From positions 1,116,001 to 1,180,000 of the forward strand of contig NZ_CP101153.1 in assembly GCF_024298825.1 (NCBI RefSeq): a stretch of 64,000 nt of DNA, written 5' to 3'. The stretch comes from Haloglomus salinum. Lineage in GTDB: Archaea > Halobacteriota > Halobacteria > Halobacteriales > Haloarculaceae. Positions 1 to 64,000 of this stretch are shown one piece after another (position 1 is the first letter of the stretch; each line of letters starts with the position of its first letter). The position numbers and the translations under genes are program-made. A model generated the notes under the pieces. It did no database searches, had not been told where the DNA came from, and saw only the letters and a program-made list of their open reading frames with translations.

Positions 1-198
1 CTGCGTCGGCATTCGCTCGCGGGTAGGGCCCTTGCGGCCGTAAACTGTTGGGGGCGTTCGCGGGACGAGTCCGTGACCGCGGGACGGCCGCGGCTGGGCC
101 GAGGCCGGTCGGGAACCGGGCACGGGTCTCGGTCGTCAGCAGGACCTGCCAGCGCCGAAGTGAGAAGGCTTATTCGCCGCCGTTGCCGACCCGTGGCC

Positions 199-240
199 AT
201 GGTAGACTCCGCGCACGTGGGGGTGAACGCCGGTGGCTGA
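199..240 (+). other. Possible 13-codon leader ORF overlapping the secF start
   Basis: ATG at 199 opens a 13-codon frame that ends with TGA at 238-240, seven bases beyond the GTG start of secF at 233 and in another frame. A TATA-like sequence (cttatt, about 168-174) lies 27-30 bases upstream of this ATG, the usual distance for a leaderless haloarchaeal transcript. If transcription starts there, the leader peptide would be translated first and could couple to secF. This rests on geometry only; no homology is recognisable. Confidence 0.3.
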
Positions 241-1126
241 GGCCGACGCCACCGGGAAGCTCCCGTTCAGCCTCCCCGACGTGGACTACGAGCAGTACAC
301 GAACCGGCAACTCATCACCGTCCCGCTGGTCGTGCTCGTGATCGCGCTCGCGGTCATCGCCGGCTTCTTCGTACTCACCGGGTCGCCCGTCCAGCCGGGA
401 CTGGCGTTCACCGGCGGTACCGAGCTGCAGGTCACGACGACCGACACCGCGGCCCAGATCGAGTCCACGTTCGAGTCCAACGGGTTCGACGTGGAGTCGG
501 TCCAGCCCATCCGCTCGCAGGAGAACGCCTTCATCATCACCTTCCAGTCGACGGACACGGACGCCATCCAGACCCAGGCCGAAGGGGCCGGCTACGACGT
601 GAACTCCATCCAGGGGCGGTCGGCCTCGTTCGGCGCACAGAGTCAGAGCCAGGCTCTCATCGGTCTCGCAATCGCCTTCGGCGGGATGGCGGTCCTGGTG
701 TTCGCCCTGTTCCGGACGTTCATCCCCTCCATCGCCGTCGTCGCGAGCGCCTTCTCCGACATCGTCATCCCCCTCGCGCTGATGAACATCTTCGGGATGG
801 AGCTGACCCTCGGAACCGTCGCGGCGCTCCTGATGCTCATCGGGTACTCGGTCGACTCCGACCTCCTGTTGAACAACCACATCCTCCGGCGGTCGGGTGG
901 CTTCTACGAGTCGACCTACCGCGCGATGCGGACCGGGGTGACGATGACGCTCACCTCCATCGCCGCGATGACCGTGATGGCCATCACCGCGTTCCTGTTC
1001 GGCATCCCGCTCCTGCCGGCGGTCGGGACGGTACTCGTCTTCGGACTGACGGCCGACCTGATGAACACCTACATGCTCAACATCACGCTGTTACGCTACT
1101 ACAAGTACGAGGGGGTGGCGAGATGA
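233..1126 (+). CDS. secF: Protein translocase subunit SecF
   Basis: SecF is a membrane partner of the Sec channel that, with SecD, uses the ion gradient to help pull exported proteins across the cytoplasmic membrane. The 297 residues have an N-terminal transmembrane helix (about 27-50), an external domain with the SecF-type TGGTE motif near residues 61-65, then five more helices. The signature GYSVDSD lies near 204-210. The start is GTG at 233, which gives a normal N-terminus. The stop overlaps the secD start in an ATGA, so the two are translationally coupled. This gene order (secF before secD) is usual in haloarchaea; bacteria have secD first. Confidence 0.95.
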   Translation: MAEADATGKLPFSLPDVDYEQYTNRQLITVPLVVLVIALAVIAGFFVLTGSPVQPGLAFTGGTELQVTTTDTAAQIESTFESNGFDVESVQPIRSQENAFIITFQSTDTDAIQTQAEGAGYDVNSIQGRSASFGAQSQSQALIGLAIAFGGMAVLVFALFRTFIPSIAVVASAFSDIVIPLALMNIFGMELTLGTVAALLMLIGYSVDSDLLLNNHILRRSGGFYESTYRAMRTGVTMTLTSIAAMTVMAITAFLFGIPLLPAVGTVLVFGLTADLMNTYMLNITLLRYYKYEGVAR

Positions 1127-2718
1127 ATCTCTCACCCCGCGAGAACTGGCGTGTCTACCTGCTCATCGTCCTCATGCTGGTGAGCACGGTCGCGGTGTTC
1201 GTCCCGCTGGGCGGTGCCGACACGGACGGCCCGACGAACCTCCAGTACGGCCTCGAACTCTCCGGTGGGACCCGCGTCCGCGCGCCCCTGGTCGGCATGA
1301 CCGCCGAGGTCGACACCGGCGGCACTGACACCCGTGAGCTCGCGGCCACGCTCTCGAACCGCCTCAACGTCTCCCGGACGGATGTCAACATCCGGCAGGT
1401 CCAGAACGGACAGGACACCGTGGAGGTGTTCGCCGACGCCAACAACGACAACGTGACACAACAGGAGTTCGCCGCGGCGCTCGACGCGGCTGGCGTCGAG
1501 GCCTCGACCGACGACATCCGCGACGGCGTCACCCAGGAGACCCGACAGACCGCCGTGAGCGTCCTCTCGAACAAGATCAACACCGTCGGGCTCTCGGGCG
1601 GGACCGTCTCGACGACGACCACGCCGACCGGCGAGACGTTCGTCCTCGTCGAGGTGCCCAACGCCAACCGCTCGCAGGTGCTCGACCTCATCACCTCGCG
1701 TGGCCGCGTCGAACTGGTCGCGCACTTCCCCCAGCAGCGCCAGAACGAGAGCGACAACGGTACCCGGACCGTCTACCGCGACGTGTCGCTGCTGACACAG
1801 GAGGACTTCTCGACCAGCAACTTCCAGGCCCAGCCGGCCGACCAGGGTCAGCCGGCCCGCGTCCCGGTCGCGCTGAAGGACGAGCCCGCCCGGAACTTCT
1901 CGAACGCGATGCAGACCTTCGGCTTCACCGACGAGGGAATCAGCAACTGTGGCTACCAGCCCGCCTCCGGCGAGGACCCGGACACGTTCCCGGGCTACTG
2001 TCTGTACACGGTCCGTGACGGCGAGGTCGTCTACGGCGCCTCGATGAGTCCCGGCCTCGCTCAGACCATCCGGAGCGGCGACTTCGTGAAGGACCCCACC
2101 TTCGTCATCACGGCCAACAACTACAGCGAGGCCCAGCAGCTCGCTATCGACCTGCAGGCCGGCGCGCTCCCCACGACGCTCGACATCCAGGGCGAGGGGA
2201 CGACCTACTTCCTCGAGGCCTCGCTGGCCAACGAGTTCAAACTCTTCTCGCTGATCACCGCCATCATCGCCGTCTTCGCCGTCGCGGGGATGGTGTTCCT
2301 GCGCTACCGCGAGCCGGGAGTGGCGGCGCCGATGATACTCACCGCAGGCGCGGAGGTGTTCCTGCTGCTCGGGTTCGCCTCCGCGGTCGGCCTGGCGCTG
2401 GACCTGTCTCACATCGCCGGGTTCATCGCCGTCATCGGCACGGGGGTGGACGACCTCATCATCATCGCCGACGAGATTCTCCAGAGCGGTGAGGTCAACA
2501 CCTCACGCGTCTTCGAGTCACGCTTCCGCAAGGCCTTCTGGGTCATCGGTGCCGCGGCGGCGACCACCATCATCGCCATGTCGCCGCTCGCGGTCCTCTC
2601 GCTCGGGGACCTGCAGGGCTTCGCCATCGTCACCATCGTCGGCGTGCTGCTCGGTGTGCTCGTGACCCGGCCCGCCTACGGTGACATCCTCCGCAACCTC
2701 GTCCTGGAGGACGTCTGA
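1123..2718 (+). CDS. secD: Protein translocase subunit SecD
   Basis: SecD is the larger partner of SecF in the membrane complex that assists late steps of Sec-dependent export. The 531-residue protein has one N-terminal helix (about 10-28), a long external region with the P1 base and head (about 40-370), and a C-terminal bundle of five helices with the RND-like motif GTGVDDLII near residue 440. The first motif, YGLELSGGTR, lies near residues 42-51 and matches the SecD D1 region. The ATG lies inside the end of secF, so the pair forms one operon. Nothing follows closely on the same transcript. Confidence 0.95.
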   Translation: MNLSPRENWRVYLLIVLMLVSTVAVFVPLGGADTDGPTNLQYGLELSGGTRVRAPLVGMTAEVDTGGTDTRELAATLSNRLNVSRTDVNIRQVQNGQDTVEVFADANNDNVTQQEFAAALDAAGVEASTDDIRDGVTQETRQTAVSVLSNKINTVGLSGGTVSTTTTPTGETFVLVEVPNANRSQVLDLITSRGRVELVAHFPQQRQNESDNGTRTVYRDVSLLTQEDFSTSNFQAQPADQGQPARVPVALKDEPARNFSNAMQTFGFTDEGISNCGYQPASGEDPDTFPGYCLYTVRDGEVVYGASMSPGLAQTIRSGDFVKDPTFVITANNYSEAQQLAIDLQAGALPTTLDIQGEGTTYFLEASLANEFKLFSLITAIIAVFAVAGMVFLRYREPGVAAPMILTAGAEVFLLLGFASAVGLALDLSHIAGFIAVIGTGVDDLIIIADEILQSGEVNTSRVFESRFRKAFWVIGAAAATTIIAMSPLAVLSLGDLQGFAIVTIVGVLLGVLVTRPAYGDILRNLVLEDV

Positions 2719-2805
2719 ACGCGGTTCACTGACCGGATTCTTCGCCCGCCGTCACGACGTTCCCGGCGGCTTGATGTGCCACACCGTCGGAGTGTCTCGG
2801 ACAGA

Positions 2806-3543
2806 ATGCGCGGCCTCGCAATCAACGTCGGCGCGAACACGAACGAGCCGGGCTTCCGGGCCCCGGTCGATGCCTACGGCCACTTCGACTTCGTACCCAT
2901 CCCGGAGGACGAGCCCACGCGCGAGGACGTTCACGTTCCGACGTACGGCGAGCTGGACGGCACGCTGGGCTTCGATGTCGACGTGAGCGACGTGGCGGAC
3001 GTGCCGGTCCACCTCGACCCGGAGTTCAGGGACTACCCGTTCTGCGAGGGGTACACCTACGGCGACCCGTACGGGGCGAAGGCGGGCCCCATCTCCGAAC
3101 TCGAGGCGGGCGATTTCCTCTTCTTCTACGCGACGCTCGACACGCCGAGCGAGGACCGCCCCGACTGGCAGCCACCGAGATGGGGCGCCTTCCTCGTCGG
3201 GCACTTCCGGCTGGCACGGGACCCACTGGGGCCCGAGGCGTTCGCGGCGGCCGGCGAGCCGACGAGGGCCGCGTTCGCCAACAACGCCCACGTCAAGCGC
3301 GAGACGTTCGACGCGCGCGTCCTCGTGCAGGGCGACGCGTGGGGGTCGGAGCTGTACAACGCGGCGGTGCCGCTCTCCGCGCGGACGGCCGGGAGTGAGG
3401 CCAACCGGCTCGTCACGGAACTCTCCGCGGACTCGGGGAAGGGCCCCTGGTGGCGCCGGCCGCTCCACTTCGACCACGACGCCACGGAGGAGCTGCTCGA
3501 TGTCCACGACACGCAGGCGTGGGACCGTTGTTTCAGGGCGTAA
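2806..3543 (+). CDS. Nmad3-like protein (nucleotide-modification-associated domain family)
   Basis: A 245-residue soluble acidic protein. The opening MRGLAINVGANTNEPGF and the downstream FVPIPE match what I recall of the Nmad3 domain, a family found near DNA-modification enzymes; this is recognition of pattern, not an alignment. ATG 2806 is preferred to the in-frame ATG at 2776 because the conserved sequence begins exactly there. No modification enzyme, methyltransferase or nuclease is seen next to it: the neighbours are secD and a cupin, so a DNA-modification role is not supported by context. The exact function is unknown. Confidence 0.5.
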   Translation: MRGLAINVGANTNEPGFRAPVDAYGHFDFVPIPEDEPTREDVHVPTYGELDGTLGFDVDVSDVADVPVHLDPEFRDYPFCEGYTYGDPYGAKAGPISELEAGDFLFFYATLDTPSEDRPDWQPPRWGAFLVGHFRLARDPLGPEAFAAAGEPTRAAFANNAHVKRETFDARVLVQGDAWGSELYNAAVPLSARTAGSEANRLVTELSADSGKGPWWRRPLHFDHDATEELLDVHDTQAWDRCFRA

Positions 3544-3602
3544 CCCGGCCGCTAGCAGGCGTGCCCACAACCTTCCTTGCTCCCCCGACTCCAGGCCCAT
3601 CC

Positions 3603-4013
3603 ATGGCCGACACCGACCCCGGCGATGGTACGACCGTCTCGCTCGCCGACGCCTTCGACCGCATCGACGACCACTGGGCGCCGCGGCTCGCCGCCGAGTG
3701 CAACGGCCAGCACGTCAAGCTCGCGAAGCTCCGGGGCGCCTTCGAGTGGCACCACCACGCCGACGCCGACGAACTGTTCCTCGTCGTGGCGGGCGCGCTA
3801 GACATCGAGCGCCGGGACGCTCCCGACGTACATCTGGACGCCGACGAACTGCACGTCGTCCCCGCGGGCGTCGAGCACCGGCCGGTCGTACCCGGGGAGA
3901 CGGGCGTCGGTCCGGACGGCGACGAGGCCCACGTCCTCCTGTTCGAGCCGGCGGGGACGCTGAATACGGGCGAGCACGAGAGCGAGCGGACCCGCGAGGT
4001 GACGGAGCTGTAG
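3603..4013 (+). CDS. Cupin-domain protein
   Basis: A single-domain cupin of 136 residues. The first cupin motif has candidate metal ligands His50, His52 and Glu57 within GAFEWHHHADADELFLVVAG, and the second has PAGVEHRP with His92. Such small cupins bind a metal ion and often act as isomerases, dioxygenases or ligand sensors; the substrate cannot be read from the sequence. ATG 3603 was chosen over upstream in-frame codons because it follows a short untranslated stretch after the previous stop and begins a compact cupin-sized protein. It is transcribed alone and converges on the DICT-domain gene. Confidence 0.8.
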   Translation: MADTDPGDGTTVSLADAFDRIDDHWAPRLAAECNGQHVKLAKLRGAFEWHHHADADELFLVVAGALDIERRDAPDVHLDADELHVVPAGVEHRPVVPGETGVGPDGDEAHVLLFEPAGTLNTGEHESERTREVTEL

Positions 4014-4047
4014 CCGGGAACGGCCCGAACGGCGAGGGTCAGAAGTT

Positions 4048-4824
4048 CTACGTGACGTACCGACCGATCCGCTCCACGCGGCCGGGGTCGTACGTCCACA
4101 TCGCCCGCCAGACGTTGGCGCCGGTCTCCAGCGCGACGAGGGCGATGTGGCCGTCCTCGCCGTCAGGTGGACGGAATACCACGAACCAGGAGTGGCGGTA
4201 CTCGTCGTGTGTCCCCGCGTGGACCGTCACGTCGAGTGAGTCGGGAACCGGCTGGTCCCGGACACCGTAGACGTGGACGTCGACGGCCGACTCGCCGAGC
4301 CAGCGGTACACCTTCCGGGTGCCGTACTCGTCGTCGAGTCGGGAGAACCGCTGGAAGGAGACGTCGAACCGGCCCTCGCCGGCCTGGAGCGCCCGCCCCT
4401 CGATGAACCGGGAGATGAGCACCAGCAAGAGCTTCTCCTTGTTCGATTCGGGGAACCCGCGGACCTCGAACTCGACCTCGTCGAGCCCGGTCAGTACCTC
4501 GGGGATCTCGGCGTCGTCGAGCCCGTGTGCGCCGGTCCGGTACCGGTCGGCGTTGATGAGCAGGAACGTGTTCTGCAGGCGCTCCATCGGCGTGGTCGCG
4601 ACGATCTCGCCCTCCCGGAGCAACAGCACCACGTCCGTCGTGCCCTCGGGGACCTGTCGCTCGGCGACCGTCACGTCCTGCGTATCGAAGGCCTCCTGGA
4701 GGAGGGAGACGAGCGGCTCCGGTCCGGTCCGGTTCAGCACCACCAGAGACGTATCGGTCTCGGGAACCTCGTCGATGAACTCCGAGAGTGCCTCGGGGAG
4801 CGGCTCATCCACCGACGAATCCAT
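4048..4824 (-). CDS. DICT sensory domain protein
   Basis: A 258-residue cytoplasmic protein with the layout of haloarchaeal DICT-domain proteins. An N-terminal segment has VVLNRTGPEPLVSLL. A middle helix region has PESNKEKLLLVLISR, a stretch strongly conserved in these proteins. The C-terminal DICT fold ends with HSWFVVFRPP and a WTYDP motif. DICT domains are thought to sense signals for transcription or two-component circuits; haloarchaea use them as stand-alone proteins. ATG 4824 gives MDSSVDE; an upstream ATG at 4884 would add a non-conserved tail. It lies convergent to the cupin gene and upstream of tRNA-Gly. Confidence 0.75.
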   Translation of the reverse strand: MDSSVDEPLPEALSEFIDEVPETDTSLVVLNRTGPEPLVSLLQEAFDTQDVTVAERQVPEGTTDVVLLLREGEIVATTPMERLQNTFLLINADRYRTGAHGLDDAEIPEVLTGLDEVEFEVRGFPESNKEKLLLVLISRFIEGRALQAGEGRFDVSFQRFSRLDDEYGTRKVYRWLGESAVDVHVYGVRDQPVPDSLDVTVHAGTHDEYRHSWFVVFRPPDGEDGHIALVALETGANVWRAMWTYDPGRVERIGRYVT

Positions 4825-4940
4825 GTATGTCGGTAAATGGGACGGCGAGAACAAGTATGTGGGGACTGGTTCAGACGCCCACACCGAACGGGCGGCGGCT
4901 GGATGTACTGTCGGGAACCTCGCCCGCCGGCGTCCGAGAG

Positions 4941-4967
4941 ATGCGCCGTCCGGGAATAGTGAACTCC
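4941..4967. repeat. Partial copy of the tRNA-Gly 3' end
   Basis: Bases 4941-4957 are identical over 17 nt to 5042-5058, the end of the tRNA-Gly gene; after that the copy diverges. It lies about 100 bp downstream of the intact tRNA 3' end in the same orientation, which is where the second attachment site of a lost integrated element would be expected. Confidence 0.65.
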
Positions 4968-5042
4968 CATCATTCCGCTCCGCTCCACGACGACGTTCAA
5001 TTCCCGGCGAGCGGTTTTCGCCTCGCTTTGCTCGGCAGAAAA

Positions 5043-5113
5043 TGCGCCGTCCGGGAATTGAACCCGGGCTCTAGCCTTGGGAAGGCTATGTCCTACCACT
5101 GGACCAACGGCGC
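5043..5113 (-). tRNA. tRNA-Gly (anticodon CCC)
   Basis: Read on the minus strand this 71-nt sequence folds as a cloverleaf. The acceptor stem GCGCCGT pairs with ACGGCGC, followed by discriminator A. The D-arm contains GGTCCAGTGGTAGGAC. The anticodon stem TAGCC/GGCTA holds the loop TTCCCAA with anticodon CCC. The T-stem CCGGG/CCCGG holds loop TTCAATT. No intron is seen and CCA is not encoded. It decodes GGG glycine codons. Partial copies of both ends lie nearby. Confidence 0.95.
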
Positions 5114-5159
5114 GCTTCCTTCCGTCGCGCTCCGCGGCTCGCAACCCGCAGGGTCGCTC

Positions 5160-5245
5160 ACCAACGGCGTGCTGGTTACACTCGCGCCTCGAGGCTCCTA
5201 ATCCCTTCGGGATTACTCACCAACGGCGCGCTTCCTTCCGTCGCG
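5160..5245. repeat. Two further copies of the tRNA-Gly 5' end in a roughly 58-bp series
   Basis: The first 11 bases of tRNA-Gly (complement accaacggcgc) recur at 5160 and 5219, after the true gene at 5103, so the spacings are 57 and 59 bp. The copy at 5219-5245 is identical to 5103-5129 over 27 bases and includes sequence beyond the tRNA. Between copies the DNA carries short TTC-loop hairpins such as 5200-5214. No ORF is present. This looks like tandem duplication at the tRNA's upstream edge. Confidence 0.6.
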
Positions 5246-5369
5246 TGAACTGCTTGCTCGGTCGTCGACTTCAACGTAGCGCTTCCGTGGGCCCTGCACC
5301 ACCGGACGACCGTCCAGTTCCGCTCGCCGGACAGGAGGTATTAGTCGGTCGCGGTCCACGATTCCGGTG

Positions 5370-6197
5370 ATGACAGAATCTACGGCGCTTCTGGAGGGGA
5401 CGAACGTCGACCTGCTGCTCTCGGAGGCGGAGCTGGAGACCCGACGCGAGCACATCGCGTCGTTCATCGAGGGGGTCGTCGAGGACGCTGGCGCCGAGGG
5501 TGCGGTACTCGGTCTGTCGGGCGGTATCGACTCGACGCTGACGGCCTTTCTCGCCGTCGAGGCACTCGGCGAGGACGGCCTCCACGGGCTCGTGCTACCG
5601 AGCGACGTGAACACGGAGGCGAACATGAGCGACGCCGAGCGAGTCGCCGAACTGCTCGACATCGGGTACGACGTCATCGACATCGAGCCAATCGTGGCGT
5701 CGTTCGTCGACGCCGCGCCCGCCCACGCCGCCGACGACCGGATGGCACTGGGCAACGTCCGGGTGCGGACGCGCGCGGTGCTCAACTACTTCGTCGCCAA
5801 CGCCGAGAGTCGCATCGTCCTCGGGACGGGCAACCGCTCGGAGGCGATGACGGGCTACTTCACGAAGTACGGCGACCAGGCGGTCGACTGCAACCCCATC
5901 GGCAACCTCTACAAGTGCCAGGTCCGCCAGCTGGCGCGCCACGTCGGTGTCCCCGACGAGTTCGTCGAGAAGGCCCCCAGCGCCGAGATGTGGGAGGGGC
6001 AGACCGACGAGGAGGAGATGGGCCTGGGCTACGATACGCTGGACGCCATCCTCGCGCTCCACGTCGACGGTCCGTTCTCGAAGTCCGCGACGATGCGGAC
6101 GCTCGACGTGCCCGAGCCGGCCATCGACCGCGTGACCGAGCTGGTGGCTGGCAGCGAGCACAAGCGCCGGATGCCCCCGGCGCCCGAGCCGCCGTGA
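5370..6197 (+). CDS. nadE: NAD+ synthase
   Basis: Converts nicotinic acid adenine dinucleotide to NAD+ using ATP and an amino donor, the last step of NAD biosynthesis, in the cytoplasm. The 275 residues contain the ATP-pyrophosphatase P-loop SGGIDST (residues 50-56) and the family motif GTGNRSEAMTGYFTKYGD that shapes the NaAD and second ATP sites. There is no N-terminal glutaminase domain, so this is the short ammonia-dependent form. ATG 5370 was preferred to the adjacent GTG 5367. It is monocistronic, starting shortly after the tRNA-derived repeat tract. Confidence 0.93.
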   Translation: MTESTALLEGTNVDLLLSEAELETRREHIASFIEGVVEDAGAEGAVLGLSGGIDSTLTAFLAVEALGEDGLHGLVLPSDVNTEANMSDAERVAELLDIGYDVIDIEPIVASFVDAAPAHAADDRMALGNVRVRTRAVLNYFVANAESRIVLGTGNRSEAMTGYFTKYGDQAVDCNPIGNLYKCQVRQLARHVGVPDEFVEKAPSAEMWEGQTDEEEMGLGYDTLDAILALHVDGPFSKSATMRTLDVPEPAIDRVTELVAGSEHKRRMPPAPEPP

Positions 6198-6276
6198 GCC
6201 GACGGGTGTGACAGCGGGCGGACACGGCGTTCGGTATCGACGGTAGCCCTTTGAGCGTCCAGCCCCTCGTGCTGGT

Positions 6277-6573
6277 ATGGACGAGACGGACGATTCGCGC
6301 GACGGACCCACCGACGAGTCCGGACACAGGGAGTACGCCGCCGAGCCTCGCGAGCCGGAGGAGGACCCCCGCTACGACGACGAGACGGTGGCGTCGACCG
6401 TGCGTGATGTCGAGGGCATCGAGTACGAGGAGGGCGGGAACGTGGCCGGCGCGTCGCCGGGCGCGGACCTCGGGCCGGTGGAGCCGGAGGCACCGACGCT
6501 GGAGGGCGCGCTGTTCGTGCTGCTGGGCGCCGCCCTCACGCTCGTCGTGCTCGCACAACTGGTCGGCTTCTGA
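6277..6573 (+). CDS. Haloarchaeal small membrane protein of unknown function
   Basis: A 98-residue protein with a very acidic, disordered N-terminal part (about 1-70) rich in Asp, Glu and Gly and a single hydrophobic helix at the C-terminus (about residues 75-95, LEGALFVLLGAALTLVVLAQ). This tail-anchored layout suggests the acidic part faces the cytoplasm. It sits 80 bp after nadE and 80 bp before the NfeD gene, all in the same direction, so co-transcription is possible. I do not recognise a family with a known role. Confidence 0.6.
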   Translation: MDETDDSRDGPTDESGHREYAAEPREPEEDPRYDDETVASTVRDVEGIEYEEGGNVAGASPGADLGPVEPEAPTLEGALFVLLGAALTLVVLAQLVGF

Positions 6574-6654
6574 GGGCGGGCCCGCCCTCGCGACCGCGCC
6601 GACGGGCGGACTCGGGGGCCAACCGTTATTCCGGCGCGCGCCGTAGCCGGGAGT

Positions 6655-7278
6655 ATGCTCGACGCCCTCGCGGTCGTCCCCCTCCAGGCAGGGCTCGAAC
6701 TCTTCGGCCTGCCTCTCTCGCTGATACTGCTACTGGCGGGTGCCGGACTCGTCGTGCTGGAGGCACTGGCTCCCGGGGCGAACTTCATCGTCATCGGCGT
6801 GGCACTGCTGGCAGCCGGGCTTGTCGGGACGCTGCTGGGCAGCGCGCTCGGCCCGCTCACCCCGCTCCTGCTCGCGGCGGTCGTCCTCGTCTCCGGCGCC
6901 GGCGCGCTGTACGCCTATCGCAACCTCGGCATCTACGGGGAGGCCGACGGGGGGCGCACCTCGGATTCGGGGTCGCTCCGTGGCAAGACCGCCCGCGTCA
7001 CCGAGCGGGTCACCCGCGACGGCGGCGAGGTGAAGCTCTCCGAGGGCGGCGGCTTCAACCCGTACTTCCAGGCCCGCTCGGTCGACGGCGCCATCGAGGA
7101 GGGCGAAGAGGTACTCGTCGTCGACCCCGGCGGCGGGAACGTCCTCACCGTCGAGTCCGTCTCCGGGCTCGGTGGCGAGGACCCCATCGACCGCGAACTG
7201 GCGCGCGAGCGGGCACGACGGGCAGCCGAGGCCGGCGACGACCGCGAGGACGAGGACGAGGAGCCCGAAACCGCCTGA
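6655..7278 (+). CDS. NfeD-like membrane protein
   Basis: A 207-residue NfeD-family protein. Hydrophobic helices at about 17-35, 38-60 and 63-84 are followed by a soluble OB-fold domain (about 95-165) with GKTARVTERV and GEEVLVVD. The C-terminus is a charged acidic tail. NfeD proteins usually work with membrane proteases or stomatin/prohibitin-type SPFH proteins in membrane quality control; no such partner is adjacent here. The start ATG 6655 directly precedes the first hydrophobic segment. Confidence 0.8.
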   Translation: MLDALAVVPLQAGLELFGLPLSLILLLAGAGLVVLEALAPGANFIVIGVALLAAGLVGTLLGSALGPLTPLLLAAVVLVSGAGALYAYRNLGIYGEADGGRTSDSGSLRGKTARVTERVTRDGGEVKLSEGGGFNPYFQARSVDGAIEEGEEVLVVDPGGGNVLTVESVSGLGGEDPIDRELARERARRAAEAGDDREDEDEEPETA

Positions 7279-7343
7279 GTGACCGCCACGAGCCGACCGC
7301 TCCGGACCGACTCACTTTCCACCGTTCGCACAGAGACCCGATC

Positions 7344-8108
7344 ATGAGCGAACGCGTCGTCGCCGTCGTGCAGGCCCGGATGGGGTCGACCCGACTGCCG
7401 GGGAAGGTGCTGCTCCCGCTCGCGGGCGAGCACGTCCTGACCCACGACGTACGGCGGCTGCAGGCGACGGAGACGGTCGAGACGGTGGTCGTCGCGACCT
7501 CCACTGCGGGCCGGGACGACATCGTCGCGCGCTACGCCGAGCGCGCAGGGGCGGCGGTCCACCGCGGCCCCGAGGACGACGTGCTCGGGCGGCTGCACGC
7601 TGCCGCCCGCGAGGCCGACGCCGACGTGGTGGTCCGGGCGACGGGCGACGACCCCCTCGTGGCGCCGTCCGTCGTCGACGCCTGTGTCGAACGGGTCCAC
7701 GCGGGCGCCGACTACGCCGCCAACACCATCGACCGGACGTTCCCGCAGGGACTGGTGGTGGAGGCGTTCTCGATGGACTCGTTCGACCGTGTCGAGGCGG
7801 CTTCCGACGACCCCCACCAGCGCGAGCACGTCACACAGTACTACCTGGAACACCCCGGCCGGTTCGACCGCGAGAACGTCGCGTGGGAGGAGGTGTACGA
7901 CCGGCCGCTTCCCTGTGACCGCCGCGACGTGCGACTGGCGCTGGACGAGCCGGACGACTACGAACTCCTGCGCGGGGTCTACGAGGGCGTCGAGCCGGAC
8001 GAGCGCGGCATCCTCCCGGTCCGGGACGCCATCGAGTACGCGCTCGCCGAGGGGCTCACGGAGTGGAACAGCCACGTGGGACAGACGAAGGTGCAGGGCG
8101 ACGAGTAG
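7344..8108 (+). CDS. SpsF-like cytidylyltransferase / glycosyltransferase-family protein
   Basis: A 254-residue nucleotidyltransferase-fold protein of the SpsF / acylneuraminate cytidylyltransferase type. It begins with the nucleotide-binding motif QARMGSTRLPGK (residues 10-21), followed by VVVATS and a metal-binding acidic site within VRATGDDPLV. Relatives activate acidic or amino sugars with CTP for surface polysaccharides. No nonulosonate synthesis genes are beside it, so the sugar is unknown. It starts at ATG 7344, 65 bp after the NfeD gene, and may share its transcript. Confidence 0.75.
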   Translation: MSERVVAVVQARMGSTRLPGKVLLPLAGEHVLTHDVRRLQATETVETVVVATSTAGRDDIVARYAERAGAAVHRGPEDDVLGRLHAAAREADADVVVRATGDDPLVAPSVVDACVERVHAGADYAANTIDRTFPQGLVVEAFSMDSFDRVEAASDDPHQREHVTQYYLEHPGRFDRENVAWEEVYDRPLPCDRRDVRLALDEPDDYELLRGVYEGVEPDERGILPVRDAIEYALAEGLTEWNSHVGQTKVQGDE

Positions 8109-8199
8109 CCACGAGGGCGCAAGCGTCCGGGAGAGTTACCCAGTTATCGAGAGAGCTGTCGAAAAAAGGCGCGATTTCGCACCGAAAAGAACCGATATA

Positions 8200-8463
8200 T
8201 TACTGCCGGCCAGTGATGACGAGGAACGGACCGACGAAGATGAGTGCGATGCCGAGGAACTGGAAGTGAACCGGTTGCATCGACGGGGTCGGGGTCAGCA
8301 GGAACAGCACCCCGAAAACGACCGTGTTGAGGCCGATTATCTTCCGGGACTTGAGCGGGAGTGCCCCGAGCGTGGTGAGGATGAAGAGCGCGAGGATGGC
8401 CTGCCCCACGTTGTACTGGAGCAGGAAACTGTCGACGAGCTGCAACGGTGCGACAGGGAACAT
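8200..8463 (-). CDS. Small polytopic membrane protein, unknown
   Basis: An 87-residue very hydrophobic protein with three probable helices (about 15-33, 38-58, 62-82), few charged residues and the positively charged turn PLKSRKI between the first two. ATG 8463 was chosen because it opens directly with the hydrophobic protein; an upstream ATG at 8499 adds an Arg-rich stretch unlike a haloarchaeal N-terminus. It is convergent with the SpsF-like gene. Function unknown. Confidence 0.6.
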   Translation of the reverse strand: MFPVAPLQLVDSFLLQYNVGQAILALFILTTLGALPLKSRKIIGLNTVVFGVLFLLTPTPSMQPVHFQFLGIALIFVGPFLVITGRQ

Positions 8464-8553
8464 TCTTGCTCCGAAGTCACGACGACGCGCACATAACAAT
8501 TCCGTTCGTCGCCGGCGGAGGCCCCCTGCGGGGGTTCTCCGCAGGACCGCGGC

Positions 8554-8850
8554 TCAGTACGGGTCCGACCGGTCGCCGTCGTCGGTGTGTGGGTTCTCCT
8601 CGGTGTCGGCCTCGTGGCCGACGCCCGTGTCGCCCACGAGGTCGAGGTGCTGGCCCCAGACCACCCAGACGACGATGATGGTCCCGGCGTAGCCGCTGGC
8701 CCACACGAACGTGGCGAGGTTCGGGTAGCCGGCCTGTGTCAGCGCGAAGTCCGCCAGCCCGGAGACGGCGACCCCGACCGCGAGGACGGCCAGGAGCCGG
8801 GCCCACCCGGGAAGGTCGATATCGTAGTCGGCACCCGACGGAAGGGGCAT
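8554..8850 (-). CDS. Membrane protein with two helices, unknown
   Basis: A 98-residue protein. After a short N-terminus (MPLPSGADYDIDLPGW) come two hydrophobic helices (about 17-37 and 45-64), then an acidic tail with Asp, Glu and His, typical of cytoplasmic tails in halophiles. It lies between an 87-residue membrane protein and a winged-helix regulator, all leftward with gaps of 70-90 bp. The family is not recognised; a transport or signalling accessory role is only a guess. Confidence 0.6.
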   Translation of the reverse strand: MPLPSGADYDIDLPGWARLLAVLAVGVAVSGLADFALTQAGYPNLATFVWASGYAGTIIVVWVVWGQHLDLVGDTGVGHEADTEENPHTDDGDRSDPY

Positions 8851-8923
8851 GGCACCGACTAGGGGATGGAGTCGCCTGAACCTGACGGTCGACGGATGGG
8901 GAACGCAGGAAACAGTGGACCGC

Positions 8924-9244
8924 TCAGGCCTCGTGTTCGGCGGTCGCCTCGACCTCGTCGGCCTCGCTGGCGAGCGCACGGACGCGGTCGGCCAGCTCGT
9001 CCAGCCCGGCGTTGATCTCGGCGACGCGCCCCTCGATATCGTCGGCGGGGACGGCACCCTGCTGTGTCGGATCGATGAGCCCGTCGTTCTCCAGCATCCG
9101 CAGCGAGTAGCGAACCTTGTGTTCCGGGATACCGGTCTCCTTGGAGATGCGCACGATGCCGATAGGATGATGGTCGATGACGGCCTGCAGAATCTGCAGG
9201 TCGCGAGCCTCCTTCGAGACCTGGTCCGTGAGTCGCTCGATCAT
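8924..9244 (-). CDS. Winged-helix DNA-binding protein with coiled-coil tail
   Basis: A 106-residue regulator. Residues about 15-65 form a winged helix (LQILQAVIDHHPIGIVRISK, then HKVRYSLRMLENDGLI), followed by a helical tail rich in Glu and Ala (about 70-104) that could dimerise. This is a conserved haloarchaeal type with no known target. A TATA-like element (complement of gcaaaag, about 9268-9275) sits 25-30 bp from the ATG, so the mRNA is probably leaderless. Immediately upstream lie four 10-bp-phased repeats that could be its operator. Confidence 0.75.
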   Translation of the reverse strand: MIERLTDQVSKEARDLQILQAVIDHHPIGIVRISKETGIPEHKVRYSLRMLENDGLIDPTQQGAVPADDIEGRVAEINAGLDELADRVRALASEADEVEATAEHEA

Positions 9245-9290
9245 TACCCCTTGCTAGTGGCTCCCGGAGCAAAAGGGTACCGATTGGAAA

Positions 9291-9325
9291 CCATCTCTAG
9301 CCATCTCGTACCATCCGAGGACATC
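9291..9325. promoter_or_regulatory. Four helically phased CCATC/ACATC repeats upstream of the winged-helix gene
   Basis: CCATC occurs at 9291, 9301 and 9311 and ACATC at 9321, a spacing of exactly 10 bp. The tract lies just upstream of the TATA-like element of the regulator gene that starts at 9244. Sites repeated once per helical turn place bound proteins on one face of the DNA, as expected for a cooperative operator. No ORF explains the pattern. Confidence 0.5.
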
Positions 9326-9483
9326 TATTGGAACGAGGCGCGACTGCCGGCGGAGCGCCGGGACGAGGCGGGAGCTACCACTGCCGAGTGGTGAGAGGAC
9401 ACTAAACGTTCCGGCAGCCTGCCGGTCGCCCCGTGGGAGCAGTCACGAACGGGCCGGCCCGGTCAGGATGGTCTCGGAACGAT

Positions 9484-9651
9484 TCAGAACGCGCCGAGGA
9501 AGTGGAGTAGGTCGACGAGGACGACCCCGAGGATGGCGAGCAGGATGAGGAGCATCATCACCTTCACGCCGAACGGGAGTCCGTCGTCGTCCTCGGTGGA
9601 GTCACCCATAGGTTGCTCGTCGGTGCCCTCCGTGGTGTCGGTTGCGGTCAT
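9484..9651 (-). CDS. Small single-helix membrane protein downstream of the copper ATPase
   Basis: A protein of about 55 residues (61 if the upstream ATG at 9669 is used; two adjacent ATG codons at 9654 and 9651 also fit). The N-terminal half is acidic and polar. The C-terminal half is one hydrophobic helix (VKVMMLLILLAILGVVLVDL). It follows the copper ATPase by about 65 bp on the same strand, where fix-type operons carry the small protein FixS/CcoS. However, CcoS has its helix at the N-terminus, so homology is doubtful. Confidence 0.5.
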   Translation of the reverse strand: MTATDTTEGTDEQPMGDSTEDDDGLPFGVKVMMLLILLAILGVVLVDLLHFLGAF

Positions 9652-9715
9652 CATCGGAGAGGAGGTCATCTCCAGGCATCAACGCCCGCTCCGCTCCCAG
9701 ATTCTGGGAACGGAT

Positions 9716-12238
9716 TCAGTCGCCACCCGCCGGCGTTCGCGTAGGGGTCGACGGTTCCTCGGAGTCCGGGTCGCTGACGTGGTCGCCACCGTGCCGGCCC
9801 GCCTCGCCGCTCTCCCCGTCGCCGAGAACCGACCGCGTCGAGTTGACCACCACGAGGAGGCTGCTGGTCGCCATCGCGACGGCCGCCAGCAGCGGCGACA
9901 GCAGCCCCAGCGCTGCCGCCGGCACCGCGACGGCGTTGTAGCACAGTGCCCAGCCCAGGTTCTCGCGGACCCGGCGCCGGGTCCCCGCCGTCAGGTCGAA
10001 CACCGTCGCCACCCGGTCGAGGCCGCCATCCGTGACGACGGCGTCGGCGGCGTCGGCCGCGAGCGCCGTCCCGGAGCGGAGCGCGACCCCGAGGTCCGCC
10101 GCCGCCAGTGCGGGCGCGTCGTTGCTCCCGTCGCCAACCATCACGACCGTCCCCTCCCCCCGGAGGCGCTCGACCGTCTCGGCCTTCCCCTCCGGCGGGA
10201 CGCCCGCGAACACCTCGTCGACGGCCGGGTGCGAGGCGAACGGCTCGGCGGCAGCGCGGTCGTCGCCCGTGAGAACGACGAGCCGCCGGCCGTCACCGAG
10301 GGTCGCGACCGCCTCCCGCCATCCGTCGCGCGGGCGCTCCGCGGCGACGAGTGCCCCCCGGACCGCGCCGTCCCAGCCGACGTACGCCGGGATACCGCGC
10401 TCGTCGCCCGACGCGTAGCACTCCCGACAGTCCTCGGGTATCGCCCACTGGCCGTCGAGGCCGTCGAACAGGCCGGCATCGCCGACGTAGACCCGCTCGC
10501 CCTCGACGACCGCGCTGACGCCGTGGCCGGGGTGCGTGCGGAAGTCGCTGGCTTCGTGGGGTGCGTCGGCCGCCTCGACCACGGCGCCCGCGATGGGGTG
10601 GTCGGCCCGCGTCTCGACCGCGGCCGCCCGCGCCAGCGCCTCGCGGTCGCCGGCGTGGTCGACCAGCGAGGGGTCGGCCTCGGTGAGCGTCCCCGTCTTG
10701 TCCAGCACCACGGTGTCGGCGGCGACGGCCGTCTCGAACACGGACGGGTCCGTCACCACGACGCCGCGTTCGAGCGCGTCCCGGACGCCGGCCGCGACGG
10801 CGAGCGGGGTCGCCAGCCCCATCGCACACGGGCAGGAGACGACCAGCACGGCCAGGCCCGTCAGCAGCGCCCCCGTCGGCGTGCCGCCAGTCAGGAGCGT
10901 CGCGGCGAACGCCAGCACCGCCACCACGACGACCAGCGGGACGAACACGGCCGCCACTCTGTCGGCGACTCGCTGGGCGCCCGGCGTGGCGGCCTGCACG
11001 TCCCAGAGGTGGTGGGCCAGGCGGTCGACCGTGCTGGTCCCGTCGCTCTCGACGCGCAGGGTGCCGTCCGTGACGAGCGCGCCGCCCAGCACCTCGGCAC
11101 CCGGTTCGACCCGACGGGGCGCCGCCTCGCCGGTCACGAGCGACTCGTCCACGCCCGCACGACCGCGCACGACCGTCCCGTCCGTCGGCAGGCGCTCGCC
11201 CGGCTCCACGACGAGGCGGTCACCCGCCGACACCTCGTCGACCGGAACCGTCTCGGTTGCTGCGTCAGAGCCAGCCGCCCCGTCACCCACCACCCGCCGC
11301 GCGGTCTCGACGCGCTCGGTCGTCAGGTCGGTGAGGCGGTCGGCTGCGCGCCGGCGGATGCGCCGCTCGTAGTAGCCGCCGATGGTCACCGCGACCAGCA
11401 CGACCACGCTCACGTCGAAGTAGACGTCGACGCCGCCGGTCAGGAGGACGGCTGTACTGTACAGATAGGCGGTGACGGCCGCCGTCGCGACGAGCAGGTC
11501 CATGTTCGGCCGGGCCGCACGCAGACTCACGAGCGCACCGCGGAGAATCGGCGCGCCGGTGTACCCCAGCACGATGGTCGCGAACGCCCAGACGTTCCAC
11601 AGCAGGTACCCGCCCGCCCCACCGTTGACGTCCAGCAGCAGCGATTCGGAGGGGAGCCCCAGATAGGTCGGGTAGAGGAACAGGACGTACCAGGCCATCA
11701 CCATCATGCCGAGGAAGCCACCGACGAGGAGTCGCCCCAGCGACTCGTGGTCATCGGCCGGGCCCTGGTCGGCGGGCCGGGCCCGGTAGCCCGGCGCGTC
11801 GAGCAGCGCAGCCGCCCGTTCGTCGGCACCGGTTCCGGCGCCATCACCCTCCCCGCCGAGTTCGTCGGGGGCGTACGCGACCCGGACGAGTTCCGAGGCG
11901 TAGCTGGCCTCGGCACGGTGGACGCCGGGCGTGGACTCGGCGCGTGACTCGAGGAACGCCTCGCAACTGGTGCAGTGCATCCCGTCCACCCGGACGAACG
12001 CCGTCTCGGCGTCGTCCGGGACGGGGCGGTCATCGGAGCCCCGGACGGCCTCGCGAGCAGCGTCCGCGTCCGTCGCGACCGGGTCGTCGAGCGTCCGCGC
12101 GACGGCGAGACACCCCTGACAGCAGTACGCTCCGGGAACGTCGTCGTCCGTCACGGACGGGTCCGGTGTCGGCAGGTCACAGAGGTCACAGCCATCGGTG
12201 CCATCGACATCGCCCGGCGGGGTCGGCGGGTCGCTCAT
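9716..12238 (-). CDS. Copper-translocating P-type ATPase (FixI/CopA2-like)
   Basis: An 840-residue P1B-ATPase that pumps copper across the membrane. The N-terminus carries two extra cysteine pairs (C17xxC20 and CC39-40xxC43), as in FixI/CcoI proteins, then a heavy-metal domain with C89xxC92. The membrane ion path has CPC at 469-471. The phosphorylation motif DKTGT starts at Asp513, and the hinge motif GDGSNDAPAL follows near the C-terminus. The start abuts the stop of the SafE-like gene (12238/12239). FixI-type pumps supply copper to haem-copper oxidases, and the divergent operon here encodes one, which supports that role over simple copper resistance. Confidence 0.92.
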   Translation of the reverse strand: MSDPPTPPGDVDGTDGCDLCDLPTPDPSVTDDDVPGAYCCQGCLAVARTLDDPVATDADAAREAVRGSDDRPVPDDAETAFVRVDGMHCTSCEAFLESRAESTPGVHRAEASYASELVRVAYAPDELGGEGDGAGTGADERAAALLDAPGYRARPADQGPADDHESLGRLLVGGFLGMMVMAWYVLFLYPTYLGLPSESLLLDVNGGAGGYLLWNVWAFATIVLGYTGAPILRGALVSLRAARPNMDLLVATAAVTAYLYSTAVLLTGGVDVYFDVSVVVLVAVTIGGYYERRIRRRAADRLTDLTTERVETARRVVGDGAAGSDAATETVPVDEVSAGDRLVVEPGERLPTDGTVVRGRAGVDESLVTGEAAPRRVEPGAEVLGGALVTDGTLRVESDGTSTVDRLAHHLWDVQAATPGAQRVADRVAAVFVPLVVVVAVLAFAATLLTGGTPTGALLTGLAVLVVSCPCAMGLATPLAVAAGVRDALERGVVVTDPSVFETAVAADTVVLDKTGTLTEADPSLVDHAGDREALARAAAVETRADHPIAGAVVEAADAPHEASDFRTHPGHGVSAVVEGERVYVGDAGLFDGLDGQWAIPEDCRECYASGDERGIPAYVGWDGAVRGALVAAERPRDGWREAVATLGDGRRLVVLTGDDRAAAEPFASHPAVDEVFAGVPPEGKAETVERLRGEGTVVMVGDGSNDAPALAAADLGVALRSGTALAADAADAVVTDGGLDRVATVFDLTAGTRRRVRENLGWALCYNAVAVPAAALGLLSPLLAAVAMATSSLLVVVNSTRSVLGDGESGEAGRHGGDHVSDPDSEEPSTPTRTPAGGD

Positions 12239-13036
12239 CTACGCGACCCCCAGCAGCGCGAGCGGTCGGACACCGAGACTCCGCAGCCCCATCCGGAGTG
12301 GGAGGACCGCGAGCAGGACGAACGCCGCGCCGAGGACGCGGTGGAGCCGCCGCTTCGTCTCCGGCCCGAGCGACCCGACCGCGAGTCCCGTCGCGAACAG
12401 CGTCGGGACGGTGCCGGCCCCGAGCGCCGCGAGCGCGACGCCGCCGCGGACGGGCGAGGCCGTCGCCAGCGCGTAGAGGAACGCCGGGTAGAGCAGCGGA
12501 CACGGCAGCAGGCCGTGCGCGGCACCGAGACCGACGATGCGGGGGCCGCGGGTCCACCGCTCCGCGCGGGCCTGGAGCCACGTCACAACGCCAGAGAGAG
12601 CCGCTCCGCCGACACGGAACGGTCGGCCGAGCGCACCCACGAGGCGGCCACCGCCGCTGTCGGCGGCGAGGTAGCCGACCCCGAGCGCGAGGACGAGCAG
12701 CCCGACGGCGATGCCGACGACGCCACGGACGAGCCGCGCGGCCGAGAGCAGGCCGCCCGCGTCGACGAGGACGGAACCGAGGGCACCGAACAGGACGCCG
12801 AGGGCGGCGTACGAGACGGTCCGGCCGGCGTTGAACAGCAGGTGCTGGCGGATGGCGGGCCACTCGGTGGCGTCGTGCCCGCGCGACTGGATGCCCTCGG
12901 CGTACGTCGAGACGAGCGGTCCACACATCCCCAGGCAGTGGACGCTGCCGAGCGCGCCGAGCAGCAAGAAGGCGGCGACCTCGAGACCACCGGCTCCGGC
13001 GTCCGGGACGAATCCGGCGAAAGGACTGGCTGTCAT
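12239..13036 (-). CDS. SafE/TauE-type membrane protein, probable oxidase biogenesis factor
   Basis: A 265-residue integral membrane protein with about six helices. The motif GSVHCLGMCGPL (residues 30-41) in the first helix is the hallmark of the branch of the sulfite-exporter TauE/SafE superfamily that is found beside FixI-type copper ATPases in cytochrome oxidase assembly operons. The Cys and His residues in that motif could bind copper. It directly abuts the ATPase gene with no spacer, so the two are co-translated. A general anion exporter is an alternative, but the neighbours argue for copper delivery to the oxidase. Confidence 0.8.
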   Translation of the reverse strand: MTASPFAGFVPDAGAGGLEVAAFLLLGALGSVHCLGMCGPLVSTYAEGIQSRGHDATEWPAIRQHLLFNAGRTVSYAALGVLFGALGSVLVDAGGLLSAARLVRGVVGIAVGLLVLALGVGYLAADSGGGRLVGALGRPFRVGGAALSGVVTWLQARAERWTRGPRIVGLGAAHGLLPCPLLYPAFLYALATASPVRGGVALAALGAGTVPTLFATGLAVGSLGPETKRRLHRVLGAAFVLLAVLPLRMGLRSLGVRPLALLGVA

Positions 13037-13100
13037 GGGTGTTGGACCGCAGTCGGTGCTCGGTCGTCAGGTCCGTTCCGAGTGGGCGCTGGCGCCACCG

Positions 13101-13295
13101 TCAGGCGTGGTGGGCACCGTGCCCGCCACTGCCCTCGCGGGTGACGACGTACAGCAGACTCCCGGCGATGAGCAGGGTGTTCACCGCAGCAACCGCGATG
13201 AACGGCTCGCCGCGGCTCAGGAAGAACACCGCGACCGACGGGAGTGCGAGCAGCCCTACCAGCGGGGCAAGCGAGTCGGGAAGGGAGTCCAGCAT
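13101..13295 (-). CDS. Small two-helix membrane protein, possible oxidase accessory subunit
   Basis: A 64-residue protein with two hydrophobic helices (about 8-26 and 31-50) and a Gly/His-rich tail ending GHGAHHA that could bind metal. ATG 13295 lies about 27 bp from a TATA-like element (complement of acataaacg), consistent with a leaderless mRNA. It heads the leftward operon with the SafE-like protein and copper ATPase and sits back to back with the oxidase operon. Similar small proteins accompany haloarchaeal ba3 oxidases, but I cannot assign it to a named subunit. Confidence 0.6.
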   Translation of the reverse strand: MLDSLPDSLAPLVGLLALPSVAVFFLSRGEPFIAVAAVNTLLIAGSLLYVVTREGSGGHGAHHA

Positions 13296-13319
13296 TGCTA
13301 CACGTGCGTTCGGTCGCCA

Positions 13320-13374
13320 GCACATAAACGGCGGGGACGGTTCCCGGGCGTCCGGAAGGTAGTATACCTTTTTG
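13320..13374. promoter_or_regulatory. Divergent promoters of the oxidase and copper-assembly operons
   Basis: Two TATA-like elements face away from each other in the 107-bp gap. One (cataaac, about 13322-13328) reads leftward toward the start at 13295. The other (tatacctttttg, about 13363-13374) reads rightward and would start transcription close to the ATG at 13403. Both predict leaderless or nearly leaderless mRNAs. The shared gap would allow a single regulator to control oxidase and assembly genes together. Confidence 0.6.
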
Positions 13375-13402
13375 TTCAGGGCGGTCCCAGCGCACACCCG
13401 AA

Positions 13403-14221
13403 ATGTCGAACGGAACCTCCGGACGGCGGAGCATCAGTCGGCGGGCGGTTCTTCGGGGCGCTGTCGGCGCTACAGCCACGGCCACGGGCGCGTCGGCGCT
13501 CGCGGGCCCGGCCGCGGCCCAGTCCCAGCCCTCGTTCGGTGGCTGGCTCTCCGACGTCCAGAACTACAACGGCGTCATCGACCGGACCGGCCGCGACGAG
13601 GTGACCGTCCGGGTCGGTGTCGACAACGGCGGGCAGCCGTACGGGTTCGGGCCCGCGGCGATCCAGATAGACCCCGGGACGACCGTCGTCTGGGAGTGGA
13701 CCGGGCGTGGGAACCAGCACAACGTCGTCGACCTCGACGGTGCGTTCGAGTCCGAACTCGCGGCCGAGGCGGGGTTCACCTTCGAGCAGACGTTCGAGGA
13801 CGAAGGGGTGACGAAGTACTACTGCCAGCCCCACCGTGCGCTCGGGATGAAGGGCGTCGTCGTGACCGGCGATGTCGAGCTGGGCGGGGGCGGCCAGCCG
13901 TTCGAGCCCCCGGGCGGCGCCTTCGGCCTGACCTTCATGGGCGTCCTCCTCGGCCTGAGCGGCCTCGCCGGGGCGGCCATCCTCGGCGCCGACGGCTACC
14001 GCTCGTACGGCGCCTGGAAGGAGAAGGTGACCGACGTCGAGGGGCCGGCCGTGGAGTCCGCACCCGCGGAGGACAGCGCCGAGCGGACCATCGGCCACGA
14101 CGCGTTCGACCCGACCGGGACCGCGGCCCTGCTCATCGGGTACTTCATCATCCTGGTCGTGCTGTGGATACTGATGTACTTCGTCGAGTTCCTCGGCGGC
14201 GGACCGACCATTATCGGGTGA
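13403..14221 (+). CDS. Halocyanin domain fused to a membrane anchor with a subunit IIa-like helix
   Basis: A 272-residue exported blue-copper protein. A Tat signal (SRRAVLRG near residues 12-19) is followed by a plastocyanin-like domain (about 60-156) with all four type-1 copper ligands: His106, Cys141, His144 and Met149. Two C-terminal helices follow (about 177-198 and 240-262). The last segment (PTGTAALLIGYFIILVVLWI) resembles the single helix of subunit IIa/CbaD of ba3 oxidases. It lies 7 bp before subunit II. The likely role is electron donor to the CuA site, tethered to the oxidase. The match to subunit IIa is by eye. Confidence 0.8.
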   Translation: MSNGTSGRRSISRRAVLRGAVGATATATGASALAGPAAAQSQPSFGGWLSDVQNYNGVIDRTGRDEVTVRVGVDNGGQPYGFGPAAIQIDPGTTVVWEWTGRGNQHNVVDLDGAFESELAAEAGFTFEQTFEDEGVTKYYCQPHRALGMKGVVVTGDVELGGGGQPFEPPGGAFGLTFMGVLLGLSGLAGAAILGADGYRSYGAWKEKVTDVEGPAVESAPAEDSAERTIGHDAFDPTGTAALLIGYFIILVVLWILMYFVEFLGGGPTIIG

Positions 14222-14228
14222 TTCAGCT

Positions 14229-14801
14229 ATGGAGATACACAGATACGAGAAGGCGTGGTTCGTGGCGGGGATGGTGCTCATCGTTGGATTCATCGCCACC
14301 ATCGCGTACGGGGCGGTCGGCCCGGGTATCGCGATGGTGGACGACTCGGGTGGCACCGTCGGTGCCGACCCCATCGCGAACGGGAACTGGAACTCGACTG
14401 ACGCGTTCCGCGAACCCGGCGTCTACCGGACCGGCGAGAACAGCTTCGACGTCTACATCGTCGCCCAGCGGTTCGCGTTCAACCCGGGGACGGGTGAACC
14501 GGTTCGACTACCGACGGGGAGCGAGGTGACGTTCTACGTCGCCTCCGCCGACGTCATGCACGGGTTCAACATCGCCGGGACGAACGTGAACGTCATGGTC
14601 GCCCCCGGACAGGTTTCGGAGATGACCGCCCGGTTCGACGAGGCCGGGACCTACGGCATCGTCTGTCACGAGTACTGCGGCGCCGGCCACCACGACATGG
14701 CCGGCACGCTCGAGGTCGTCCCGCAGTCGGAGTACGATTACGAGGCGGCCAACAGCGAGCAGCGCGAGCAACTGCGGACCCTGCAGGGAGGTGACCGATA
14801 A
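14229..14801 (+). CDS. cbaB: Cytochrome c oxidase subunit II, ba3-type (CbaB)
   Basis: A 190-residue subunit with one N-terminal helix (about 9-31) and an external cupredoxin domain carrying the binuclear CuA centre. The ligands His111, Cys146, Cys150, His154 and Met157 are all present, with Glu148 in the CHEYCGAGHHDM loop. It accepts electrons from halocyanin and passes them to subunit I. The single-helix form is typical of the B-type (ba3) family. The TAA stop overlaps the ATG of subunit I by one base, so they are coupled. Confidence 0.9.
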   Translation: MEIHRYEKAWFVAGMVLIVGFIATIAYGAVGPGIAMVDDSGGTVGADPIANGNWNSTDAFREPGVYRTGENSFDVYIVAQRFAFNPGTGEPVRLPTGSEVTFYVASADVMHGFNIAGTNVNVMVAPGQVSEMTARFDEAGTYGIVCHEYCGAGHHDMAGTLEVVPQSEYDYEAANSEQREQLRTLQGGDR

Positions 14802-16573
14802 TGGCGACCATCACTCCCGACGAGACCGACACCGCGGCCGAGACGGACGAACAGGTCCTCGACGAGGAGCGTGACGCATTCGTCGACAAGTTCCCCACCG
14901 AGGCCCGTCTGACCCGCTGGACGTTCCTCGTGGCGTTCGTCGCGCTCGGCATCGGAGGCCTGTTCGGCCTCATCCAGGCGCTCCACCGGACCGGCGCCTT
15001 CCGCGGGTTCGTCTCCTCGGCCGACTACTACACCATCCTCACCGGCCACGGTGTCCTGCTGGTGCTGGTGTTCACGACGTTCTTCATCAGCGGCTTCTTC
15101 AACTGGGCCATCACCCGCTCGCTCGACCGGGGAAGCGTCGACCCGCGCGTCGAGTACGGCGGCTTCGCCATGCTCCTCGTCGGGACAGTCCTGGCGGCGG
15201 TGGCCATCCTCGGCGGCCTGTTCGACAGCGTGCCGCTGTCGGCGGACGTGCTGTTCACGTTCTACCCGCCGCTGCAGGCCCACCCCGCCTTCTACATCGG
15301 CGCGGCGCTCATCGTCGTCGGCTCCTGGGTCGTCGGCCTGGGCTGGTTCCGCCGGTTCTGGGCGTGGCGCAAGAACAACGCCGACGAGCGCATCCCGCTC
15401 CAGGCGTTCATGGTCCTGACGACGATGGTGATGTGGTACGTCGCCACCATCGGCGTCGCCATCGAGGTGGTCGTCTTCCTCATCCCGTGGTCGCTGGGGC
15501 TCATCCAGACGGTCGACCCCATCCTGGCCCGGACGCTGTTCTGGTTCTTCGGCCACCCGGTCGTCTACTTCTGGCTCCTCCCGGCCTACCTGGCGTGGTA
15601 CACCATCATGCCGAAACTCGCGGGCGGGCGGCTGTTCAGCGACCCGCTCGCGCGCATCGTCTTCGTGCTGTTCGTCCTGCTGTCGACGCCGGTCGGCTTC
15701 CACCACCAGTACGTCGACCCCGGCATCCCCGAGGGCTTCAAGTTCGTCGCCATGACGAACACGATGTTCCTCCTGTTGCCGTCGCTGCTGACGGCGTTCA
15801 CCGTCGTCGCCAGCCTCGAACACGCCGGCCGCCAGCAGGGTGGTTCGGGACGGCTGGGCTGGCTGAAGACGCTTCCCTGGGGCAAGCCCGCGTTCTCCGG
15901 GATGGCGCTGGCGGGCCTGATGTTCGCCGCCGGCGGCTTCTCGGGCATGATCAACGCCGGGATGAACATCAACTACCTCGTCCACAACACGCTCTGGGTG
16001 CCCGGCCACTTCCACCTCACCGTCGGCACCGCGTTCGCGCTGACGGCGATGGCTGCGAGCTACTGGCTCGTCCCGCAGATAACCGGCAAGCGGCTCCAGC
16101 TCCGTGGCGTCGCGGCCATCCAGCCGTACATGTGGTTCCTCGGCATGACGCTGATGTCGAACGCGATGCACCGCGCGGGGCTCATCGGCGTCCCGCGACG
16201 CACCGCCGAACCCCAGTACGAGGCGTTCAACTACGCCCAGACGGTCGGCGGATACGGCGAGATGCGCATCCAGATCGCGCTCGGCGGCACCCTGCTGTTC
16301 GTCGCCCTGGTGATGTTCCTCGCCGTGATGTTCGCGACCATCCTCGCGGGGAAGGGCGGCAACCTCCGGGTCAACAGCGAGTTCCCCGAACCGCTCTCGG
16401 GCGCCGACGATGCCCCGAAGGTGCTCGACAACCTGCGCCTGTGGGCCGTCTTCGCGCTGCTGCTGGTCGCGCTGGCCTACGGCTTCCCGATCTACTCGAT
16501 GATACAGAGCGGGGCGCTCGACCCGAGCATCCCCGCCGTGCCGGTGTCGCTCGCTGGGTGGTTGCCGATATGA
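14801..16573 (+). CDS. cbaA: Cytochrome c oxidase subunit I, ba3-type (CbaA)
   Basis: The catalytic subunit that reduces oxygen to water and pumps protons. The 590-residue protein has about 13 helices. It contains the haem ligand in the segment TGHGVLLVLV, CuB ligands in FFGHPVVYF (His with the cross-linked Tyr) and the HH pair in VGFHHQYVD, and the two haem histidines in VPGHFHLTVG. The sequence fits the B family (ba3) better than the aa3 type. It follows subunit II with a one-base overlap and is the last clear gene of the operon. The N-terminal 30 residues are acidic and extra to the catalytic core. Confidence 0.93.
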   Translation: MATITPDETDTAAETDEQVLDEERDAFVDKFPTEARLTRWTFLVAFVALGIGGLFGLIQALHRTGAFRGFVSSADYYTILTGHGVLLVLVFTTFFISGFFNWAITRSLDRGSVDPRVEYGGFAMLLVGTVLAAVAILGGLFDSVPLSADVLFTFYPPLQAHPAFYIGAALIVVGSWVVGLGWFRRFWAWRKNNADERIPLQAFMVLTTMVMWYVATIGVAIEVVVFLIPWSLGLIQTVDPILARTLFWFFGHPVVYFWLLPAYLAWYTIMPKLAGGRLFSDPLARIVFVLFVLLSTPVGFHHQYVDPGIPEGFKFVAMTNTMFLLLPSLLTAFTVVASLEHAGRQQGGSGRLGWLKTLPWGKPAFSGMALAGLMFAAGGFSGMINAGMNINYLVHNTLWVPGHFHLTVGTAFALTAMAASYWLVPQITGKRLQLRGVAAIQPYMWFLGMTLMSNAMHRAGLIGVPRRTAEPQYEAFNYAQTVGGYGEMRIQIALGGTLLFVALVMFLAVMFATILAGKGGNLRVNSEFPEPLSGADDAPKVLDNLRLWAVFALLLVALAYGFPIYSMIQSGALDPSIPAVPVSLAGWLPI

Positions 16574-16684
16574 CGTAAGTCGATATCCGACCGAGCCTCA
16601 TCTGAATCCAGTATTTATACGCCTGGTGGAGCATCCGCGCCGATACACGAGTAGAGTGAAGCCGGATTCGGCCGAGTATTCTCC

Positions 16685-16867
16685 ATGGACCTCCGGCGCA
16701 ATCTCTACGTGGCCGCGTTTATCGGGGCGTCACTGTCGTACATTTTCAACGTCCTCGCCTTCACGGGTACGTTCGACGTATTTCGGTGGTCCGTGTTCGC
16801 CGTCATCTTCCTCGGATTCACATACGGCTTCGAGAAGTTCATCAGTTGGCAAACCGACTCGGATTGA
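16685..16867 (+). CDS. Small two-helix membrane protein, unknown
   Basis: A 60-residue protein with two hydrophobic segments (about 7-28 and 33-52) and basic residues near the N-terminus. A TATA-like tatttatac lies at about 16612-16620, so it probably has its own promoter with a leader of some 40 nt. The GC content is visibly lower than that of the oxidase genes before it. It might be an extra small oxidase subunit given its position, but no motif supports this. Confidence 0.5.
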   Translation: MDLRRNLYVAAFIGASLSYIFNVLAFTGTFDVFRWSVFAVIFLGFTYGFEKFISWQTDSD

Positions 16868-16939
16868 TGCCCGCTGCTGACTGCGCCCGCCGGATTCAGC
16901 ACGGCCGGAGCTGCGACCACGTTCCAGTTACCGGGATAG

Positions 16940-16950
16940 ATACATTTTAT
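16940..16950 (+). promoter_or_regulatory. TATA element for a leaderless transcript
   Basis: The sequence atacattttat ends 24 bp upstream of the ATG at 16975, with its centre about 28-30 bp away. This is the normal distance between a haloarchaeal TATA box and the transcription start, so the mRNA would begin at the ATG. It is the main reason for choosing 16975 over the in-frame ATG at 16951. Confidence 0.5.
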
Positions 16951-16974
16951 ATGAACAATTCGAGATGTCGTGTT

Positions 16975-17298
16975 ATGGGAGTTCATAACGAACGTGTTGG
17001 TGACGAGGGGCCTGCCACGCTTCCAGATGTGGTGCCATTCGGTCTGTCCCATCGAACCCGACAGAGCTGGGAATTAGGCAAACTCGCCGTTCAGGATGAG
17101 CAAGCGGCGATTCTCAGCGAATGGACACATCAGGATGGACAGTGGCGGCTGTCGATGTTCGAGGTTACGAGTGAAACCGCCATCATCTGTCTCCGGACTC
17201 CTGTCGGCCGAGAACGGTTTTATGGGGCGATCCAATCGGAGCTCCGAACCGCTATTCGAGAACTCGAAGCGAATCCGTCCTGGCAGCGTGTTACGTGA
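16975..17298 (+). CDS. Hypothetical soluble protein in a lower-GC patch
   Basis: A 107-residue protein with no membrane segment or signal peptide and an ordinary mixed composition: FGLSHRTRQSWELGKL, then WRLSMFEVTSETAIICLR and a C-terminal amphipathic helix RFYGAIQSELRTAIRELE. It is less acidic and less GC-rich than its neighbours, which suggests acquisition or relaxed selection. I do not recognise the family. The start is supported by the TATA element just upstream. The next 280 bp hold no gene that I can support. Confidence 0.5.
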   Translation: MGVHNERVGDEGPATLPDVVPFGLSHRTRQSWELGKLAVQDEQAAILSEWTHQDGQWRLSMFEVTSETAIICLRTPVGRERFYGAIQSELRTAIRELEANPSWQRVT

Positions 17299-17580
17299 AC
17301 ACACCTGTACCAACTCCGGATTCCTGTCGTTGTGAGGTTCACAGGCCGACCCCACGGAAAGTCCCCGCCGGCTGGAACGAAACGGAATCGTCGAGGGACG
17401 TCCGGAGGGCCCCGGTGACGCTCTCGGTCCGGTTCCGGTGCGCCAACTTCGCTGCGATATCGGCCGCCTCGACCATCCCACCGGCTCCGGGAGTAGCGCC
17501 CCTGCCGTGACCCACTCACCCCTGGACGCGACTCCCCGCCCGGAGAAAGCTACTTGCCGGCGGCCGGTGAACGGGTCCGT

Positions 17581-18279
17581 ATGCGATTCGTTATCGTCGG
17601 TGCTGGGCGCGTCGGGATGCGGACGGCGCGCGTGCTCCGCGAGGAGGGCCACGATGTGGTCATCGTCGAGCCGGACCGGACGAAGGTCGAGCGCCTCCGC
17701 GAGGAGGGGTTCGCCGTCGTCGAGGGGGACGGCTCACAGGAGGAACTGCTGCTCGATCTCGATCTCGAGGAGATCGACGGGCTCGCGGCACTGACGCCGG
17801 ACCTCGTCGTCAACTTCACCGCCTGCATGATCGCGAAGGACCACGGCTGCCGGACGGTTCTGCGGGCCGACGACGACTACCGCGAGTACGTCATCCGGAA
17901 GTACGCTAGCGACGTGGACGAGGTCGTCTATCCGGAGCGGCTGGGCGCCGTGCTGGCGAAGAACGCGCTGCTCGGCGGGAACATCCACGCCATCGCGGAC
18001 ATCGCCCAGGAGGTCCAGCTCGTGGAGCTGACGGTGACCGAGGAGTCGCCGATGCGGGGCTACACGCTCTCGGAGCTGGAGATGCCCGCCAACTCCCGGC
18101 TGCTCGCGTTCGGCAAGGCCGGCAGCCCGGTCGAGATCCCCGAGCCCGACCAGTCCCTGGAGGAGGGCGACCGGCTCGTCGTCATCGCCGGGTTCGACGT
18201 GCTGGGTGACGTCCGGCACCTCATCGTCGGGGGGAGCGACGCACAGCAGGTGGCCGCCGCGGCCGCCGGAGGTGAGTGA
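17581..18279 (+). CDS. TrkA-N/TrkA-C domain NAD-binding protein
   Basis: A 232-residue cytoplasmic protein. Residues 1-120 are a Rossmann TrkA-N (RCK) domain with GAGRVG at 7-12 and an acidic residue at the end of the second strand (VVIVEPD), typical for NAD(H). Residues about 140-220 are a TrkA-C domain with EGDRLVVIAG. Such proteins gate K+ uptake channels or TrkH in response to NAD(H) or nucleotides. No TrkH or channel gene is adjacent, so its partner must be elsewhere. ATG 17581 sits about 30 bp after a TATA-like gctactt. It overlaps nothing but is 2 bp from the RAM-domain gene. Confidence 0.88.
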   Translation: MRFVIVGAGRVGMRTARVLREEGHDVVIVEPDRTKVERLREEGFAVVEGDGSQEELLLDLDLEEIDGLAALTPDLVVNFTACMIAKDHGCRTVLRADDDYREYVIRKYASDVDEVVYPERLGAVLAKNALLGGNIHAIADIAQEVQLVELTVTEESPMRGYTLSELEMPANSRLLAFGKAGSPVEIPEPDQSLEEGDRLVVIAGFDVLGDVRHLIVGGSDAQQVAAAAAGGE

Positions 18280-18281
18280 GG

Positions 18282-18512
18282 ATGGTGCGCGCCTACGTGA
18301 TGGTGAAGGCCCACACCGGGGAGGCCGACCGACTGCTCCGGGAGGTCGAGTCCATCGAGGGGGTCGTCGACGCGGCCGTCGTCGCGGGCGATGTCGACCT
18401 CATCGCGACACTGGATGTCCCCTCGCCGGCGGAGGTCAAGACCGTCGCCGCCGACTCCATCCAGAACATCGACGGCGTCGAGGACACACAGACCTACGTC
18501 GCGATGGAGTAG
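18282..18512 (+). CDS. Stand-alone RAM (Lrp/AsnC ligand-binding) domain protein
   Basis: A 76-residue protein that consists of only the RAM domain of Lrp/AsnC regulators (beta-alpha-beta-beta-alpha-beta: VRAYVMVKAHTG, then VVDAAVVAGDVDLIATLDV). It lacks the DNA-binding helix-turn-helix. Such small proteins bind amino acids or similar ligands and may form mixed oligomers with full Lrp proteins. ATG 18282 is used; a GTG at 18276 overlaps the TrkA stop. The tight pairing with the TrkA-N gene suggests that ligand sensing and potassium control are linked, which is inference. Confidence 0.85.
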   Translation: MVRAYVMVKAHTGEADRLLREVESIEGVVDAAVVAGDVDLIATLDVPSPAEVKTVAADSIQNIDGVEDTQTYVAME

Positions 18513-18594
18513 CTGCGGGCCGGTCCCGACCGGGCGGGACCGTGTCCTACCCGTGACCGTCACGCCTATGCGCGGTGACGCGTAGTCGGCGTGT

Positions 18595-19968
18595 ATGAAC
18601 CGCCGCCTGTTGGTCCCCGCGGTCGTTCTCCTCCTCTCGGTGGTCCTGCTCGTCGGGCAGGCCGCCACAGCCCCCGCGCCCGGCGCACAGCCAGCAACGC
18701 CCGACACCCCCGAGGGCGGCGAGGGCGCCTACCCCGGCAAGACGCTCATCTCGGTGCAGGTGTACGGCTGGTTCACCGAGGACAACGGACAGGCGATAAT
18801 CGTCGACCGGAACGGCACGCGAACCTGGACCTACGACCCGCCCCACGCCTACGTGTTCGACGCCGAGGCGCTCGACAACGGGAACGTACAGGTCGCGTTC
18901 GGGCAGAACCCGCTCGCCGAGAACGTCCGCTGCCCGGACGAGTACTACAACGGCGAGCGCCCGGCCGGCAAGAACGGCTGCATCTACAACCGTGTCGTCG
19001 AGGTGAACCCCGAGACGAACGAGGTCGTCTGGGAGCACTCCTGGTACGACGCCTTCCCGACCCACCACGAGGTTCACGACGCCGACCGGCTCCCGAGCGG
19101 GGAGACCGTCATCATCGACATGGGCAACGACCGGACGTTCACCGTCGACCAGTCCGGCAAGATAACGTGGGAGTGGTACGCCGAGAACCACCTCACCGAG
19201 GGCACCGAGTTCTGGAACGAGTACGTCGCCCCGCTGCCCGAGGAGGAACAGGAGGAGTTCCGGCGGAAGGGCCCCGAGAGCGACTGGACCCACATGAACG
19301 ACGTGGACCTGCTGGAGAACGGCAACTTCCAGATGTCCATCCGGAACTTCGACACCACCATCGAGGTCGAGCGTCCCTCCGGAGACATCGTCGGCGTCGT
19401 GGGGGCGCCCACGCGCCACGAGGTGATGAACGAGCAGCACAACCCCAACCGGCTGGAGCGCCACGATACCCTGCTCGTCGCGGATTCGGAGAACGACCGC
19501 ATCGTCGAGGTCCACGCCTCGAACGGCTCCGTCGTCTGGGAGTACGACGGGACGGGGTCGGGTGAGAAGCTGGCCTGGCCGCGGGACGCCGACCGCCTCC
19601 CCAACGGGAACACCCTCGTCACCGACTCACGGAACTTCCGGGTGCTGGAGGTCGGTCCCAACGGGAGCGTCGTCTGGTCGCACTCGCTGGCCGACCGCAA
19701 GGGCATCGTCTACGAGGCCGACCGCCTCGGGACCGGCGACGAGCCGCTGGCCGAGGAGCCCGACGACGTACCGGCGGGCGGCAAGCTGCAGAGCCGCTCC
19801 ACGGGTGGCGTCGGGGACACCATCGCCACCGTCGAGTCCTGGCTGGGCTTCGTCTTCCCGCCCTGGGTCGGCATCATGGAGGTCCTGACGGGGCTCGTCG
19901 GCCTCGTCGCCGGTGTGGCGCTCGTCTGGGAGGGGTACCGCGACGGCTGGTTCGCGGACATCGCCTGA
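18595..19968 (+). CDS. Arylsulfotransferase-like (ASST) beta-propeller membrane protein
   Basis: A 457-residue protein with an N-terminal hydrophobic segment (about 4-27; signal or anchor), a propeller-like external domain (about 50-400) with repeated motifs such as VVWEHSWYDAFPTHHEVHDAD, DWTHMNDVD, WPRDADRLPNGNTLVTDS, and one C-terminal helix (about 425-446). These repeats match the haloarchaeal arylsulfotransferase family. Bacterial ASST enzymes move sulfate between phenols; the haloarchaeal substrate is unknown. A paralogue lies at 42347-43792. It is transcribed alone, between the RAM gene and a lipoprotein gene. Confidence 0.75.
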   Translation: MNRRLLVPAVVLLLSVVLLVGQAATAPAPGAQPATPDTPEGGEGAYPGKTLISVQVYGWFTEDNGQAIIVDRNGTRTWTYDPPHAYVFDAEALDNGNVQVAFGQNPLAENVRCPDEYYNGERPAGKNGCIYNRVVEVNPETNEVVWEHSWYDAFPTHHEVHDADRLPSGETVIIDMGNDRTFTVDQSGKITWEWYAENHLTEGTEFWNEYVAPLPEEEQEEFRRKGPESDWTHMNDVDLLENGNFQMSIRNFDTTIEVERPSGDIVGVVGAPTRHEVMNEQHNPNRLERHDTLLVADSENDRIVEVHASNGSVVWEYDGTGSGEKLAWPRDADRLPNGNTLVTDSRNFRVLEVGPNGSVVWSHSLADRKGIVYEADRLGTGDEPLAEEPDDVPAGGKLQSRSTGGVGDTIATVESWLGFVFPPWVGIMEVLTGLVGLVAGVALVWEGYRDGWFADIA

Positions 19969-20016
19969 GAGCCACCGAAAACCGTTTTCCGCCGGGGCGT
20001 GCCGGGGTACTCGAAG

Positions 20017-20898
20017 ATGCCCTCCGACGACCGCAGCCACGACACCGGTCACAGCCACGACACCGCCACGACCCACTCGCCGACCCGTCGAGCGTTCCTC
20101 GCCACCGGGGCAGTCGCCACGACGGCGGCACTCGCTGGCTGTGCCTTCGGCACCGGGGTGCTGGAGATCGAGCGCTCGACGAACGTCTACAGCATCCCGG
20201 CCGACACCGCCATCGACGTCTCGAACGCGAACGGTGACATCGTCGTCGAGCAGATGCCGGAGGGCGACGACGTGGAGGTCGCCATCGTGAAGCGCACCCG
20301 GGGGAACCGCGACCGTTTCGACCGCGTCTCGGTCGTCTCGGGGGTCGAGGACGGCACGCTCGAACTCGAGACGGACTACGAGGATGCCCTGGCCCCAGGG
20401 CGCGTCTCGGTGGACCTGACCGTCCGGGTGCCCGACGGGTACCCGCTCGTCGCGGCCAGTACCGGCAACGGCGACGTGACCGTCTCGGGCGTGGCGGGCG
20501 ACGCGACGCTCCGGTCGGCCAACGGTGATGTCACCGCCGATGACATCGACGGCGCCCCGGAACTGGAGACGGCTAACGGCGATGTCGAGGCGACCGGGAC
20601 GACCGGCCTGGCGGGCGCGCGGAGCGCCAACGGTGACGTGGCGGTCGAGCTGTTCACCCTCTTCGAGGCGCTGACCTGTTCCTCGGGCAACGGCGACGTC
20701 GATATCGGCGTCCCGGGCTACCTCCCGGCCGATGTGGAGCTCTCGGTCGGGAACGGCGACATCATCGTCGAGGGGGTCGACCTGCAGAACCGCTCGGGGA
20801 GCGGGAACCGCGTCACTGGCCAACTCGCCGGGGGCGGGCACGAACTGACCTGCGAGTCGGGCAACGGCGACGTACGGCTGTACGACCTCTTCGAGTGA
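20017..20898 (+). CDS. Tat lipoprotein with DUF4097-type beta repeats
   Basis: A 293-residue exported protein. The Tat signal TRRAFLATGA runs into the lipobox LAGC (Cys near residue 42), so the mature protein is lipid-anchored outside. The rest is a right-handed beta structure with about eight repeats built around NGD or GNGDV, as in DUF4097/GIN-type adhesin domains. ATG 20017 was preferred to GTG 19999 because it gives a normal Tat leader. It may be a surface or adhesion protein; no partner gene is evident. Confidence 0.75.
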   Translation: MPSDDRSHDTGHSHDTATTHSPTRRAFLATGAVATTAALAGCAFGTGVLEIERSTNVYSIPADTAIDVSNANGDIVVEQMPEGDDVEVAIVKRTRGNRDRFDRVSVVSGVEDGTLELETDYEDALAPGRVSVDLTVRVPDGYPLVAASTGNGDVTVSGVAGDATLRSANGDVTADDIDGAPELETANGDVEATGTTGLAGARSANGDVAVELFTLFEALTCSSGNGDVDIGVPGYLPADVELSVGNGDIIVEGVDLQNRSGSGNRVTGQLAGGGHELTCESGNGDVRLYDLFE

Positions 20899-20946
20899 CG
20901 GACGGCCGATAGACGATGGACGGCCGACAGGTCGCAGTGGCGGGCG

Positions 20947-21882
20947 TCAGTCGTCGTCCGCGTCGGCGGTCGCGTCGGGGCGGTCCGGCGGCTGCAGGTC
21001 CCGCTGGAACTCGTCGAACTGCTCCAGGTCGTCGGGCAGGTCGTAGTCGATGCAGCGGCCCTCCTTCCCGCGCTCGTGGTCCGCATCGACCGGTTCGGCG
21101 ACGGACTCCCAGCCGGGTTTCACCTTCACGCTCTTGGCGGGCGTCCCGACGGCGATGTGGTGGGCCGGGATATCGTCCTGCACGACCGCGCGCGAGCCGA
21201 CGACGGCGTTCTCGCCGACCCTGCAGCCGGCCTGGACGACGGCGTCGTAGGTGAGGCGGACGTCGTCCTCGACGATGGTGTGGTAGTTGTCCACGTGGGT
21301 CTGGTCGACGATGTCGTGGTCGTGGCTGTAGACGTGGACGCCGTCGCTGATGGAGACGCGGTCGCCGATGGTGAGCTGCCCGCGGTCGTCGAGGTGGACG
21401 TCGTCGTGGATGACGACGTTGTCGCCGACCTCGATGTTGTGGCCGTAGGTCATCGAGATGCCCTTGAAGAAGCGGCAGTTCTCCCCGCAGTCCTCGAAGA
21501 GGTGATTCGCGAGCATCCGACGGAAGCGGAGCGCGAACTCCACGTTGTCGGCCATCGGCGTGGCGTCGAACTGTCTCCAGAGCCACTGCAGGTACTTCGA
21601 CGCCTGGAACCGGTCCTCGTCCTTCTCGGCGTAGTACTCCGACTCGAGCGTGGCGTTACAGGGGTCGTAGCCCTGCAACCGGACGCGTTCGGCGGGCGAG
21701 ACCTCCTCGCCGGCCTGCCAGCGGTCGTAGGCGTCGCGGTCGCCGAACAGGTCGACGAGCGTCTCCGTGACGACCGCGCAGGTGTCCTCCTCGGGGTCGC
21801 CGAGCCGCCGGTCCACGTCCTCCAGGAACGCCTGAAGGCCCTCCTCGGCCTCGACCGGCAGGCGGACGTGACGTTTGGTCAT
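20947..21882 (-). CDS. Left-handed beta-helix acyltransferase (CysE/LacA/NodL type)
   Basis: A 311-residue protein. Residues 1-110 are an acidic helical extension; about 110-260 is a hexapeptide-repeat left-handed beta-helix with GHNIEVGDNVVIHDDVHLDD, VYSHDHDIV (catalytic His candidates) and VGSRAVVQDDIPAHHIAVGTP, the usual end of the repeat coil. Relatives acetylate sugars or amino sugars. The long N-terminal extension is longer than in LacA or NodL and is typical of haloarchaeal members. It is convergent with the lipoprotein gene. The substrate is unknown. Confidence 0.82.
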   Translation of the reverse strand: MTKRHVRLPVEAEEGLQAFLEDVDRRLGDPEEDTCAVVTETLVDLFGDRDAYDRWQAGEEVSPAERVRLQGYDPCNATLESEYYAEKDEDRFQASKYLQWLWRQFDATPMADNVEFALRFRRMLANHLFEDCGENCRFFKGISMTYGHNIEVGDNVVIHDDVHLDDRGQLTIGDRVSISDGVHVYSHDHDIVDQTHVDNYHTIVEDDVRLTYDAVVQAGCRVGENAVVGSRAVVQDDIPAHHIAVGTPAKSVKVKPGWESVAEPVDADHERGKEGRCIDYDLPDDLEQFDEFQRDLQPPDRPDATADADDD

Positions 21883-22092
21883 ACCCGCCCGGTAGTCGGT
21901 CCGGCGGCATAGGGGTTGCCGTTACGTCGGTGTAACCGGCGCCGTGGCGCGGTTTCCGCACGACCGCGCTCGCGGCGGGAGGCCGTCCCGCCGTCAAGCC
22001 GGTGCTACTCCACCCCACGGTGCCACCCCACCGTCCCCACGAGCCGGGAACTGACCGCATCCGCTAAGTGCGACCGCGCCCGAACGGGGCGT

Positions 22093-23157
22093 ATGAACCA
22101 TCGAGAACTCGGCGGCTCCGGCGTCGAGGTCAGCGAGGTCAGCTTCGGCGCGTGGGTCGTCGGTACGGACTGGTGGGGCGACCGCACCGAGGAGCAGGCC
22201 GTCGAGATGGTCCAGCACGCGCTGGACCGGGGTATCACCTACTTCGACACGAGCGACGTGTACGGTCACGGCGACTCCGAGCGGCTGCTGGGGCGCGCGC
22301 TCGCCGAGCACCGCGACGAGGTCGTCCTCGGCACGAAGGTCGGCTACGACTTCTACAACAACCCGCAGGCCGGCCACGGCGAACTGCCGAAGGAGCTGGA
22401 CGTGGAGTACCTCGACGAGGCGTTCGAGAAGAGCCTCGACCGGCTCGGCACGGACCACGTCGAACTGCTCCAGCTCCACAACGCCAACGCCGACGAGGTC
22501 GACGAGGAGGTGCTGGAGTGGCTCGACCAGCAGCGCGAGCAGGGCCGCGTCGACGCGATTGGGTGGGCGCTCGGCCCCTCCATCGGCTGGCTCGCCGAGG
22601 GGGACGCCGCCGTCGCCCACGAGTTCGACGTCGTCCAGACCGTCTTCAACATGTTCGAGCAGACGCCCGGCCGGCACTTCATCGAGACCATCCGCGCCGA
22701 GAACGCCGACACGAGCGTGATGGCCCGGGTGCCGCACTCCTCCGGGCTCCTGAACGAGCAGGTGACACCCGAGACGGAACTCGACGAGGGAGACCACCGC
22801 GGCCACCGCCCGACCGCGTGGTACGAGGCCGGCTGGGAGAAGGTCGAGAACGTCCGCTTCCTCGAGCGCGATGGGGCACGGACGCTCGGGCAGGCTGCCA
22901 TCCAGTGGCTCCTCTCGTTCGACGAGATGGCCACCGTCACGCCGACGTTCCGCACGAGCGACGACATCGACGAGTGGGCCGCCGCACCCGACACGCCCGC
23001 ACTCGACGACGAGGAGCTCCAGCGCGTCGAGGAACTCTACGCCGAGAACTTCGGCGCCACGCAGGACGACGGCATGGACGCCTCCGACCTGCGGACCTCC
23101 GTCGGCGGCGAGGACCTCCGCGACGCGGGTGTGCTGTCGAGCGCGGCCGGGGACTGA
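22093..23157 (+). CDS. Aldo/keto reductase
   Basis: A 354-residue NADPH-dependent oxidoreductase with a TIM barrel. The tetrad is complete: Asp52, Tyr57, Lys82 and His129 (TYFDTSDVYGHGDSERLLG, then LGTKVG and LLQLHN). The substrate, a sugar or aldehyde, cannot be read from the sequence. ATG 22093 lies about 25-30 bp after a TATA-like gctaagtg, supporting a leaderless transcript; the upstream in-frame extension is Arg-rich and non-coding in character. It is a single gene followed by a long AT-rich gap. Confidence 0.9.
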   Translation: MNHRELGGSGVEVSEVSFGAWVVGTDWWGDRTEEQAVEMVQHALDRGITYFDTSDVYGHGDSERLLGRALAEHRDEVVLGTKVGYDFYNNPQAGHGELPKELDVEYLDEAFEKSLDRLGTDHVELLQLHNANADEVDEEVLEWLDQQREQGRVDAIGWALGPSIGWLAEGDAAVAHEFDVVQTVFNMFEQTPGRHFIETIRAENADTSVMARVPHSSGLLNEQVTPETELDEGDHRGHRPTAWYEAGWEKVENVRFLERDGARTLGQAAIQWLLSFDEMATVTPTFRTSDDIDEWAAAPDTPALDDEELQRVEELYAENFGATQDDGMDASDLRTSVGGEDLRDAGVLSSAAGD

Positions 23158-23669
23158 ACAGCACACCGCAGATATCTGAATTTTCGAACCGTTTCTATAC
23201 ATCAGCTATCCGCCAGCATAAACCAATAATTTCGCAATTGTTTCGAATATCGGCAACAATATATAGAATAATTCGCCCGGTGGCGTGCCACGAACGGTCG
23301 CCCGTCGACAGCCACGGCGTGGTGTGGAGTCTCGTAACGGGGCACCCCTAGACCTATACCGGTCGTGCGATACGAACCCGACGAAGCGTCCCATGACCCA
23401 CCGGCCCGCGTGTCGTCCGGTGTTCGACCCCCTCTCGCCTCCTGCCGCGCGGCGGGCCCGATAGCTGCAGCACCCGGGTTCGCGCCGCTCCGCTACGTCC
23501 TGTAGCCGCAGTTCATCCACCGAACACACGCGCACATGCCACTCTCCGACGAGTCGCTGGCACACCGCCAGGGCTCACGCGACCACGTATCGCCGTTCGC
23601 ACGGACACATCGCTCGCAGTCGCCCCAGCCATCCGGCCGAGGAGTCGCCACCACCGGTGGTGGTCGGCG
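23158..23669. other. 512-bp gap with an AT-rich block
   Basis: No gene is supported. Bases about 23165-23280 are clearly AT-rich for this genome, with runs such as aataatttcgcaattg and acaatatatagaataatt, and could hold the terminator of the reductase gene or promoter elements. A TATA-like cctatacc lies near 23353. The final part holds a palindrome just before the MFS gene. Confidence 0.5.
23648..23663. promoter_or_regulatory. Perfect 16-bp palindrome 6 bp before the MFS start
   Basis: CCACCACCGGTGGTGG reads the same on both strands and ends six bases before the ATG at 23670. It could be an operator for a dimeric regulator, or a hairpin covering the start region of the mRNA. No regulator gene is adjacent. 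Confidence 0.45.
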
Positions 23670-24992
23670 ATGACCACCACCGACACAGCCGACGCCAGCG
23701 ACACCACCCACGCCGACGGGGAGGTGTCGTCCCTGTGGCGGAACCGCGACTTCCGGCGGTTCTTCGCGGGGCAGTTCGTGACCAACGCCGGGGACAGTCT
23801 CTACACCGTCGCCGTCCTGTGGCTGGTCTTCGAGCTCAGCGGCTCGACGGTCCTGACGGGGGTCACGAACGCGCTGCTGTTGCTGCCGTGGCTCCTGCAA
23901 ATCCTCGCGGGGCCGCTCGTGGACCGACTCCCGCTGCGACCCGTGCTGGTCGGGTCGCAGGTCCTGCAGGGGGTCGTCGTCCTCCTGATACCGCTCGCGG
24001 CGGTGACGGGGCATTTGAGCGTCGGCGTCATCCTCGCGGTGGTGCCGCTGCTGACGCTGGCGACGCTGCTGATGGCGCCGATGCAGGCGACGCTCGTCCC
24101 CCGCATCGTCGACGACGGCCGGCTGTCGCAGGCCAACTCCGCGCTCGCGACCGTGACGCTCGGACTGGACATGGTGTTCGACGCGCTCGGCGGCGCCTTC
24201 ATCGCCGTCTTCGGCGCGACGACGCTGTTCCTGTTCGACTCGGCGACGTTCGCCGTCGCGAGCCTGCTGTTCGCCGGTATCGCCGTCACCGCGACCGGCG
24301 AGCCGGACCCCGGGACCGAGCAGCCGCGCGACTCCGTGCTCGGGTCGTACGTGGCCGACCTGCGAGACGGCATCGAGGTGCTCCGGGGGACCGTCTTCGT
24401 CGAGCTGGTCCTGATGACCGCGGTCGCCAACCTGGCGACCGGCGTGACGCTGGCCATCCTGCCGGCGTTCGGCGACGCGCTCGGCGGCCCCGCCGCCTAC
24501 GGCCTCATGCTCGGCGCGCTCGGCATCGGTCGGCTCGTCGGCTCCCTCATCGCGCCGTCCCTGGAGGGTGTCCCGTACGGCTGGCTGCTGCTGGTCGGCC
24601 ACTCGCTGGCCGCCGGCTGCTGGCTCGCTGCCGTGTACGCACCGTCGGCCGCGCTCACCGTCACCCTGTTCGGGCTCGCGTGGGTGCCCGCCGGCGCCAG
24701 CGGCGTGCTCACGGCGACGCTGAACCAGACCGTCTTCCCGACCGACCTGCTCGGCCGCGTCTCGTCCATCAAGGGCACCGCGTCGGGCGCCACACTCCCG
24801 CTCGGCTCGCTGGTCGGCGGCCTCGTCGCCGCGGTGCTGGGAACGACCACGACGATGGGGCTGGCCGCCTTCGGCTTCGGGTTCACCGGGCTCTACGTCC
24901 TGTTGCGGCCACGGGTCCGGCACCTCCCCGCGGTCGCGGACGCCGACCCGGACGCGTTCGACGTGGTGCCGCCATCAGGCGACGAGGGGTAG
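23670..24992 (+). CDS. Major facilitator superfamily transporter
   Basis: A 440-residue membrane carrier with about twelve helices. After an acidic tail it has LWRNRDFRRFFAGQFVTNAG, the typical opening of the MFS 'RNRDFR' group that includes macrolide and enterobactin exporters (MFS_3/MefA-like), and LVGSQVLQGVV in the second helix pair. The substrate is unknown; a drug or siderophore efflux role is likely from family. ATG 23670 is the only start that avoids the palindrome. It is monocistronic and converges with mfnA. Confidence 0.85.
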   Translation: MTTTDTADASDTTHADGEVSSLWRNRDFRRFFAGQFVTNAGDSLYTVAVLWLVFELSGSTVLTGVTNALLLLPWLLQILAGPLVDRLPLRPVLVGSQVLQGVVVLLIPLAAVTGHLSVGVILAVVPLLTLATLLMAPMQATLVPRIVDDGRLSQANSALATVTLGLDMVFDALGGAFIAVFGATTLFLFDSATFAVASLLFAGIAVTATGEPDPGTEQPRDSVLGSYVADLRDGIEVLRGTVFVELVLMTAVANLATGVTLAILPAFGDALGGPAAYGLMLGALGIGRLVGSLIAPSLEGVPYGWLLLVGHSLAAGCWLAAVYAPSAALTVTLFGLAWVPAGASGVLTATLNQTVFPTDLLGRVSSIKGTASGATLPLGSLVGGLVAAVLGTTTTMGLAAFGFGFTGLYVLLRPRVRHLPAVADADPDAFDVVPPSGDEG

Positions 24993-25040
24993 CGCGGCTC
25001 ACGACGCTCGGGTGGTCGATGGAGCCGTCGCGAGAACCGC

Positions 25041-26126
25041 TCACCGCCCGATATCGAACTCGGCGAAGATGTCGTCGATGTCGGAGACGAACTCCCGGAG
25101 CATCGAGCGGTCGACGTGGGGCATCATCACGACGCGGGCCTCGTCGGTTCCCGTGCGCGAGAGCCGCCAGCCGCGGTCGCGCAGGGTGTCGATGAGGCGG
25201 TCGGGCATGTCCGCCGCGACGATGGGGAGGACGGGCGGCACCACCTCGCAGCCCCGGGTGCGGAGTTTCTTGGCGAGCCACTCGGCGTTGGCCTGGGACT
25301 CGTAGTACTGCTCGCGGTAGCCGTCGGGCCACAGTGTCTCCATCGCCGCCACTGCAGAGGCGACGCCCGCACCGGAGCGGGTTCCGGTGAGCGTCACCTG
25401 CGAGGTCGATTCGAGGTAGGGCGTATCGATGGCGAGTTCGTCGAGGAACTCGGGACCGCGCGCGAGCAGGCCGCCCGCGGGGACGGCCGCCTGCCCCATC
25501 TTGTGCGGGTCGATGGTCATCGTGTCGACGTCGGCGGAGGCGAAGTTCCAGTCGTGGCTGGTGAACGGCAGGACGAACCCACCCCACGCGGCGTCGACGT
25601 GACAGAGTGCGCCGACGTCGGCCGCGATGTCGGCCAGCGCCGGGATGTCGTCGACGCGACCGTACTCGGTGGAGCCGGCGACGCCGACGACGGCGATGGT
25701 GTCCTCGTCGACCTGTTGCTTGATGGCCTCGAGGTTGGCCGTGTAGTTCGACAGCGGCGCCGTCCGCAACTCGACGCCGAGTACGTCGGCGGCCTTCCAG
25801 AAGGAGAAGTGTGCGTGCTGGGGCGCGACGACGTTCGGGTTCCGGGTGTCGGTCTCGAAGCGGTTGCGCGCGATGCGGACCGCCTGGATGTTAGCCTCGG
25901 TGCCGCCCGAGGCGACGTAGCCCGCGACGTCCGGCAGGCCGACGATCTCCCCGAGCAGGTCCACCGCACGGCGTTCCAGCTTGGCGACGGTCTCGTACGT
26001 CCCCGGGTCTCCCGGGTTGGTCGCGAGGAACCGCTCGGCCGCGTCCCGCGCAGCCGGGTGCGGCTCCGTGCACATCGACGAGAGAACTTGCCCGAAGTCC
26101 TGTGGATCCTGTTCGACCCGCTGCAT
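25041..26126 (-). CDS. mfnA: L-tyrosine/L-aspartate decarboxylase MfnA
   Basis: A 361-residue PLP enzyme of the group II decarboxylase family. CHVDAAWGG holds the Asp that binds the pyridine nitrogen, and DPHKMGQ holds Lys209, the PLP-binding lysine. In methanogens MfnA makes tyramine for methanofuran; in haloarchaea, which lack methanofuran, the enzyme is expected to act on aspartate and give beta-alanine for coenzyme A. That role is known for archaeal relatives and inferred here. The gene is single and converges with the MFS transporter. Confidence 0.88.
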
Positions 26127-26272
26127 CTAGACACGTACCAGTGGAGGCGTTCTCTTAGGTATTGCGCCACGGACTGGCGGGGGGTATACAACCCCGCTGG
26201 CGTGGTTCACTCGCGCTCTCCGGATGGGGCCGTCGCTACCGAGGGGCGGACCTCGATTGACCGGTCGGAGCC

Positions 26273-27076
26273 TCAGCCACTCCCGTTCTGCAGGGCCTGA
26301 CTTGCCCAGTCGGGCTGGGACACGGACCGGTCACCGAGCCCGACGGTCCGGTAGCCGACGGAGAACGTGCTGGATTCACCCTGGATATCGTACGTCCCCC
26401 GGGCGACCAGTGCGTGAATCCGGCCCTGCGAGTCGGCCACGAACCGGAGCCGGTAGTCGCGGACGTTCGTCGCGTTGTCTGGGAGGGCGTCGGGGTCCGT
26501 CGGCGGTGTGGTCGTCTCGAAGGTGGCCAGCGTCAGCCCGTCGCGCTCGCTGACGTTCGTGACGGTCGCCGCCGAACCGTTGATGTAGTTCGTCATGATG
26601 CCGCTGATGGTGAGCCCGCCCGTCCCGGCCGACCGGTCACGAACCTGGTAGGTCGTCCGGTCCCCGAGCGTCCCCCGGGAGACCCAGATGGACTCGTTGC
26701 CCCAGTGGTCGAACCGGACACCGCTACCACCTTGCTGATTGACCACCCGGAAGCGGTACGCGCTCGCCCCGGGTTCGGTGATGACCCGTTTCTCCCGGAC
26801 CGATTTCACCGGTTCCCCTCGGTACGAGATGGTCGCGTTCAGCTGGAGCCGGTTCTCGAAGCCCGCAGCCACCAGGCCCCGCTCGTGAGCCGCCAGCAAC
26901 GCCGTCGCGTTCGTCACCTGGCCGTTCTCGACGCCGGGCACCGTGTTCGCCGTGTCGCCGTCGGCCGGCGTCGGCTCGGCGGGAGAGGTCGCGCCGTCAC
27001 CGCCGAACACGCCGCTACAGCCGGCCGTCACCAGCAGGACGGCGAGCGCCACTGTCGCGAGCGGGGACCGTTGCAT
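26273..27076 (-). CDS. Haloarchaeal lipoprotein (DUF7537-like)
   Basis: A 267-residue exported protein. A Sec-type leader ends in the lipobox TAGC (Cys20), followed by a low-complexity linker rich in Ala, Pro and Thr, then a beta-rich domain that begins with NATALLAAHERGLVAAGFENRL (quoted in part: LLAAHERGLV). This design, a lipid anchor and a domain that measures stress on a beta sheet, is widespread in haloarchaea (DUF7537, similar to LolA/LppX-type folds). It may bind lipids or a hydrophobic ligand; this is family-level inference. It stands alone between mfnA and ppsA. Confidence 0.7.
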   Translation of the reverse strand: MQRSPLATVALAVLLVTAGCSGVFGGDGATSPAEPTPADGDTANTVPGVENGQVTNATALLAAHERGLVAAGFENRLQLNATISYRGEPVKSVREKRVITEPGASAYRFRVVNQQGGSGVRFDHWGNESIWVSRGTLGDRTTYQVRDRSAGTGGLTISGIMTNYINGSAATVTNVSERDGLTLATFETTTPPTDPDALPDNATNVRDYRLRFVADSQGRIHALVARGTYDIQGESSTFSVGYRTVGLGDRSVSQPDWASQALQNGSG

Positions 27077-27178
27077 GGCTCCCGGTCGGCGATGGTGCGG
27101 TAAAAGCCTCGTGACTCGTGGTGAACGTTCTGCCCTGCCGACACGTGCCGCACGTGGCCGGAAAGAGCGCGACCCGGA

Positions 27179-29485
27179 TTACCGCACGGAGTCGAGCAGG
27201 AGCTTCTGCTCGACGCGCTTGACCTCGTGCTGGACATCGCGCACCGCGTCGATGTTGGCCGAGATGGACGACACCCCCTCGTTGACGAGGAAGCGCGCCA
27301 TCTCCGGCTTCGAGCCGGCCTGCCCACAGATGGAGGTCGCCACGTCGTGCTCGCGGCAGGTCTCGATGACCTCCCCGATGAGTTCGAGGACTGCGGGGTG
27401 GAGTTCGTCGAACCGGTCGGCGACGTTGCCGTTGTTCCGGTCGACCGCGAGCGTGTACTGGGTCAGGTCGTTCGTCCCGAAGGAGGCGAAGTCGATGCCG
27501 TGCTCGACCATCGACTCGACGGTGAGCGCGGCGGCGGGCGTCTCGATCATCACGCCCCAGTTGCGCTTCTCCCAGTCGATGCCGGCCTCCTCCATCAGGT
27601 TCCGGGCCTGGATGACGTCCTCGGCGTCGTTGACCAGCGGGAGCATCAGCTCGACGTTGTCGTAGCCCATCTCCCAGAGCCGGCGGAACGCCTCCAGCTC
27701 GTGGGCGAACACGTCCGGCCGGTCGAGCGAGCGCCGGACGCCACGATAGCCCAGCATCGGGTTGTGCTCGTGGGGCTCGTCGTCGCCGCCCTCCAGCTGG
27801 CGGAACTCGTCGGTCGGGGCGTCGAGGGTGCGGACCCGGACCGGGCGCGGGTAGAACTCGTCGGCGACACCGCGCACGCCGTTGATTATCTCGTCGATGT
27901 AGGCGTCCTCGCCGTGGTTCTCGATGTAGTGCTCGGGCGTCTCGTTCGTCGAGAGGATCATGTGCTCCATCCGGAGCAGCCCCACGCCGTCGGCGCCGGT
28001 CTGGGCCGCGCGCTCGGCGGCCTCGGGGATGGAGACGTTCACCTTGACCTCCGTCGCGGTCATCGGCTTGACGGGGTTCTGCGGGCGGACCTCCTCCAGG
28101 CGGTCCTCCTTGGTGGTCTCCTCGTCGGCGCTCCCCTCCGTGACGGTCCCCTTGTCCCCGTCGATGGTGATGAGCTGGCCGTCACCCAGCACCTCCGAGC
28201 CGGTACCGGTGCCGACCACGGCGGGAACGCCGAGCTCGCGCGAGACGATGGCGGCGTGAGAGGTCATCCCGCCCTCGTCGGTGACGATGCCGGCGGCGCG
28301 CTTCATCGCGGGCACCATGTCCGGCGTCGTCATCTCGGTGACGATGATGTCGCCCTCGCCGACCTTGTCGAGCCCGTCGAGCTTGCGGACGACGCGGGCC
28401 GCGCCGCTCACGATACCGGGCGAGGCGCCCAGCCCCTTCAGCAGGACGTCGTCGTCCTCGCCGTTCCCACTTCCGTCGCTTACGGCCGCATCAGCGCCTG
28501 CCCCGGCGCTCGCGTCGCTGATGGTCGTGATGGGCCGGGACTGGAGCATGAACACGCCCTCGTCCGTGATGGCCCACTCGACGTCCTGGGGGTCGTCGTA
28601 GTGGTCCTCGGCGCGCTCGCCGATATCGATGAGCAGCTCGATCTCGTTCTCGTCGAGGACCTGCGCCTCACGCAGTTCCTCGTCTACCTCGCGCTCGATG
28701 GTCGACCCCGTCTCGGGGTCCTTCTCCATCATGGTCTTCTTGTCCGCGATAGTGGCGTCGAGCACCTCGCCCGTCTCGCGGTCGATGACGTAGTTGTCGG
28801 GGGAGACCGACCCCGAGACGACGGCCTCGCCGAGCCCCCACGCGGCCTCGATGATGATCTTCGGCTCACCCGTGGAGGGATGCGAGGTGAACATGACGCC
28901 GGACTTCTCGGCGTCGACCATCCGCTGGACGACGACCGCGATGTCGACCTTGTCGTGGGCGAAGCCCTGCTCCTGCCGGTAGTAGATGGCGCGCTGCGTA
29001 AAGAGGGAGGCCCAGCACCGCTTCACGCGGTCGATGAGGTCCTCACCGGTGATGTTGAGGAAGGTCTCCTGCTGGCCGGCGAAGGAGGCGTCCGGGAGGT
29101 CCTCGGCGGTCGCCGAGGACCGCACCGCGACGAACGCCTCGCCGTCGTCGAGGGCGGCGTACGCATCGAGGATGCCCTGGCGCATCTCCTCGGGCATCTC
29201 CGTCTCGAGGATGAGCTCTTTGGCGTGGGCCTCGGCCTCGGCGAGCGCGGTCGAGTCCTCGGCGTCCACGTCGACGGCCTCGAACAGTTCCTCGTCGATA
29301 CCCGTGGACTCGATGAACTCGCGATAGCTGCCCGCGGTCACCACGAACCCCGGCGGGACGGGGAGGCCGGCAGCGGTCATCTCCCCGAGAGAGGCGCCCT
29401 TGCCGCCGACCAGATCGAGGTCGTCTGACCCGATCTCGTCCAGCCAGAGGACGAACTCGTTCGCACCCGAATCCGGTGTAGCCAT
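27179..29485 (-). CDS. ppsA: Phosphoenolpyruvate synthase
   Basis: Converts pyruvate, ATP and water to phosphoenolpyruvate, AMP and phosphate, the gateway to gluconeogenesis. The 768 residues include the N-terminal ATP-grasp domain (GGKGASLGEMTAAGLPVPPG near 28-47), the swivelling phospho-histidine domain with GGMTSHAAIV (His410), and the C-terminal PEP-binding barrel with the catalytic cysteine in SICGQAGS. An acidic insertion near residues 330-345 is a haloarchaeal feature. The upstream gap has TATA-like sequences. The gene is monocistronic. Confidence 0.95.
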   Translation of the reverse strand: MATPDSGANEFVLWLDEIGSDDLDLVGGKGASLGEMTAAGLPVPPGFVVTAGSYREFIESTGIDEELFEAVDVDAEDSTALAEAEAHAKELILETEMPEEMRQGILDAYAALDDGEAFVAVRSSATAEDLPDASFAGQQETFLNITGEDLIDRVKRCWASLFTQRAIYYRQEQGFAHDKVDIAVVVQRMVDAEKSGVMFTSHPSTGEPKIIIEAAWGLGEAVVSGSVSPDNYVIDRETGEVLDATIADKKTMMEKDPETGSTIEREVDEELREAQVLDENEIELLIDIGERAEDHYDDPQDVEWAITDEGVFMLQSRPITTISDASAGAGADAAVSDGSGNGEDDDVLLKGLGASPGIVSGAARVVRKLDGLDKVGEGDIIVTEMTTPDMVPAMKRAAGIVTDEGGMTSHAAIVSRELGVPAVVGTGTGSEVLGDGQLITIDGDKGTVTEGSADEETTKEDRLEEVRPQNPVKPMTATEVKVNVSIPEAAERAAQTGADGVGLLRMEHMILSTNETPEHYIENHGEDAYIDEIINGVRGVADEFYPRPVRVRTLDAPTDEFRQLEGGDDEPHEHNPMLGYRGVRRSLDRPDVFAHELEAFRRLWEMGYDNVELMLPLVNDAEDVIQARNLMEEAGIDWEKRNWGVMIETPAAALTVESMVEHGIDFASFGTNDLTQYTLAVDRNNGNVADRFDELHPAVLELIGEVIETCREHDVATSICGQAGSKPEMARFLVNEGVSSISANIDAVRDVQHEVKRVEQKLLLDSVR

Positions 29486-29783
29486 TTGGTCGTTATCTTG
29501 CCAGCCCCGGTGATAGGTGCTTCGTTACTCGCCGGTGACCGAGGTCGGCCGAGAGCGCCGAATATCGCCGCCTCGGTGGGCGAAGCACCGAGAATCTTTG
29601 GACGGGAAGGACTGTCCGTAGCCACTCGCGGTCAGGGGTGTCGACGCGGCCGCTAGGCCCCAGATAACAAAGGTCACTCCCGGCCGACCCTTGATGTTCG
29701 GACACCTGTTCCCCGAGGGCCGGCCGCCTGCCCCCTGCAGCAGGGACATCGACGTGACCGTCCTGTCGGTGGCTCTTGGCTAC

Positions 29784-29942
29784 TCAGCGCAGAATCGTGG
29801 GCATGCCGATGCCTGTCGCGGACAGCACGACGAACGACACGAGGAGATAGACGAGTAACACCAGCACGTTGCGCTTGTGCGTTCCAGGGGCCATCCCCGG
29901 GACGAGGGCAGCGATGGATGGATTGGGAATCCGGAGGAGCAT
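29784..29942 (-). CDS. Small membrane protein at the end of the SipW cluster
   Basis: A 52-residue protein. A short N-terminus with NPSIAALVPGMAPGTHKRNV precedes one long hydrophobic segment (about 29-48). ATG 29942 lies only 7 bp after the stop of the preceding gene, so it is probably the last cistron of the cluster. It is weakly charged at both ends. It might be an anchor or accessory for the signal peptidase; no motif says so. Confidence 0.5.
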   Translation of the reverse strand: MLLRIPNPSIAALVPGMAPGTHKRNVLVLLVYLLVSFVVLSATGIGMPTILR

Positions 29943-29949
29943 CCGGCGA

Positions 29950-30336
29950 TCAGCCCGATTCGGTGATCTGCTCGCCACCGTCGGGGGACTCCGGCATCGG
30001 TGTCGGCGAGTCGGTGGCCGTGGGGGTCGGGGTCGAAGCCGTGCCGGTCTTCGTCTCGGTGTCGCCTGTCACGGTGCCCGTCTCGGTCGCCGGCGATTCC
30101 GGGGGTGGAGTCGGAGTCGGAGCGGTGATGGAGGAACCCTTACCGCCCGACTCCTCGGCGAACACCGAGACGCCGGAAGTACCGCTGTTGCCGCCGCCGG
30201 ACCCCCCGAGCGCGGACGCGTCGATGGTGACCGACACCTCCTCCTCATCGGTGAACGCGGCGTAGGTGTGTCCGCCAGCGATGCTCAGCCCGAACACCAG
30301 CACGACCACCAGGACGGCCCTTCGGCGGTCAGTCAT
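29950..30336 (-). CDS. SipW-type leader protein with Thr/Pro-rich tail
   Basis: A 128-residue exported protein. After a basic start (MTDRRR) a hydrophobic leader ends in TYAAFTDEEEV, the same pattern (small residue, then F-S/T/G-D-T/E-E) that marks cleavage in TasA/camelysin family proteins. The mature part is short: a beta stretch followed by Gly/Ser and then a tail rich in Pro, Thr and Glu (about 70-125), probably glycosylated or disordered. It overlaps the signal peptidase gene by 8 bp (30329-30336), so it is part of the operon. Possibly a minor fibre subunit or anchor. Confidence 0.7.
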   Translation of the reverse strand: MTDRRRAVLVVVLVFGLSIAGGHTYAAFTDEEEVSVTIDASALGGSGGGNSGTSGVSVFAEESGGKGSSITAPTPTPPPESPATETGTVTGDTETKTGTASTPTPTATDSPTPMPESPDGGEQITESG

Positions 30337-31780
30337 CCGAACCACCCCCGCGGACGGCGGATAGTCGCCGATAGACGAATCGAGTCGGCTCTACGACCGC
30401 GTACCCGACGTAGTAGAGCAGGACGAACGGGACCGCGATCAGCGGGTTCTTCGACGGGGGCTGTGCCCCCCCGCGGCCCGTCTCCTCCGTCTCGGCTGTC
30501 GGAGTACTATCGGCGGGTCCGTCCACGGGCGGACCCGATAGCGAATCCAGGTCGACAGGTACGATAGCCGGTTCCAGCTGGTCGGGCGTGACGACTGGTG
30601 CCGGAGCAGGGGCCGACTCCGCCTCGGAGACTGCCGGTTCGGTGGTCCCGGTCGGCGACCGGGGCACGACCACATCGGCGCCGTCTCGGCCGGGAGCCGC
30701 CTCTCCGGGCACCGCTCCATCGAGCGGTTCCCCGAAGACGGGGCCGTCGGTCCCCGTCCGGAGAGTTCCGGCGCCTCGCACGGCAGCTCGCTCGGTCCCG
30801 CCATCGTGGACCGCCTCGTGACGACGCTCTGATGTCCTCGCGGCGGTGGCGGGGACGGTCGCCGGAGCATCGGCGCCCGACCGCGTTTCCGTCTCGGGTG
30901 GTGAGCCCCCGAACAGGTACATCGCCCCGACGAGGACGAGCGTCGCGCCAACGGTCGTGGCGCCCGTCACGGCCCAGACCTCCAGGGTCGCGTAGGCCAC
31001 CCACACGGCGTACGCCGTGAACAGGAACAGGACTCCGACCGTCAGCCGGAGGTCCATCGGGGTCAGCGTGAACCCGCCGTCCTCGTTCGCCGCGTCGGCG
31101 GGCGCGGCGTCCCCGTCGGCTGTCGCCGCCGTGGTTCCGGTCGTCGCTATGGGGTCGGGCTCGGTGGACGCACCCGGTTCGGGGTCGCCCGGCTCCTCGC
31201 TGGCGCCGTCCCCGCCGCGACTGGACCGCACGAGCACGTACGCCTCCGAGAGTACCAGCAACACCAGCGGCGCGACGAGGAGCGTGAGGATTCCCGTGGT
31301 GGTCCCGGCGAACTGGATGACGTAGCCGACCAGCGGGATGACGAACAGGTGGCCCCCGACGGTCGGCACCACACCGCGGACCTGGTCGGCAGTCACCAGT
31401 GCCGGGTCGGGGTCCTCGTTCGCGTCCCCCGCGGTCCGGAACGCGAGCCCCTGCTCGGTCTCGACCACCTCGATGACCCGGTGGGTCGTCGGTCGCGTCT
31501 CGCCCGCCGCCGCGAAGGTCACCACGTCGCCCGCCGAGATGGTCGACGGCGGCGCCGCGTCGACGACGATGACATCGCCCGCACTCATCGCCGGCTCCAT
31601 GCTCCCCGAGAGCACGACGTAGCTCGCGTCGGCGCCGACGACGCCCGGCACTGCGTAGACGACGAACGGCAGGACGAGGGCGACGACGAGGAGTGTCCCC
31701 ACCACCGACAGTAGCCGCCGCCAGGGTACTGATCCGAGCACGTCGTCGCCGCCGTCACGTTCGAGTTCGGTGTCTGTCAT
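30329..31780 (-). CDS. Signal peptidase I, SipW/ER type, with a long C-terminal extension
   Basis: A 483-residue membrane peptidase that should cut the leaders of the adjacent TasA-like proteins. The catalytic core is at residues about 20-150: a helix, then SGSMEP with nucleophile Ser60, GDVIVVD, His100 in THRVIEV and Asp119/Asp123 in FRTAGDANEDPD. A His in place of Lys marks the ER/SipW type. After a second helix (about 165-190) the protein goes on for nearly 300 residues with two more helices, a Pro/Thr/Glu-rich stretch and a final helix (PLIAVPFVLLYYVGY). Ordinary SipW has about 190 residues, so the extension is unusual. Its start overlaps the previous gene in an ATGA. Confidence 0.88.
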   Translation of the reverse strand: MTDTELERDGGDDVLGSVPWRRLLSVVGTLLVVALVLPFVVYAVPGVVGADASYVVLSGSMEPAMSAGDVIVVDAAPPSTISAGDVVTFAAAGETRPTTHRVIEVVETEQGLAFRTAGDANEDPDPALVTADQVRGVVPTVGGHLFVIPLVGYVIQFAGTTTGILTLLVAPLVLLVLSEAYVLVRSSRGGDGASEEPGDPEPGASTEPDPIATTGTTAATADGDAAPADAANEDGGFTLTPMDLRLTVGVLFLFTAYAVWVAYATLEVWAVTGATTVGATLVLVGAMYLFGGSPPETETRSGADAPATVPATAARTSERRHEAVHDGGTERAAVRGAGTLRTGTDGPVFGEPLDGAVPGEAAPGRDGADVVVPRSPTGTTEPAVSEAESAPAPAPVVTPDQLEPAIVPVDLDSLSGPPVDGPADSTPTAETEETGRGGAQPPSKNPLIAVPFVLLYYVGYAVVEPTRFVYRRLSAVRGGGSDD

Positions 31781-32763
31781 TCTTCGCACCCCTTCGATTC
31801 CGGCGTCTGGAACGTTCTCTCGTACTTCAGCCCGCACATGCCGGGGCACGGTTCCGAGTTTGTCCGGCCGCTGCCGGGAAACGAGTTGCCGCTCTTGTCG
31901 TAGGTCGTCCCGCCCGTCGCCGTGGTGAAGGTGCCCGACGTACCTGGGTCGGTGAAGACCCGAATCTCGGGGCCGTACTTCAGCACCACGGTCTCCAGCG
32001 TCGACGGTGCGCTCGTCAGGTCGAGGGTGTCCCCGCTCACGGTGAACACCAGGTCGCCGTCCGTCAGGGTCTCTCCGTCCGCCGCGCAGAACGCGACCCA
32101 GCTGATATCCTTCCCCGACGACACGGGACACGACAGCGGCTCGTACGGGTTCGTCGGTGCGTCGTTGTTGCGACACTGCTCGGCGAAGAACTCCAGGTCG
32201 AAGTCCGTCTCGTCGAACTCCGCGGAGTCCTCGGTGTACTCCCACCCGACGAGGAGGTATCGAGTCGTGTCCGCGTCCAGACATCCGTCGTCGCCGAACT
32301 GGAGCTTCGTTCCCGGCTGTTCGGCGAGGTCACGGAGGGTCCGGCCGTCGATGGCCACTCCGTCGGCGTCCAGGACGTGGTCGCCTGGCGTCCCCTGTGC
32401 GTCGGCGTAGCGGACGGAGAGTTCCAGCGCGTCGGCGAGCCCGGCTGCGGATTCGGGCGGACAGGTCGGCTGGAACCAGACGTGCGCCGGGTTGTTCTCC
32501 GAACCCGGGAGCGAGATATCCAGAAGCTCCTGTCCGCTCGTGTTGCCCGTCTCGAGCTTCGCAGTCAGGTTCTCGCCGTCGGTGTTGTTCCAGGCGACAT
32601 CCAGCTCTAACGAGCCGCTCTCGAACAGGCCACTGAAGGACTCCTCGTCCCGGAGGAGCGCCGCGCTCCCGACGCCGCCGACGACCCCGAGCCCGCCCGC
32701 CCCAGCCGCGGCTGCCAGTACCTTCCGGCGGGCGATTCCCCGGTCGCCGTCATCGTTGGTCAT
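31777..32763 (-). CDS. SipW-dependent TasA-like exported protein
   Basis: A 328-residue exported protein. The leader IARRKVLAAAAGAG resembles a Tat/SipW signal and ends with the cleavage-type motif ALLRDEESF. The mature part is a beta-rich camelysin/TasA-like domain with the conserved DLEFFAEQCRNND motif seen in the other members here, and five or more cysteines near the C-terminus (CPGMCGLKYE). ATG 32763 replaces an upstream ATG at 32817, which would add a hydrophilic stretch before the leader. It overlaps the signal peptidase by 4 bp (ATGA), so both are made together. Confidence 0.78.
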   Translation of the reverse strand: MTNDDGDRGIARRKVLAAAAGAGGLGVVGGVGSAALLRDEESFSGLFESGSLELDVAWNNTDGENLTAKLETGNTSGQELLDISLPGSENNPAHVWFQPTCPPESAAGLADALELSVRYADAQGTPGDHVLDADGVAIDGRTLRDLAEQPGTKLQFGDDGCLDADTTRYLLVGWEYTEDSAEFDETDFDLEFFAEQCRNNDAPTNPYEPLSCPVSSGKDISWVAFCAADGETLTDGDLVFTVSGDTLDLTSAPSTLETVVLKYGPEIRVFTDPGTSGTFTTATGGTTYDKSGNSFPGSGRTNSEPCPGMCGLKYERTFQTPESKGCEE

Positions 32764-33073
32764 CTTGTCCCCCCTCCGAGCGTCGGACCCCCCGGTCGTT
32801 CGGCTCTGCCGTGTCATGCGATGACCAATAGCATAAACCCCCTGAAAAGTAATTCATCAGACAGGTCGACCGCCCGAGCCGACTCTCGACCCTCTGGGCG
32901 TCTCTCGGCATGGAGGACCTGTTGCTCCGGCAGGGGTACTGCGCGCTCGACGGGTGCGGTCCCGCCGGGCATCGTCCGCCAGCCGATTCGTGTGTCATGT
33001 GTTGTGCCTCGTTCGAGGCCCACCGGCGGAGTCGAACCGCCGAGATGCCGAGCGTGGGTTGCGTTAAGCGTAC
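32764..33073. other. 310-bp gap with probable internal promoter and repeat copy A
   Basis: Two short overlapping minus-strand frames (32750-32998 and 32814-33023) show no protein-like composition and are not called. On the minus strand a TATA-like TTTATGC near 32833-32839 precedes the exported protein gene at 32763 by about 70 bp, so that gene and the signal peptidase may have their own promoter. The repeat copy A lies at the far end, near the next gene. Confidence 0.5.
33019..33059. repeat. T-arm-like repeat, copy A
   Basis: A 41-bp element beginning 14 bp after the stop of the beta-helix gene (minus strand). The core GGCGGTTCGACTCCGCC folds as a 5-bp stem with a 7-nt loop, identical in form to a tRNA T-arm. 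Flanking CCCA and TGGG can pair to enclose it. This copy differs from B and C at several positions in the middle. Confidence 0.7.
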
Positions 33074-34876
33074 CTACTGCGGGACGATTGCCTGGAGATA
33101 TGCCCCGAACGGCCCGCCCGACGTCACCGCCACGTCGTAGGAGTTGTCGGCGATGAACGTCCCGATTGGTGCGTTCCCGGTCTGATCGCCGAGGTAGAGC
33201 GGCGGGACGCTCGGGTTGTTGGTGTTGTTGACGCTGTTGTCGATGTTGCTGATGCTGTTCTCGAGCAGGGTCAGCTCCGTCGCAGCCCCCTTCAACTCAA
33301 CTCCGATATTGATATTGTTGATGGTATTGTTGCGGGCCAGGTAGTTCGGCCCGGTCGCATCAACGGCGCATCCAACGCCAAGATACTGAGTACTATCACT
33401 GGCGAGAACCGATGAGATATCGTTGTCGACGATGTCGACGTTCTTTGGGTCGACACCATGGTTACCGGTCCCGCGAATTATCACACCGAACGCATAGGAA
33501 TTGACCGGATTTCCGGACGTATCCACGCCTATCTCCTCAATTGTGTTACCCTTGACCGTCGCCCCATCCACGTTCCCCTGGATGCTGACTCCGGTCGAAC
33601 CACCAGAGACGGAGTTGTAGACGTTCCGGACCGTATTGTCCCGAACGGTCACGTTGTTGATTGTATCCGAAGGGGAGTTATCTTGACCGCCGAACACGTT
33701 GATTCCGTCCGTGCCGAAGAACCCGCTCGAACCGGGAGCACGACGAAAGTTCTCCACGATATTATTGACGATTGTCACGTCGTCCGGGCTGGGACTGACC
33801 CTGATTGCTTCGTCTTCCCCAGCGGTTGAAGTCGCATCCGGCGGCGAGACGGTGAACCCACAGAGGGTCGCCCCGTCCGCGCTCACGACGACCTGGTCGG
33901 TGATGGTCGTCGCGGCCGGGTCCCGCGAGAACAGCAGGAGGTCCGGCACGTCGACCGTCACCTGCTCAGCGTACGTCCCGGGTTTGACCATGATGACATC
34001 GCCGGGGGAGGCGGCGTCGATGGCAGCCTGGATGGAGTCGCCCGAGGAAACCACCGCGTCGACGAACGGGTTGGCCGGGTCGGGGTTGTTCCGCGCCTGC
34101 TGGGCGACGAACTGGAAGCTGAACTCGATGGCGTCGGACTGGATCTCGTTGCCGACGTCCGTCGGCACCTCCCACTCGATGCAGAGACACGGCCCCTGCT
34201 GGTCGTCGGCGCCGCTGGAGCCGGGATACGGCGTCGCCGAACCGTCGTCGTTCACCGGCTCGTCCCCGTCGAGCGGGAAGCCGGTCTCTAGCTCCTTCGA
34301 AAGGTCGGCCAGCGTGTAGTCGTCAGGATTGTTCAGCTCTCGGGGGTTGCTGCAGACCACCTGATCGCCGTCGAGACTCGCGCTCTCGGCATACGAGACC
34401 GTCACATCCATCGCACAGCTCAGATCGCCAGCGCCCGCGCCGTCGTTCGTCCCGTTCAGGCTGCCGCCGGGCGTGGCGTCGACGCCACCCTCCGGCTCGG
34501 TCTGTCCGTTCTCGTAGTCGGTCACACCGTCGGAACCGACCCAGAGCCACCCGGGATTCGTGACGAGCTTCGGGCAGAACACGAGCGTCCCGCTGTCGCC
34601 CGGCTTCACGTCCGAGACGGTGTAGTCGTACACCGTTGTCCCGTCGCCGTTGACCTCGCCGCTCTGGCTACTGGAGCCGAACGACCCCTGGTCCGTACTG
34701 GTGTAGTAGTCGACCACGAGGTCGAGCGTCCCCGCCTGCAAGATGTTGTCGTCGAACGATTCGGTGTCGCTGAACAGGGCGCTCGTGCCCAGTCCAGCGC
34801 CCGCTCCAGCGGCGCCCACCGTAGCGAGCCCCGCGAGTGCCTTCCGCCGCGTGAGTTCGAAGTCCCGGTCTGTCAT
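33074..34876 (-). CDS. SipW-dependent protein with a TasA-like domain and a parallel beta-helix
   Basis: A 600-residue exported protein. The leader LTRRKALAGLATVGAAGAG ends with ALFSDTESF and is nearly the same as that of the gene at 36707-37612. Residues about 35-280 form a camelysin-type beta domain ending with QFVAQQARNNPDPANPF. Residues about 290-600 form a right-handed beta-helix (pectin-lyase-like): it opens GDSIQAAIDAASPGDVIMV, the standard cap, followed by many NN-I and N-T-I turns. Such helices bind or cut polysaccharide. The combination suggests a fibre protein with a carbohydrate-binding or lyase head. No catalytic residues can be assigned. Confidence 0.78.
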   Translation of the reverse strand: MTDRDFELTRRKALAGLATVGAAGAGAGLGTSALFSDTESFDDNILQAGTLDLVVDYYTSTDQGSFGSSSQSGEVNGDGTTVYDYTVSDVKPGDSGTLVFCPKLVTNPGWLWVGSDGVTDYENGQTEPEGGVDATPGGSLNGTNDGAGAGDLSCAMDVTVSYAESASLDGDQVVCSNPRELNNPDDYTLADLSKELETGFPLDGDEPVNDDGSATPYPGSSGADDQQGPCLCIEWEVPTDVGNEIQSDAIEFSFQFVAQQARNNPDPANPFVDAVVSSGDSIQAAIDAASPGDVIMVKPGTYAEQVTVDVPDLLLFSRDPAATTITDQVVVSADGATLCGFTVSPPDATSTAGEDEAIRVSPSPDDVTIVNNIVENFRRAPGSSGFFGTDGINVFGGQDNSPSDTINNVTVRDNTVRNVYNSVSGGSTGVSIQGNVDGATVKGNTIEEIGVDTSGNPVNSYAFGVIIRGTGNHGVDPKNVDIVDNDISSVLASDSTQYLGVGCAVDATGPNYLARNNTINNINIGVELKGAATELTLLENSISNIDNSVNNTNNPSVPPLYLGDQTGNAPIGTFIADNSYDVAVTSGGPFGAYLQAIVPQ

Positions 34877-34899
34877 GATTACCCCCCAGTCGGGAGAGG

Positions 34900-34941
34900 C
34901 CCACCGGCGGAGTCGAACCGCCGTGATGCACCAGCGTGGGT
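34900..34941. repeat. T-arm-like repeat, copy B
   Basis: A 42-bp element, identical to copy C at 41 of 42 positions. It starts about 33 bp after the stop of the vWA gene and ends about 23 bp before the ATG of the beta-helix gene, both on the minus strand. A second small hairpin (TGC-TGGT-GCA type) lies beside the T-arm-like stem. No coding frame runs through it. Confidence 0.75.
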
Positions 34942-34973
34942 GGGTCGCGGATGAGGGGACGTTCGGCTCGGAG

Positions 34974-36614
34974 CTACTCGGTCGATATCGGCGTCGAGGC
35001 TCCGTTGTTCCGGCATTGCTCGGTGTAGAAGCCGAGATCGAACGCCACCGAGTCGCTCTGGACCAGATTCCCGACCTCCGCCGGGAGCTCCCACCGGAAG
35101 CCGAGACACTGCGTCATCTCGGGCATGTAGCAGCTCCGCACCTCCGTGATGCGGTTGGCATCGAGTGGAATCCCGTCCCCGTCCGACAGTTTAGTCAGCG
35201 CCTCCGCGAGCGTCCCCTCGAAGAACGCCTCCTCCGGGAGGAAGAGCAGCGCGACCTGCTGGAACAGCTGTGGGATGGAGTTCGAGTCGGTCAGTTCGAA
35301 CAGGTAGCTCGCGTCGCCGCCGCCCGAGTCGGCGGGGCCCGCCATGGATTCGAGGAGGTCCTGAGCGTCCGCATTGCTCGTCTGATCGCCGATGACGTAC
35401 AGGTCCGTGGCGGGAGCTGGATCGTCGCTACGGGCGTCGTCGGCCGCACCCTCCACGCCATCGAAGTACGACTGCTGGAGCGAGCCGCCGCGGTAGGGCT
35501 CACCGTCGGTGAAGACGACGTTGACCGCCCCCACCCCACGACCGTTATTGTCGAGTTCCTGCTGGGCCTGCTCGATGCCCGGCTCCAGCGCCGTCCCGGT
35601 GCTGATGCCACCGCCGTCGCTCGGGGTCGGGCCGCCGCCGGTGAGGGTGGCGACGGTGTCTCGGAAGTTCCCGAGCGTCGAGCGCAGGTTCGATGGGGTG
35701 TCGAGCCCGAACAGCTGGGTCTGCGGGTGGTCGAGGGTTCCGTCGTCGGGGTCGAAGCCGTCGAAGAACAGCACGCCGACCTCGATGTTCACGTCCCCGC
35801 CGGCGTCGACGAGCGCGTCGAGGAACTGGCGGACCCCCCGCTCGACGAGGTCGATCTTCGTCGTCTCGGACCGCGTGTCACCGCCGACGGTGATTGGGTC
35901 GTCGCTGACGACACCGCCGTACTGGTCGTAGAACATCGATCCGGAGGCGTCGAGGGTGAACATGATATCGGCGTCCTCTCCCCCGCCGAGGCCGTTGTCG
36001 CAGTCCCGGTCGTACCACATTTCGACCTCGATGTTCTCGGCGAGTTCACCCCGGCCGTCCGGGTCGTCCGGGTCGATGTCGCCATCCTCCGAGGATGTCG
36101 GCTCCGGCTCCGTGTAGCCCCGCTCGGAGTTCGAAACCTCCGCGCCCTGCATCCAGATGTAGCCAGGATTGTCACAGAGGTGGAGGCTGAACGTAATCTC
36201 GCCGGAGTCGCCGGGCTTGACGTCGGTCAGCTCCACGAGCGACCCCTGCTCGCCGGCGCCGTCGAAGTCGTAGTCGTCGTCGAACGCCGGCGTGTCGCAG
36301 GTGAGATACTCGACGAGGTTCCGCTCCGTGTACTCGACCGCGTACTCCTCGGTCGGGTGGAGGACCGACTGGCGTCCGTCCCCATCGTGGTCCGGGTGGG
36401 CGTTGACGTACATGGGGTCGCCGGCCCCGTCGTAGGTCTGTTGCCAGTCGACCAGGAGGTCGAGATTGCCGGCCGCGAGCGTGTTGCCGACGAACTCCTC
36501 GGTGTCGCCGAACAGCGCACTCGTGCCGAAGCCCGCGCCGAGGCCGGCCGCGCCGACCGCCCCCAGTGCTCCGAGCACCTTCCGTCGCGTGATGTCGATT
36601 TTACGGTTGCTCAT
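34974..36614 (-). CDS. SipW-dependent protein with von Willebrand factor A domain
   Basis: A 546-residue exported protein. The leader ITRRKVLGALGAVGAAGLG ends with ALFGDTEEF. A camelysin-like beta domain (about 35-210) is interrupted by a vWA domain (about 215-480). This starts with DADIMFTLDASGSM, the MIDAS motif DxSxS that binds a divalent ion, and includes VVFTDGEPYRGG. The TasA-like part resumes with QSDSVAFDLGFYTEQCRNN near the C-terminus. vWA domains hold partners through metal-dependent contacts, so this could be an adhesive or cross-linking subunit. Insertion of one domain inside another is an inference from the motif order. Confidence 0.82.
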   Translation of the reverse strand: MSNRKIDITRRKVLGALGAVGAAGLGAGFGTSALFGDTEEFVGNTLAAGNLDLLVDWQQTYDGAGDPMYVNAHPDHDGDGRQSVLHPTEEYAVEYTERNLVEYLTCDTPAFDDDYDFDGAGEQGSLVELTDVKPGDSGEITFSLHLCDNPGYIWMQGAEVSNSERGYTEPEPTSSEDGDIDPDDPDGRGELAENIEVEMWYDRDCDNGLGGGEDADIMFTLDASGSMFYDQYGGVVSDDPITVGGDTRSETTKIDLVERGVRQFLDALVDAGGDVNIEVGVLFFDGFDPDDGTLDHPQTQLFGLDTPSNLRSTLGNFRDTVATLTGGGPTPSDGGGISTGTALEPGIEQAQQELDNNGRGVGAVNVVFTDGEPYRGGSLQQSYFDGVEGAADDARSDDPAPATDLYVIGDQTSNADAQDLLESMAGPADSGGGDASYLFELTDSNSIPQLFQQVALLFLPEEAFFEGTLAEALTKLSDGDGIPLDANRITEVRSCYMPEMTQCLGFRWELPAEVGNLVQSDSVAFDLGFYTEQCRNNGASTPISTE

Positions 36615-36637
36615 GTCATCGCCCCCTCCGGGCAGGA

Positions 36638-36679
36638 CCCACCGGCGGAGTCGAACCGCCGTGATGCACCAGCATGGGT
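36638..36679. repeat. T-arm-like repeat, copy C
   Basis: A 42-bp element that starts about 28 bp after the stop of the short TasA-like gene and ends about 24 bp before the ATG of the vWA gene. The outer pairing is best here: GACCCA on one side and TGGGTC on the other give six pairs around the 5-bp T-arm-like stem (minus strand). Confidence 0.75.
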
Positions 36680-36706
36680 CGGCCTACCGCCACCTCGAAC
36701 TCGGCG

Positions 36707-37612
36707 CTATGTGCCTCCCCCGGACGGGTCTCCCGGGCTCCCGGACTCGAACGGCCACTCGGCGTCGTCGAGCGGGCTCGGCGGGTCGTTGTTCCGGGCC
36801 TGCTCGGCCTCCCAGCCGAAGTCGAACTGCACGGAGTCGCTCTGGATCTCGTTGCCGACCGTGTCGGGAATCTCGAACCGCGTGTAGTTGGTCACGCAGC
36901 CGACATCCGGGTTCAGGCCGGAGGTGGTCCCGTTCGCGCCACCGATCTTGGTCGGGTCGGTGAAGCCACCCTCTCCGGACTCCAGGTCCCCGTGCCCGTC
37001 TCCTCCCCGGTAGATGATGCCGGTACTCAGGGCGCCGAGGTAGCTCTGCAGGCTCTGTGTCGCGAACTCGACCGTGCCGCCCCCACCGCTTGTCCAGTCA
37101 CCCTCGTAGACGGTGACCTCGACGTTCTGTGCCAGCTCCCCGCTCCCGTCGATGTCGCCGTCCGGGTCGACAGTGGAGTTGTTGGGGTCGTCACCGGCCT
37201 CGGGTTCGGTCACGGAGTTCTCGTCGTTGCTGTCGAGACCGCCCACGCCCTGCACGTAGCCCGCGTTGCCCTCGATACAGACCGCCTGCCTGATGACGAA
37301 CCAGTCGCCGGGCTTCGCGTCGGCGATCGCGAAGCTGACCTCGTCACCGTCGAAGGTGTAGCTCTCACCCGGCTCGATGGAGTTCCCATTCCCCCAGGTC
37401 AGTCCGGCGGCAGCGAACTCGTCGCTGGTCTCGACGAGTTCCAGCTCCACCGTCATGTTCAGCGTCCCCGCGGTGATCGAGTTGTCCTCGAACGATTCCG
37501 TGTCGCTGAACAGGGCACTCGTGCCCAGTCCAGCGCCCGCCCCCGCGGCCCCCACAGTTGCGAGCCCCGCGAGCGCCTTCCGCCGCGTCAGTTGATAGCG
37601 TTCGTCTGTCAT
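36707..37612 (-). CDS. SipW-dependent TasA-like protein
   Basis: A 301-residue exported protein and first gene of the cluster. The leader LTRRKALAGLATVGAAGAG with ALFSDTESF marks a SipW-type signal, and its DNA matches that of the beta-helix gene at about 34757-34855 over nearly 100 bp. The mature part is one camelysin/TasA-like domain with two acidic Asn-rich segments and ends QSDSVQFDFGWEAEQARNND. It has no extra domain, so it is the best candidate for the main fibre subunit. ATG 37612 was chosen; the upstream ATG at 37669 would put a non-hydrophobic tail before the leader. Confidence 0.8.
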   Translation of the reverse strand: MTDERYQLTRRKALAGLATVGAAGAGAGLGTSALFSDTESFEDNSITAGTLNMTVELELVETSDEFAAAGLTWGNGNSIEPGESYTFDGDEVSFAIADAKPGDWFVIRQAVCIEGNAGYVQGVGGLDSNDENSVTEPEAGDDPNNSTVDPDGDIDGSGELAQNVEVTVYEGDWTSGGGGTVEFATQSLQSYLGALSTGIIYRGGDGHGDLESGEGGFTDPTKIGGANGTTSGLNPDVGCVTNYTRFEIPDTVGNEIQSDSVQFDFGWEAEQARNNDPPSPLDDAEWPFESGSPGDPSGGGT

Positions 37613-37981
37613 GGTCTCGGTCCAGGGCCCGTCGGGACGCCCGGACTTGCCCAAGCCACTACCCCCCATCCACTAAGCTAATGGCGCACCCTCGAGGAAA
37701 AACGGGTAGTTCGGCGGCTCTAACCCCAAATTCGAGACCCCATTCGGGTCGTTATCCGACTCGAATCGGTCGTTGAGCGCGCTGAAAGCATCGGTTAATC
37801 GTCCCGTCACACGGGGGAGAGCCCCCCTCCACCGCGAACCGCGGACGGAGCCAAACGTCTGAAAAAATATTCACAAACGACCTCATGATTTATACAGTGT
37901 CAAGCGCACCAGATACTCACTGACTGCCACGGCAGCATCCGGCATCGCCGGTGCCAGCGTCAGACCGAGGGAGGGGGGACG
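37613..37981. promoter_or_regulatory. 369-bp divergent control region of the SipW cluster and its regulator
   Basis: No ORF is supported. Toward the left, a weak TATA-like element (TTAGCTTA on the minus strand, about 37673-37682) could start the SipW cluster. Toward the right, the much clearer gatttatac (about 37887-37895) lies some 90 bp before the ATG at 37982, giving a leader of about 60 nt. Tracts such as gaaaaaatattcac (37861 on) are AT-rich. The size and shared position suggest common regulation of the two units. Confidence 0.5.
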
Positions 37982-38524
37982 ATGAAGGTACTACCGACAT
38001 ACAACAACGGCATCGACAGGGGTGAGGTGCACGAGATACTCCGGAACGACCGGCGTCGCGCGACGGTCGAGGTGCTCCGGGCGAAGCTGGGGTCGGTCTC
38101 GCTGCGGAATCTCTCGGAGGCAATCGCCGAGCGCGAGGCCGGCGAGTCGCCGCCACCGCGCAAGGTCCGGCAGAGCGTCTACAACTCGTTGCACCAGACG
38201 CATCTCCCGAAACTCGACGAGCGGGGCGTCATCGAGTACGACCGGGACCGGAAGACGGTCCAGCTCGAGGAGGGGGCGCGTCACGTGTACGTCCACATGG
38301 AGGTCGTCAACGAGTACGGCATCACGTGGGCGGACTACTACCGCTCGCTGGGCGTGCTCGCGCTGATGACCGTTGTCGCCGCCGGCCTCGGGACGCCGTT
38401 CCTGTCGTCGGTCGAGCCGATGCTCATCGCGAGCGTCTTCCTCGTACTTTTCGCGCTCTCGACGGCCCGCCAGCTGTGGGTCAACCGCTGGCTCTACCTC
38501 CGGGCACTCCTCCCGGACGAGTAG
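37982..38524 (+). CDS. Membrane-anchored winged-helix regulator (DUF7344 type)
   Basis: A 180-residue protein. Residues about 10-100 form a winged helix of the haloarchaeal DUF7344 kind: EVHEILRNDRRRATVEVLR, then LRNLSEAIAEREAG and VYNSLHQTHLPKLDERGVIE, which is the recognition-helix and wing part. Two hydrophobic helices follow (about 125-145 and 150-170). Relatives are often placed next to the surface or pilus genes they control. Here it is divergent from the SipW cluster with a shared control region, so it is the likely regulator. The family name is from memory. Confidence 0.75.
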   Translation: MKVLPTYNNGIDRGEVHEILRNDRRRATVEVLRAKLGSVSLRNLSEAIAEREAGESPPPRKVRQSVYNSLHQTHLPKLDERGVIEYDRDRKTVQLEEGARHVYVHMEVVNEYGITWADYYRSLGVLALMTVVAAGLGTPFLSSVEPMLIASVFLVLFALSTARQLWVNRWLYLRALLPDE

Positions 38525-38550
38525 GGCCCGTCGGGGTGCTGGTCGGTCGC

Positions 38551-39210
38551 TCACCCGTCGCCGAGCAGCGCCCCCATCACCTTCGTCTCCGCGTTCCGGA
38601 GGTGGTGGCCGACGGTCCCCGCCGCGCAGTCGACGGCGGCCGCCACGTCCTCGTAGGTCGCCTCGCGCGGGTTCCGGTAGTAGCCGAGCTCGACGGCGGC
38701 CCGGAGCGTCTCGCGCTCCCGGGGCGTCAGCCGCGCCAGGAGCCGGTCGGACCCCGGCCGGTACTCCCCCGTCCGCTCGACCTGTACCTGGACCCCCGCC
38801 GGGACCGCGTCGATAGCGCCCTGGAGTTCGGCGTCGTCACCCACCAGCGTCAGCACGACCTCGCGCCCGTCGACGAGACGGATGGGCCAGTCGACGACCA
38901 CCGTCCACTCGTCGAGGACGCCGAGGATGGCGGCCGTCATCGCGCTCGGGGTCGTGTTGGCGTACATCAGCTGCCGGCCACTCAGCTCGGTCACCTGCCA
39001 GCTCACCGCCCCGTCGAGGCGGTCGGCCGCGAGCCGCTCGGCCATCGTCCGGTCGCCCGTGTACTCGTACAGCAGCACCGAGGAGCCGTCGGCCAGGAGT
39101 CGCAGGGCGTGAACGGCCCGGATGGAGATATCGTCGGCCTCGGCAGCGGCGCGATGGAACGGGCCGAACCACCCCCGTTCGGGCTGGATACGGACCCGGA
39201 TGGCCCTCAT
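38551..39210 (-). CDS. HTH_10 (bacterio-opsin activator type) regulator
   Basis: A 219-residue protein with an N-terminal sensor-like domain (about 1-150) and a C-terminal HTH_10 domain: LTPRERETLRAAVELGYY, then REATYEDVAAAVDCAAGTV, the signature of the haloarchaeal Bat-type regulators. ATG 39210 (MRAIRVRIQPE) is preferred; a longer start at 39231 is also possible. The target cannot be deduced. It converges with the DUF7344 gene. Confidence 0.85.
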   Translation of the reverse strand: MRAIRVRIQPERGWFGPFHRAAAEADDISIRAVHALRLLADGSSVLLYEYTGDRTMAERLAADRLDGAVSWQVTELSGRQLMYANTTPSAMTAAILGVLDEWTVVVDWPIRLVDGREVVLTLVGDDAELQGAIDAVPAGVQVQVERTGEYRPGSDRLLARLTPRERETLRAAVELGYYRNPREATYEDVAAAVDCAAGTVGHHLRNAETKVMGALLGDG

Positions 39211-39358
39211 ACGCCGCCGCTCATCGTCCATCCGCAAGAAACCCCCGGCGCCAGCCGACATAACTCGGGGCATCGAGCCGGCTGCTGACGGTCGGTGATG
39301 GGGGGCTCACATCTGAGACCGAAACTACTCCCCCGAATGAGTACCGTCAACTGGTGGC

Positions 39359-40537
39359 ATGACAGAAGACCGACCCAGCATCTCGCGGCGCCGCGTACTG
39401 AAGTCGACCGGGGCCGCCACGGCCGGGCTCGCACTCGCCGGGCGTGGGGCGGCCGAGGAGGGCCACGACACCTCGAACTGCCCGGGCTACTACAGCAACG
39501 CCGAGAAGGGCGGCGGCCACCACGGCGGGAGCCAGGACCAGCTCCAGCAGCAGCTCTGTCCGAACCATCCGGACGCGACGACCGGCCCCGGGCACACGAA
39601 CAACCACTCCAACGGCGGGTCGAGCGCCTGTCCGGCGAGTCACGGGCTGGACCCGGAGACCTGCACGGCAGCTGAGTGGCCGGACTGTACGAACTGGCCG
39701 GAGCCGACGAAGGAGATAATCCGGGAGTCACGCGACTCGCTGACGACCAACTTCGACGACGTGGGAACGCTGCTGGCGAAAGGGTACATCCCCTACTTCG
39801 ACGTCGTCCTGCCGGGCGTGAACGGCGGGGTCTCCCACTGGCTCAATCCCGAGTTCATCGACGACGGGACCGTCGACGCCGACCCCGCGAAGCCCGAATC
39901 GATCATCATGGACAACCAGTACTGGCGGCCGCTGGGACCGATGTACATCGCGACGAAGCACGGCGACCGCGTCTGGGCCGACGAGGAGGCCGAGATTCAG
40001 GCGGTTCGCCAGCTCTGGGGCTACGAGAACGAGTGTGGCACCTGCATCCCCTGGCACTCCCACGCCGGGATGCCCGGGCGCTTCGCGTGGTGGTACTACC
40101 GGCAGGTCCACGAGGGCGACTACGCGGGCGGCGAGGCCGAGGACCTCACACTGCCCTGTTACACACCGCCGATGATGCACGCGTGGATCTACCCGACGCC
40201 GCACGGGCCCCACAGCGCCACCTCGGGTGCGCCGCCGCGGCGCCACCGCCCGAGCGAGCCGGGGGTCCCGGGCTACCCCACGCCGGCGGTGCCGGGGCAG
40301 GACCAGCTCTCCTACGAGGCGCTGCCCGACGCGGTGGCCGAAGCCGCGATGCCGGAGCGGCTGGAGCGTGAGCTCCAGGTCATCGCGGCGCTCCCGGACG
40401 AGACCCTGCGGACGGCCACCGTCGCGGAACTCGAGGACATCATGACCGCACGGCTCGGCCCCGTCGGAGATTCGCTGGACGGCCTGGGCGCTGTCGGCAC
40501 GGTGACCGAGGGGCTCGGCGACATCGCCGGGCTGTGA
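39359..40537 (+). CDS. Tat-exported His/Cys-rich protein of unknown function
   Basis: A 392-residue protein with a Tat signal (SRRRVLKSTGAATAG, residues about 9-23) and no later membrane helix, so it is probably secreted. Residues about 35-110 are rich in His, Cys and Gly, with CPGYYSNAEKGGGHHGG, CPNHPD and CTAAEWPDC. A middle domain has YIPYFDVVLPGVNGGVSHW and NPEFIDDGTVDADPAKPE, which resembles a poorly described family of secreted proteins (G-x-HW-x-NP, then D-x-KPE). The text ECGTCIPWHSHAGMPGR could bind metal. Function is unknown; a metal-binding or redox role is a guess. Confidence 0.65.
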   Translation: MTEDRPSISRRRVLKSTGAATAGLALAGRGAAEEGHDTSNCPGYYSNAEKGGGHHGGSQDQLQQQLCPNHPDATTGPGHTNNHSNGGSSACPASHGLDPETCTAAEWPDCTNWPEPTKEIIRESRDSLTTNFDDVGTLLAKGYIPYFDVVLPGVNGGVSHWLNPEFIDDGTVDADPAKPESIIMDNQYWRPLGPMYIATKHGDRVWADEEAEIQAVRQLWGYENECGTCIPWHSHAGMPGRFAWWYYRQVHEGDYAGGEAEDLTLPCYTPPMMHAWIYPTPHGPHSATSGAPPRRHRPSEPGVPGYPTPAVPGQDQLSYEALPDAVAEAAMPERLERELQVIAALPDETLRTATVAELEDIMTARLGPVGDSLDGLGAVGTVTEGLGDIAGL

Positions 40538-40600
40538 ATCCGTCACGCACATCGGACCGACCCCCGCGACTTATCCGTCCCTGTCCCGTGCGTCGGGTGT

Positions 40601-40777
40601 ATGGGCTTTGGCAGCTACGATGAATCCGAACAGGAGAATCAGCAGCAATCCACCGACGACGAGGACGTCGAGGCCGTCAACGTCCACGAACACGACCACG
40701 ACGGCGAGGTCAGCTTCGAGAACGACGCCGGAACCGACGAGCTCCTGGACCGACTCCAGGAGATGAAAGAGGACTGA
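40601..40777 (+). CDS. DUF5786 family micro-protein
   Basis: A 58-residue very acidic protein that opens MGFGSYDESEQENQ, the conserved start of a haloarchaeal family I recall as DUF5786. The middle has VHEHDHDGEVSFEND and the end forms a helix, DELLDRLQEMKED. It has no membrane segment. The gene lies 60 bp after the Tat protein. Its role is unknown; the near-invariant start suggests a conserved interaction. Confidence 0.8.
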   Translation: MGFGSYDESEQENQQQSTDDEDVEAVNVHEHDHDGEVSFENDAGTDELLDRLQEMKED

Positions 40778-40859
40778 ACCGGCACCGGCACTCAAGAAGC
40801 AGCGTATTGTTCGGCGGAACCGGCTCGCTTTTCGACCGGAAAGACGCCCAGCAACGGGG

Positions 40860-42277
40860 ATGACCGACGACGAGCGCGAGCCCCGGACGGACGGGGACTC
40901 GGGGGTAGGAGGGACACGGGAGACGCGGGAGACGAGGAGGACCACCGTCCCCGGTATCGTGGGCTCACCCAGCGGGTCGCCGCGGCCGCCCCCGGCACGG
41001 CGCTCGAACGCCTCCGTGACCGGCTTCCGACCCCGTCGCGAGCGGACGCGTTCCCCATCAGCATCCAGCGCCGGGGGGCCTTCTCCCCGGACCGGCTGCT
41101 CGCGTCGCTGGTCGTCCTCCTCGGGACCGGCGGCATCCTCCTGGCGCTGGGGTACGCCCGCATCCTCGTGCTCCCGCCACCGCTCGGGGAATGGATACTC
41201 TGGGCGGTCTACGTCGGTCTCTGGTCGTTCGTCGGTATCTACGCCGCCGCGACGTGTATCTGGTCGGTCGAGGCGCTCCTGGCCCAGCGCTACGACTCGC
41301 CACCGCTCGTCTACGGCCCCGAGGACGTGCAGGTCCGGGTTCTCACCATCGCCGCCGAGGACGTGGTGCAGGCGACGGTCGATGCGCTCCCCGAGCGGCT
41401 CGACGACCGCCACGTCATCGCCGAGGAACCCATCGATATCGGCGGCGCGACGGTCCACGTCGTCCCCGACGGGTTCGCATGCGAGGCAACCGACAAGGGG
41501 CGGGCACTGGAGTGGGCCCGCCGGAACGTCGCCTGTGACCGCGAGTGGGTCCTCTTCCTCGACGAGGACACCATCGTCACGGAGTTCCCGGGGCTGCCCG
41601 ACGCCGACATCACGCAGTTCCAGGAGTGGCCGATGTACACCGGCTCGCTCGTCACGTACTGGGCCGAGGTGCTCCGGATGGGCTACCAGACCGAGCTACG
41701 GGCGTTCGCCCGGCTCTCGGTCCCGCTGTACGCGTGGGGCGGCGGCATCGCGGTCCGGCAGTCGGTCGAGGACGACGTGACGTGGAACTACGAGACGCTC
41801 ATCGAGGACACGGTCTTCGCGTGGCTCGCGACCGAACGGGGTACGACTACGAGGTGCTGGACACGAAGTTCCGGAACCAGGCACCGCCGTCGCTGGCGGA
41901 GATGGTCTCCCAGCGCCGGCGCTGGATGTCCGGCTCGCTGGCGCGCGAGGACATCCTCCCGTTGCACTACCGGGGGCTGTACGTGCTCCGGAACGTGGCG
42001 TGGGCGTTCTCGCCGCTGTCGCCGTTCCTGGTCGCGTTCGCCGGCCTGCTGCCCGAGACGGTGCCCGGCGTCGGCCTGCTCCGCGCACTCGGGGTCGCTC
42101 ATGCTCCTGTTCACGTTCGTCTGGGTGTGGCGGGGCTGGCGCTACTACGAGGGCCCGTCGCTCCGGACGCTGCCCGTCTTCCTCCTCAACCCCGTCGTCG
42201 TGGCGCTGCACTCGCTCGGCGCGGCGTACGGGCTGGTGAGTCCGGCCGAGGAGTTCCAGGCCACCGAGAAGGAGTAG
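40860..42277 (+). pseudogene. Family 2 membrane glycosyltransferase with three frame changes
   Basis: The parts add up to one GT2 enzyme of the egghead/BRE-3 or cellulose-synthase-like type, with two N-terminal helices, LFLDEDTIVTEFPG (DxD-like site), the ED motif LIEDTVFAW, QRRRW, and C-terminal helices ending FQATEKE. The reading frame changes three times. There is an apparent one-base loss in GGG at 40961-40963 and another in GGGG at 41838-41841, and an apparent one-base gain in GGGG at 42091-42094, after which the C-terminus is in frame. Codon usage and protein sequence stay normal on both sides of each site. Either it is a recent pseudogene, or these are sequencing errors in G runs. Confidence 0.75.
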
Positions 42278-42346
42278 GCCACCCGGATAGGTCACGGGCG
42301 GCCCCGCATCAGGTCACTCGTGGAGTCGGACGCGGCTCTGACGCGC

Positions 42347-43792
42347 TCACTCGGGAGCCCGGTCGCGGCCGCGAAGCGTCGCCAGCCGACGGCGGAGCCA
42401 GTCCCGCGCCAGCCACACCTCCACGACACCCCAGCACAGCACCAGGAGGCCGGCCGTCGCGAACAGGAGGAAGGCGCTCGGGGGCATCCAGACGGGGCGG
42501 AGCCACGGCAACACGCCCTGGACGGTCTCGCCGGCAGCGACGACGAGTCCGTGGCCAGGGAGCCTCGCGAGGACGGACTCCTCGTCCGTGTCGACGGGCG
42601 TCGCCCCGGCGTCGTGGACGGCGAACGTCCCCGAGACGTTCCGGTCATGCATCGTCGGGCCGCCGGCCTCCCGGCCGTGGACGGGCCGCTCGGCGTCGTA
42701 CGGGAGCCAGGGGGCGTGGGACTCCCAGACCACCTCGCCACGCGGAGTCACCTCGACCACGCGGTGGTTGATGGTGTCCGTGACGAGCGTGTTGCCGTTC
42801 GGGAGCCGGTCGGCGTCGCGGGGCCACTCGAACCCGCCGACCGACCAGGTCCGCTCCCAGTCGCAGTTGGGCTCCATATCTCCGTCGAGCGGGTGGTCCG
42901 GGTCGGCACGGTCGCAGGTGTACTCGACGACGCGGTCGTTCTCGGAGTCGGCCACCAGCAGCGCGGGCGCGCCGGCCTCGGTCTGCAGGTACGAGGGGTT
43001 GTGCTGCTCGTCGAGCACCGAGTGGTTCCCGTCCGCGCCGAACCGCATGACGATCTCGTCGGTCGAACGGTTCACCACGATGACCTGGTCGAAGTTGCGC
43101 GGCGACAGCAGGTAGAGGTCCTCGGCGATGACGTCCACGTCGTTGACGTGGGTCCAGTCGCCCGACGAGACGCCCTCGTCCGTGTCGGCAGGGTAGTGCT
43201 CCCGGAAGGTCCACTCCCACGCCACCTCGTCGGTCGTCCGGTTGTAGACGAAGACGCGGTCGTCGCTCGTCCCGTTGTTGGTGTTCCGCATGTTCGCGAC
43301 CAGCAGGTTCCCCTCCGCGGTGAGGGTCACGTCGTGGGTGTCCCACAGGGGGAGGGTCTCGACCCACTCGACTTCGCGGGTGTCGCCGTCCAGTCGGATG
43401 ACCTGCGTCCGCCGGTCGACGGTCCCGACCACGAGCAGGTCGCCGTCGGGCAGCGGGTCCACGTCGTAGAACCAGGAGACGTTCAGCGCTGACTGCGCGA
43501 CCTGCCAGTTCGTCTCGCCACGCGGGCCGACGCCGACGAGCCGGGCGGGCTTGTTCGGGTTCACGTCCCCACCGATGTTGTCCCCCTGGACGGAGATGAC
43601 CGTCTCGCCGGCGGCCGGCGCCTCGATGGTTCCGGGGGCGACCTGCGGCCGGTCGTAGACCGCCGTGTCGGCGAGACCGGTGCCGGCCAGCGACATCGCG
43701 AGCAGGAGGACCGCGAGGCGAGCGGCCGTCCAGCGGCCGTCGAGGCGGTCCGCGAAGCGTTCGCGTGGACGGCCGCGCGGGTCGTCGCTCAC
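42347..43792 (-). CDS. Arylsulfotransferase-like (ASST) membrane protein, second copy
   Basis: A 481-residue paralogue of the protein at 18595-19968. It has an N-terminal anchor (about 24-42), a propeller with DWTHVNDVDVI, VADSENDRVVE and WPRDADRLPNGNTLVTDT, and a C-terminal helix (about 440-460) followed by a basic tail. The repeats are the same as in the first copy, but the remaining sequence is clearly different, so the duplication is old. The His of DWTHVND is the best guess for a catalytic residue. Its leader contains a 12-bp tandem repeat. Confidence 0.75.
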   Translation of the reverse strand: MSDDPRGRPRERFADRLDGRWTAARLAVLLLAMSLAGTGLADTAVYDRPQVAPGTIEAPAAGETVISVQGDNIGGDVNPNKPARLVGVGPRGETNWQVAQSALNVSWFYDVDPLPDGDLLVVGTVDRRTQVIRLDGDTREVEWVETLPLWDTHDVTLTAEGNLLVANMRNTNNGTSDDRVFVYNRTTDEVAWEWTFREHYPADTDEGVSSGDWTHVNDVDVIAEDLYLLSPRNFDQVIVVNRSTDEIVMRFGADGNHSVLDEQHNPSYLQTEAGAPALLVADSENDRVVEYTCDRADPDHPLDGDMEPNCDWERTWSVGGFEWPRDADRLPNGNTLVTDTINHRVVEVTPRGEVVWESHAPWLPYDAERPVHGREAGGPTMHDRNVSGTFAVHDAGATPVDTDEESVLARLPGHGLVVAAGETVQGVLPWLRPVWMPPSAFLLFATAGLLVLCWGVVEVWLARDWLRRRLATLRGRDRAPE

Positions 43793-43844
43793 GACGCGAC
43801 CAGCCGACCGGGGAGCCGGCGCGGGAATCGACGACCCCGTCGGC

Positions 43845-43889
43845 GAGGGAGGCGACGAGGGAGGCGACGAGGGAGGCGACGAGGGAGGG
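43845..43889. repeat. 12-bp tandem repeat (3.75 units) in the ASST leader
   Basis: The unit GAGGGAGGCGAC is repeated three times exactly (43845-43880) with a partial fourth copy. A TATA-like element (ACTTTTGTA on the minus strand, about 43940-43949) predicts transcription from about 43918, so the repeat lies within the untranslated leader of the ASST gene (start 43792). It may affect mRNA folding. Confidence 0.7.
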
Positions 43890-43990
43890 GTGTCGGGGAC
43901 GTTTCGGCGGGCATCTACCGCCCCGGTAGCGCGAGCCGGTACAAAAGTTCCGTGTCGTGGGGCGGCGAGCCCAGAGACGCAGATGACGGG

Positions 43991-44908
43991 TCAGGCCTCG
44001 ATGATGTCGTCGCTCTCCGGTTCGGGCACCGCAACCGCCCCATCGAGCGCGACGACGGCCTCGCCGCCGACGCGGACGCGACCCTCTGTCGTCGCGTCGC
44101 TGGCCTCGACGTGGACGATGCCGTCGCGGTCCATGAAGTGGCCCTGCTCGAAGCGCATCCGCTCGGGCGTCGGGTCGAGCGCGCCGAACCGGTCGAGATA
44201 CGCCCCGCAGGCGCCCGACGCGGTCCCCGTCACGGGGTCCTCGGGGACGCCCGCGCCGGGCGCGAACATCCGCGCGTGGAGCGTCGATTCGGCGTCCAGC
44301 GTGTCGAACGTGAACGCGTAGACGCCGGCGCAGTCGTGCTCCTCCGAGAGGGCCTCGATGGCCGTCATGTCGGGGTCCATCTCGCTGAGGTCCGCGAGGT
44401 ACTCGACCGGAATCATCAGGAACGGGAGCCCGGTCGTCGCGCGGGCCAGCGGCAGGTCCGCCGAGAGCCCCGTGAGCGCTGACTCGCGCACGCCGAGCGC
44501 GTCGGCCGCGCGCTCGTAGTCCAGGTCCTCCAGTTCGCGGATTTCGGGCGGGTTCTGGGTCATCCACACCGTCTCGCCGTCGACCTCGATATCGAGCACG
44601 CCGACGTTCGTCTCCAGGGTGTGCTCGCCCTCGTCGAGCTGGCCCTCCATCGCGAGCAGTCCGTGCGAGCCGATGGTGGCGTGCCCGCAGAGGTCGACCT
44701 CCTGGCTCGGCGTGAAGTAGCGGACCCGCCGGTCGGCCTCGTCGCTGGGCGTGAGGAAGGCGGTCTCGCTGGCGCCGAGTTCCGTCGCGATGGCCTGCAT
44801 CTGCTCGGTGTCGAGGTCGCTCGCGTCCGGGACGACGCCGGCCGCGTTGCCCGTGAGCGGCGTGTTGGTGAACGCGTCAACGAGGAGCGCGCGTCGAGTG
44901 TCGGTCAT
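43991..44908 (-). CDS. PhzF family epimerase/isomerase
   Basis: A 305-residue protein of the PhzF fold (two diaminopimelate-epimerase-like halves). It has the opening VDAFTNTPLTGNAAGVV, the catalytic Glu48 in SETAFLT and the GHATIG motif at 75-80; the second half has GTASGACGAY near the C-terminal third. These proteins isomerise small acidic substrates; the substrate is unknown and no phenazine genes are present. ATG 44908 was chosen; the in-frame extension to 45001 lacks family features. Confidence 0.88.
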   Translation of the reverse strand: MTDTRRALLVDAFTNTPLTGNAAGVVPDASDLDTEQMQAIATELGASETAFLTPSDEADRRVRYFTPSQEVDLCGHATIGSHGLLAMEGQLDEGEHTLETNVGVLDIEVDGETVWMTQNPPEIRELEDLDYERAADALGVRESALTGLSADLPLARATTGLPFLMIPVEYLADLSEMDPDMTAIEALSEEHDCAGVYAFTFDTLDAESTLHARMFAPGAGVPEDPVTGTASGACGAYLDRFGALDPTPERMRFEQGHFMDRDGIVHVEASDATTEGRVRVGGEAVVALDGAVAVPEPESDDIIEA

Positions 44909-45737
44909 GCTTGGTGTCGGTGTCACGGGGCACCCGGAAAACTCCGGGTGGTCGCTAGCAAGGGATTGGCGTGGTTGATTGAGAGGGAATGTCTCGAACA
45001 CCGACCGTGGAAACGACTCGGACGTCTACGGAGCCCTCGCGCACTACCACGACAACGACACCTACGAAGCCCTCGCGCGCTCAGGTACCCGCGACTCGCT
45101 GTGCTCCTCGCTCCGGTCGCTTCGCTCCCTCCGCTGCGGTGCTTGCGTCGTCGGGGGCACGCTGAGCGCGCTCGCCCTTCGAGTCCGCCAGGACGCTGCC
45201 AGCGGCACGGGCGCTGTAGCCCTGCCCTTCCCCGCGTCGCGCGGGCCTCGCTGACGCTCGGCCACGCACTCCCGGCCGAGGAACGGTTGCTCGGCCGGCC
45301 GGTTCCGAGAACAGGAAGCGCGCTCGCGCCTCTCCGACGAACCCGCGAGCAACGCGAGCGTGGTGAGTCGACCCGGCGCGAGCGCGGGGAGGTGTGGGGA
45401 CACTAGCACCCCAGTGGAACCCCCACGTGCGTCGCTCGACTCGAAACACTGCCCCTGGTGGAATCGAAGGGCGAGCGCTCTCGGGGAAGCACGCCGACGC
45501 AAGCACCGCAGGGAGCGAACGAAGTGAGCGACCGAGGAGCGCAGCGAGGCGCGCGACCCGAGAGCGCGAGGGCTTCGTAGCCGTTCTCCTGCCCATCGCT
45601 AACAACGTCTCCAACAACACCCCGCACCCGCCGGAGTTAAGCGCGAACGCACCCAGGTACGAGCATCCAGCGACCAGCGGATTACACCCGATAACCCAAC
45701 ACAGTACAACAAACCCGGATATTACCAGATAATCCGA
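44909..45737. other. 829-bp non-coding region with a large inverted repeat
   Basis: No gene is supported. The strand has GC-rich, low-complexity stretches that mimic ORFs in several frames. The inverted repeat occupies 45062-45581. A direct repeat of its start (ctacg-gagccctcgcgc) lies at 45026. The last part, about 45590-45737, is richer in A and T and holds the promoter of the next gene. Confidence 0.6.
45062..45581. repeat. Inverted-repeat element, arms of about 130 bp
   Basis: The left arm 45062-45192 and the right arm 45454-45581 are imperfect reverse complements: both begin or end with ctacgaagccctcgcgc and contain gcggtgcttgcgtcg and ctcgcccttcga. The 260-bp centre has no ORF, and no clear target-site duplication could be fixed. 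It could be a non-autonomous mobile element or a large RNA hairpin. Confidence 0.6.
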
Positions 45738-46565
45738 ATGATAGTCGTCAAAACGGACAACTTCGAGGTGTACCACGGTGTCGTCACGGAACTCCGCGAG
45801 CGCGGCGTGACGTTCACCACCCTCGACGCGGCCGCGGACGAGCCCCTGCCGGAGGGCACGCAGGCGCTCATCGTCGGCCCCGACGAGGACGTGGCCGTCG
45901 AGGACCCCGTCGAGTTCGTCCGCGCGGACCCCGAGAACCCGCGGGCGGCCGTGGACCACGCGCTCCGATTGCTGCGCGGCGGCGGCGAGCGGACGGTCGT
46001 CGGCGTCGACCCCGGCGAGCACCCGGGCATCGCCGTCCTCTCCGGCGACACCGTGGTCGCGGCGTTCGCCGTCCCGCTCGCGGACGCGGCCGACGTCGTC
46101 ACGGAGGAACTCGACGAGGCGGCCGGCTCGGACCCCGTCGTCCGGGTCGGCGACGGCGCCCGACTGCAGGGCGCACAGATCATCGACGGCCTCTCCGACG
46201 ATATCCGCGTCGAACTCGTCGACGAGACGGGCACGACGCCCTACCTCGGCCAGGGCGCGCGCGGGATGGGCGACGTGCTGGCGGCGGTCAACATCGCGCG
46301 CATCGAGGGCGAACCCGTCGACTCGCGGGACGTGGAGCCGACCCCCGGCGAGATACGGGTGGTCAAGACGCGCTCGCGGGAGGTCTCTCCCGAGAACCGC
46401 GAACTCCCGGACGACCTGGCGCGGCGCGTGGCGCTGGGCGAACTGGACGTGGACGAGGCGCTGGCCGAACACCGGGGGGACCCGGACGGAGAGCGCGCTG
46501 TCGGGGCCAACACCGACGACGACGACGACGACGACGCGGCGCGGGACGACGAGTCCTCAGCGTAG
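45738..46565 (+). CDS. RuvC/RNase H-fold-like protein of unknown function
   Basis: A 275-residue soluble protein. An N-terminal alpha/beta segment (about 1-70) leads to VVGVDPGEHPGIAVLSGD (about 91-108), which has the form of the first strand of RuvC-type Holliday-junction resolvases (GxDPGxxxxG). Asp95 would be the metal ligand. Acidic residues further on, as in VRVGDGARL, VELVDETGTT, and DVLAAVNIAR, could complete a site. The C-terminus is a long acidic disordered tail with a run of aspartates. It may be a nuclease or a degenerate relative. The 9-bp overlap with the LarC gene at the 3' end is convergent. Confidence 0.6.
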   Translation: MIVVKTDNFEVYHGVVTELRERGVTFTTLDAAADEPLPEGTQALIVGPDEDVAVEDPVEFVRADPENPRAAVDHALRLLRGGGERTVVGVDPGEHPGIAVLSGDTVVAAFAVPLADAADVVTEELDEAAGSDPVVRVGDGARLQGAQIIDGLSDDIRVELVDETGTTPYLGQGARGMGDVLAAVNIARIEGEPVDSRDVEPTPGEIRVVKTRSREVSPENRELPDDLARRVALGELDVDEALAEHRGDPDGERAVGANTDDDDDDDAARDDESSA

Positions 46566-48215
46566 CGCCCCGGGCAGGACGTAGCGCCCGTCCTCCCGTG
46601 GGAGCGAGAGCACGTCGACGACCGCCTCGCGCTCGAGCGGACCGTAGACATGTGGATACGCGCGGTCGGCCATCTCCTCGTAGCGGACCTCGCTTCCCAG
46701 CGCCCCCGGGTCGACGACTAGCAACACCGGGTCGTCGGCGTCCGGGTGATTGGACGCCGCGACGCCGAGCACCTCGTCGACGGCCGAGCAGTGGACGAAG
46801 CCGCCCTCGTCGAGCGATGCTGGACGGTAGTTCGCATCGACGGCGGCCCACCGCTCTCGCTCGACGATGTGGACGATGTGGTCGTCGAGCGCGCCGGCCT
46901 CGCGGGCAGCCGTCTCCGCCCGACGCATCGCCTCACGCACGGGGACACCCGTCGATTCGGCGACCGCGAACGCCTCGTCGAACTCCGCACTGACATCGTA
47001 CACGTCGCCGGCGTCGTCGCTCGCCAGCTTCACCGTCACCGCGTGGCGCTCCCCGTCCACGTCGAGCGTGCTGGTCACGAACCGGCGCCGGGCCACCCAG
47101 CGGTGGTCGGCGCTCGTCTCGCGCACCCCGAGCGTGCCCGTCTCCTCGGCCAGAGCGCGCGCCACCTCCTGCACGTCGGGGGGCTTGACGACCACCTTCA
47201 CCAGATGTCCCGGCCGCGACTTCTTCATCGTCGCCGGCAGCACCGTCACGTCGCGCGCGCCGGCCTCCTTCAGTCGGTCCTGGAGGCCGCCCAGCAACTC
47301 GGGCGCGGCGTCGTCGACGTTCGTCTCCAGCACCCGCACCCCGTCGCGGACGAGGCCGCCGCGCTGTGCGCCGAGCGTGGCGCGCAGGACGTTCGGGTGC
47401 GCGTCGAAGGTGTAGCCGCCGGCGCCGTAGCCCGTCACCTCGACCCGAAGCGGGGGGAACGAGTCGACGCCGTCGGCGAAGTGGGCCAGAATCGCGGCGC
47501 CCGTCGGCGTGAGCAACTCGGCGTCGACGGGTCCGCCCTGCAGTTCCCACGACGCCTCGGCCGCGATATCGACCACGGCGGGCGTCGGCACGGGGTAGGT
47601 CCCGTGGCTCATCTCGACGGTACCGCCACCGGTCGCGAGCGGCGTCGTCACGACGCGCTCGACGCCGAGGTCATCGAGCAGGAGACAGGCGCCGACCACG
47701 TCCGCGATGGCGTCGTCGGCCCCGACCTCGTGGAACGCGGTGTCGCCGAGGTCGGTCCCGTGGACCGCGGCCTCGGCCTTCCCGAGGATGGTGAATATCC
47801 GGCGCGCATCGCGAGCGACATCCCCCGGCAGGTCCAGCTCGTCCACGAGGTCGACCACCTCGCGGTACGTCCGCGTGTGGCCGTGGCCCTCGGCGTGGGT
47901 GTGGTCGTGTGAGTGGCCGTCGTGCTCGTGCGAGTGGTCGTGCGAGTAGTCGTGTCCCCCATCCTCGTGCGAGTGGCCGTGCTCCGCCTCGTCCGCCCCG
48001 TCACCGTCCTCCGTCTCGTCACCAGCGTCGGTCAACAGGACATCGACCGTCGTCGCGCGAATCCCGTTCTTCGTCGTCCGGTCCACCGCGTACCGGACGT
48101 CGAGTGCGTCCTCGACGGGCGCGAGGGCGTCGCGGTCGGCGCCCGCCGCCAGCAACGCGGCCAGTATCATGTCGCCGGAGGCGCCCATTCCCCCGTCGAA
48201 CGCGAGCGTCTGCAT
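46557..48215 (-). CDS. larC: LarC nickel-insertion protein fused to a DUF952 domain
   Basis: A 552-residue protein. Residues 1-430 match LarC (DUF111): MQTLAFDGGMGASGDMIL at the start, a His-rich nickel-binding loop at 79-113, HEVGADDAIADVVG, and GGGTVEMSHG. LarC inserts nickel to make the pincer cofactor of lactate racemase-type enzymes. The last 105 residues form a second domain (HIVERERWAAVDANYRPASL, GGFVHCSA, YPHVYGPL) that fits DUF952. The start is ATG 48215. No larA or larB is adjacent. The fusion is by eye, but the DUF952 motifs are clear. Confidence 0.82.
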   Translation of the reverse strand: MQTLAFDGGMGASGDMILAALLAAGADRDALAPVEDALDVRYAVDRTTKNGIRATTVDVLLTDAGDETEDGDGADEAEHGHSHEDGGHDYSHDHSHEHDGHSHDHTHAEGHGHTRTYREVVDLVDELDLPGDVARDARRIFTILGKAEAAVHGTDLGDTAFHEVGADDAIADVVGACLLLDDLGVERVVTTPLATGGGTVEMSHGTYPVPTPAVVDIAAEASWELQGGPVDAELLTPTGAAILAHFADGVDSFPPLRVEVTGYGAGGYTFDAHPNVLRATLGAQRGGLVRDGVRVLETNVDDAAPELLGGLQDRLKEAGARDVTVLPATMKKSRPGHLVKVVVKPPDVQEVARALAEETGTLGVRETSADHRWVARRRFVTSTLDVDGERHAVTVKLASDDAGDVYDVSAEFDEAFAVAESTGVPVREAMRRAETAAREAGALDDHIVHIVERERWAAVDANYRPASLDEGGFVHCSAVDEVLGVAASNHPDADDPVLLVVDPGALGSEVRYEEMADRAYPHVYGPLEREAVVDVLSLPREDGRYVLPGALR

Positions 48216-48270
48216 ACCCGGATGCGGGACGCGAACGGCGAAAAGCGTGTGGCTCCGGAGCGACCGCGGG

Positions 48271-49005
48271 CTACCACTCCGCTGGGTCGGCGAACGCACC
48301 GAGTTCGAACGACCAGTCGTAGTCCCGGAACCGCAGGCTCGGGTCGGCCGTCTTCGGGAACACGCCATGTGCACGGAGGAACTCCTTCGCCCCGCTCGGC
48401 CCACCGAAGTCGCCGACGAACCAGAGCAGCAGGCGGGGCGCCCGAACCAGGTCGGCGTCGGGCTCGTAGACGGCCTCCTGCTCGAGGTACGAGCGGGTCG
48501 CCAGCTCCAGTTCGCGGTCGATGTCCTCGCGCGAGTAGGACGCGATGGGCGGGCAGGCCGCGGCGCCGCAGTTGAGCGCGAAGTGGATGCGCGGGTCCCG
48601 CTCGCGGACGCCGAACCGAGTGAGGAACGCCGAGGGCCACGGGTTCCGGACGTAGCCCAGCCCCCACTTCGACCGCGCACCGCGCAGCAGGCCGTGTTCC
48701 ACGTCGTCCAGCGAGAGGGCCCGACCCGCCACGGTCACGATGTCGGCACCGAAGAAACTCGACCTGTCCGCGAAGGTCTCGGGTGCAGCAGCGAGCAGGT
48801 CACGGGCCGCGGCGTTGTAGACGTTCACCCAGAACGCGAGCCGGGCGTCGTCGGTGTCGAGGCCCCGCGCGAGCGCCTCTCGGTCGAGGTCACGGAGCCG
48901 CGAGGCGACCGGGTGCGTTGACTCGCCGGTCCGCACCCGTCGGAGGAACTCGCGGGAGAGCGCGACCGGGTCGGCCGCCGTCGCGTCGGGCGAGGTCGTC
49001 GTCAC
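48271..49005 (-). CDS. DUF547 domain protein
   Basis: A 244-residue protein of the DUF547 family. It has LAFWVNVYNAAA, then SLDDVEHGLLRG, and the conserved DPRIHFALNCGAAACPP, in which Cys and His residues may form a catalytic site. The fold is thought to be hydrolase-like, but no activity is established. It has no signal peptide. It follows LarC on the same strand with a gap of 55 bp upstream of that gene's start, so it would be transcribed first in a two-gene unit. Confidence 0.88.
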   Translation of the reverse strand: MTTTSPDATAADPVALSREFLRRVRTGESTHPVASRLRDLDREALARGLDTDDARLAFWVNVYNAAARDLLAAAPETFADRSSFFGADIVTVAGRALSLDDVEHGLLRGARSKWGLGYVRNPWPSAFLTRFGVRERDPRIHFALNCGAAACPPIASYSREDIDRELELATRSYLEQEAVYEPDADLVRAPRLLLWFVGDFGGPSGAKEFLRAHGVFPKTADPSLRFRDYDWSFELGAFADPAEW

Positions 49006-49105
49006 TGCCCGTGGCTTCGCCCGCCCGGACTAAGGCGTTCGGCCCGGCGGGCACCACGCTCGCACGACCGGCAGGCTTGTGTCGGCGGCCCGCACACGCC
49101 CGAAC

Positions 49106-49888
49106 ATGAGCGGCGCCTCGGCCACCGACCGCGTCCGCCGTGCCTACGACCGGTGGTTCCCGGCGGACGACCTGCCCGAGCAGCGCGACCTCCCGCGGTT
49201 CGTCGCCCCCCTCCCCGACTGGCTGGAGGACCTCGGTCTGCGGCTGGTGTGGCTGGTCGTCCTCGTCAACCTCGCCGGGACCGCCTTCGGCTTCTGGTTC
49301 TACGGCTTCCAGTTCACCATCACCGAGCCCGTGATGTGGCCGTTCGTGCCGGACTCGCCGATGGCGACGCTGTTCATCGCCCTCTCGCTGGCGTCGTGGA
49401 AGCTGGGCTACGCCGACCGGGTGCCGTGGCTCCACGCGCTCGCGTTCTTCGGTTGCATCAAGCTCGGCGCGTGGACGCCCGTCGTTCTCACCGTCTTCCC
49501 GGTCGAGTACCCCGGCGGCTCGCTGGCCGCACTCGGGACACTCGGCTTCCTCTGGGAGTACGGCCTCTACAGCTTCCTCGTGGTCAGCCACCTCGCGATG
49601 GTGGTCGAGGCGTTCCTCGTCCACCGGTACGCCTCGTTCTCCGCGGGGGCGGTCGCCGTGGCGGCCGCGTGGTACACGCTCAACGACGTGCTGGACTACC
49701 TCGTCCCCGTCGTGGGCGAGCCACACCACACCGTGCTGAACGCCGAGCCGTTCCTCGGGAGCGGCTTCGACCACTCCGTCCCGGCCCACGACATCGCCGC
49801 GGCGGTCGCCATCGCGCTGACCGTGGCCTGCGTGTTCCTCGCGCTCTCGACGCGGGCCGCGAAACTGCGGGCGGAGTTGGAGGGCTGA
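49106..49888 (+). CDS. DUF1405 membrane protein
   Basis: A 260-residue membrane protein with about seven helices. It has VNLAGTAFGFWFYGFQF, then PDSPMATLFIALSLASW and WLHALAFFGCIKLGAWT, which match the DUF1405 family of prokaryotic integral membrane proteins. Function unknown. ATG 49106 gives a short acidic and basic N-terminus before the first helix; an ATG at 49079 overlaps an unlikely stretch. It is divergent from the DUF547 gene. Confidence 0.85.
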   Translation: MSGASATDRVRRAYDRWFPADDLPEQRDLPRFVAPLPDWLEDLGLRLVWLVVLVNLAGTAFGFWFYGFQFTITEPVMWPFVPDSPMATLFIALSLASWKLGYADRVPWLHALAFFGCIKLGAWTPVVLTVFPVEYPGGSLAALGTLGFLWEYGLYSFLVVSHLAMVVEAFLVHRYASFSAGAVAVAAAWYTLNDVLDYLVPVVGEPHHTVLNAEPFLGSGFDHSVPAHDIAAAVAIALTVACVFLALSTRAAKLRAELEG

Positions 49889-49898
49889 CCGCGGCCCC

Positions 49899-50819
49899 CT
49901 ACCACTCGAACCGCTCGGAGTCGTCGGCGTGGCTCCGGACCCACAGCTCCCCGATGCGCGAGAGCCGGGTCCGATACGACTTGCCGTGTGACTCCTGCTC
50001 GACGTACCCCTTCCCGCCAGGGCCGAGGCGGTCGACGTTGTAGATGACCTTCGAGCGGAAGGCGTCGGTGTACTCCTCGCCGAGTTCCCGCGCGAGGGTC
50101 TGTGCAAGCTCGGAGACGGACTCGAACTCGCCGTGCTCGCCGAGCGTGAACAGGATGAGCTCCTCGAACGGCTTCACGTTCGAGAACGACGCGACCGGCA
50201 GCTCGACGATGTGGGCGTCGCCGATGCGCTTGGCGCCGATGGTCGTCCCACGCTCGTCGAACTCGCCGAGCAGGTCGCGGGCACTCTCCAGGCGCTCGCG
50301 CATCCGCTCGTCGGCCACGTCGTCGACGGCCCCGCCGTCCAGCAGGTCCTCGAGCAGGTCGGCCTGCGTCCGGAGTTCCTCCGCGAGTTCCGTCTCCAGG
50401 TACTTCTCCGGGACCGTGTAGTAGGTGTGGATGCGGTTTCGGTCGCCCTCGCGCTCGACCATGATGGAGTGGGCCGCCGTCGCGAACGCGAACGACACCG
50501 TCCGGGGCATCGAGGAGACGTTCACCCACACCTCGGCGTCACCGCGGTCGAGTTCGGCCTCGATGAGTGCGTACGCCGTCTCGAACGCCGCGTCGTAGTC
50601 GTAGACGTCCTCCACGACGAACCGCTCCGTGCTCGCCCCGAGCAGGTTCTGGAAGTCCTGCTCCAGCTTGGTCGCGAGGTTCCGCGAGTACTCCACGTTG
50701 GCCTCGCTCCCCACCGCCCCCTCCAGCAGGACGACCCGGTCGACATCGAGCTGATCGCGCACGAGCGGCGCGATGAGCCGGTCGTAATCGAATCCGACCG
50801 GGACGATGTGCGTCTGCAT
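49899..50819 (-). CDS. HFX_2341-type transcriptional regulator (DUF6293, CARF-like)
   Basis: A 306-residue protein. The N-terminal half (about 1-140) is a Rossmann-like CARF-related domain: THIVPVGFDYDRLIAPLV, VVLLEG and WVNVSSMPRTVSFAFATAA, the last being the ligand-binding loop after the fourth strand. The C-terminal third has a winged helix with ELILFTLGEHGEFESVSELA and YRTRLSRIGELW. CARF domains bind cyclic oligonucleotides, and DUF6293 proteins belong to that fold group. No CRISPR genes are near. ATG 50819 was chosen over a distant start at 50939. Confidence 0.8.
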   Translation of the reverse strand: MQTHIVPVGFDYDRLIAPLVRDQLDVDRVVLLEGAVGSEANVEYSRNLATKLEQDFQNLLGASTERFVVEDVYDYDAAFETAYALIEAELDRGDAEVWVNVSSMPRTVSFAFATAAHSIMVEREGDRNRIHTYYTVPEKYLETELAEELRTQADLLEDLLDGGAVDDVADERMRERLESARDLLGEFDERGTTIGAKRIGDAHIVELPVASFSNVKPFEELILFTLGEHGEFESVSELAQTLARELGEEYTDAFRSKVIYNVDRLGPGGKGYVEQESHGKSYRTRLSRIGELWVRSHADDSERFEW

Positions 50820-50926
50820 GGCCGAGTCTTCGCCGGACTGGGTGAAAAGCCGTCGGGTGTCGAGAGGAGGCCGGCCCGACCGATGTCTGACGAAGCTACT
50901 CGTACCAGCGGCCACAGGGAGAGCAT

Positions 50927-51076
50927 ATGCAGGACGCACCTGGCGTCAACTGTGGCTGCGGCGACGAATCGACCCGGCGCGAACGCGCCAACGTGTGTTC
51001 GGTCTGTGGGAGCCACAAGGAGTGGGTTTCGCACGGCCCCAGCGCCGTCGTGTTCGAGTGCCCCGACTGCGGGTGA
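50927..51076 (+). CDS. Zinc-finger micro-protein
   Basis: A 49-residue protein with C9xC11, C24xxC27 and C45xxC48, six cysteines that could bind one or two zinc ions. The sequence between includes NVCSVCGSHKEWVSHGP. It lies between the CARF-like regulator (divergent) and the tRNA-binding gene (convergent). Micro-proteins of this kind are common in haloarchaea and often act in regulation. The role here is unknown. Confidence 0.75.
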   Translation: MQDAPGVNCGCGDESTRRERANVCSVCGSHKEWVSHGPSAVVFECPDCG

Positions 51077-51097
51077 TGGGGAAGCAGGCTCGCCGAC

Positions 51098-51445
51098 CTA
51101 GTACACTCGCGTTCCCTCGGGCACCTCCCGCTCCGGTTGCAGGTGGACCACGTCGCCGTCCCCGTCGTCGACGCCGACCACGAGGCACTGCGACTCGAAC
51201 CCCGCGATGGTGACGGTGCCGAGGTTGACGACGGCGACGACCTGCCGGCCCTCCAGTTCGGCCTTCGTGTAGTTGTCCGTCAGTCCGGCGGCCGATTGGA
51301 GGATTTCGGAGCCGAAGTCCACCTCCAGTTTGTACACGTCCTTGCGCGCTTCCGGGAACGCCGCGACCGAACGGACGGTGCCGACGCGCATCTCCACGTC
51401 CTCCAGAAACGCCGTCGGGTCGATATCGGGTTCCTCGATACCCAT
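51098..51445 (-). CDS. CsaA-like tRNA-binding domain protein
   Basis: A 115-residue single-domain protein of the EMAP/MetRS-C OB-fold family. It has DVEMRVGTVRSVAAFPEAR, KLEVDFGS, then VVAVVNLGTVTIAGFESQC, and the usual C-terminal VPEGTRVY. CsaA-like proteins bind tRNA or act as chaperones for exported proteins. ATG 51445 gives the standard N-terminus; a start at 51478 adds eleven residues that are not conserved. It is divergent from dnaG with a 240-bp spacer. Confidence 0.88.
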   Translation of the reverse strand: MGIEEPDIDPTAFLEDVEMRVGTVRSVAAFPEARKDVYKLEVDFGSEILQSAAGLTDNYTKAELEGRQVVAVVNLGTVTIAGFESQCLVVGVDDGDGDVVHLQPEREVPEGTRVY

Positions 51446-51584
51446 ACTGCGGGCGTCACGGAGCGACACAAAGAGCATTCGGGCAACGGCAGGTTCCAAC
51501 GAGCACGGGCCTGCGAACCGCTTCTCGTGGCGTCGGCATCGTGCCGACCCTTTTAACCGTCGAGTGCGTGACGAACAGTTGCAC

Positions 51585-51684
51585 ATGGGGCCACTCATGG
51601 GCGCATCACCATCACGCGGTTCACCATCACGCGGTTCACCATCACGCGGTTCACCAACCAGCCCCACGCCGGGGCAGTTCGCAC
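51585..51684 (+). promoter_or_regulatory. dnaG leader with tandem repeats and an upstream frame
   Basis: A TATA-like ttttaac (about 51551-51557) predicts transcription at about 51580-51585. The first ATG then lies at 51585, in a different frame from dnaG, and this frame runs on into the dnaG gene. The leader holds a 15-bp unit (atcacgcggttcacc) repeated about three times at 51608-51655. In the upstream frame each unit encodes SPSRG. Whether the upstream frame is translated is unknown. Confidence 0.5.
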
Positions 51685-53160
51685 ATGCCGGATACAGCCA
51701 AATACCTCATCCACGCACGCATCAGCGCCGACGGAGTGGTCGAACGGAACGACGTCGTCGGGGCGGTCTTCGGACAGACCGAGGGCCTCCTGGGCGACGA
51801 CCTCGATTTACGGGACCTCCAGGAGTCCTCGAAGGTCGGCCGCATCGACGTCGAGATCGACTCCGAGGGCGGCCAGTCCTTCGGCCACCTGACCATCGCC
51901 ACCAGCCTCGACAAGGTCGAGACGGCCATCCTCGCCGCGGGGCTGGAAACCATCGACCGGGTCGGCCCCTGCCGGGCTGACCTCGAGGTCACCAGTATCG
52001 AGGATGTCCGAGCCGCCAAGCGCCGCGAGGTGGTCGACCGGGCCAAGGAGCTGCTCGGCGAGGCGTTCGAGGGCGCGATGATGTCCTCGGAGGAACTCGT
52101 AGAGGAGGTCCGGCGCTCCATCCGCGTCGAGGACATGGCCGAGTACGAGGGCTACCCCGCCGGCCCCAACGTCGGCGACAGCGACGCCGTCATCGTCGTC
52201 GAGGGGCGCGCGGACGTGACCCAGCTGCTGGGCTACGGCATCAAGAACGCCGTCGCCGTCGAGGGGACGAACGTCCCCGAGGAGGTGGCCGACCTGACCC
52301 GACACAAGACCGTCACGGCCTTCCTCGACGGCGATCGCGGTGGCGACCTCATCCTGAAGGAACTGGTCCAGGTTGGCGAGGTCGACTACGTCGCGTTCGC
52401 CCCCGAGGGCCAGTCCGTCGAGGACCTCTCGCGCCACGAGGTGATGGCTGCGCTCCGTGACAAGGTCCCGTACGAGACCATCGCCGACCGCGAGGCCGGC
52501 GCGCACGAGGTCGCCGCCACCGACGGATCGAGCCGGCCCGCCCCCGACAGCGAGGACGCCACCGCCGGGACGACAGCCGCCACGGAGACGCCACCGACAG
52601 CCCCGTCCACGCCGGACGAGTCGATTCCGGAGGCGCCCGCGGACCTCGAGACCGGGCCGCCCGCAAACGAGTGTGCGGCCCCCGAGGCCGACCAGCCACT
52701 CGTCGACGAGCCGGACACGGACGGGGCAGGTGTCGCCGATGCGGAGGCAGAGGGAACGGCGACCGACGAGGAAGCGGTCGGCGAGAGCGCGGCCGACACC
52801 GAGGCAGCGGTCGACGACGACACGGAGGCCGAGAGCGAGGAGCATGAACCCGACGAACCGGAGACCCTCCGGGGGCACGTCCGCGCCACTGTCGGTACCG
52901 GGGAGGTCCGGCTGCTCGACGGCGAGATGGCGGCGCTCGCGGTCGCCCCCGTCGACGAGGCGTTCGGCCGCGTGGAGGACGCCGACCCGGTTCCGACGGC
53001 CGTCGTCCTCGACGGCGAACTGAGCCAGCGACTCCTCGACGTCTGTGCCCAGCGTGGTGTCGACCAGATCGTCGCGTCCTCGCTCGGCGAGCTCGTCAAG
53101 CGACCGACCGGCGTCCGCATCCGCACCACCGACGACCTACTCGAGGTCGCGGACCAGTAA
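51685..53160 (+). CDS. dnaG: DNA primase DnaG (archaeal type)
   Basis: A 491-residue archaeal DnaG with a TOPRIM domain: VIVVEGRADV with Glu173, then FLDGDRGG with Asp215 and Asp217, the metal ligands. Archaeal DnaG binds the exosome and is linked to RNA turnover, though some have primase activity. The N-terminal domain (KYLIHARISADGVVE, about residues 6-20) is typical. Residues about 275-390 form a long acidic low-complexity linker, longer than usual. The C-terminal domain (about 390-491) ends KRPTGVRIRTTDDLLEVADQ. ATG 51685 is well supported by the family start MPDTAKYLIHARI. Confidence 0.93.
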   Translation: MPDTAKYLIHARISADGVVERNDVVGAVFGQTEGLLGDDLDLRDLQESSKVGRIDVEIDSEGGQSFGHLTIATSLDKVETAILAAGLETIDRVGPCRADLEVTSIEDVRAAKRREVVDRAKELLGEAFEGAMMSSEELVEEVRRSIRVEDMAEYEGYPAGPNVGDSDAVIVVEGRADVTQLLGYGIKNAVAVEGTNVPEEVADLTRHKTVTAFLDGDRGGDLILKELVQVGEVDYVAFAPEGQSVEDLSRHEVMAALRDKVPYETIADREAGAHEVAATDGSSRPAPDSEDATAGTTAATETPPTAPSTPDESIPEAPADLETGPPANECAAPEADQPLVDEPDTDGAGVADAEAEGTATDEEAVGESAADTEAAVDDDTEAESEEHEPDEPETLRGHVRATVGTGEVRLLDGEMAALAVAPVDEAFGRVEDADPVPTAVVLDGELSQRLLDVCAQRGVDQIVASSLGELVKRPTGVRIRTTDDLLEVADQ

Positions 53161-53643
53161 CACGCCGTCGGCCGGGTCGGGACCGTCGGCATCCTCGTCC
53201 CCGTAGTACCCCGGCAGTTCCTCGACCTCGCGGAAGCCCAGCGACGCGTAGAACGACCGCGCGGCCTCGTTGTCGGCCCGGGTGGTGAGCCGCAGTTGCT
53301 CGCGGTCCGGGTACCGGGCGGCCACCGCGGCCAGCAGCCGGGCACCATGGCCCCGGCGCCGGTGGCCCGGGGAAACGGCCAGCTCGGCCACGTACACGGA
53401 GTCCCCGTCGGCCGTGAACAGCGCGTAGCCGACCGGGTCCGGGGCAGCGACGCCGCCGCCGGACGCGACCGGGCCGTCGACCGCGACCAGCGCGAGTCTC
53501 GCGCGGACGGCGCTCCGCAGTAACGTCCGCTGGGGGTCGGGAAACGCCGCTGCCTGGATAGCCAGCAGTCGCGAGCGGTCGTCGTCCCGGGCGGCGCGGA
53601 CCGTCGGGGCCGCCGGCACGGGGCCGTCGGGGCCGTCACTCAT
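53137..53643 (-). CDS. GNAT family N-acetyltransferase
   Basis: A 168-residue GNAT protein of the RimI type. It has the acetyl-CoA motif VSPGHRRRGHGARLLAAV and the C-terminal NEAARSFYASLGF. The protein may acetylate N-termini or small amines. The stop overlaps the dnaG end by 24 bp on the opposite strand. The start overlaps the DUF92 stop in an ATGA, so the two are co-translated. Confidence 0.88.
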   Translation of the reverse strand: MSDGPDGPVPAAPTVRAARDDDRSRLLAIQAAAFPDPQRTLLRSAVRARLALVAVDGPVASGGGVAAPDPVGYALFTADGDSVYVAELAVSPGHRRRGHGARLLAAVAARYPDREQLRLTTRADNEAARSFYASLGFREVEELPGYYGDEDADGPDPADGVLLVRDLE

Positions 53644-54983
53644 GCCAGACCCAGCGCGAGCGCGAGCGCCGCGCTGACGATGGCGCCGGCGAGCGTGGCG
53701 AGCAGGTTGACCCCCTGGTTGCCCAGCACCGGCCCCTCCAGCGTGGCGCCGAGCAGGCTGTCGGCGAGCGTGCCGGCGAACCCGCCCACGACGACGAGAC
53801 CGGTCGCGACCGGACCGAGGTCGAAGAAGACCGCGGCGATGCCCGCGATGATGCCGGCCCCGGCGAGCCCCGCGACCTGGCCCTGCCAGGTGACCGCGCC
53901 GTCGGTGCCGGGCTCGACGCGTTCGAGCGTCGTGACCAGCCGCGGCCCGTCGAACAGGCCACCGATCTCGCTCGAGAGGGTGTCGGCCATCGCGGTGGCG
54001 ACGCTCCCGGCGAACGCGTACCGGAACAGTTCGGGCGGCATCCCCACCCGCGCGGAGGCCGCGAACAGGACCACGGCGACCAGCGCGACCGCCGAGTTGG
54101 CGAGGACGTTCCCGCCACCGCGGGCGCCCTCGTTGTCCTCGGCGATGCCGCGTGCGGCCTTCTCCTCGTAGCGGAACTTCGAGGAGAGCCCACCGAGCCC
54201 GAAGAAGGTTATCAGGAGCGCGAACCAGCCGTAGCCGCCGAGCACGATGGCCAGCAGCGCGAGCAGCACGCCCGTCAGCATCCCGGTGAGCGAGGCGGTT
54301 CCGAGCGCGAACGCGACGTAGCCCAGCAGCGCCGAGACGCCGATACCGACACCGACGCGTATCGTGGGTGCGGCGATACCGAGTTCGAGAAAGCCCCACA
54401 GCAACAGCGCCACGGAGACGAGGACGAGCGGGTCGTCGCGCTCGAACAGCGCGGCCCGCAGGAGCGCCGCCGCGAGCGCGGCGACCGCCGCGAGGAACGC
54501 CACGAGTGGGAGTGCGAGCCGTCCGCCGGCGATCTCCCCCACGGCGAGGAAGGCCGCCACCGCGGCCACCAGCCCACCGAGGGTGAAGCCCGTCGTCACG
54601 GCGAACGGGTCGGTCGTCCGGAGCCGGACGAGTTCGGCGGTCACGTTCCCGACGACCAGGGCGGCCACGCTGCCGACGAACGCCGTCGGCGGGAGGCCGA
54701 ACTGCCGGAGCGGGACGAGCAGCGCGAGGCCCGCGCAGGCGAAGGCGAAGGCCGCGAGGCCGAACAGCCGCCCCTCCTCGTAGTCGCCCGGGCGCGCCAG
54801 CAGGTCGAACAGCGGCCCCTCGTCGACGACGTACAGCGCGGCCAGCCCGACCGCGACGAAGGGGAGTGCCGCAGCACCGGCGGTGGTCAGGGGGTCGAGC
54901 CCCCGTCCGGCGAGCACCGGTACCACCAGCGCCAGCGAGCCGACGAGGGCATACGCCCCCGCCCGCCGCACGTTCCCCGTCAC
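53640..54983 (-). CDS. DUF92 family integral membrane protein (VTE6-like)
   Basis: A 447-residue protein with about twelve helices, longer than the bacterial DUF92 average because of an N-terminal helical extension. It has FFGLGGLSSKFRYEEK, then ADTLSSEIG, which is the conserved motif of this family, and GNQGVNLLAT near the end. Plant relative VTE6 is a phytyl-phosphate kinase, and archaeal members may act on isoprenoid phosphates. The predicted mRNA is leaderless: GTTAAGTG on the minus strand lies about 27 bp before the ATG. Confidence 0.85.
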   Translation of the reverse strand: MTGNVRRAGAYALVGSLALVVPVLAGRGLDPLTTAGAAALPFVAVGLAALYVVDEGPLFDLLARPGDYEEGRLFGLAAFAFACAGLALLVPLRQFGLPPTAFVGSVAALVVGNVTAELVRLRTTDPFAVTTGFTLGGLVAAVAAFLAVGEIAGGRLALPLVAFLAAVAALAAALLRAALFERDDPLVLVSVALLLWGFLELGIAAPTIRVGVGIGVSALLGYVAFALGTASLTGMLTGVLLALLAIVLGGYGWFALLITFFGLGGLSSKFRYEEKAARGIAEDNEGARGGGNVLANSAVALVAVVLFAASARVGMPPELFRYAFAGSVATAMADTLSSEIGGLFDGPRLVTTLERVEPGTDGAVTWQGQVAGLAGAGIIAGIAAVFFDLGPVATGLVVVGGFAGTLADSLLGATLEGPVLGNQGVNLLATLAGAIVSAALALALGLA

Positions 54984-55151
54984 GACCCGCCCGTTCCCGC
55001 GACGCGCACTTAACGCTCCCGAACAGGCTGGTCCATCGGACCGGCTTTCGAAGGCGATGGTGCTCCGGACTACCTTACAACAGGCTGGTCCTCTCGACCA
55101 CCTCGCGAAGCGGTCGTCCGTCGGCCGGTGGCTGGCGGCCCCGATACCCGG
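54984..55151. repeat. Spacer with a 13-bp direct repeat and a hairpin
   Basis: AACAGGCTGGTCC occurs at 55022 and 55079, with weaker similarity running for about 40 bp after each copy. The first copy forms a hairpin, GCTGGTCC-ATC-GGACCGGC (55027-55045), just upstream of the DUF92 TATA element. It could be a regulator site or the end of the histidine-kinase transcript. Confidence 0.45.
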
Positions 55152-57719
55152 CTACTCGGCGATGAACGTGACGCCGGTGATCTCGAACCGGGCGCCACCC
55201 TCGGTGCCCTCGGAGACGCGGATGTCCCAGCCGTGGGCGTCGGCCACCTGCTTGACGATGGTGAGCCCGAATCCGGTTCCCTCCTGGCCGGTTGAGTAGC
55301 CGGCGGCGAACACGTCATCGCGCGACGACGCCGGGATACCGGGACCGTCGTCCTCGACGTAGAAGCCGTCGTCCAGCGCACCGACGGCGACGGTCACGTC
55401 GTCACCACCGTGTTCGAGCGCGTTCCGCAGCAGGTTCTCCAGGAGCTGCCGGAGGCGGTCGCGGTCGGCCTCGATGGTGGCTCCGGCGAGGTTCTCGTCG
55501 GCGAAGCGAAGCTCGGCCCGGTCCGCCTCGTCCGCCACCAGCTCCCACGCGGCGTTGGCGGCGTCCTGGACCGCGACGGCGTCCATCGACCCGACCTCCC
55601 GCCCCTTGCGGGCCAGCCAGAGCACGTCCTCGATGATGCGCCCCATCCGGTCGACCGCGGTGTCGATGGCGTCCAGATGCTCGCTGTCGCACTCCTCCCG
55701 TGCCATCTCCAGCCGCCCCTCGACGACGTTCAGGGGGGTCCGGAGGTCGTGGCTGACGACGCCGGCGAACTCGTCGAGCCGGTCGCGTTCCCGCTGGACG
55801 GCCTGCTCGCGCTCGACCCGCTCGGTGATATCCCGGCTGTTCGTCACGATGCCCTCGATGGCGTCGTGGTCGAGCTGGTTCGTGCCGTGGACCTCGAGCC
55901 AGCGCCACTCGTCGGCGGCCGTCCGGAACCGGCACTCGACGGTGACCGTGGCGTCGGGGGCGGAGACGAGGTCAGCGAACGCCTCGCGCATCTGTGGCAC
56001 GTCGTCGGGGTGGACGAGGTCGAACCCGTCCTGGCCGACCAGCTCCGACTGCTCGTAGCCAAGGACCCGCTCGACGGCGGGGCTCTGGTACTCTATCACC
56101 CCGGACTCGTCGAGCACGGTGATGATGTCGGTCGACTCCTTGAGGTACGCGCCGTACTGCTCCAGTTCGCGCTCCCGCTGTTTCCGTTCGGTGACATCAC
56201 GGTCCGAGATGAGGAGGGAGACGACATCCCCGTCGTCGTTCGTGACCGGTCTGAACACGCCCTCTATCGTGTAGGGCTCGCCGTCGGGCCGCAGGAGGTC
56301 GGCCTCGAACTCGACGTACTCGCCCCGCAGTGCGCGGTCGATCCACTCCCGGACCTCCTCCTGGACGGACGCCGAATGGGCGAACCACGGCGTCTCCCAG
56401 AACGGGGTGCCCACGAGCTCGTCGGACGTGACATCGACGTACTCCATCGCGGTTCGGTTGATATCGAGCACGGTCCCGTCCGTGTCGAGCAGCCCGACGA
56501 GGATGTTCGGGTCGTCGAAGACCGCCTGATAGCGGCGTTCAGTCCGGCTGAGCTCGCGCTCGCGCTCCTTGCGGTCGGTGATGTCCTGCTGGAACCCGAC
56601 GTAGTTCACGACCGTCCCGTCCTCGTCACGCACGGGGGCGATGGAGACGCGGTTCCAGAACTCCGTCCCGTCCTTCCGGTAGTTCCGGAGTTCGACCGTC
56701 ACGCGGCGTTCCTCGTCGATCGCCTCCCGCATCGCGGCGACCGGCTCGGGGTCGGTGTGCTCCCCCTGGAGGAGCCGACAGTTCCGCCCGCGGACATCCG
56801 CCTCGGAGTACCCCGTCAGCTCCCGGAACCGGTCGTTCGCGTAGATGAGCGGGTTGTCCTCCCGCGAGGGGTCGGAGATGGTGATGCCGACCGGCGCCTC
56901 GTCCATCGCCCGCTCGTTCCGGTGGAGTTCCTCCTGGCGCTCCGTGCTGTCGGTGATGTCGCGGGCGACGCCGACGACTCCCTCGACGGCGCCGTCGACC
57001 AGCAGCGGGGTCAGCTGGTACTCAAGCACGGCGTACCCGTGTCCGGGGACCTCCGCCTCGACCTCGCCGGAGAGCTGCTCGCGCCGCCCGTCGAGGAGCG
57101 CCCGATACGGGTCGTCGTCGCCCCGTTCCCGGACCGATGGGATGAGGTTGCTCGACTCCCCTTCGAGCGCCTCCCGGGTCGTGTCGTACCAGTCCGCCAG
57201 GTACTCGTTCACCACCACGAACCGGCCGTCCGCGTCGTAGATGCAGGCGGCCTCCTCCATCGAGTTGATCATGTGCTCGTACCGGCGCAGGTCACGGTTC
57301 CGCGCGGCGAGCGCCCGCCGTGACCGGTACGACTCGACGGCGTTGGTAATCCGGTTGGCGAGAACAGTGTACTGGTCGGTGCCGCTCCCCTTCTGGAGGT
57401 AGTCGGTGACGCCCGCCGAGATGGCCGCGGATGCGACCTCCTCGCTCCCCTTCCCGGTGTAGAGGATGAACGGGAGGTCGGGGAACTCCTCGCGGACCGC
57501 CTCGAGGAACGCGATGCCGTTCCGGCCGGGCATGTCGTAGTCCGAGACGATACACTCGATGTCGTGGGCGGCCAGCGTGTCGAGCCCCTCGTCGGCACTC
57601 GTCGCGGTCCGGACCGTGAGCCGTTCGTCCTCGCGTTCGAGATACGTCGCGACCAGTTCGGCCAGGTCCGGCTCGTCGTCGACGTGGAGGACGTGAACCG
57701 TATCGTCGATAGCGCTCAT
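55152..57719 (-). CDS. Hybrid histidine kinase: receiver, several PAS domains, HisKA, HATPase
   Basis: An 855-residue soluble sensor kinase. The N-terminal receiver (1-125) has phosphoacceptor Asp60 in CIVSDYDMPGRNG. Then come PAS/PAC domains at about 145-260, 265-390, 395-510 and 515-640; the second has the pattern YSEADVRGRNCRLLQGEHTD, as in LOV domains, whose NCRxLQ motif carries the flavin-binding cysteine. The kinase core has His657 in VSHDLRTPLN and the ATP-binding lid with DDGPGIP. There are no membrane helices. A blue-light or redox sensor role is possible. A shared TATA region links it to the divergent UPP-synthase-like gene. Confidence 0.9.
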   Translation of the reverse strand: MSAIDDTVHVLHVDDEPDLAELVATYLEREDERLTVRTATSADEGLDTLAAHDIECIVSDYDMPGRNGIAFLEAVREEFPDLPFILYTGKGSEEVASAAISAGVTDYLQKGSGTDQYTVLANRITNAVESYRSRRALAARNRDLRRYEHMINSMEEAACIYDADGRFVVVNEYLADWYDTTREALEGESSNLIPSVRERGDDDPYRALLDGRREQLSGEVEAEVPGHGYAVLEYQLTPLLVDGAVEGVVGVARDITDSTERQEELHRNERAMDEAPVGITISDPSREDNPLIYANDRFRELTGYSEADVRGRNCRLLQGEHTDPEPVAAMREAIDEERRVTVELRNYRKDGTEFWNRVSIAPVRDEDGTVVNYVGFQQDITDRKERERELSRTERRYQAVFDDPNILVGLLDTDGTVLDINRTAMEYVDVTSDELVGTPFWETPWFAHSASVQEEVREWIDRALRGEYVEFEADLLRPDGEPYTIEGVFRPVTNDDGDVVSLLISDRDVTERKQRERELEQYGAYLKESTDIITVLDESGVIEYQSPAVERVLGYEQSELVGQDGFDLVHPDDVPQMREAFADLVSAPDATVTVECRFRTAADEWRWLEVHGTNQLDHDAIEGIVTNSRDITERVEREQAVQRERDRLDEFAGVVSHDLRTPLNVVEGRLEMAREECDSEHLDAIDTAVDRMGRIIEDVLWLARKGREVGSMDAVAVQDAANAAWELVADEADRAELRFADENLAGATIEADRDRLRQLLENLLRNALEHGGDDVTVAVGALDDGFYVEDDGPGIPASSRDDVFAAGYSTGQEGTGFGLTIVKQVADAHGWDIRVSEGTEGGARFEITGVTFIAE

Positions 57720-57831
57720 TCGGATACTCGGAAACTGATCGATATCAGTGTCGCTGACTCATAAGTGGTGGCCCGTAATCGAGGGACTGACCGCCGATGC
57801 CCCACGCCCGCATCCATCTCCTGTGCGAGGG

Positions 57832-58515
57832 ATGGTGGAGCTACCCGACCGTGCCACACCAATCCGGAAGCACACGGTTTACGGCTGGGGGTGGTCATCC
57901 CCGGGCGTGGGCATCTACGACCGGTATCTCGAGGCACGCATCCGCACCAGCGACGCCGACCGGCCCGACCACGTCGCGCTCGTCATCACGGAGCGGGACC
58001 TCCTGGAGCCGGGCGCCTACGAGACGCTCGCGGACTTCTTCGGCTGGGCGTTCGACCTCGGCGCCGAACGCGTCACCGTCTACGTGAGCGTCATCGACGA
58101 GGACGCCGTCCCGACGCTGCGCCGGGCGTTCGACGAGGTCGAGGCGCCCCGCGAGGTCGCGGTCCGGGGCCCGGGCGACGAGGAGCGCGCCGACACACCC
58201 ATCCGCGTCTCGATGGGGCTGGGCGGCCGCGACGAGTTCGCCGCCGCCGTCCGGGGGGTCGCCGAGGAGGTGCAGGCGGGCGACCTCGACCCCGAGGACA
58301 TCACCGAGAGCGACATCGAGGACCGACTCGTCTTCCCCGAACCGCCGGATATCGTCCTGAAGACCGGCGCAGAGCGCCTCTCCGATTTCATGATCTGGCA
58401 GTCCGTCTACTCGGAACTCTACTTCACGGACGTCAACTGGCGGGACTTCCGCTACCGCGACTACCTCCGGGCAGTCCGGGATTTCCAGGAGCGTCAGCGG
58501 CGGTTCGGCCGGTAG
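57832..58515 (+). CDS. UPP synthase family paralogue without the catalytic motif
   Basis: A 227-residue protein. The C-terminal half is clear UPP synthase: LKTGAERLSDFMIWQSVYSE, then LYFTDVNWRDF and YLRAVRDFQERQRRFGR. The N-terminal half differs. Where active enzymes have HVAIIMDGNRRWA, with the essential Asp, this has HVALVITERDLLEPG, so the catalytic Asp and the GNRRWA loop are missing. It may be a regulatory partner of a true cis-prenyltransferase, like NgBR/Nus1 in eukaryotes, which also lacks activity. That is an inference. ATG 57832 is the best start. Confidence 0.78.
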   Translation: MVELPDRATPIRKHTVYGWGWSSPGVGIYDRYLEARIRTSDADRPDHVALVITERDLLEPGAYETLADFFGWAFDLGAERVTVYVSVIDEDAVPTLRRAFDEVEAPREVAVRGPGDEERADTPIRVSMGLGGRDEFAAAVRGVAEEVQAGDLDPEDITESDIEDRLVFPEPPDIVLKTGAERLSDFMIWQSVYSELYFTDVNWRDFRYRDYLRAVRDFQERQRRFGR

Positions 58516-58620
58516 GCCGAACGCCGTCGCGAGCGCCAGCGAAGCGACGGACGTTCGGGCGCTGGTCCGGAGCTCGCCCCGCGCCACAACCGTTTCCCGG
58601 GCGCGCCGCCACGCCACCGT

Positions 58621-58947
58621 ATGACCGAGTTCGACCCCGAGAAGTTCGAGGCCAAGTACGTCCACTATTTCGAGGAACTGGAGTCGGCGTACACAGCCGC
58701 GTATCAGGACCTGCACGGCGAGGTCGACTCCGCCGTACTGCGCCCCATCGACCGGCGAGTGCTGTCGGGGAGCGAGCCGTTCTACGAGGGCGACGGCGAG
58801 TTCCGCGTCGAGTTGCCCGACGAACCGTACGAGCGGGCGGGCCAGCCGGGCGACCGGGAGCGGTTCGAGGCTGTGCTCGACGACCTGGTCGCTGCCATCG
58901 AGCGCGAACTCCGCGCGGAGTTCGGGTTCGCGGACGGGTCGGAGTAG
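58621..58947 (+). CDS. DUF5783 family protein
   Basis: A 108-residue acidic soluble protein. It begins MTEFDPEKFEAKYVHYFEEL, a helical start that I recall from the haloarchaeal DUF5783 family, and continues with DSAVLRPIDRRVLSGSEPFY and a C-terminal helix. It has no known activity. It lies 100 bp after the UPP-synthase-like gene and is probably co-transcribed. The family name is from memory. Confidence 0.75.
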   Translation: MTEFDPEKFEAKYVHYFEELESAYTAAYQDLHGEVDSAVLRPIDRRVLSGSEPFYEGDGEFRVELPDEPYERAGQPGDRERFEAVLDDLVAAIERELRAEFGFADGSE

Positions 58948-58966
58948 TCCGGACGGGCGGCAGCGT

Positions 58967-59785
58967 TCACCCGATGTCGGCGGTCCCGAACCGACGGGCC
59001 CCGACCAGCAGGCCGACGGCAGCCAGCGCCAGCAGGACCAGCGCCGAGACGGCCGCCGGGCCGGCACCGGCCTCGGCGGACATCGGCGTCGAGGCGGCCA
59101 CGAGCCAGCGACTCACCACGCTCAGCGCCAGCGTCGGGTTGAGCGCCGGGACGTAGGCGGACAGCGCAGAGGGCAGGACCGCCCGGAGTCCAGGTTCCAG
59201 CACCGCCTTCCAGACCGGCGCGTTCCACGCCAGGACGACGTACGTCCCGGCGATGGCGGCCAGCGCGCGGTACTGGGAGGCGAACGCCGCCGACAGCCCG
59301 ACCGCGAACGTGGTCCAGGCGGCGCCGTACAGCAGCACCCACCCACCGACCAGCAGGAACGGGACGACGGCCAGGCGCTCGTTGACGGCGAGCATCCCGG
59401 CCATGACGACCAGCAGTGTGGCGAAGACGGCGACGAGGAGCGCGACACGGGCCAGCAGTTTCCCCAGGAGCACGTCACGGCGGGTGCCCGAGAGCCCGAG
59501 CAGCAGCCGGATGGAGCCGGACTCGCGCTCGGCGGCGACGGCACCGTACGCCAGCGCAGCCACCACCAGGAACAGGTACGTCGACAGGTAGCCCGGGACG
59601 AGCAGGACGCCCTCGACGGCCGGTGGCGGCCCGCCCTCGACTGCGCGGAGCGCCCCCGTCCGGCTCCAGAAGGTGGGAAGCACGAGCAGCGCCACCAGGA
59701 CGAGCGCACCCCACACCAGCCGGCTCCGCCGCGCGTGGCGGAGGTCCTCGCGGGTGACGGTCGGCACGCGCGTGGTCGCCGTCAT
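58967..59785 (-). CDS. ABC transporter permease (ABC-2 type)
   Basis: A 272-residue membrane protein with six or seven helices, preceded by a short cytoplasmic start (TREDLRHARRSRLVWG) that is typical of ABC-2 permeases. A short loop contains GTRRDVLLGKLLARV, the coupling region for the ATPase, near residues 105-119. It probably exports a lipid, drug or polysaccharide; the substrate is unknown. It overlaps the ATPase gene by 4 bp (ATGA). Confidence 0.85.
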   Translation of the reverse strand: MTATTRVPTVTREDLRHARRSRLVWGALVLVALLVLPTFWSRTGALRAVEGGPPPAVEGVLLVPGYLSTYLFLVVAALAYGAVAAERESGSIRLLLGLSGTRRDVLLGKLLARVALLVAVFATLLVVMAGMLAVNERLAVVPFLLVGGWVLLYGAAWTTFAVGLSAAFASQYRALAAIAGTYVVLAWNAPVWKAVLEPGLRAVLPSALSAYVPALNPTLALSVVSRWLVAASTPMSAEAGAGPAAVSALVLLALAAVGLLVGARRFGTADIG

Positions 59786-60768
59786 GGGTCGGGCACCTCC
59801 GTTGCGACCGATGTGGTCGCGTCGGCGGCCCTGGACGGTCCGCTCTCGGGCGGTCCGCTCTCGGCGGCAGCACCCCCCGTGAGTTCGACGAACAGTCGCT
59901 CCAGCGACGCGCCGGCCGGTCCGACCCGGGTCACGGTCGCGCCGGCAGCTGTCAGGTCGGTAACGACGGGCCCGGTGACCGCCGCGTCCGCACAGCGGAC
60001 CCGGACCCGGCCCTCGTCGCGCGCCGCCCGGACCACGCCGTCGCGAGCGGAGAGGTCGACGCCCTCGGGGACGGCCGTCGCAACGACGACGTGCTCGGCA
60101 CGGCCGTCCAGCCGCTCGCGGAGGCCGGCCACGGTGTCGACGGCGACCAGTTCTCCGCCGTGCAGCACGCCCAGCCGGTCACAGAGCGTCTCGACCTGCC
60201 CGGTGATATGGCTGGAGAGGAACACCGCGGCACCGCGGTCGCGCTCCTCGCGGACGACCTGCCGGACCCGGCGGGCCCCCTCGGGGTCGAGACCGGCCAG
60301 CGGCTCGTCGAGGACGAGCAGGTCCGGCTCGTTGACGAGGGCGAGCGCCAGCGCCAGCCGCTGACGCATCCCCGTCGAGAACCCGTCGACGGCGCGGTCC
60401 GCCGCGTCCGCGATGCCGACGCGCTCCAGCAGCGCCTCGGCGTCGTCGTCGGCCCGCTGCATCTCGATGGCCAGTCGCACGTGGTCGCGGGCGGTGGCGC
60501 GCCCGTAGAAGCCCGTCCCCTCCGCGACCACGCCGACCCGCTCGCGGACGGCCCGTGGCGCCGCGTGCGGGTCCCGACCGAGCACGCGGACGGTGCCGTC
60601 GCTCGGGGCGGCGAACCCCAGCAGCAGATCGATGGTCGTGGACTTGCCCGCACCGTTCGGCCCGAGGAAGCCGAACACCTCGCCCCGCTCGACAGTCAGG
60701 TCCAGCGACCGAACCGCCGTGACCGACCCGTACTGCTTCGTCAGCGACTCCGTCTCGATAGCGACCAT
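59782..60768 (-). CDS. ABC transporter ATP-binding protein
   Basis: A 328-residue ATPase. Walker A is GPNGAGKST (about 37-45), the signature is FSTGMRQRLALAL, and Walker B is LLVLDEPLAGLDP. The family signature LSGGQ is replaced by STGM, which is common in CcmA/NatA-type exporters. The C-terminal 100 residues form a DUF4162-like extension and end in an acidic tail. It is translated just before the permease and the two form one exporter. Confidence 0.92.
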   Translation of the reverse strand: MVAIETESLTKQYGSVTAVRSLDLTVERGEVFGFLGPNGAGKSTTIDLLLGFAAPSDGTVRVLGRDPHAAPRAVRERVGVVAEGTGFYGRATARDHVRLAIEMQRADDDAEALLERVGIADAADRAVDGFSTGMRQRLALALALVNEPDLLVLDEPLAGLDPEGARRVRQVVREERDRGAAVFLSSHITGQVETLCDRLGVLHGGELVAVDTVAGLRERLDGRAEHVVVATAVPEGVDLSARDGVVRAARDEGRVRVRCADAAVTGPVVTDLTAAGATVTRVGPAGASLERLFVELTGGAAAESGPPESGPSRAADATTSVATEVPDP

Positions 60769-60936
60769 ACGTCACGCTCGGACCGGTCCGTGGCTAAACC
60801 CACCGCACGGTTCAACACCCATTTCAGTCTCTCCGCCCGAGATATAATCGAGTTATACCACCAGATTTTACCCTCGTGGGGTGGACCAGCCAGCCATGTA
60901 CGGAGTCTCCTCGGCGGCGAACGGAGGGATGCACGG

Positions 60937-62454
60937 ATGGCGGTGAGCAGCACGGTGGCGCTGGGTGCGACCGTCGTCACGCTCGCGGTCTTCGCGGCCA
61001 TCGGCATCTACTACAGCCGCGGCGACGGGAGCGTCGAGTCGTTCATCAGCGCCCGCGACAGCGTCGGCGGCTACCGGATGGGTGCCACGGTCCTGGCATC
61101 GAGCATGGGCGCGTGGATTCTGTTCTCGCCGGCCGAGGCCGGCGCCGCGTTCGGCGGCATCACCGCCGTCGCGGGCTACGCCGCCGGGAGCGCGCTCGCG
61201 CTGCTGGCGTACGTGAAGCTGGGGCCACGCATCCGCGAACTGATTCCGGAGGGCCACTCACTGACCGAGTACGCCTACGTCAGGTACGGGCCCGCAGCGT
61301 ACGCGTACGTGCTCGTGGTGAGCGTCGCCTACATGTTCGTCTTCCTCGCGGCCGAGTTCACCGGCATCGCGGGCGCGCTCTCGCTGGTCGCGGGCGTCCC
61401 GGCGTGGCAGACCGCCGCGCTCGTCGGCGGGTTCGTCTTGCTGTACACGGGCTACGGCGGCCTGCGAGCGAGCATCGTCACCGACACGGTACAGACGGCT
61501 GTCCTGCTCCCGCTCGTCGCGGTGGGCTTCGCCGGCGCCGTCTTCGCGCTCGGCGGCCCCGGCGAGCTCGTCCGGGAGACGACCGCCTCGAACCCAGACC
61601 TCCTCGACCTCGGCTTCCTCCCCGGGCTCCAGTTCGGGGTCTACGTCGTGGTCGCCGTCGTGGGCGCGGAACTGGTCAACCAGGCGTGGTGGCAGCGAAT
61701 CTACGCCGCGGCCGACGACACGTCGCTCCGGCGCGGGTTCGGCCTCGGCGCGGCACTCGTGGTCCCGATGGTGCTGTTCGCCGGACTGTTCGGTGTCTTC
61801 GCGGCCGGTACCGGCGCGCTCGCCGAAGGCGAGGCCTCCATCGCCTTCTTCGTCCTGCTCCAGCAGTCGTTCCCCGACTGGGTCGTGCTGGTCGTCGTCC
61901 TCGTAGCAGTGCTGCTGGTGACGAGTTCGGCGGACACGCTGTTCAACGCCATCGCCAGTCTCGTCACCTCGGACCTGCCGCGGTTGCTGGACGACCCCTC
62001 GGGCGACCGACTCACGGCGGCCGCACGCGGGCTCACAGCGGTCGTCGCGCTCGCCGCGACGGTCATCGGCGCACAGGAGTACAGCGTCCTGGCCATCTTC
62101 CTCACGGCGGACCTGCTGGCGGCGGCGACGTTCGGCCCGCTACTGTCCGGTCTCTACACCCCGCGGCTATCCGGCGGGGGGCTGCTCGTCTCCAGCGTCG
62201 CGGGGCTGCTCGTCGGCCTCCTGTTCTTCCCGACCGCCCGCGGCGTCCTCACGGGGCTCCCGGGCGCGAGCGCGCTTCCCGAAGCGTCGTTCCTCTACAG
62301 TTTCCTCGGAGCGGCCGTCGTCTCGCTGGGGCTGGCGGCGCTCGCGACGCGGGTCGCGCCCGCTGACTACGACCTCGACCGGCTCTCGCGGGAGATACAG
62401 ACACTGGACAGGGGGAGAGGTGGCCGGGAGGAGACCGCCCCCGCCGACGACTGA
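60937..62454 (+). CDS. Sodium/solute symporter (SSS family)
   Basis: A 505-residue transporter with about 13 helices, of the PutP/SSS type. It has SRGDGSVESFISARDSVGGY (the N-terminal SSS loop, quoted in part), SSMGAWILFSPAEAGAAFG in the second helix and SSADTLFNAIASLVTSD, the conserved sodium-site helix. It uses the sodium gradient to take up an organic solute; the substrate is not evident. ATG 60937 was chosen; the longer frame to 60091 runs into the ATPase gene on the opposite strand. Confidence 0.9.
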   Translation: MAVSSTVALGATVVTLAVFAAIGIYYSRGDGSVESFISARDSVGGYRMGATVLASSMGAWILFSPAEAGAAFGGITAVAGYAAGSALALLAYVKLGPRIRELIPEGHSLTEYAYVRYGPAAYAYVLVVSVAYMFVFLAAEFTGIAGALSLVAGVPAWQTAALVGGFVLLYTGYGGLRASIVTDTVQTAVLLPLVAVGFAGAVFALGGPGELVRETTASNPDLLDLGFLPGLQFGVYVVVAVVGAELVNQAWWQRIYAAADDTSLRRGFGLGAALVVPMVLFAGLFGVFAAGTGALAEGEASIAFFVLLQQSFPDWVVLVVVLVAVLLVTSSADTLFNAIASLVTSDLPRLLDDPSGDRLTAAARGLTAVVALAATVIGAQEYSVLAIFLTADLLAAATFGPLLSGLYTPRLSGGGLLVSSVAGLLVGLLFFPTARGVLTGLPGASALPEASFLYSFLGAAVVSLGLAALATRVAPADYDLDRLSREIQTLDRGRGGREETAPADD

Positions 62455-62572
62455 GACGCCCACGGGCCCCGGACGAGGCCCCGACGCCGGGGACCCGACG
62501 ACCATCCCGGCCTGGTTCCCGAATTCCAGGATTCGTAGATAAATCCATCAACACCTGCAAGAAGCAGTCTTC

Positions 62573-62743
62573 ATGAGCGACGTTTGTGCGAACTGTTCCG
62601 AGGCTGCCAGCATCATCTGCACGTACTCGGTCCACAACGGTGGAACGGTCACGGAGCCGCTGTGCGAGGAATGTGCGAGTGTCCTGGCCGGGCTGGCATC
62701 GGTCGGCAATATCGAAACCACGGAGTACCTCGGCGACGAGTAA
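62573..62743 (+). CDS. Small zinc-finger protein
   Basis: A 56-residue protein with two CxxC pairs, C5xxC8 and C31xxC34, plus Cys16. It opens MSDVCANCSEAASIICTYSV. This looks like a zinc-ribbon micro-protein. A TATA-like tagataaat (about 62537-62545) lies some 30 bp upstream. It is followed by AT-rich DNA. Its role is unknown. Confidence 0.72.
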   Translation: MSDVCANCSEAASIICTYSVHNGGTVTEPLCEECASVLAGLASVGNIETTEYLGDE

Positions 62744-62849
62744 TCAGAGTAATCAGAGGAATAAGAACTTTATTTGGATACTAACATATCTTTACGGACT
62801 ATAATAGAATTAAACCGAGAACAATGATATAGAACGCGATATTCGGAAC
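62744..62849. other. AT-rich convergent spacer
   Basis: 106 bp of AT-rich DNA lie between two convergent genes. It contains a tandem start, aatcagag twice, and T-rich stretches such as aactttatttgg. It probably holds transcription terminators for both genes. I see no gene in it. Confidence 0.45.
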
Positions 62850-63761
62850 CTACCCCAGTCGAGCCGGGTCATCGGTCGGAACCACGTCCACGACGACCTC
62901 ATCCCCGACGGCGTGGTCGTGCCCGCGGGCGACCACCTTCGCGCCCAGTTCCTCGCGGCCGACGAACAGCGACAGGCCCGTGACCGGCTCCCCATCGAGG
63001 CGGACCGCCACGTCGCCCCACGTCACGTCCCGGTCGCGGGCGACACCGACGCGCTGGCCGAGCAGGGTGACGGGTTCCTCTCGGCCGCCGGCTGCGGGCG
63101 CGTTCGACCCGAAACGCCCCCCGCCGGCGTAGTGGCGCAACCCCCCATCCAGCGGGCGCCCCTCGTCGCTGGCGAGGGCGGCCCAGCCGTCGCCCGGATG
63201 CGCGGGGCGGTCCAGCCGGACGTACGTCTCGCCGACCTCGACGACGGTACCGTGCCCGTCCCAGCCGATGGGCGTGATGCCGACATCCGCGCCGAGCGAG
63301 AGCCGCGGCGACCCACGCGCCCGGAGCAGGTTCGCGCCGCGATGCCGGAGTTCGAGATGGACGTGGTTGGCGACCCACGGCGCGAAGAAGCCCGAACGGA
63401 CGAGTCGACCCAGCGGCTCCCCCGGCTCGACCCGGTCGCCCGGCGCCACCGCAGGGTCGACGTGGAGGACCCGGGCGACCCACTCCTCGTCGTACTCGTT
63501 GCCGTCGAGGGTGAGGCCGGGTGTCGCCTCCTCCTCGACCGACAGGAGCAGGACCGTGTCGGTGGCCTCGGCGTACGTCTTCTCGGGAACGCGGCGCTCC
63601 TGGATGTCGAGGACGGTCCCCGCAACCGGCGAGGGCGCCAGGTCGTCGTCACGGTCCGGATACAGGTCGACCGCACAGCCGAGGTCGTGCGCCGGATACG
63701 GGGAGTTGTACAGCGAGAAGCGCGGATAGCGCGAGAGGAGGGCATCCCCCAGCGTTGGCAT
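62850..63761 (-). CDS. M23-like (LytM) peptidase-fold protein
   Basis: A 303-residue protein without a signal peptide. Motifs of the M23 zinc-peptidase fold are present: AHDLGCAVDLYP with candidate ligands His25 and Asp32, and NHVHLELR with His133 and His135. The lysostaphin type uses H-x(n)-D and HxH, so the zinc site may be intact. The second half (about 150-303) is beta-rich and unknown. Haloarchaea lack murein, so the substrate is not peptidoglycan; it could be a scaffold or a regulator. Confidence 0.7.
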   Translation of the reverse strand: MPTLGDALLSRYPRFSLYNSPYPAHDLGCAVDLYPDRDDDLAPSPVAGTVLDIQERRVPEKTYAEATDTVLLLSVEEEATPGLTLDGNEYDEEWVARVLHVDPAVAPGDRVEPGEPLGRLVRSGFFAPWVANHVHLELRHRGANLLRARGSPRLSLGADVGITPIGWDGHGTVVEVGETYVRLDRPAHPGDGWAALASDEGRPLDGGLRHYAGGGRFGSNAPAAGGREEPVTLLGQRVGVARDRDVTWGDVAVRLDGEPVTGLSLFVGREELGAKVVARGHDHAVGDEVVVDVVPTDDPARLG

Positions 63762-63870
63762 ACCCGCCGTTGGGGCGTCCGTCGTTTAGCGCCGTCGCTA
63801 CCCGACCGGGGACCGGCACCGTGCTACCCAGTGCCACAGATATATCGATGCCGAGCGCTATCCACCGGGC

Positions 63871-64000
63871 ATGGGGCGCCTCTCGGAACTCGTCTCCCTG
63901 GCGGTCAGCGCGGTCGCGGTCCCGTTCCGCCTGGCGGGCCGAGCGGCCGGCTACCTCGTGGCACTTGGGCTCGTGGCGGCAGCGGCGGCGGTCGTCGTGG
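63871..64000 (+). CDS. N-terminal part of a membrane protein, cut by the window end
   Basis: ATG 63871 opens a frame that is still open at base 64000: 43 residues. It starts with a short amphipathic stretch (MGRLSELVSLAVSAVAVPFR) and then a hydrophobic segment ending in AAAAAVVV, so it is probably a membrane or exported protein. Nothing more can be said without the rest. Confidence 0.5.
   Translation, partial: MGRLSELVSLAVSAVAVPFRLAGRAAGYLVALGLVAAAAAVVV

Follow-up and report, generated by a model that had tools for sequence, protein, structure and literature searches.

tRNAs punctuate mitochondrial transcripts, and RNase P cuts in bacterial operons. A tRNA-like structure of the haloarchaeal pre-5S rRNA leader, processed by tRNase Z, was reportedly described by Hoelzle et al. 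in 2008. The 5' end of H. volcanii 5S rRNA is produced by tRNase Z, acting on the precursor at a tRNA-like structure (PMC3296008), and tRNA-like elements inserted into a Haloferax transcript are cleaved by RNase P as well as by tRNase Z (PMC4946936). As for surface fibres, the Bacillus TasA/SipW system comprises a SipW-type peptidase, SipW-type leaders and the TasA jelly-roll, and the described archaeal pilins include the Natrinema J7-2 'Tafi' pilin (PDB 9p0a) and those of the TasA-like Pyrobaculum bundling pili (7ueg; cited in PMC9674648). Here we describe a haloarchaeal locus in which the two subjects meet.

The window, that is the whole stretch of DNA analysed, covers 64,000 nt of the Haloglomus salinum genome. 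On its - strand, from 37612 to 29784, genes A, B, C and D, a signal peptidase, gene E and a 52-aa ORF follow each other in the order of transcription (Table 1), and the operon would be transcribed as a single unit. The initial annotation had placed a SipW/ER-type signal peptidase among exported proteins, and this gene order was confirmed, with all the named genes on the - strand and within the interval given; the 52-aa ORF lies inside the same interval and was absent from that annotation. The gene overlaps it reported are real as well, being of 4 bp between D and the peptidase gene (ATGA, 31777-31780) and of 8 bp between the latter and E (30329-30336). No tRNA-like element was found upstream of gene A. 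A homologue of the divergent DUF7344 gene is present at 70 of 76 homologous loci. A small ORF following element 3 (32750-32998) was considered as a further gene and discarded, since it is truncated in one locus (L045) and has a different reading in another (L048).

Table 1. Features of the surface-fibre cluster, in order of transcription, and of the divergent gene next to it (positions in the window).
Feature	Positions	Strand	Description
Gene A (operon first)	36707..37612	-	TasA-like exported protein, 301 aa; leader RRK...GTSALFSDTE; C-terminal QARNN
tRNA-like element 1 (A/B)	36631..36681	-	T-arm 36644-36660; predicted cut after GGTGGGTC; predicted new 5' end 36635, 21 nt before the B start codon
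Gene B	34974..36614	-	TasA-like, inserted von Willebrand A domain, 546 aa; leader end ALFGDTE; QCRNN
tRNA-like element 2 (B/C)	34893..34943	-	T-arm 34906-34922; predicted new 5' end 34897, 21 nt before the C start codon
Gene C	33074..34876	-	TasA-like, C-terminal right-handed beta-helix (NosD-like) domain, 600 aa; leader end ALFSDTE; QARNN
tRNA-like element 3 (C/D)	33012..33061	-	T-arm 33025-33041; predicted new 5' end 33016
Gene D	31777..32763	-	divergent TasA-like paralogue, 328 aa; leader ALLRDEE; QCRNN
SipW/SEC11-type signal peptidase	30329..31780	-	483 aa, long C-terminal extension
Gene E	29950..30336	-	small, 128 aa; SipW-type leader AAFTDEE
Cluster-closing ORF	29784..29942	-	52-aa predicted membrane peptide, MLLRIPNPS...TILR
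Divergent DUF7344 (PF24035) gene	37982..38524	+	likely DNA-binding regulator

The peptidase scored 100.6 bits on TIGR02228 (cut-off 51.85), which places it in this family, and it matched solved SEC11 subunits (E 2e-12), the SGSMEP, HRV and GDxNxD motifs being aligned with SEC11C. On the SipW-leader model TIGR04088 (cut-off 19 bits), A (32.3 bits), C (25.5) and E (30.1) passed, B stayed below (12.9) and D gave no match. The leader end A-(L/A/F)-F-x-D-(T/E)-E, proposed for all five exported proteins, was found in four of them and not in D, and the Q(A/C)RNN motif proposed for four was present in A, B, C and D. In a set of 30 homologues, Q-x-R-(N/H)-N is near-invariant and the leader strongly conserved. 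A profile built from 30 A-like proteins matched B (E 4e-49), C (4e-54) and D (3e-16), and had the leader alone in common with E (Prob 19%). By these sequence comparisons, A, B, C and D are paralogues and E shares the leader alone, so that the five TasA/camelysin-like substrates of the initial annotation become four paralogues and an unrelated small leader protein. The leaders carry a twin-arginine motif (TRRK) and may direct export by Tat instead of Sec. At the DNA level, the leaders of A, B and C are alike together with their flanks.

An AlphaFold2 model of A was built with 30 relatives (pLDDT 70.7, leader disordered). TasA ranked first in Foldseek (8aur, E 4e-4; 5of1, prob 1.0), and Bacillus TasA was again the best match in VIA-align 2 (Z 9.8, 9.2 and 8.8; next 6.2), with 157 residues aligned at 3.3 A for the highest Z. 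These rankings support the TasA-like reading: as modelled, A has a TasA-like jelly-roll, and the same fold is expected for B, C and D because they are homologous to A. On the NCBIfam TasA model (NF046066) no match was found for A-D and E reached 12.8 bits against a cut-off of 450; the proteins are therefore to be regarded as TasA-like and not as TasA. The camelysin-like part of the proposal turned out weak, and membership of camelysin (Peptidase_M73) was rejected, all PF12389 scores being below the gathering cut-off of 22.5 bits (13.5-15.6 for A, B, C and E, no match for D). AbpA and thread pilins are absent from the best VIA-align 2 matches of A (only 7pnb, Z 4.9), an absence that is no evidence of a different fold.

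With the Bacillus TasA/SipW system the window cluster has in common the peptidase type, the leader type and, in protein A, the jelly-roll, and it differs by its paralogues with vWA and beta-helix additions, by the twin-arginine leaders and by intergenic RNA elements; no TapA was recognised in the window cluster. The proteins belong to the SipW-substrate class and not to a Tafi-like class, the leader alone aligning between the two. Haloarchaeal relatives are annotated, in the same order, as 'SipW-dependent...', 'vWA domain-containing', hypothetical and 'signal peptidase I'. By its proteins, the cluster is probably a surface-fibre operon of the TasA type and belongs to an already known group that is common among haloarchaea. 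The open-access literature returned no paper in which SipW is treated together with haloarchaea, or TasA and a signal peptidase together with Halobacteria, and none naming DUF1102. The view that the system is uncharacterised holds in part, given that such operons are routinely annotated, that archaeal TasA-like pili have been published and that the structure of a haloarchaeal pilus, Tafi, has been deposited; the RNA elements are apparently undescribed.

The RNA elements, which were not part of the initial annotation, are more surprising than the proteins. A repeat search of the window found a 34-nt repeat (family D6) upstream of B, C and D. On the - strand the element reads ACCCAYGCT(N)GG..CAC-GGCGG-TTCGACT-CCGCC-GGTGGGY, a T-arm with the canonical TTCRANY loop between the two strands of an acceptor-like helix; acceptor stem and T-arm are coaxial (6+6 = 12 bp), a D-loop-like GG is present and no D or anticodon arm is fixed. 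The window elements fold as a T-arm plus acceptor-like helix, with a modest margin over shuffles (z -0.4 to -1.3). In a set of 203 distinct elements, 186 have TTCGACT or TTCGATT as the loop; in 166 a further C-G pair lengthens the T-stem, which brings the stack to 6+6 = 12 pairs, the number found in tRNA, and linker positions 4 and 5 are G in 183 and 157, respectively. About half of the linkers measure 8-18 nt; the others are longer and frequently include an extra hairpin. In the longer linkers a helix of at least 5 bp was found in 77% versus 57% in shuffles.

The structure is sustained by covariation. The 24 elements of the first alignment had been selected in part because pairing could be seen in them, so that this alignment is biased; later matches are fairer, though aligned by fitting to the model. 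In A3 (97 matches), two-sided changes were detected in 7 of 11 pairs (50 cells, 0/500 shuffles), and in A5 (121 matches) compensatory changes affected 9 of 11 pairs (109 cells, 0/500 shuffles), with 96% of cells paired versus at most 57% in the slid control. No Rfam (15) family matched the window cluster or five other loci, and no tRNA match emerged there even at E 10; neither ARAGORN nor Rfam RF00005 called the window elements as a tRNA gene. A few long-linker relatives are called odd tRNAs by ARAGORN (e.g., 'tRNA-???'). A copy of an ordinary tRNA was also considered and rejected, the closest T-arm in the genome being that of tRNA-Val(CAC), whose acceptor stem is different. By apparently undescribed we mean that the element has no Rfam 15 match and does not appear in the open-access papers retrieved.

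The exact T-arm hairpin GGCGGTTCGACTCCGCC occurs in five copies genome-wide, three in this cluster and two in a second SipW-substrate operon (1.81 Mb). A covariance model built from 24 operon elements matched many Halobacteriales, with 0 matches outside the order among the other orders of the phylum sampled; the genome tally of 116/242 includes 5S leaders and is not an operon count, the absence outside the order being robust to this inclusion. A reversed control pattern had no match in any of 146 family genomes. When 20 regions of other family genomes were inspected, almost all matches stood before a fibre-type gene whose leader was either of the SipW class or of a DUF1102-like one, the first genes of the arrays lacking the element; 40 additional regions, taken from other families, showed the same pattern. 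Arrays of this kind occur, for instance, in Haloglomus halophilum, Halorubrum saccharovorum, Halobaculum gomorrense and Halosimplex pelagicum. Genes of the DUF1102-like class are homologous to that of the Tafi pilin (9p0a, E 3e-14), so that Tafi homologues carry the same RNA element. One pattern match (L042), in a provirus-like context, was set aside.

To remove ascertainment bias, 76 loci were picked by protein alone. In these loci, the stretches of up to 150 nt ahead of fibre-gene starts (33 kb in total) contain 99 T-arm hairpins versus 36 in the other 1.83 Mb, a density 151 times that elsewhere in the same DNA, and seven permuted loops gave 0 hits upstream of the fibre-gene starts. All 99 are in sense orientation and 0 in antisense. 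The strict T-arm precedes 90 of 126 internal genes (gaps of 50-900 nt) versus 9 of 83 first genes (Fisher p 5e-19, a descriptive value, since some genomes contribute overlapping loci to more than one set and kinship makes genomes non-independent), and at least one T-arm is present in 57 of the 63 loci having such gaps. The strict hairpin is missing in about 30% of the internal gaps, and 13 of those 36 show the variant loop TTCGCGA. The element is specific in both position and strand.

The operon-trained model returned a sixth match in the H. salinum genome (1222035-1222083, 41.9 bits), located exactly 5' of a 5S rRNA gene and reading CCGAT-ATTGGCATCAC-GACGG-TTCGATT-CCGTC-G-ATCGG-CG/TTAAGG. A second 5S-leader match was found in another genome (L130; G255), and of 145 Halobacteria genomes, 79 have a T-arm ahead of 5S, always with the same spacing. 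By architecture (acceptor stem, T-arm and GG under one covariance model) the operon element belongs with the pre-5S-type tRNA-like elements, and architecture and spacing are identical to those of the 5S leader. The haloarchaeal pre-5S leader known as a tRNase Z substrate (Hoelzle et al. 2008, cited in PMC3296008) has the same acceptor stem, TTGGC and TTCGANT T-arm, no D or anticodon arm, and the same 8-nt distance from T-arm to cut that is predicted in the operon element. However, the leader serves the maturation of a ribosomal RNA, whereas the operon element stands between protein genes, in many copies per operon and with an optional extra arm. The Haloferax t-elements too lie inside a longer transcript, from which RNase P and tRNase Z excise them (PMC4946936); they serve there as engineered crRNA flanks and are likened to the operon element by description.

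From the 5S spacing, the cut in the operon element is predicted 8 nt past the T-arm (GGTGGGYC/T..., the slash marking the cut; Table 1). In 172 of 201 elements the cut would leave a T as the first base, and CCA, which would block tRNase Z, is missing at the predicted cut with one exception. The mitochondrial and bacterial cases share the use of tRNA-shaped gene separators; here, the separator is not a tRNA but a reduced element that serves surface-fibre operons specifically. Because of the likeness to the 5S leader, the precedents of cleavage in Haloferax, the cut spacing, the T at the cut and the near-absence of CCA, we consider it likely that the element is a tRNase Z processing site splitting the fibre-operon mRNA. 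Recognition by the enzyme is not assured for an element without D and anticodon arms and with no Rfam tRNA match. The modest folding margin of the window elements, the internal gaps that lack the strict hairpin and the roughly 250 nt between element 3 and gene D also speak against the proposal.

According to this proposal, one message starting from gene A would encode pilin-like subunits with SipW-type leaders together with their dedicated signal peptidase. Between consecutive subunit genes it would fold into a minimal mimic of tRNA, in which an acceptor-like stem stacks on the T-arm and a GG might dock on the T-loop as G18-G19 do in tRNA, with a variable segment or hairpin added in about half of the elements. 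tRNase Z would recognise the mimic like a pre-tRNA and the pre-5S rRNA leader and cut 8 nt downstream of the T-arm, giving a separate message for each downstream gene, usually with a leader of about 20-23 nt, and leaving a folded tRNA-like 3' end on the upstream message. Unequal amounts of subunits could thus be made from a single promoter, and in this way cleavage would act on the subunit ratio.

The element could also work uncut, as an exonuclease block or a translation separator like bacterial intercistronic hairpins, and its being a stable intergenic hairpin, rare before the first gene and followed by a CCC..GGG hairpin before the start codon in 71 of 90 cases, is consistent with such a role. 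Yet the canonical T-loop, the fixed GG, the 12 stacked pairs and the 5S spacing would be needless for it and are kept order-wide, making this explanation unlikely. Quite improbable, in our view, is control over translation of the next gene by a regulator or a tRNA-modifying enzyme that would bind the element as a tRNA mimic. The T-loop and the GG would indeed make a tRNA elbow and the short hairpin near the start codon could be switched, but the distance from element to start codon ranges from 12 to more than 100 nt, the 5S leader of the same shape is a processing substrate, and we know of no regulator for such an element. As integrases often use tRNA T-arms, and related genes stand here in tandem arrays with the repeat between them, a DNA site, e.g., an integrase or recombination target for shuffling or duplication of fibre genes, was considered as well, the match in the provirus-like region fitting it; this was rejected as very improbable on account of the compensatory changes in both stems and the strict sense orientation, which together with the fixed place before start codons point to RNA, and no linked recombinase was found in the window. 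An ordinary TasA-like operon whose repeats are leftovers of tandem gene duplication is hardly credible, as the DNA-level similarity of the A, B and C leaders and flanks, which would suit it, is opposed by an element that covaries and separates, in many genera, two fibre families sharing the leader alone.

The element, which is conserved across Halobacteriales, is probably a processing element of the tRNA-like pre-5S type that has come to lie in mRNA, where it would be cleaved. That such elements are cut order-wide by tRNase Z, perhaps also by RNase P, into single-gene messages, with subunit ratios set in this manner, seems to us somewhat better than an even prospect. The proposal is directly testable in genetically tractable haloarchaea, and the element provides a searchable signature for pilin operons of two families that share the leader alone. 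If true, protein-coding operons of Archaea would be subject to tRNA punctuation, tRNA-style processing would reach mRNA across an entire archaeal order, and haloarchaea would have a concrete route to unequal amounts of fibre subunits from one operon.

Two genes of a second SipW-substrate operon in the Haloglomus salinum genome are preceded by the same T-arm element as in the window operon; the pairing of the acceptor helix is less clear in these elements (28–29 bits). An identical 17-nt T-arm was also observed in region L042 (6798–6814, + strand), beside short provirus-like genes, and is possibly a fragment of an attachment site. In the fibre-gene array of region L110 (genome G151), most of the gaps are without T-arm and the intergenic regions are about 300 nt long; these gaps have in common another repeated motif, CTTTGCAAAGG ... 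GGGTGTGAGAACA, found upstream of the start codons.

Genomic features of the fibre operon surroundings and of related elements in the H. salinum genome
Feature	Location	Strand	Remark
Second SipW-substrate operon	C1:1807129-1812957 (L006 7246-12957)	-	
tRNA-like leader of 5S rRNA gene	C1:1222035-1222083 (L214)	-	match of the model built from fibre-operon elements
DUF7344 gene	window 37982-38524	+	divergent neighbour of first fibre gene
Bacterio-opsin-activator-like HTH_10 protein, HVO_0513_N domain	window 38551-39273	-	adjoins DUF7344 gene

The DUF7344 protein is probably the regulator of the fibre operon, given the presence of a homologue in 70 of the 76 homologous loci. As for export, the leaders of the four paralogous TasA-like proteins of the window (A–D) carry a twin-arginine motif (TRRK/ARRK), suggesting that the subunits would be exported already folded via Tat and then cleaved by SipW.

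A small CCC..GGG hairpin, located at most 45 nt upstream of the start codon, was found in 71/90 element-bearing genes (counted on the internal fibre genes of L132-L207) versus 20/74 first genes; once the message has been cut as proposed, this hairpin could hide the ribosome site or leave it accessible. Finally, in 13 cases, for the most part in Halorubrum, the loop of the intercistronic hairpin reads TTCGCGA instead of TTCGAYT (L134, L139, L143, L149-L152, L161, L163, L184, L187, L193 and L205). Such an altered T-loop would offer a natural way to tell which enzyme recognises the hairpin.
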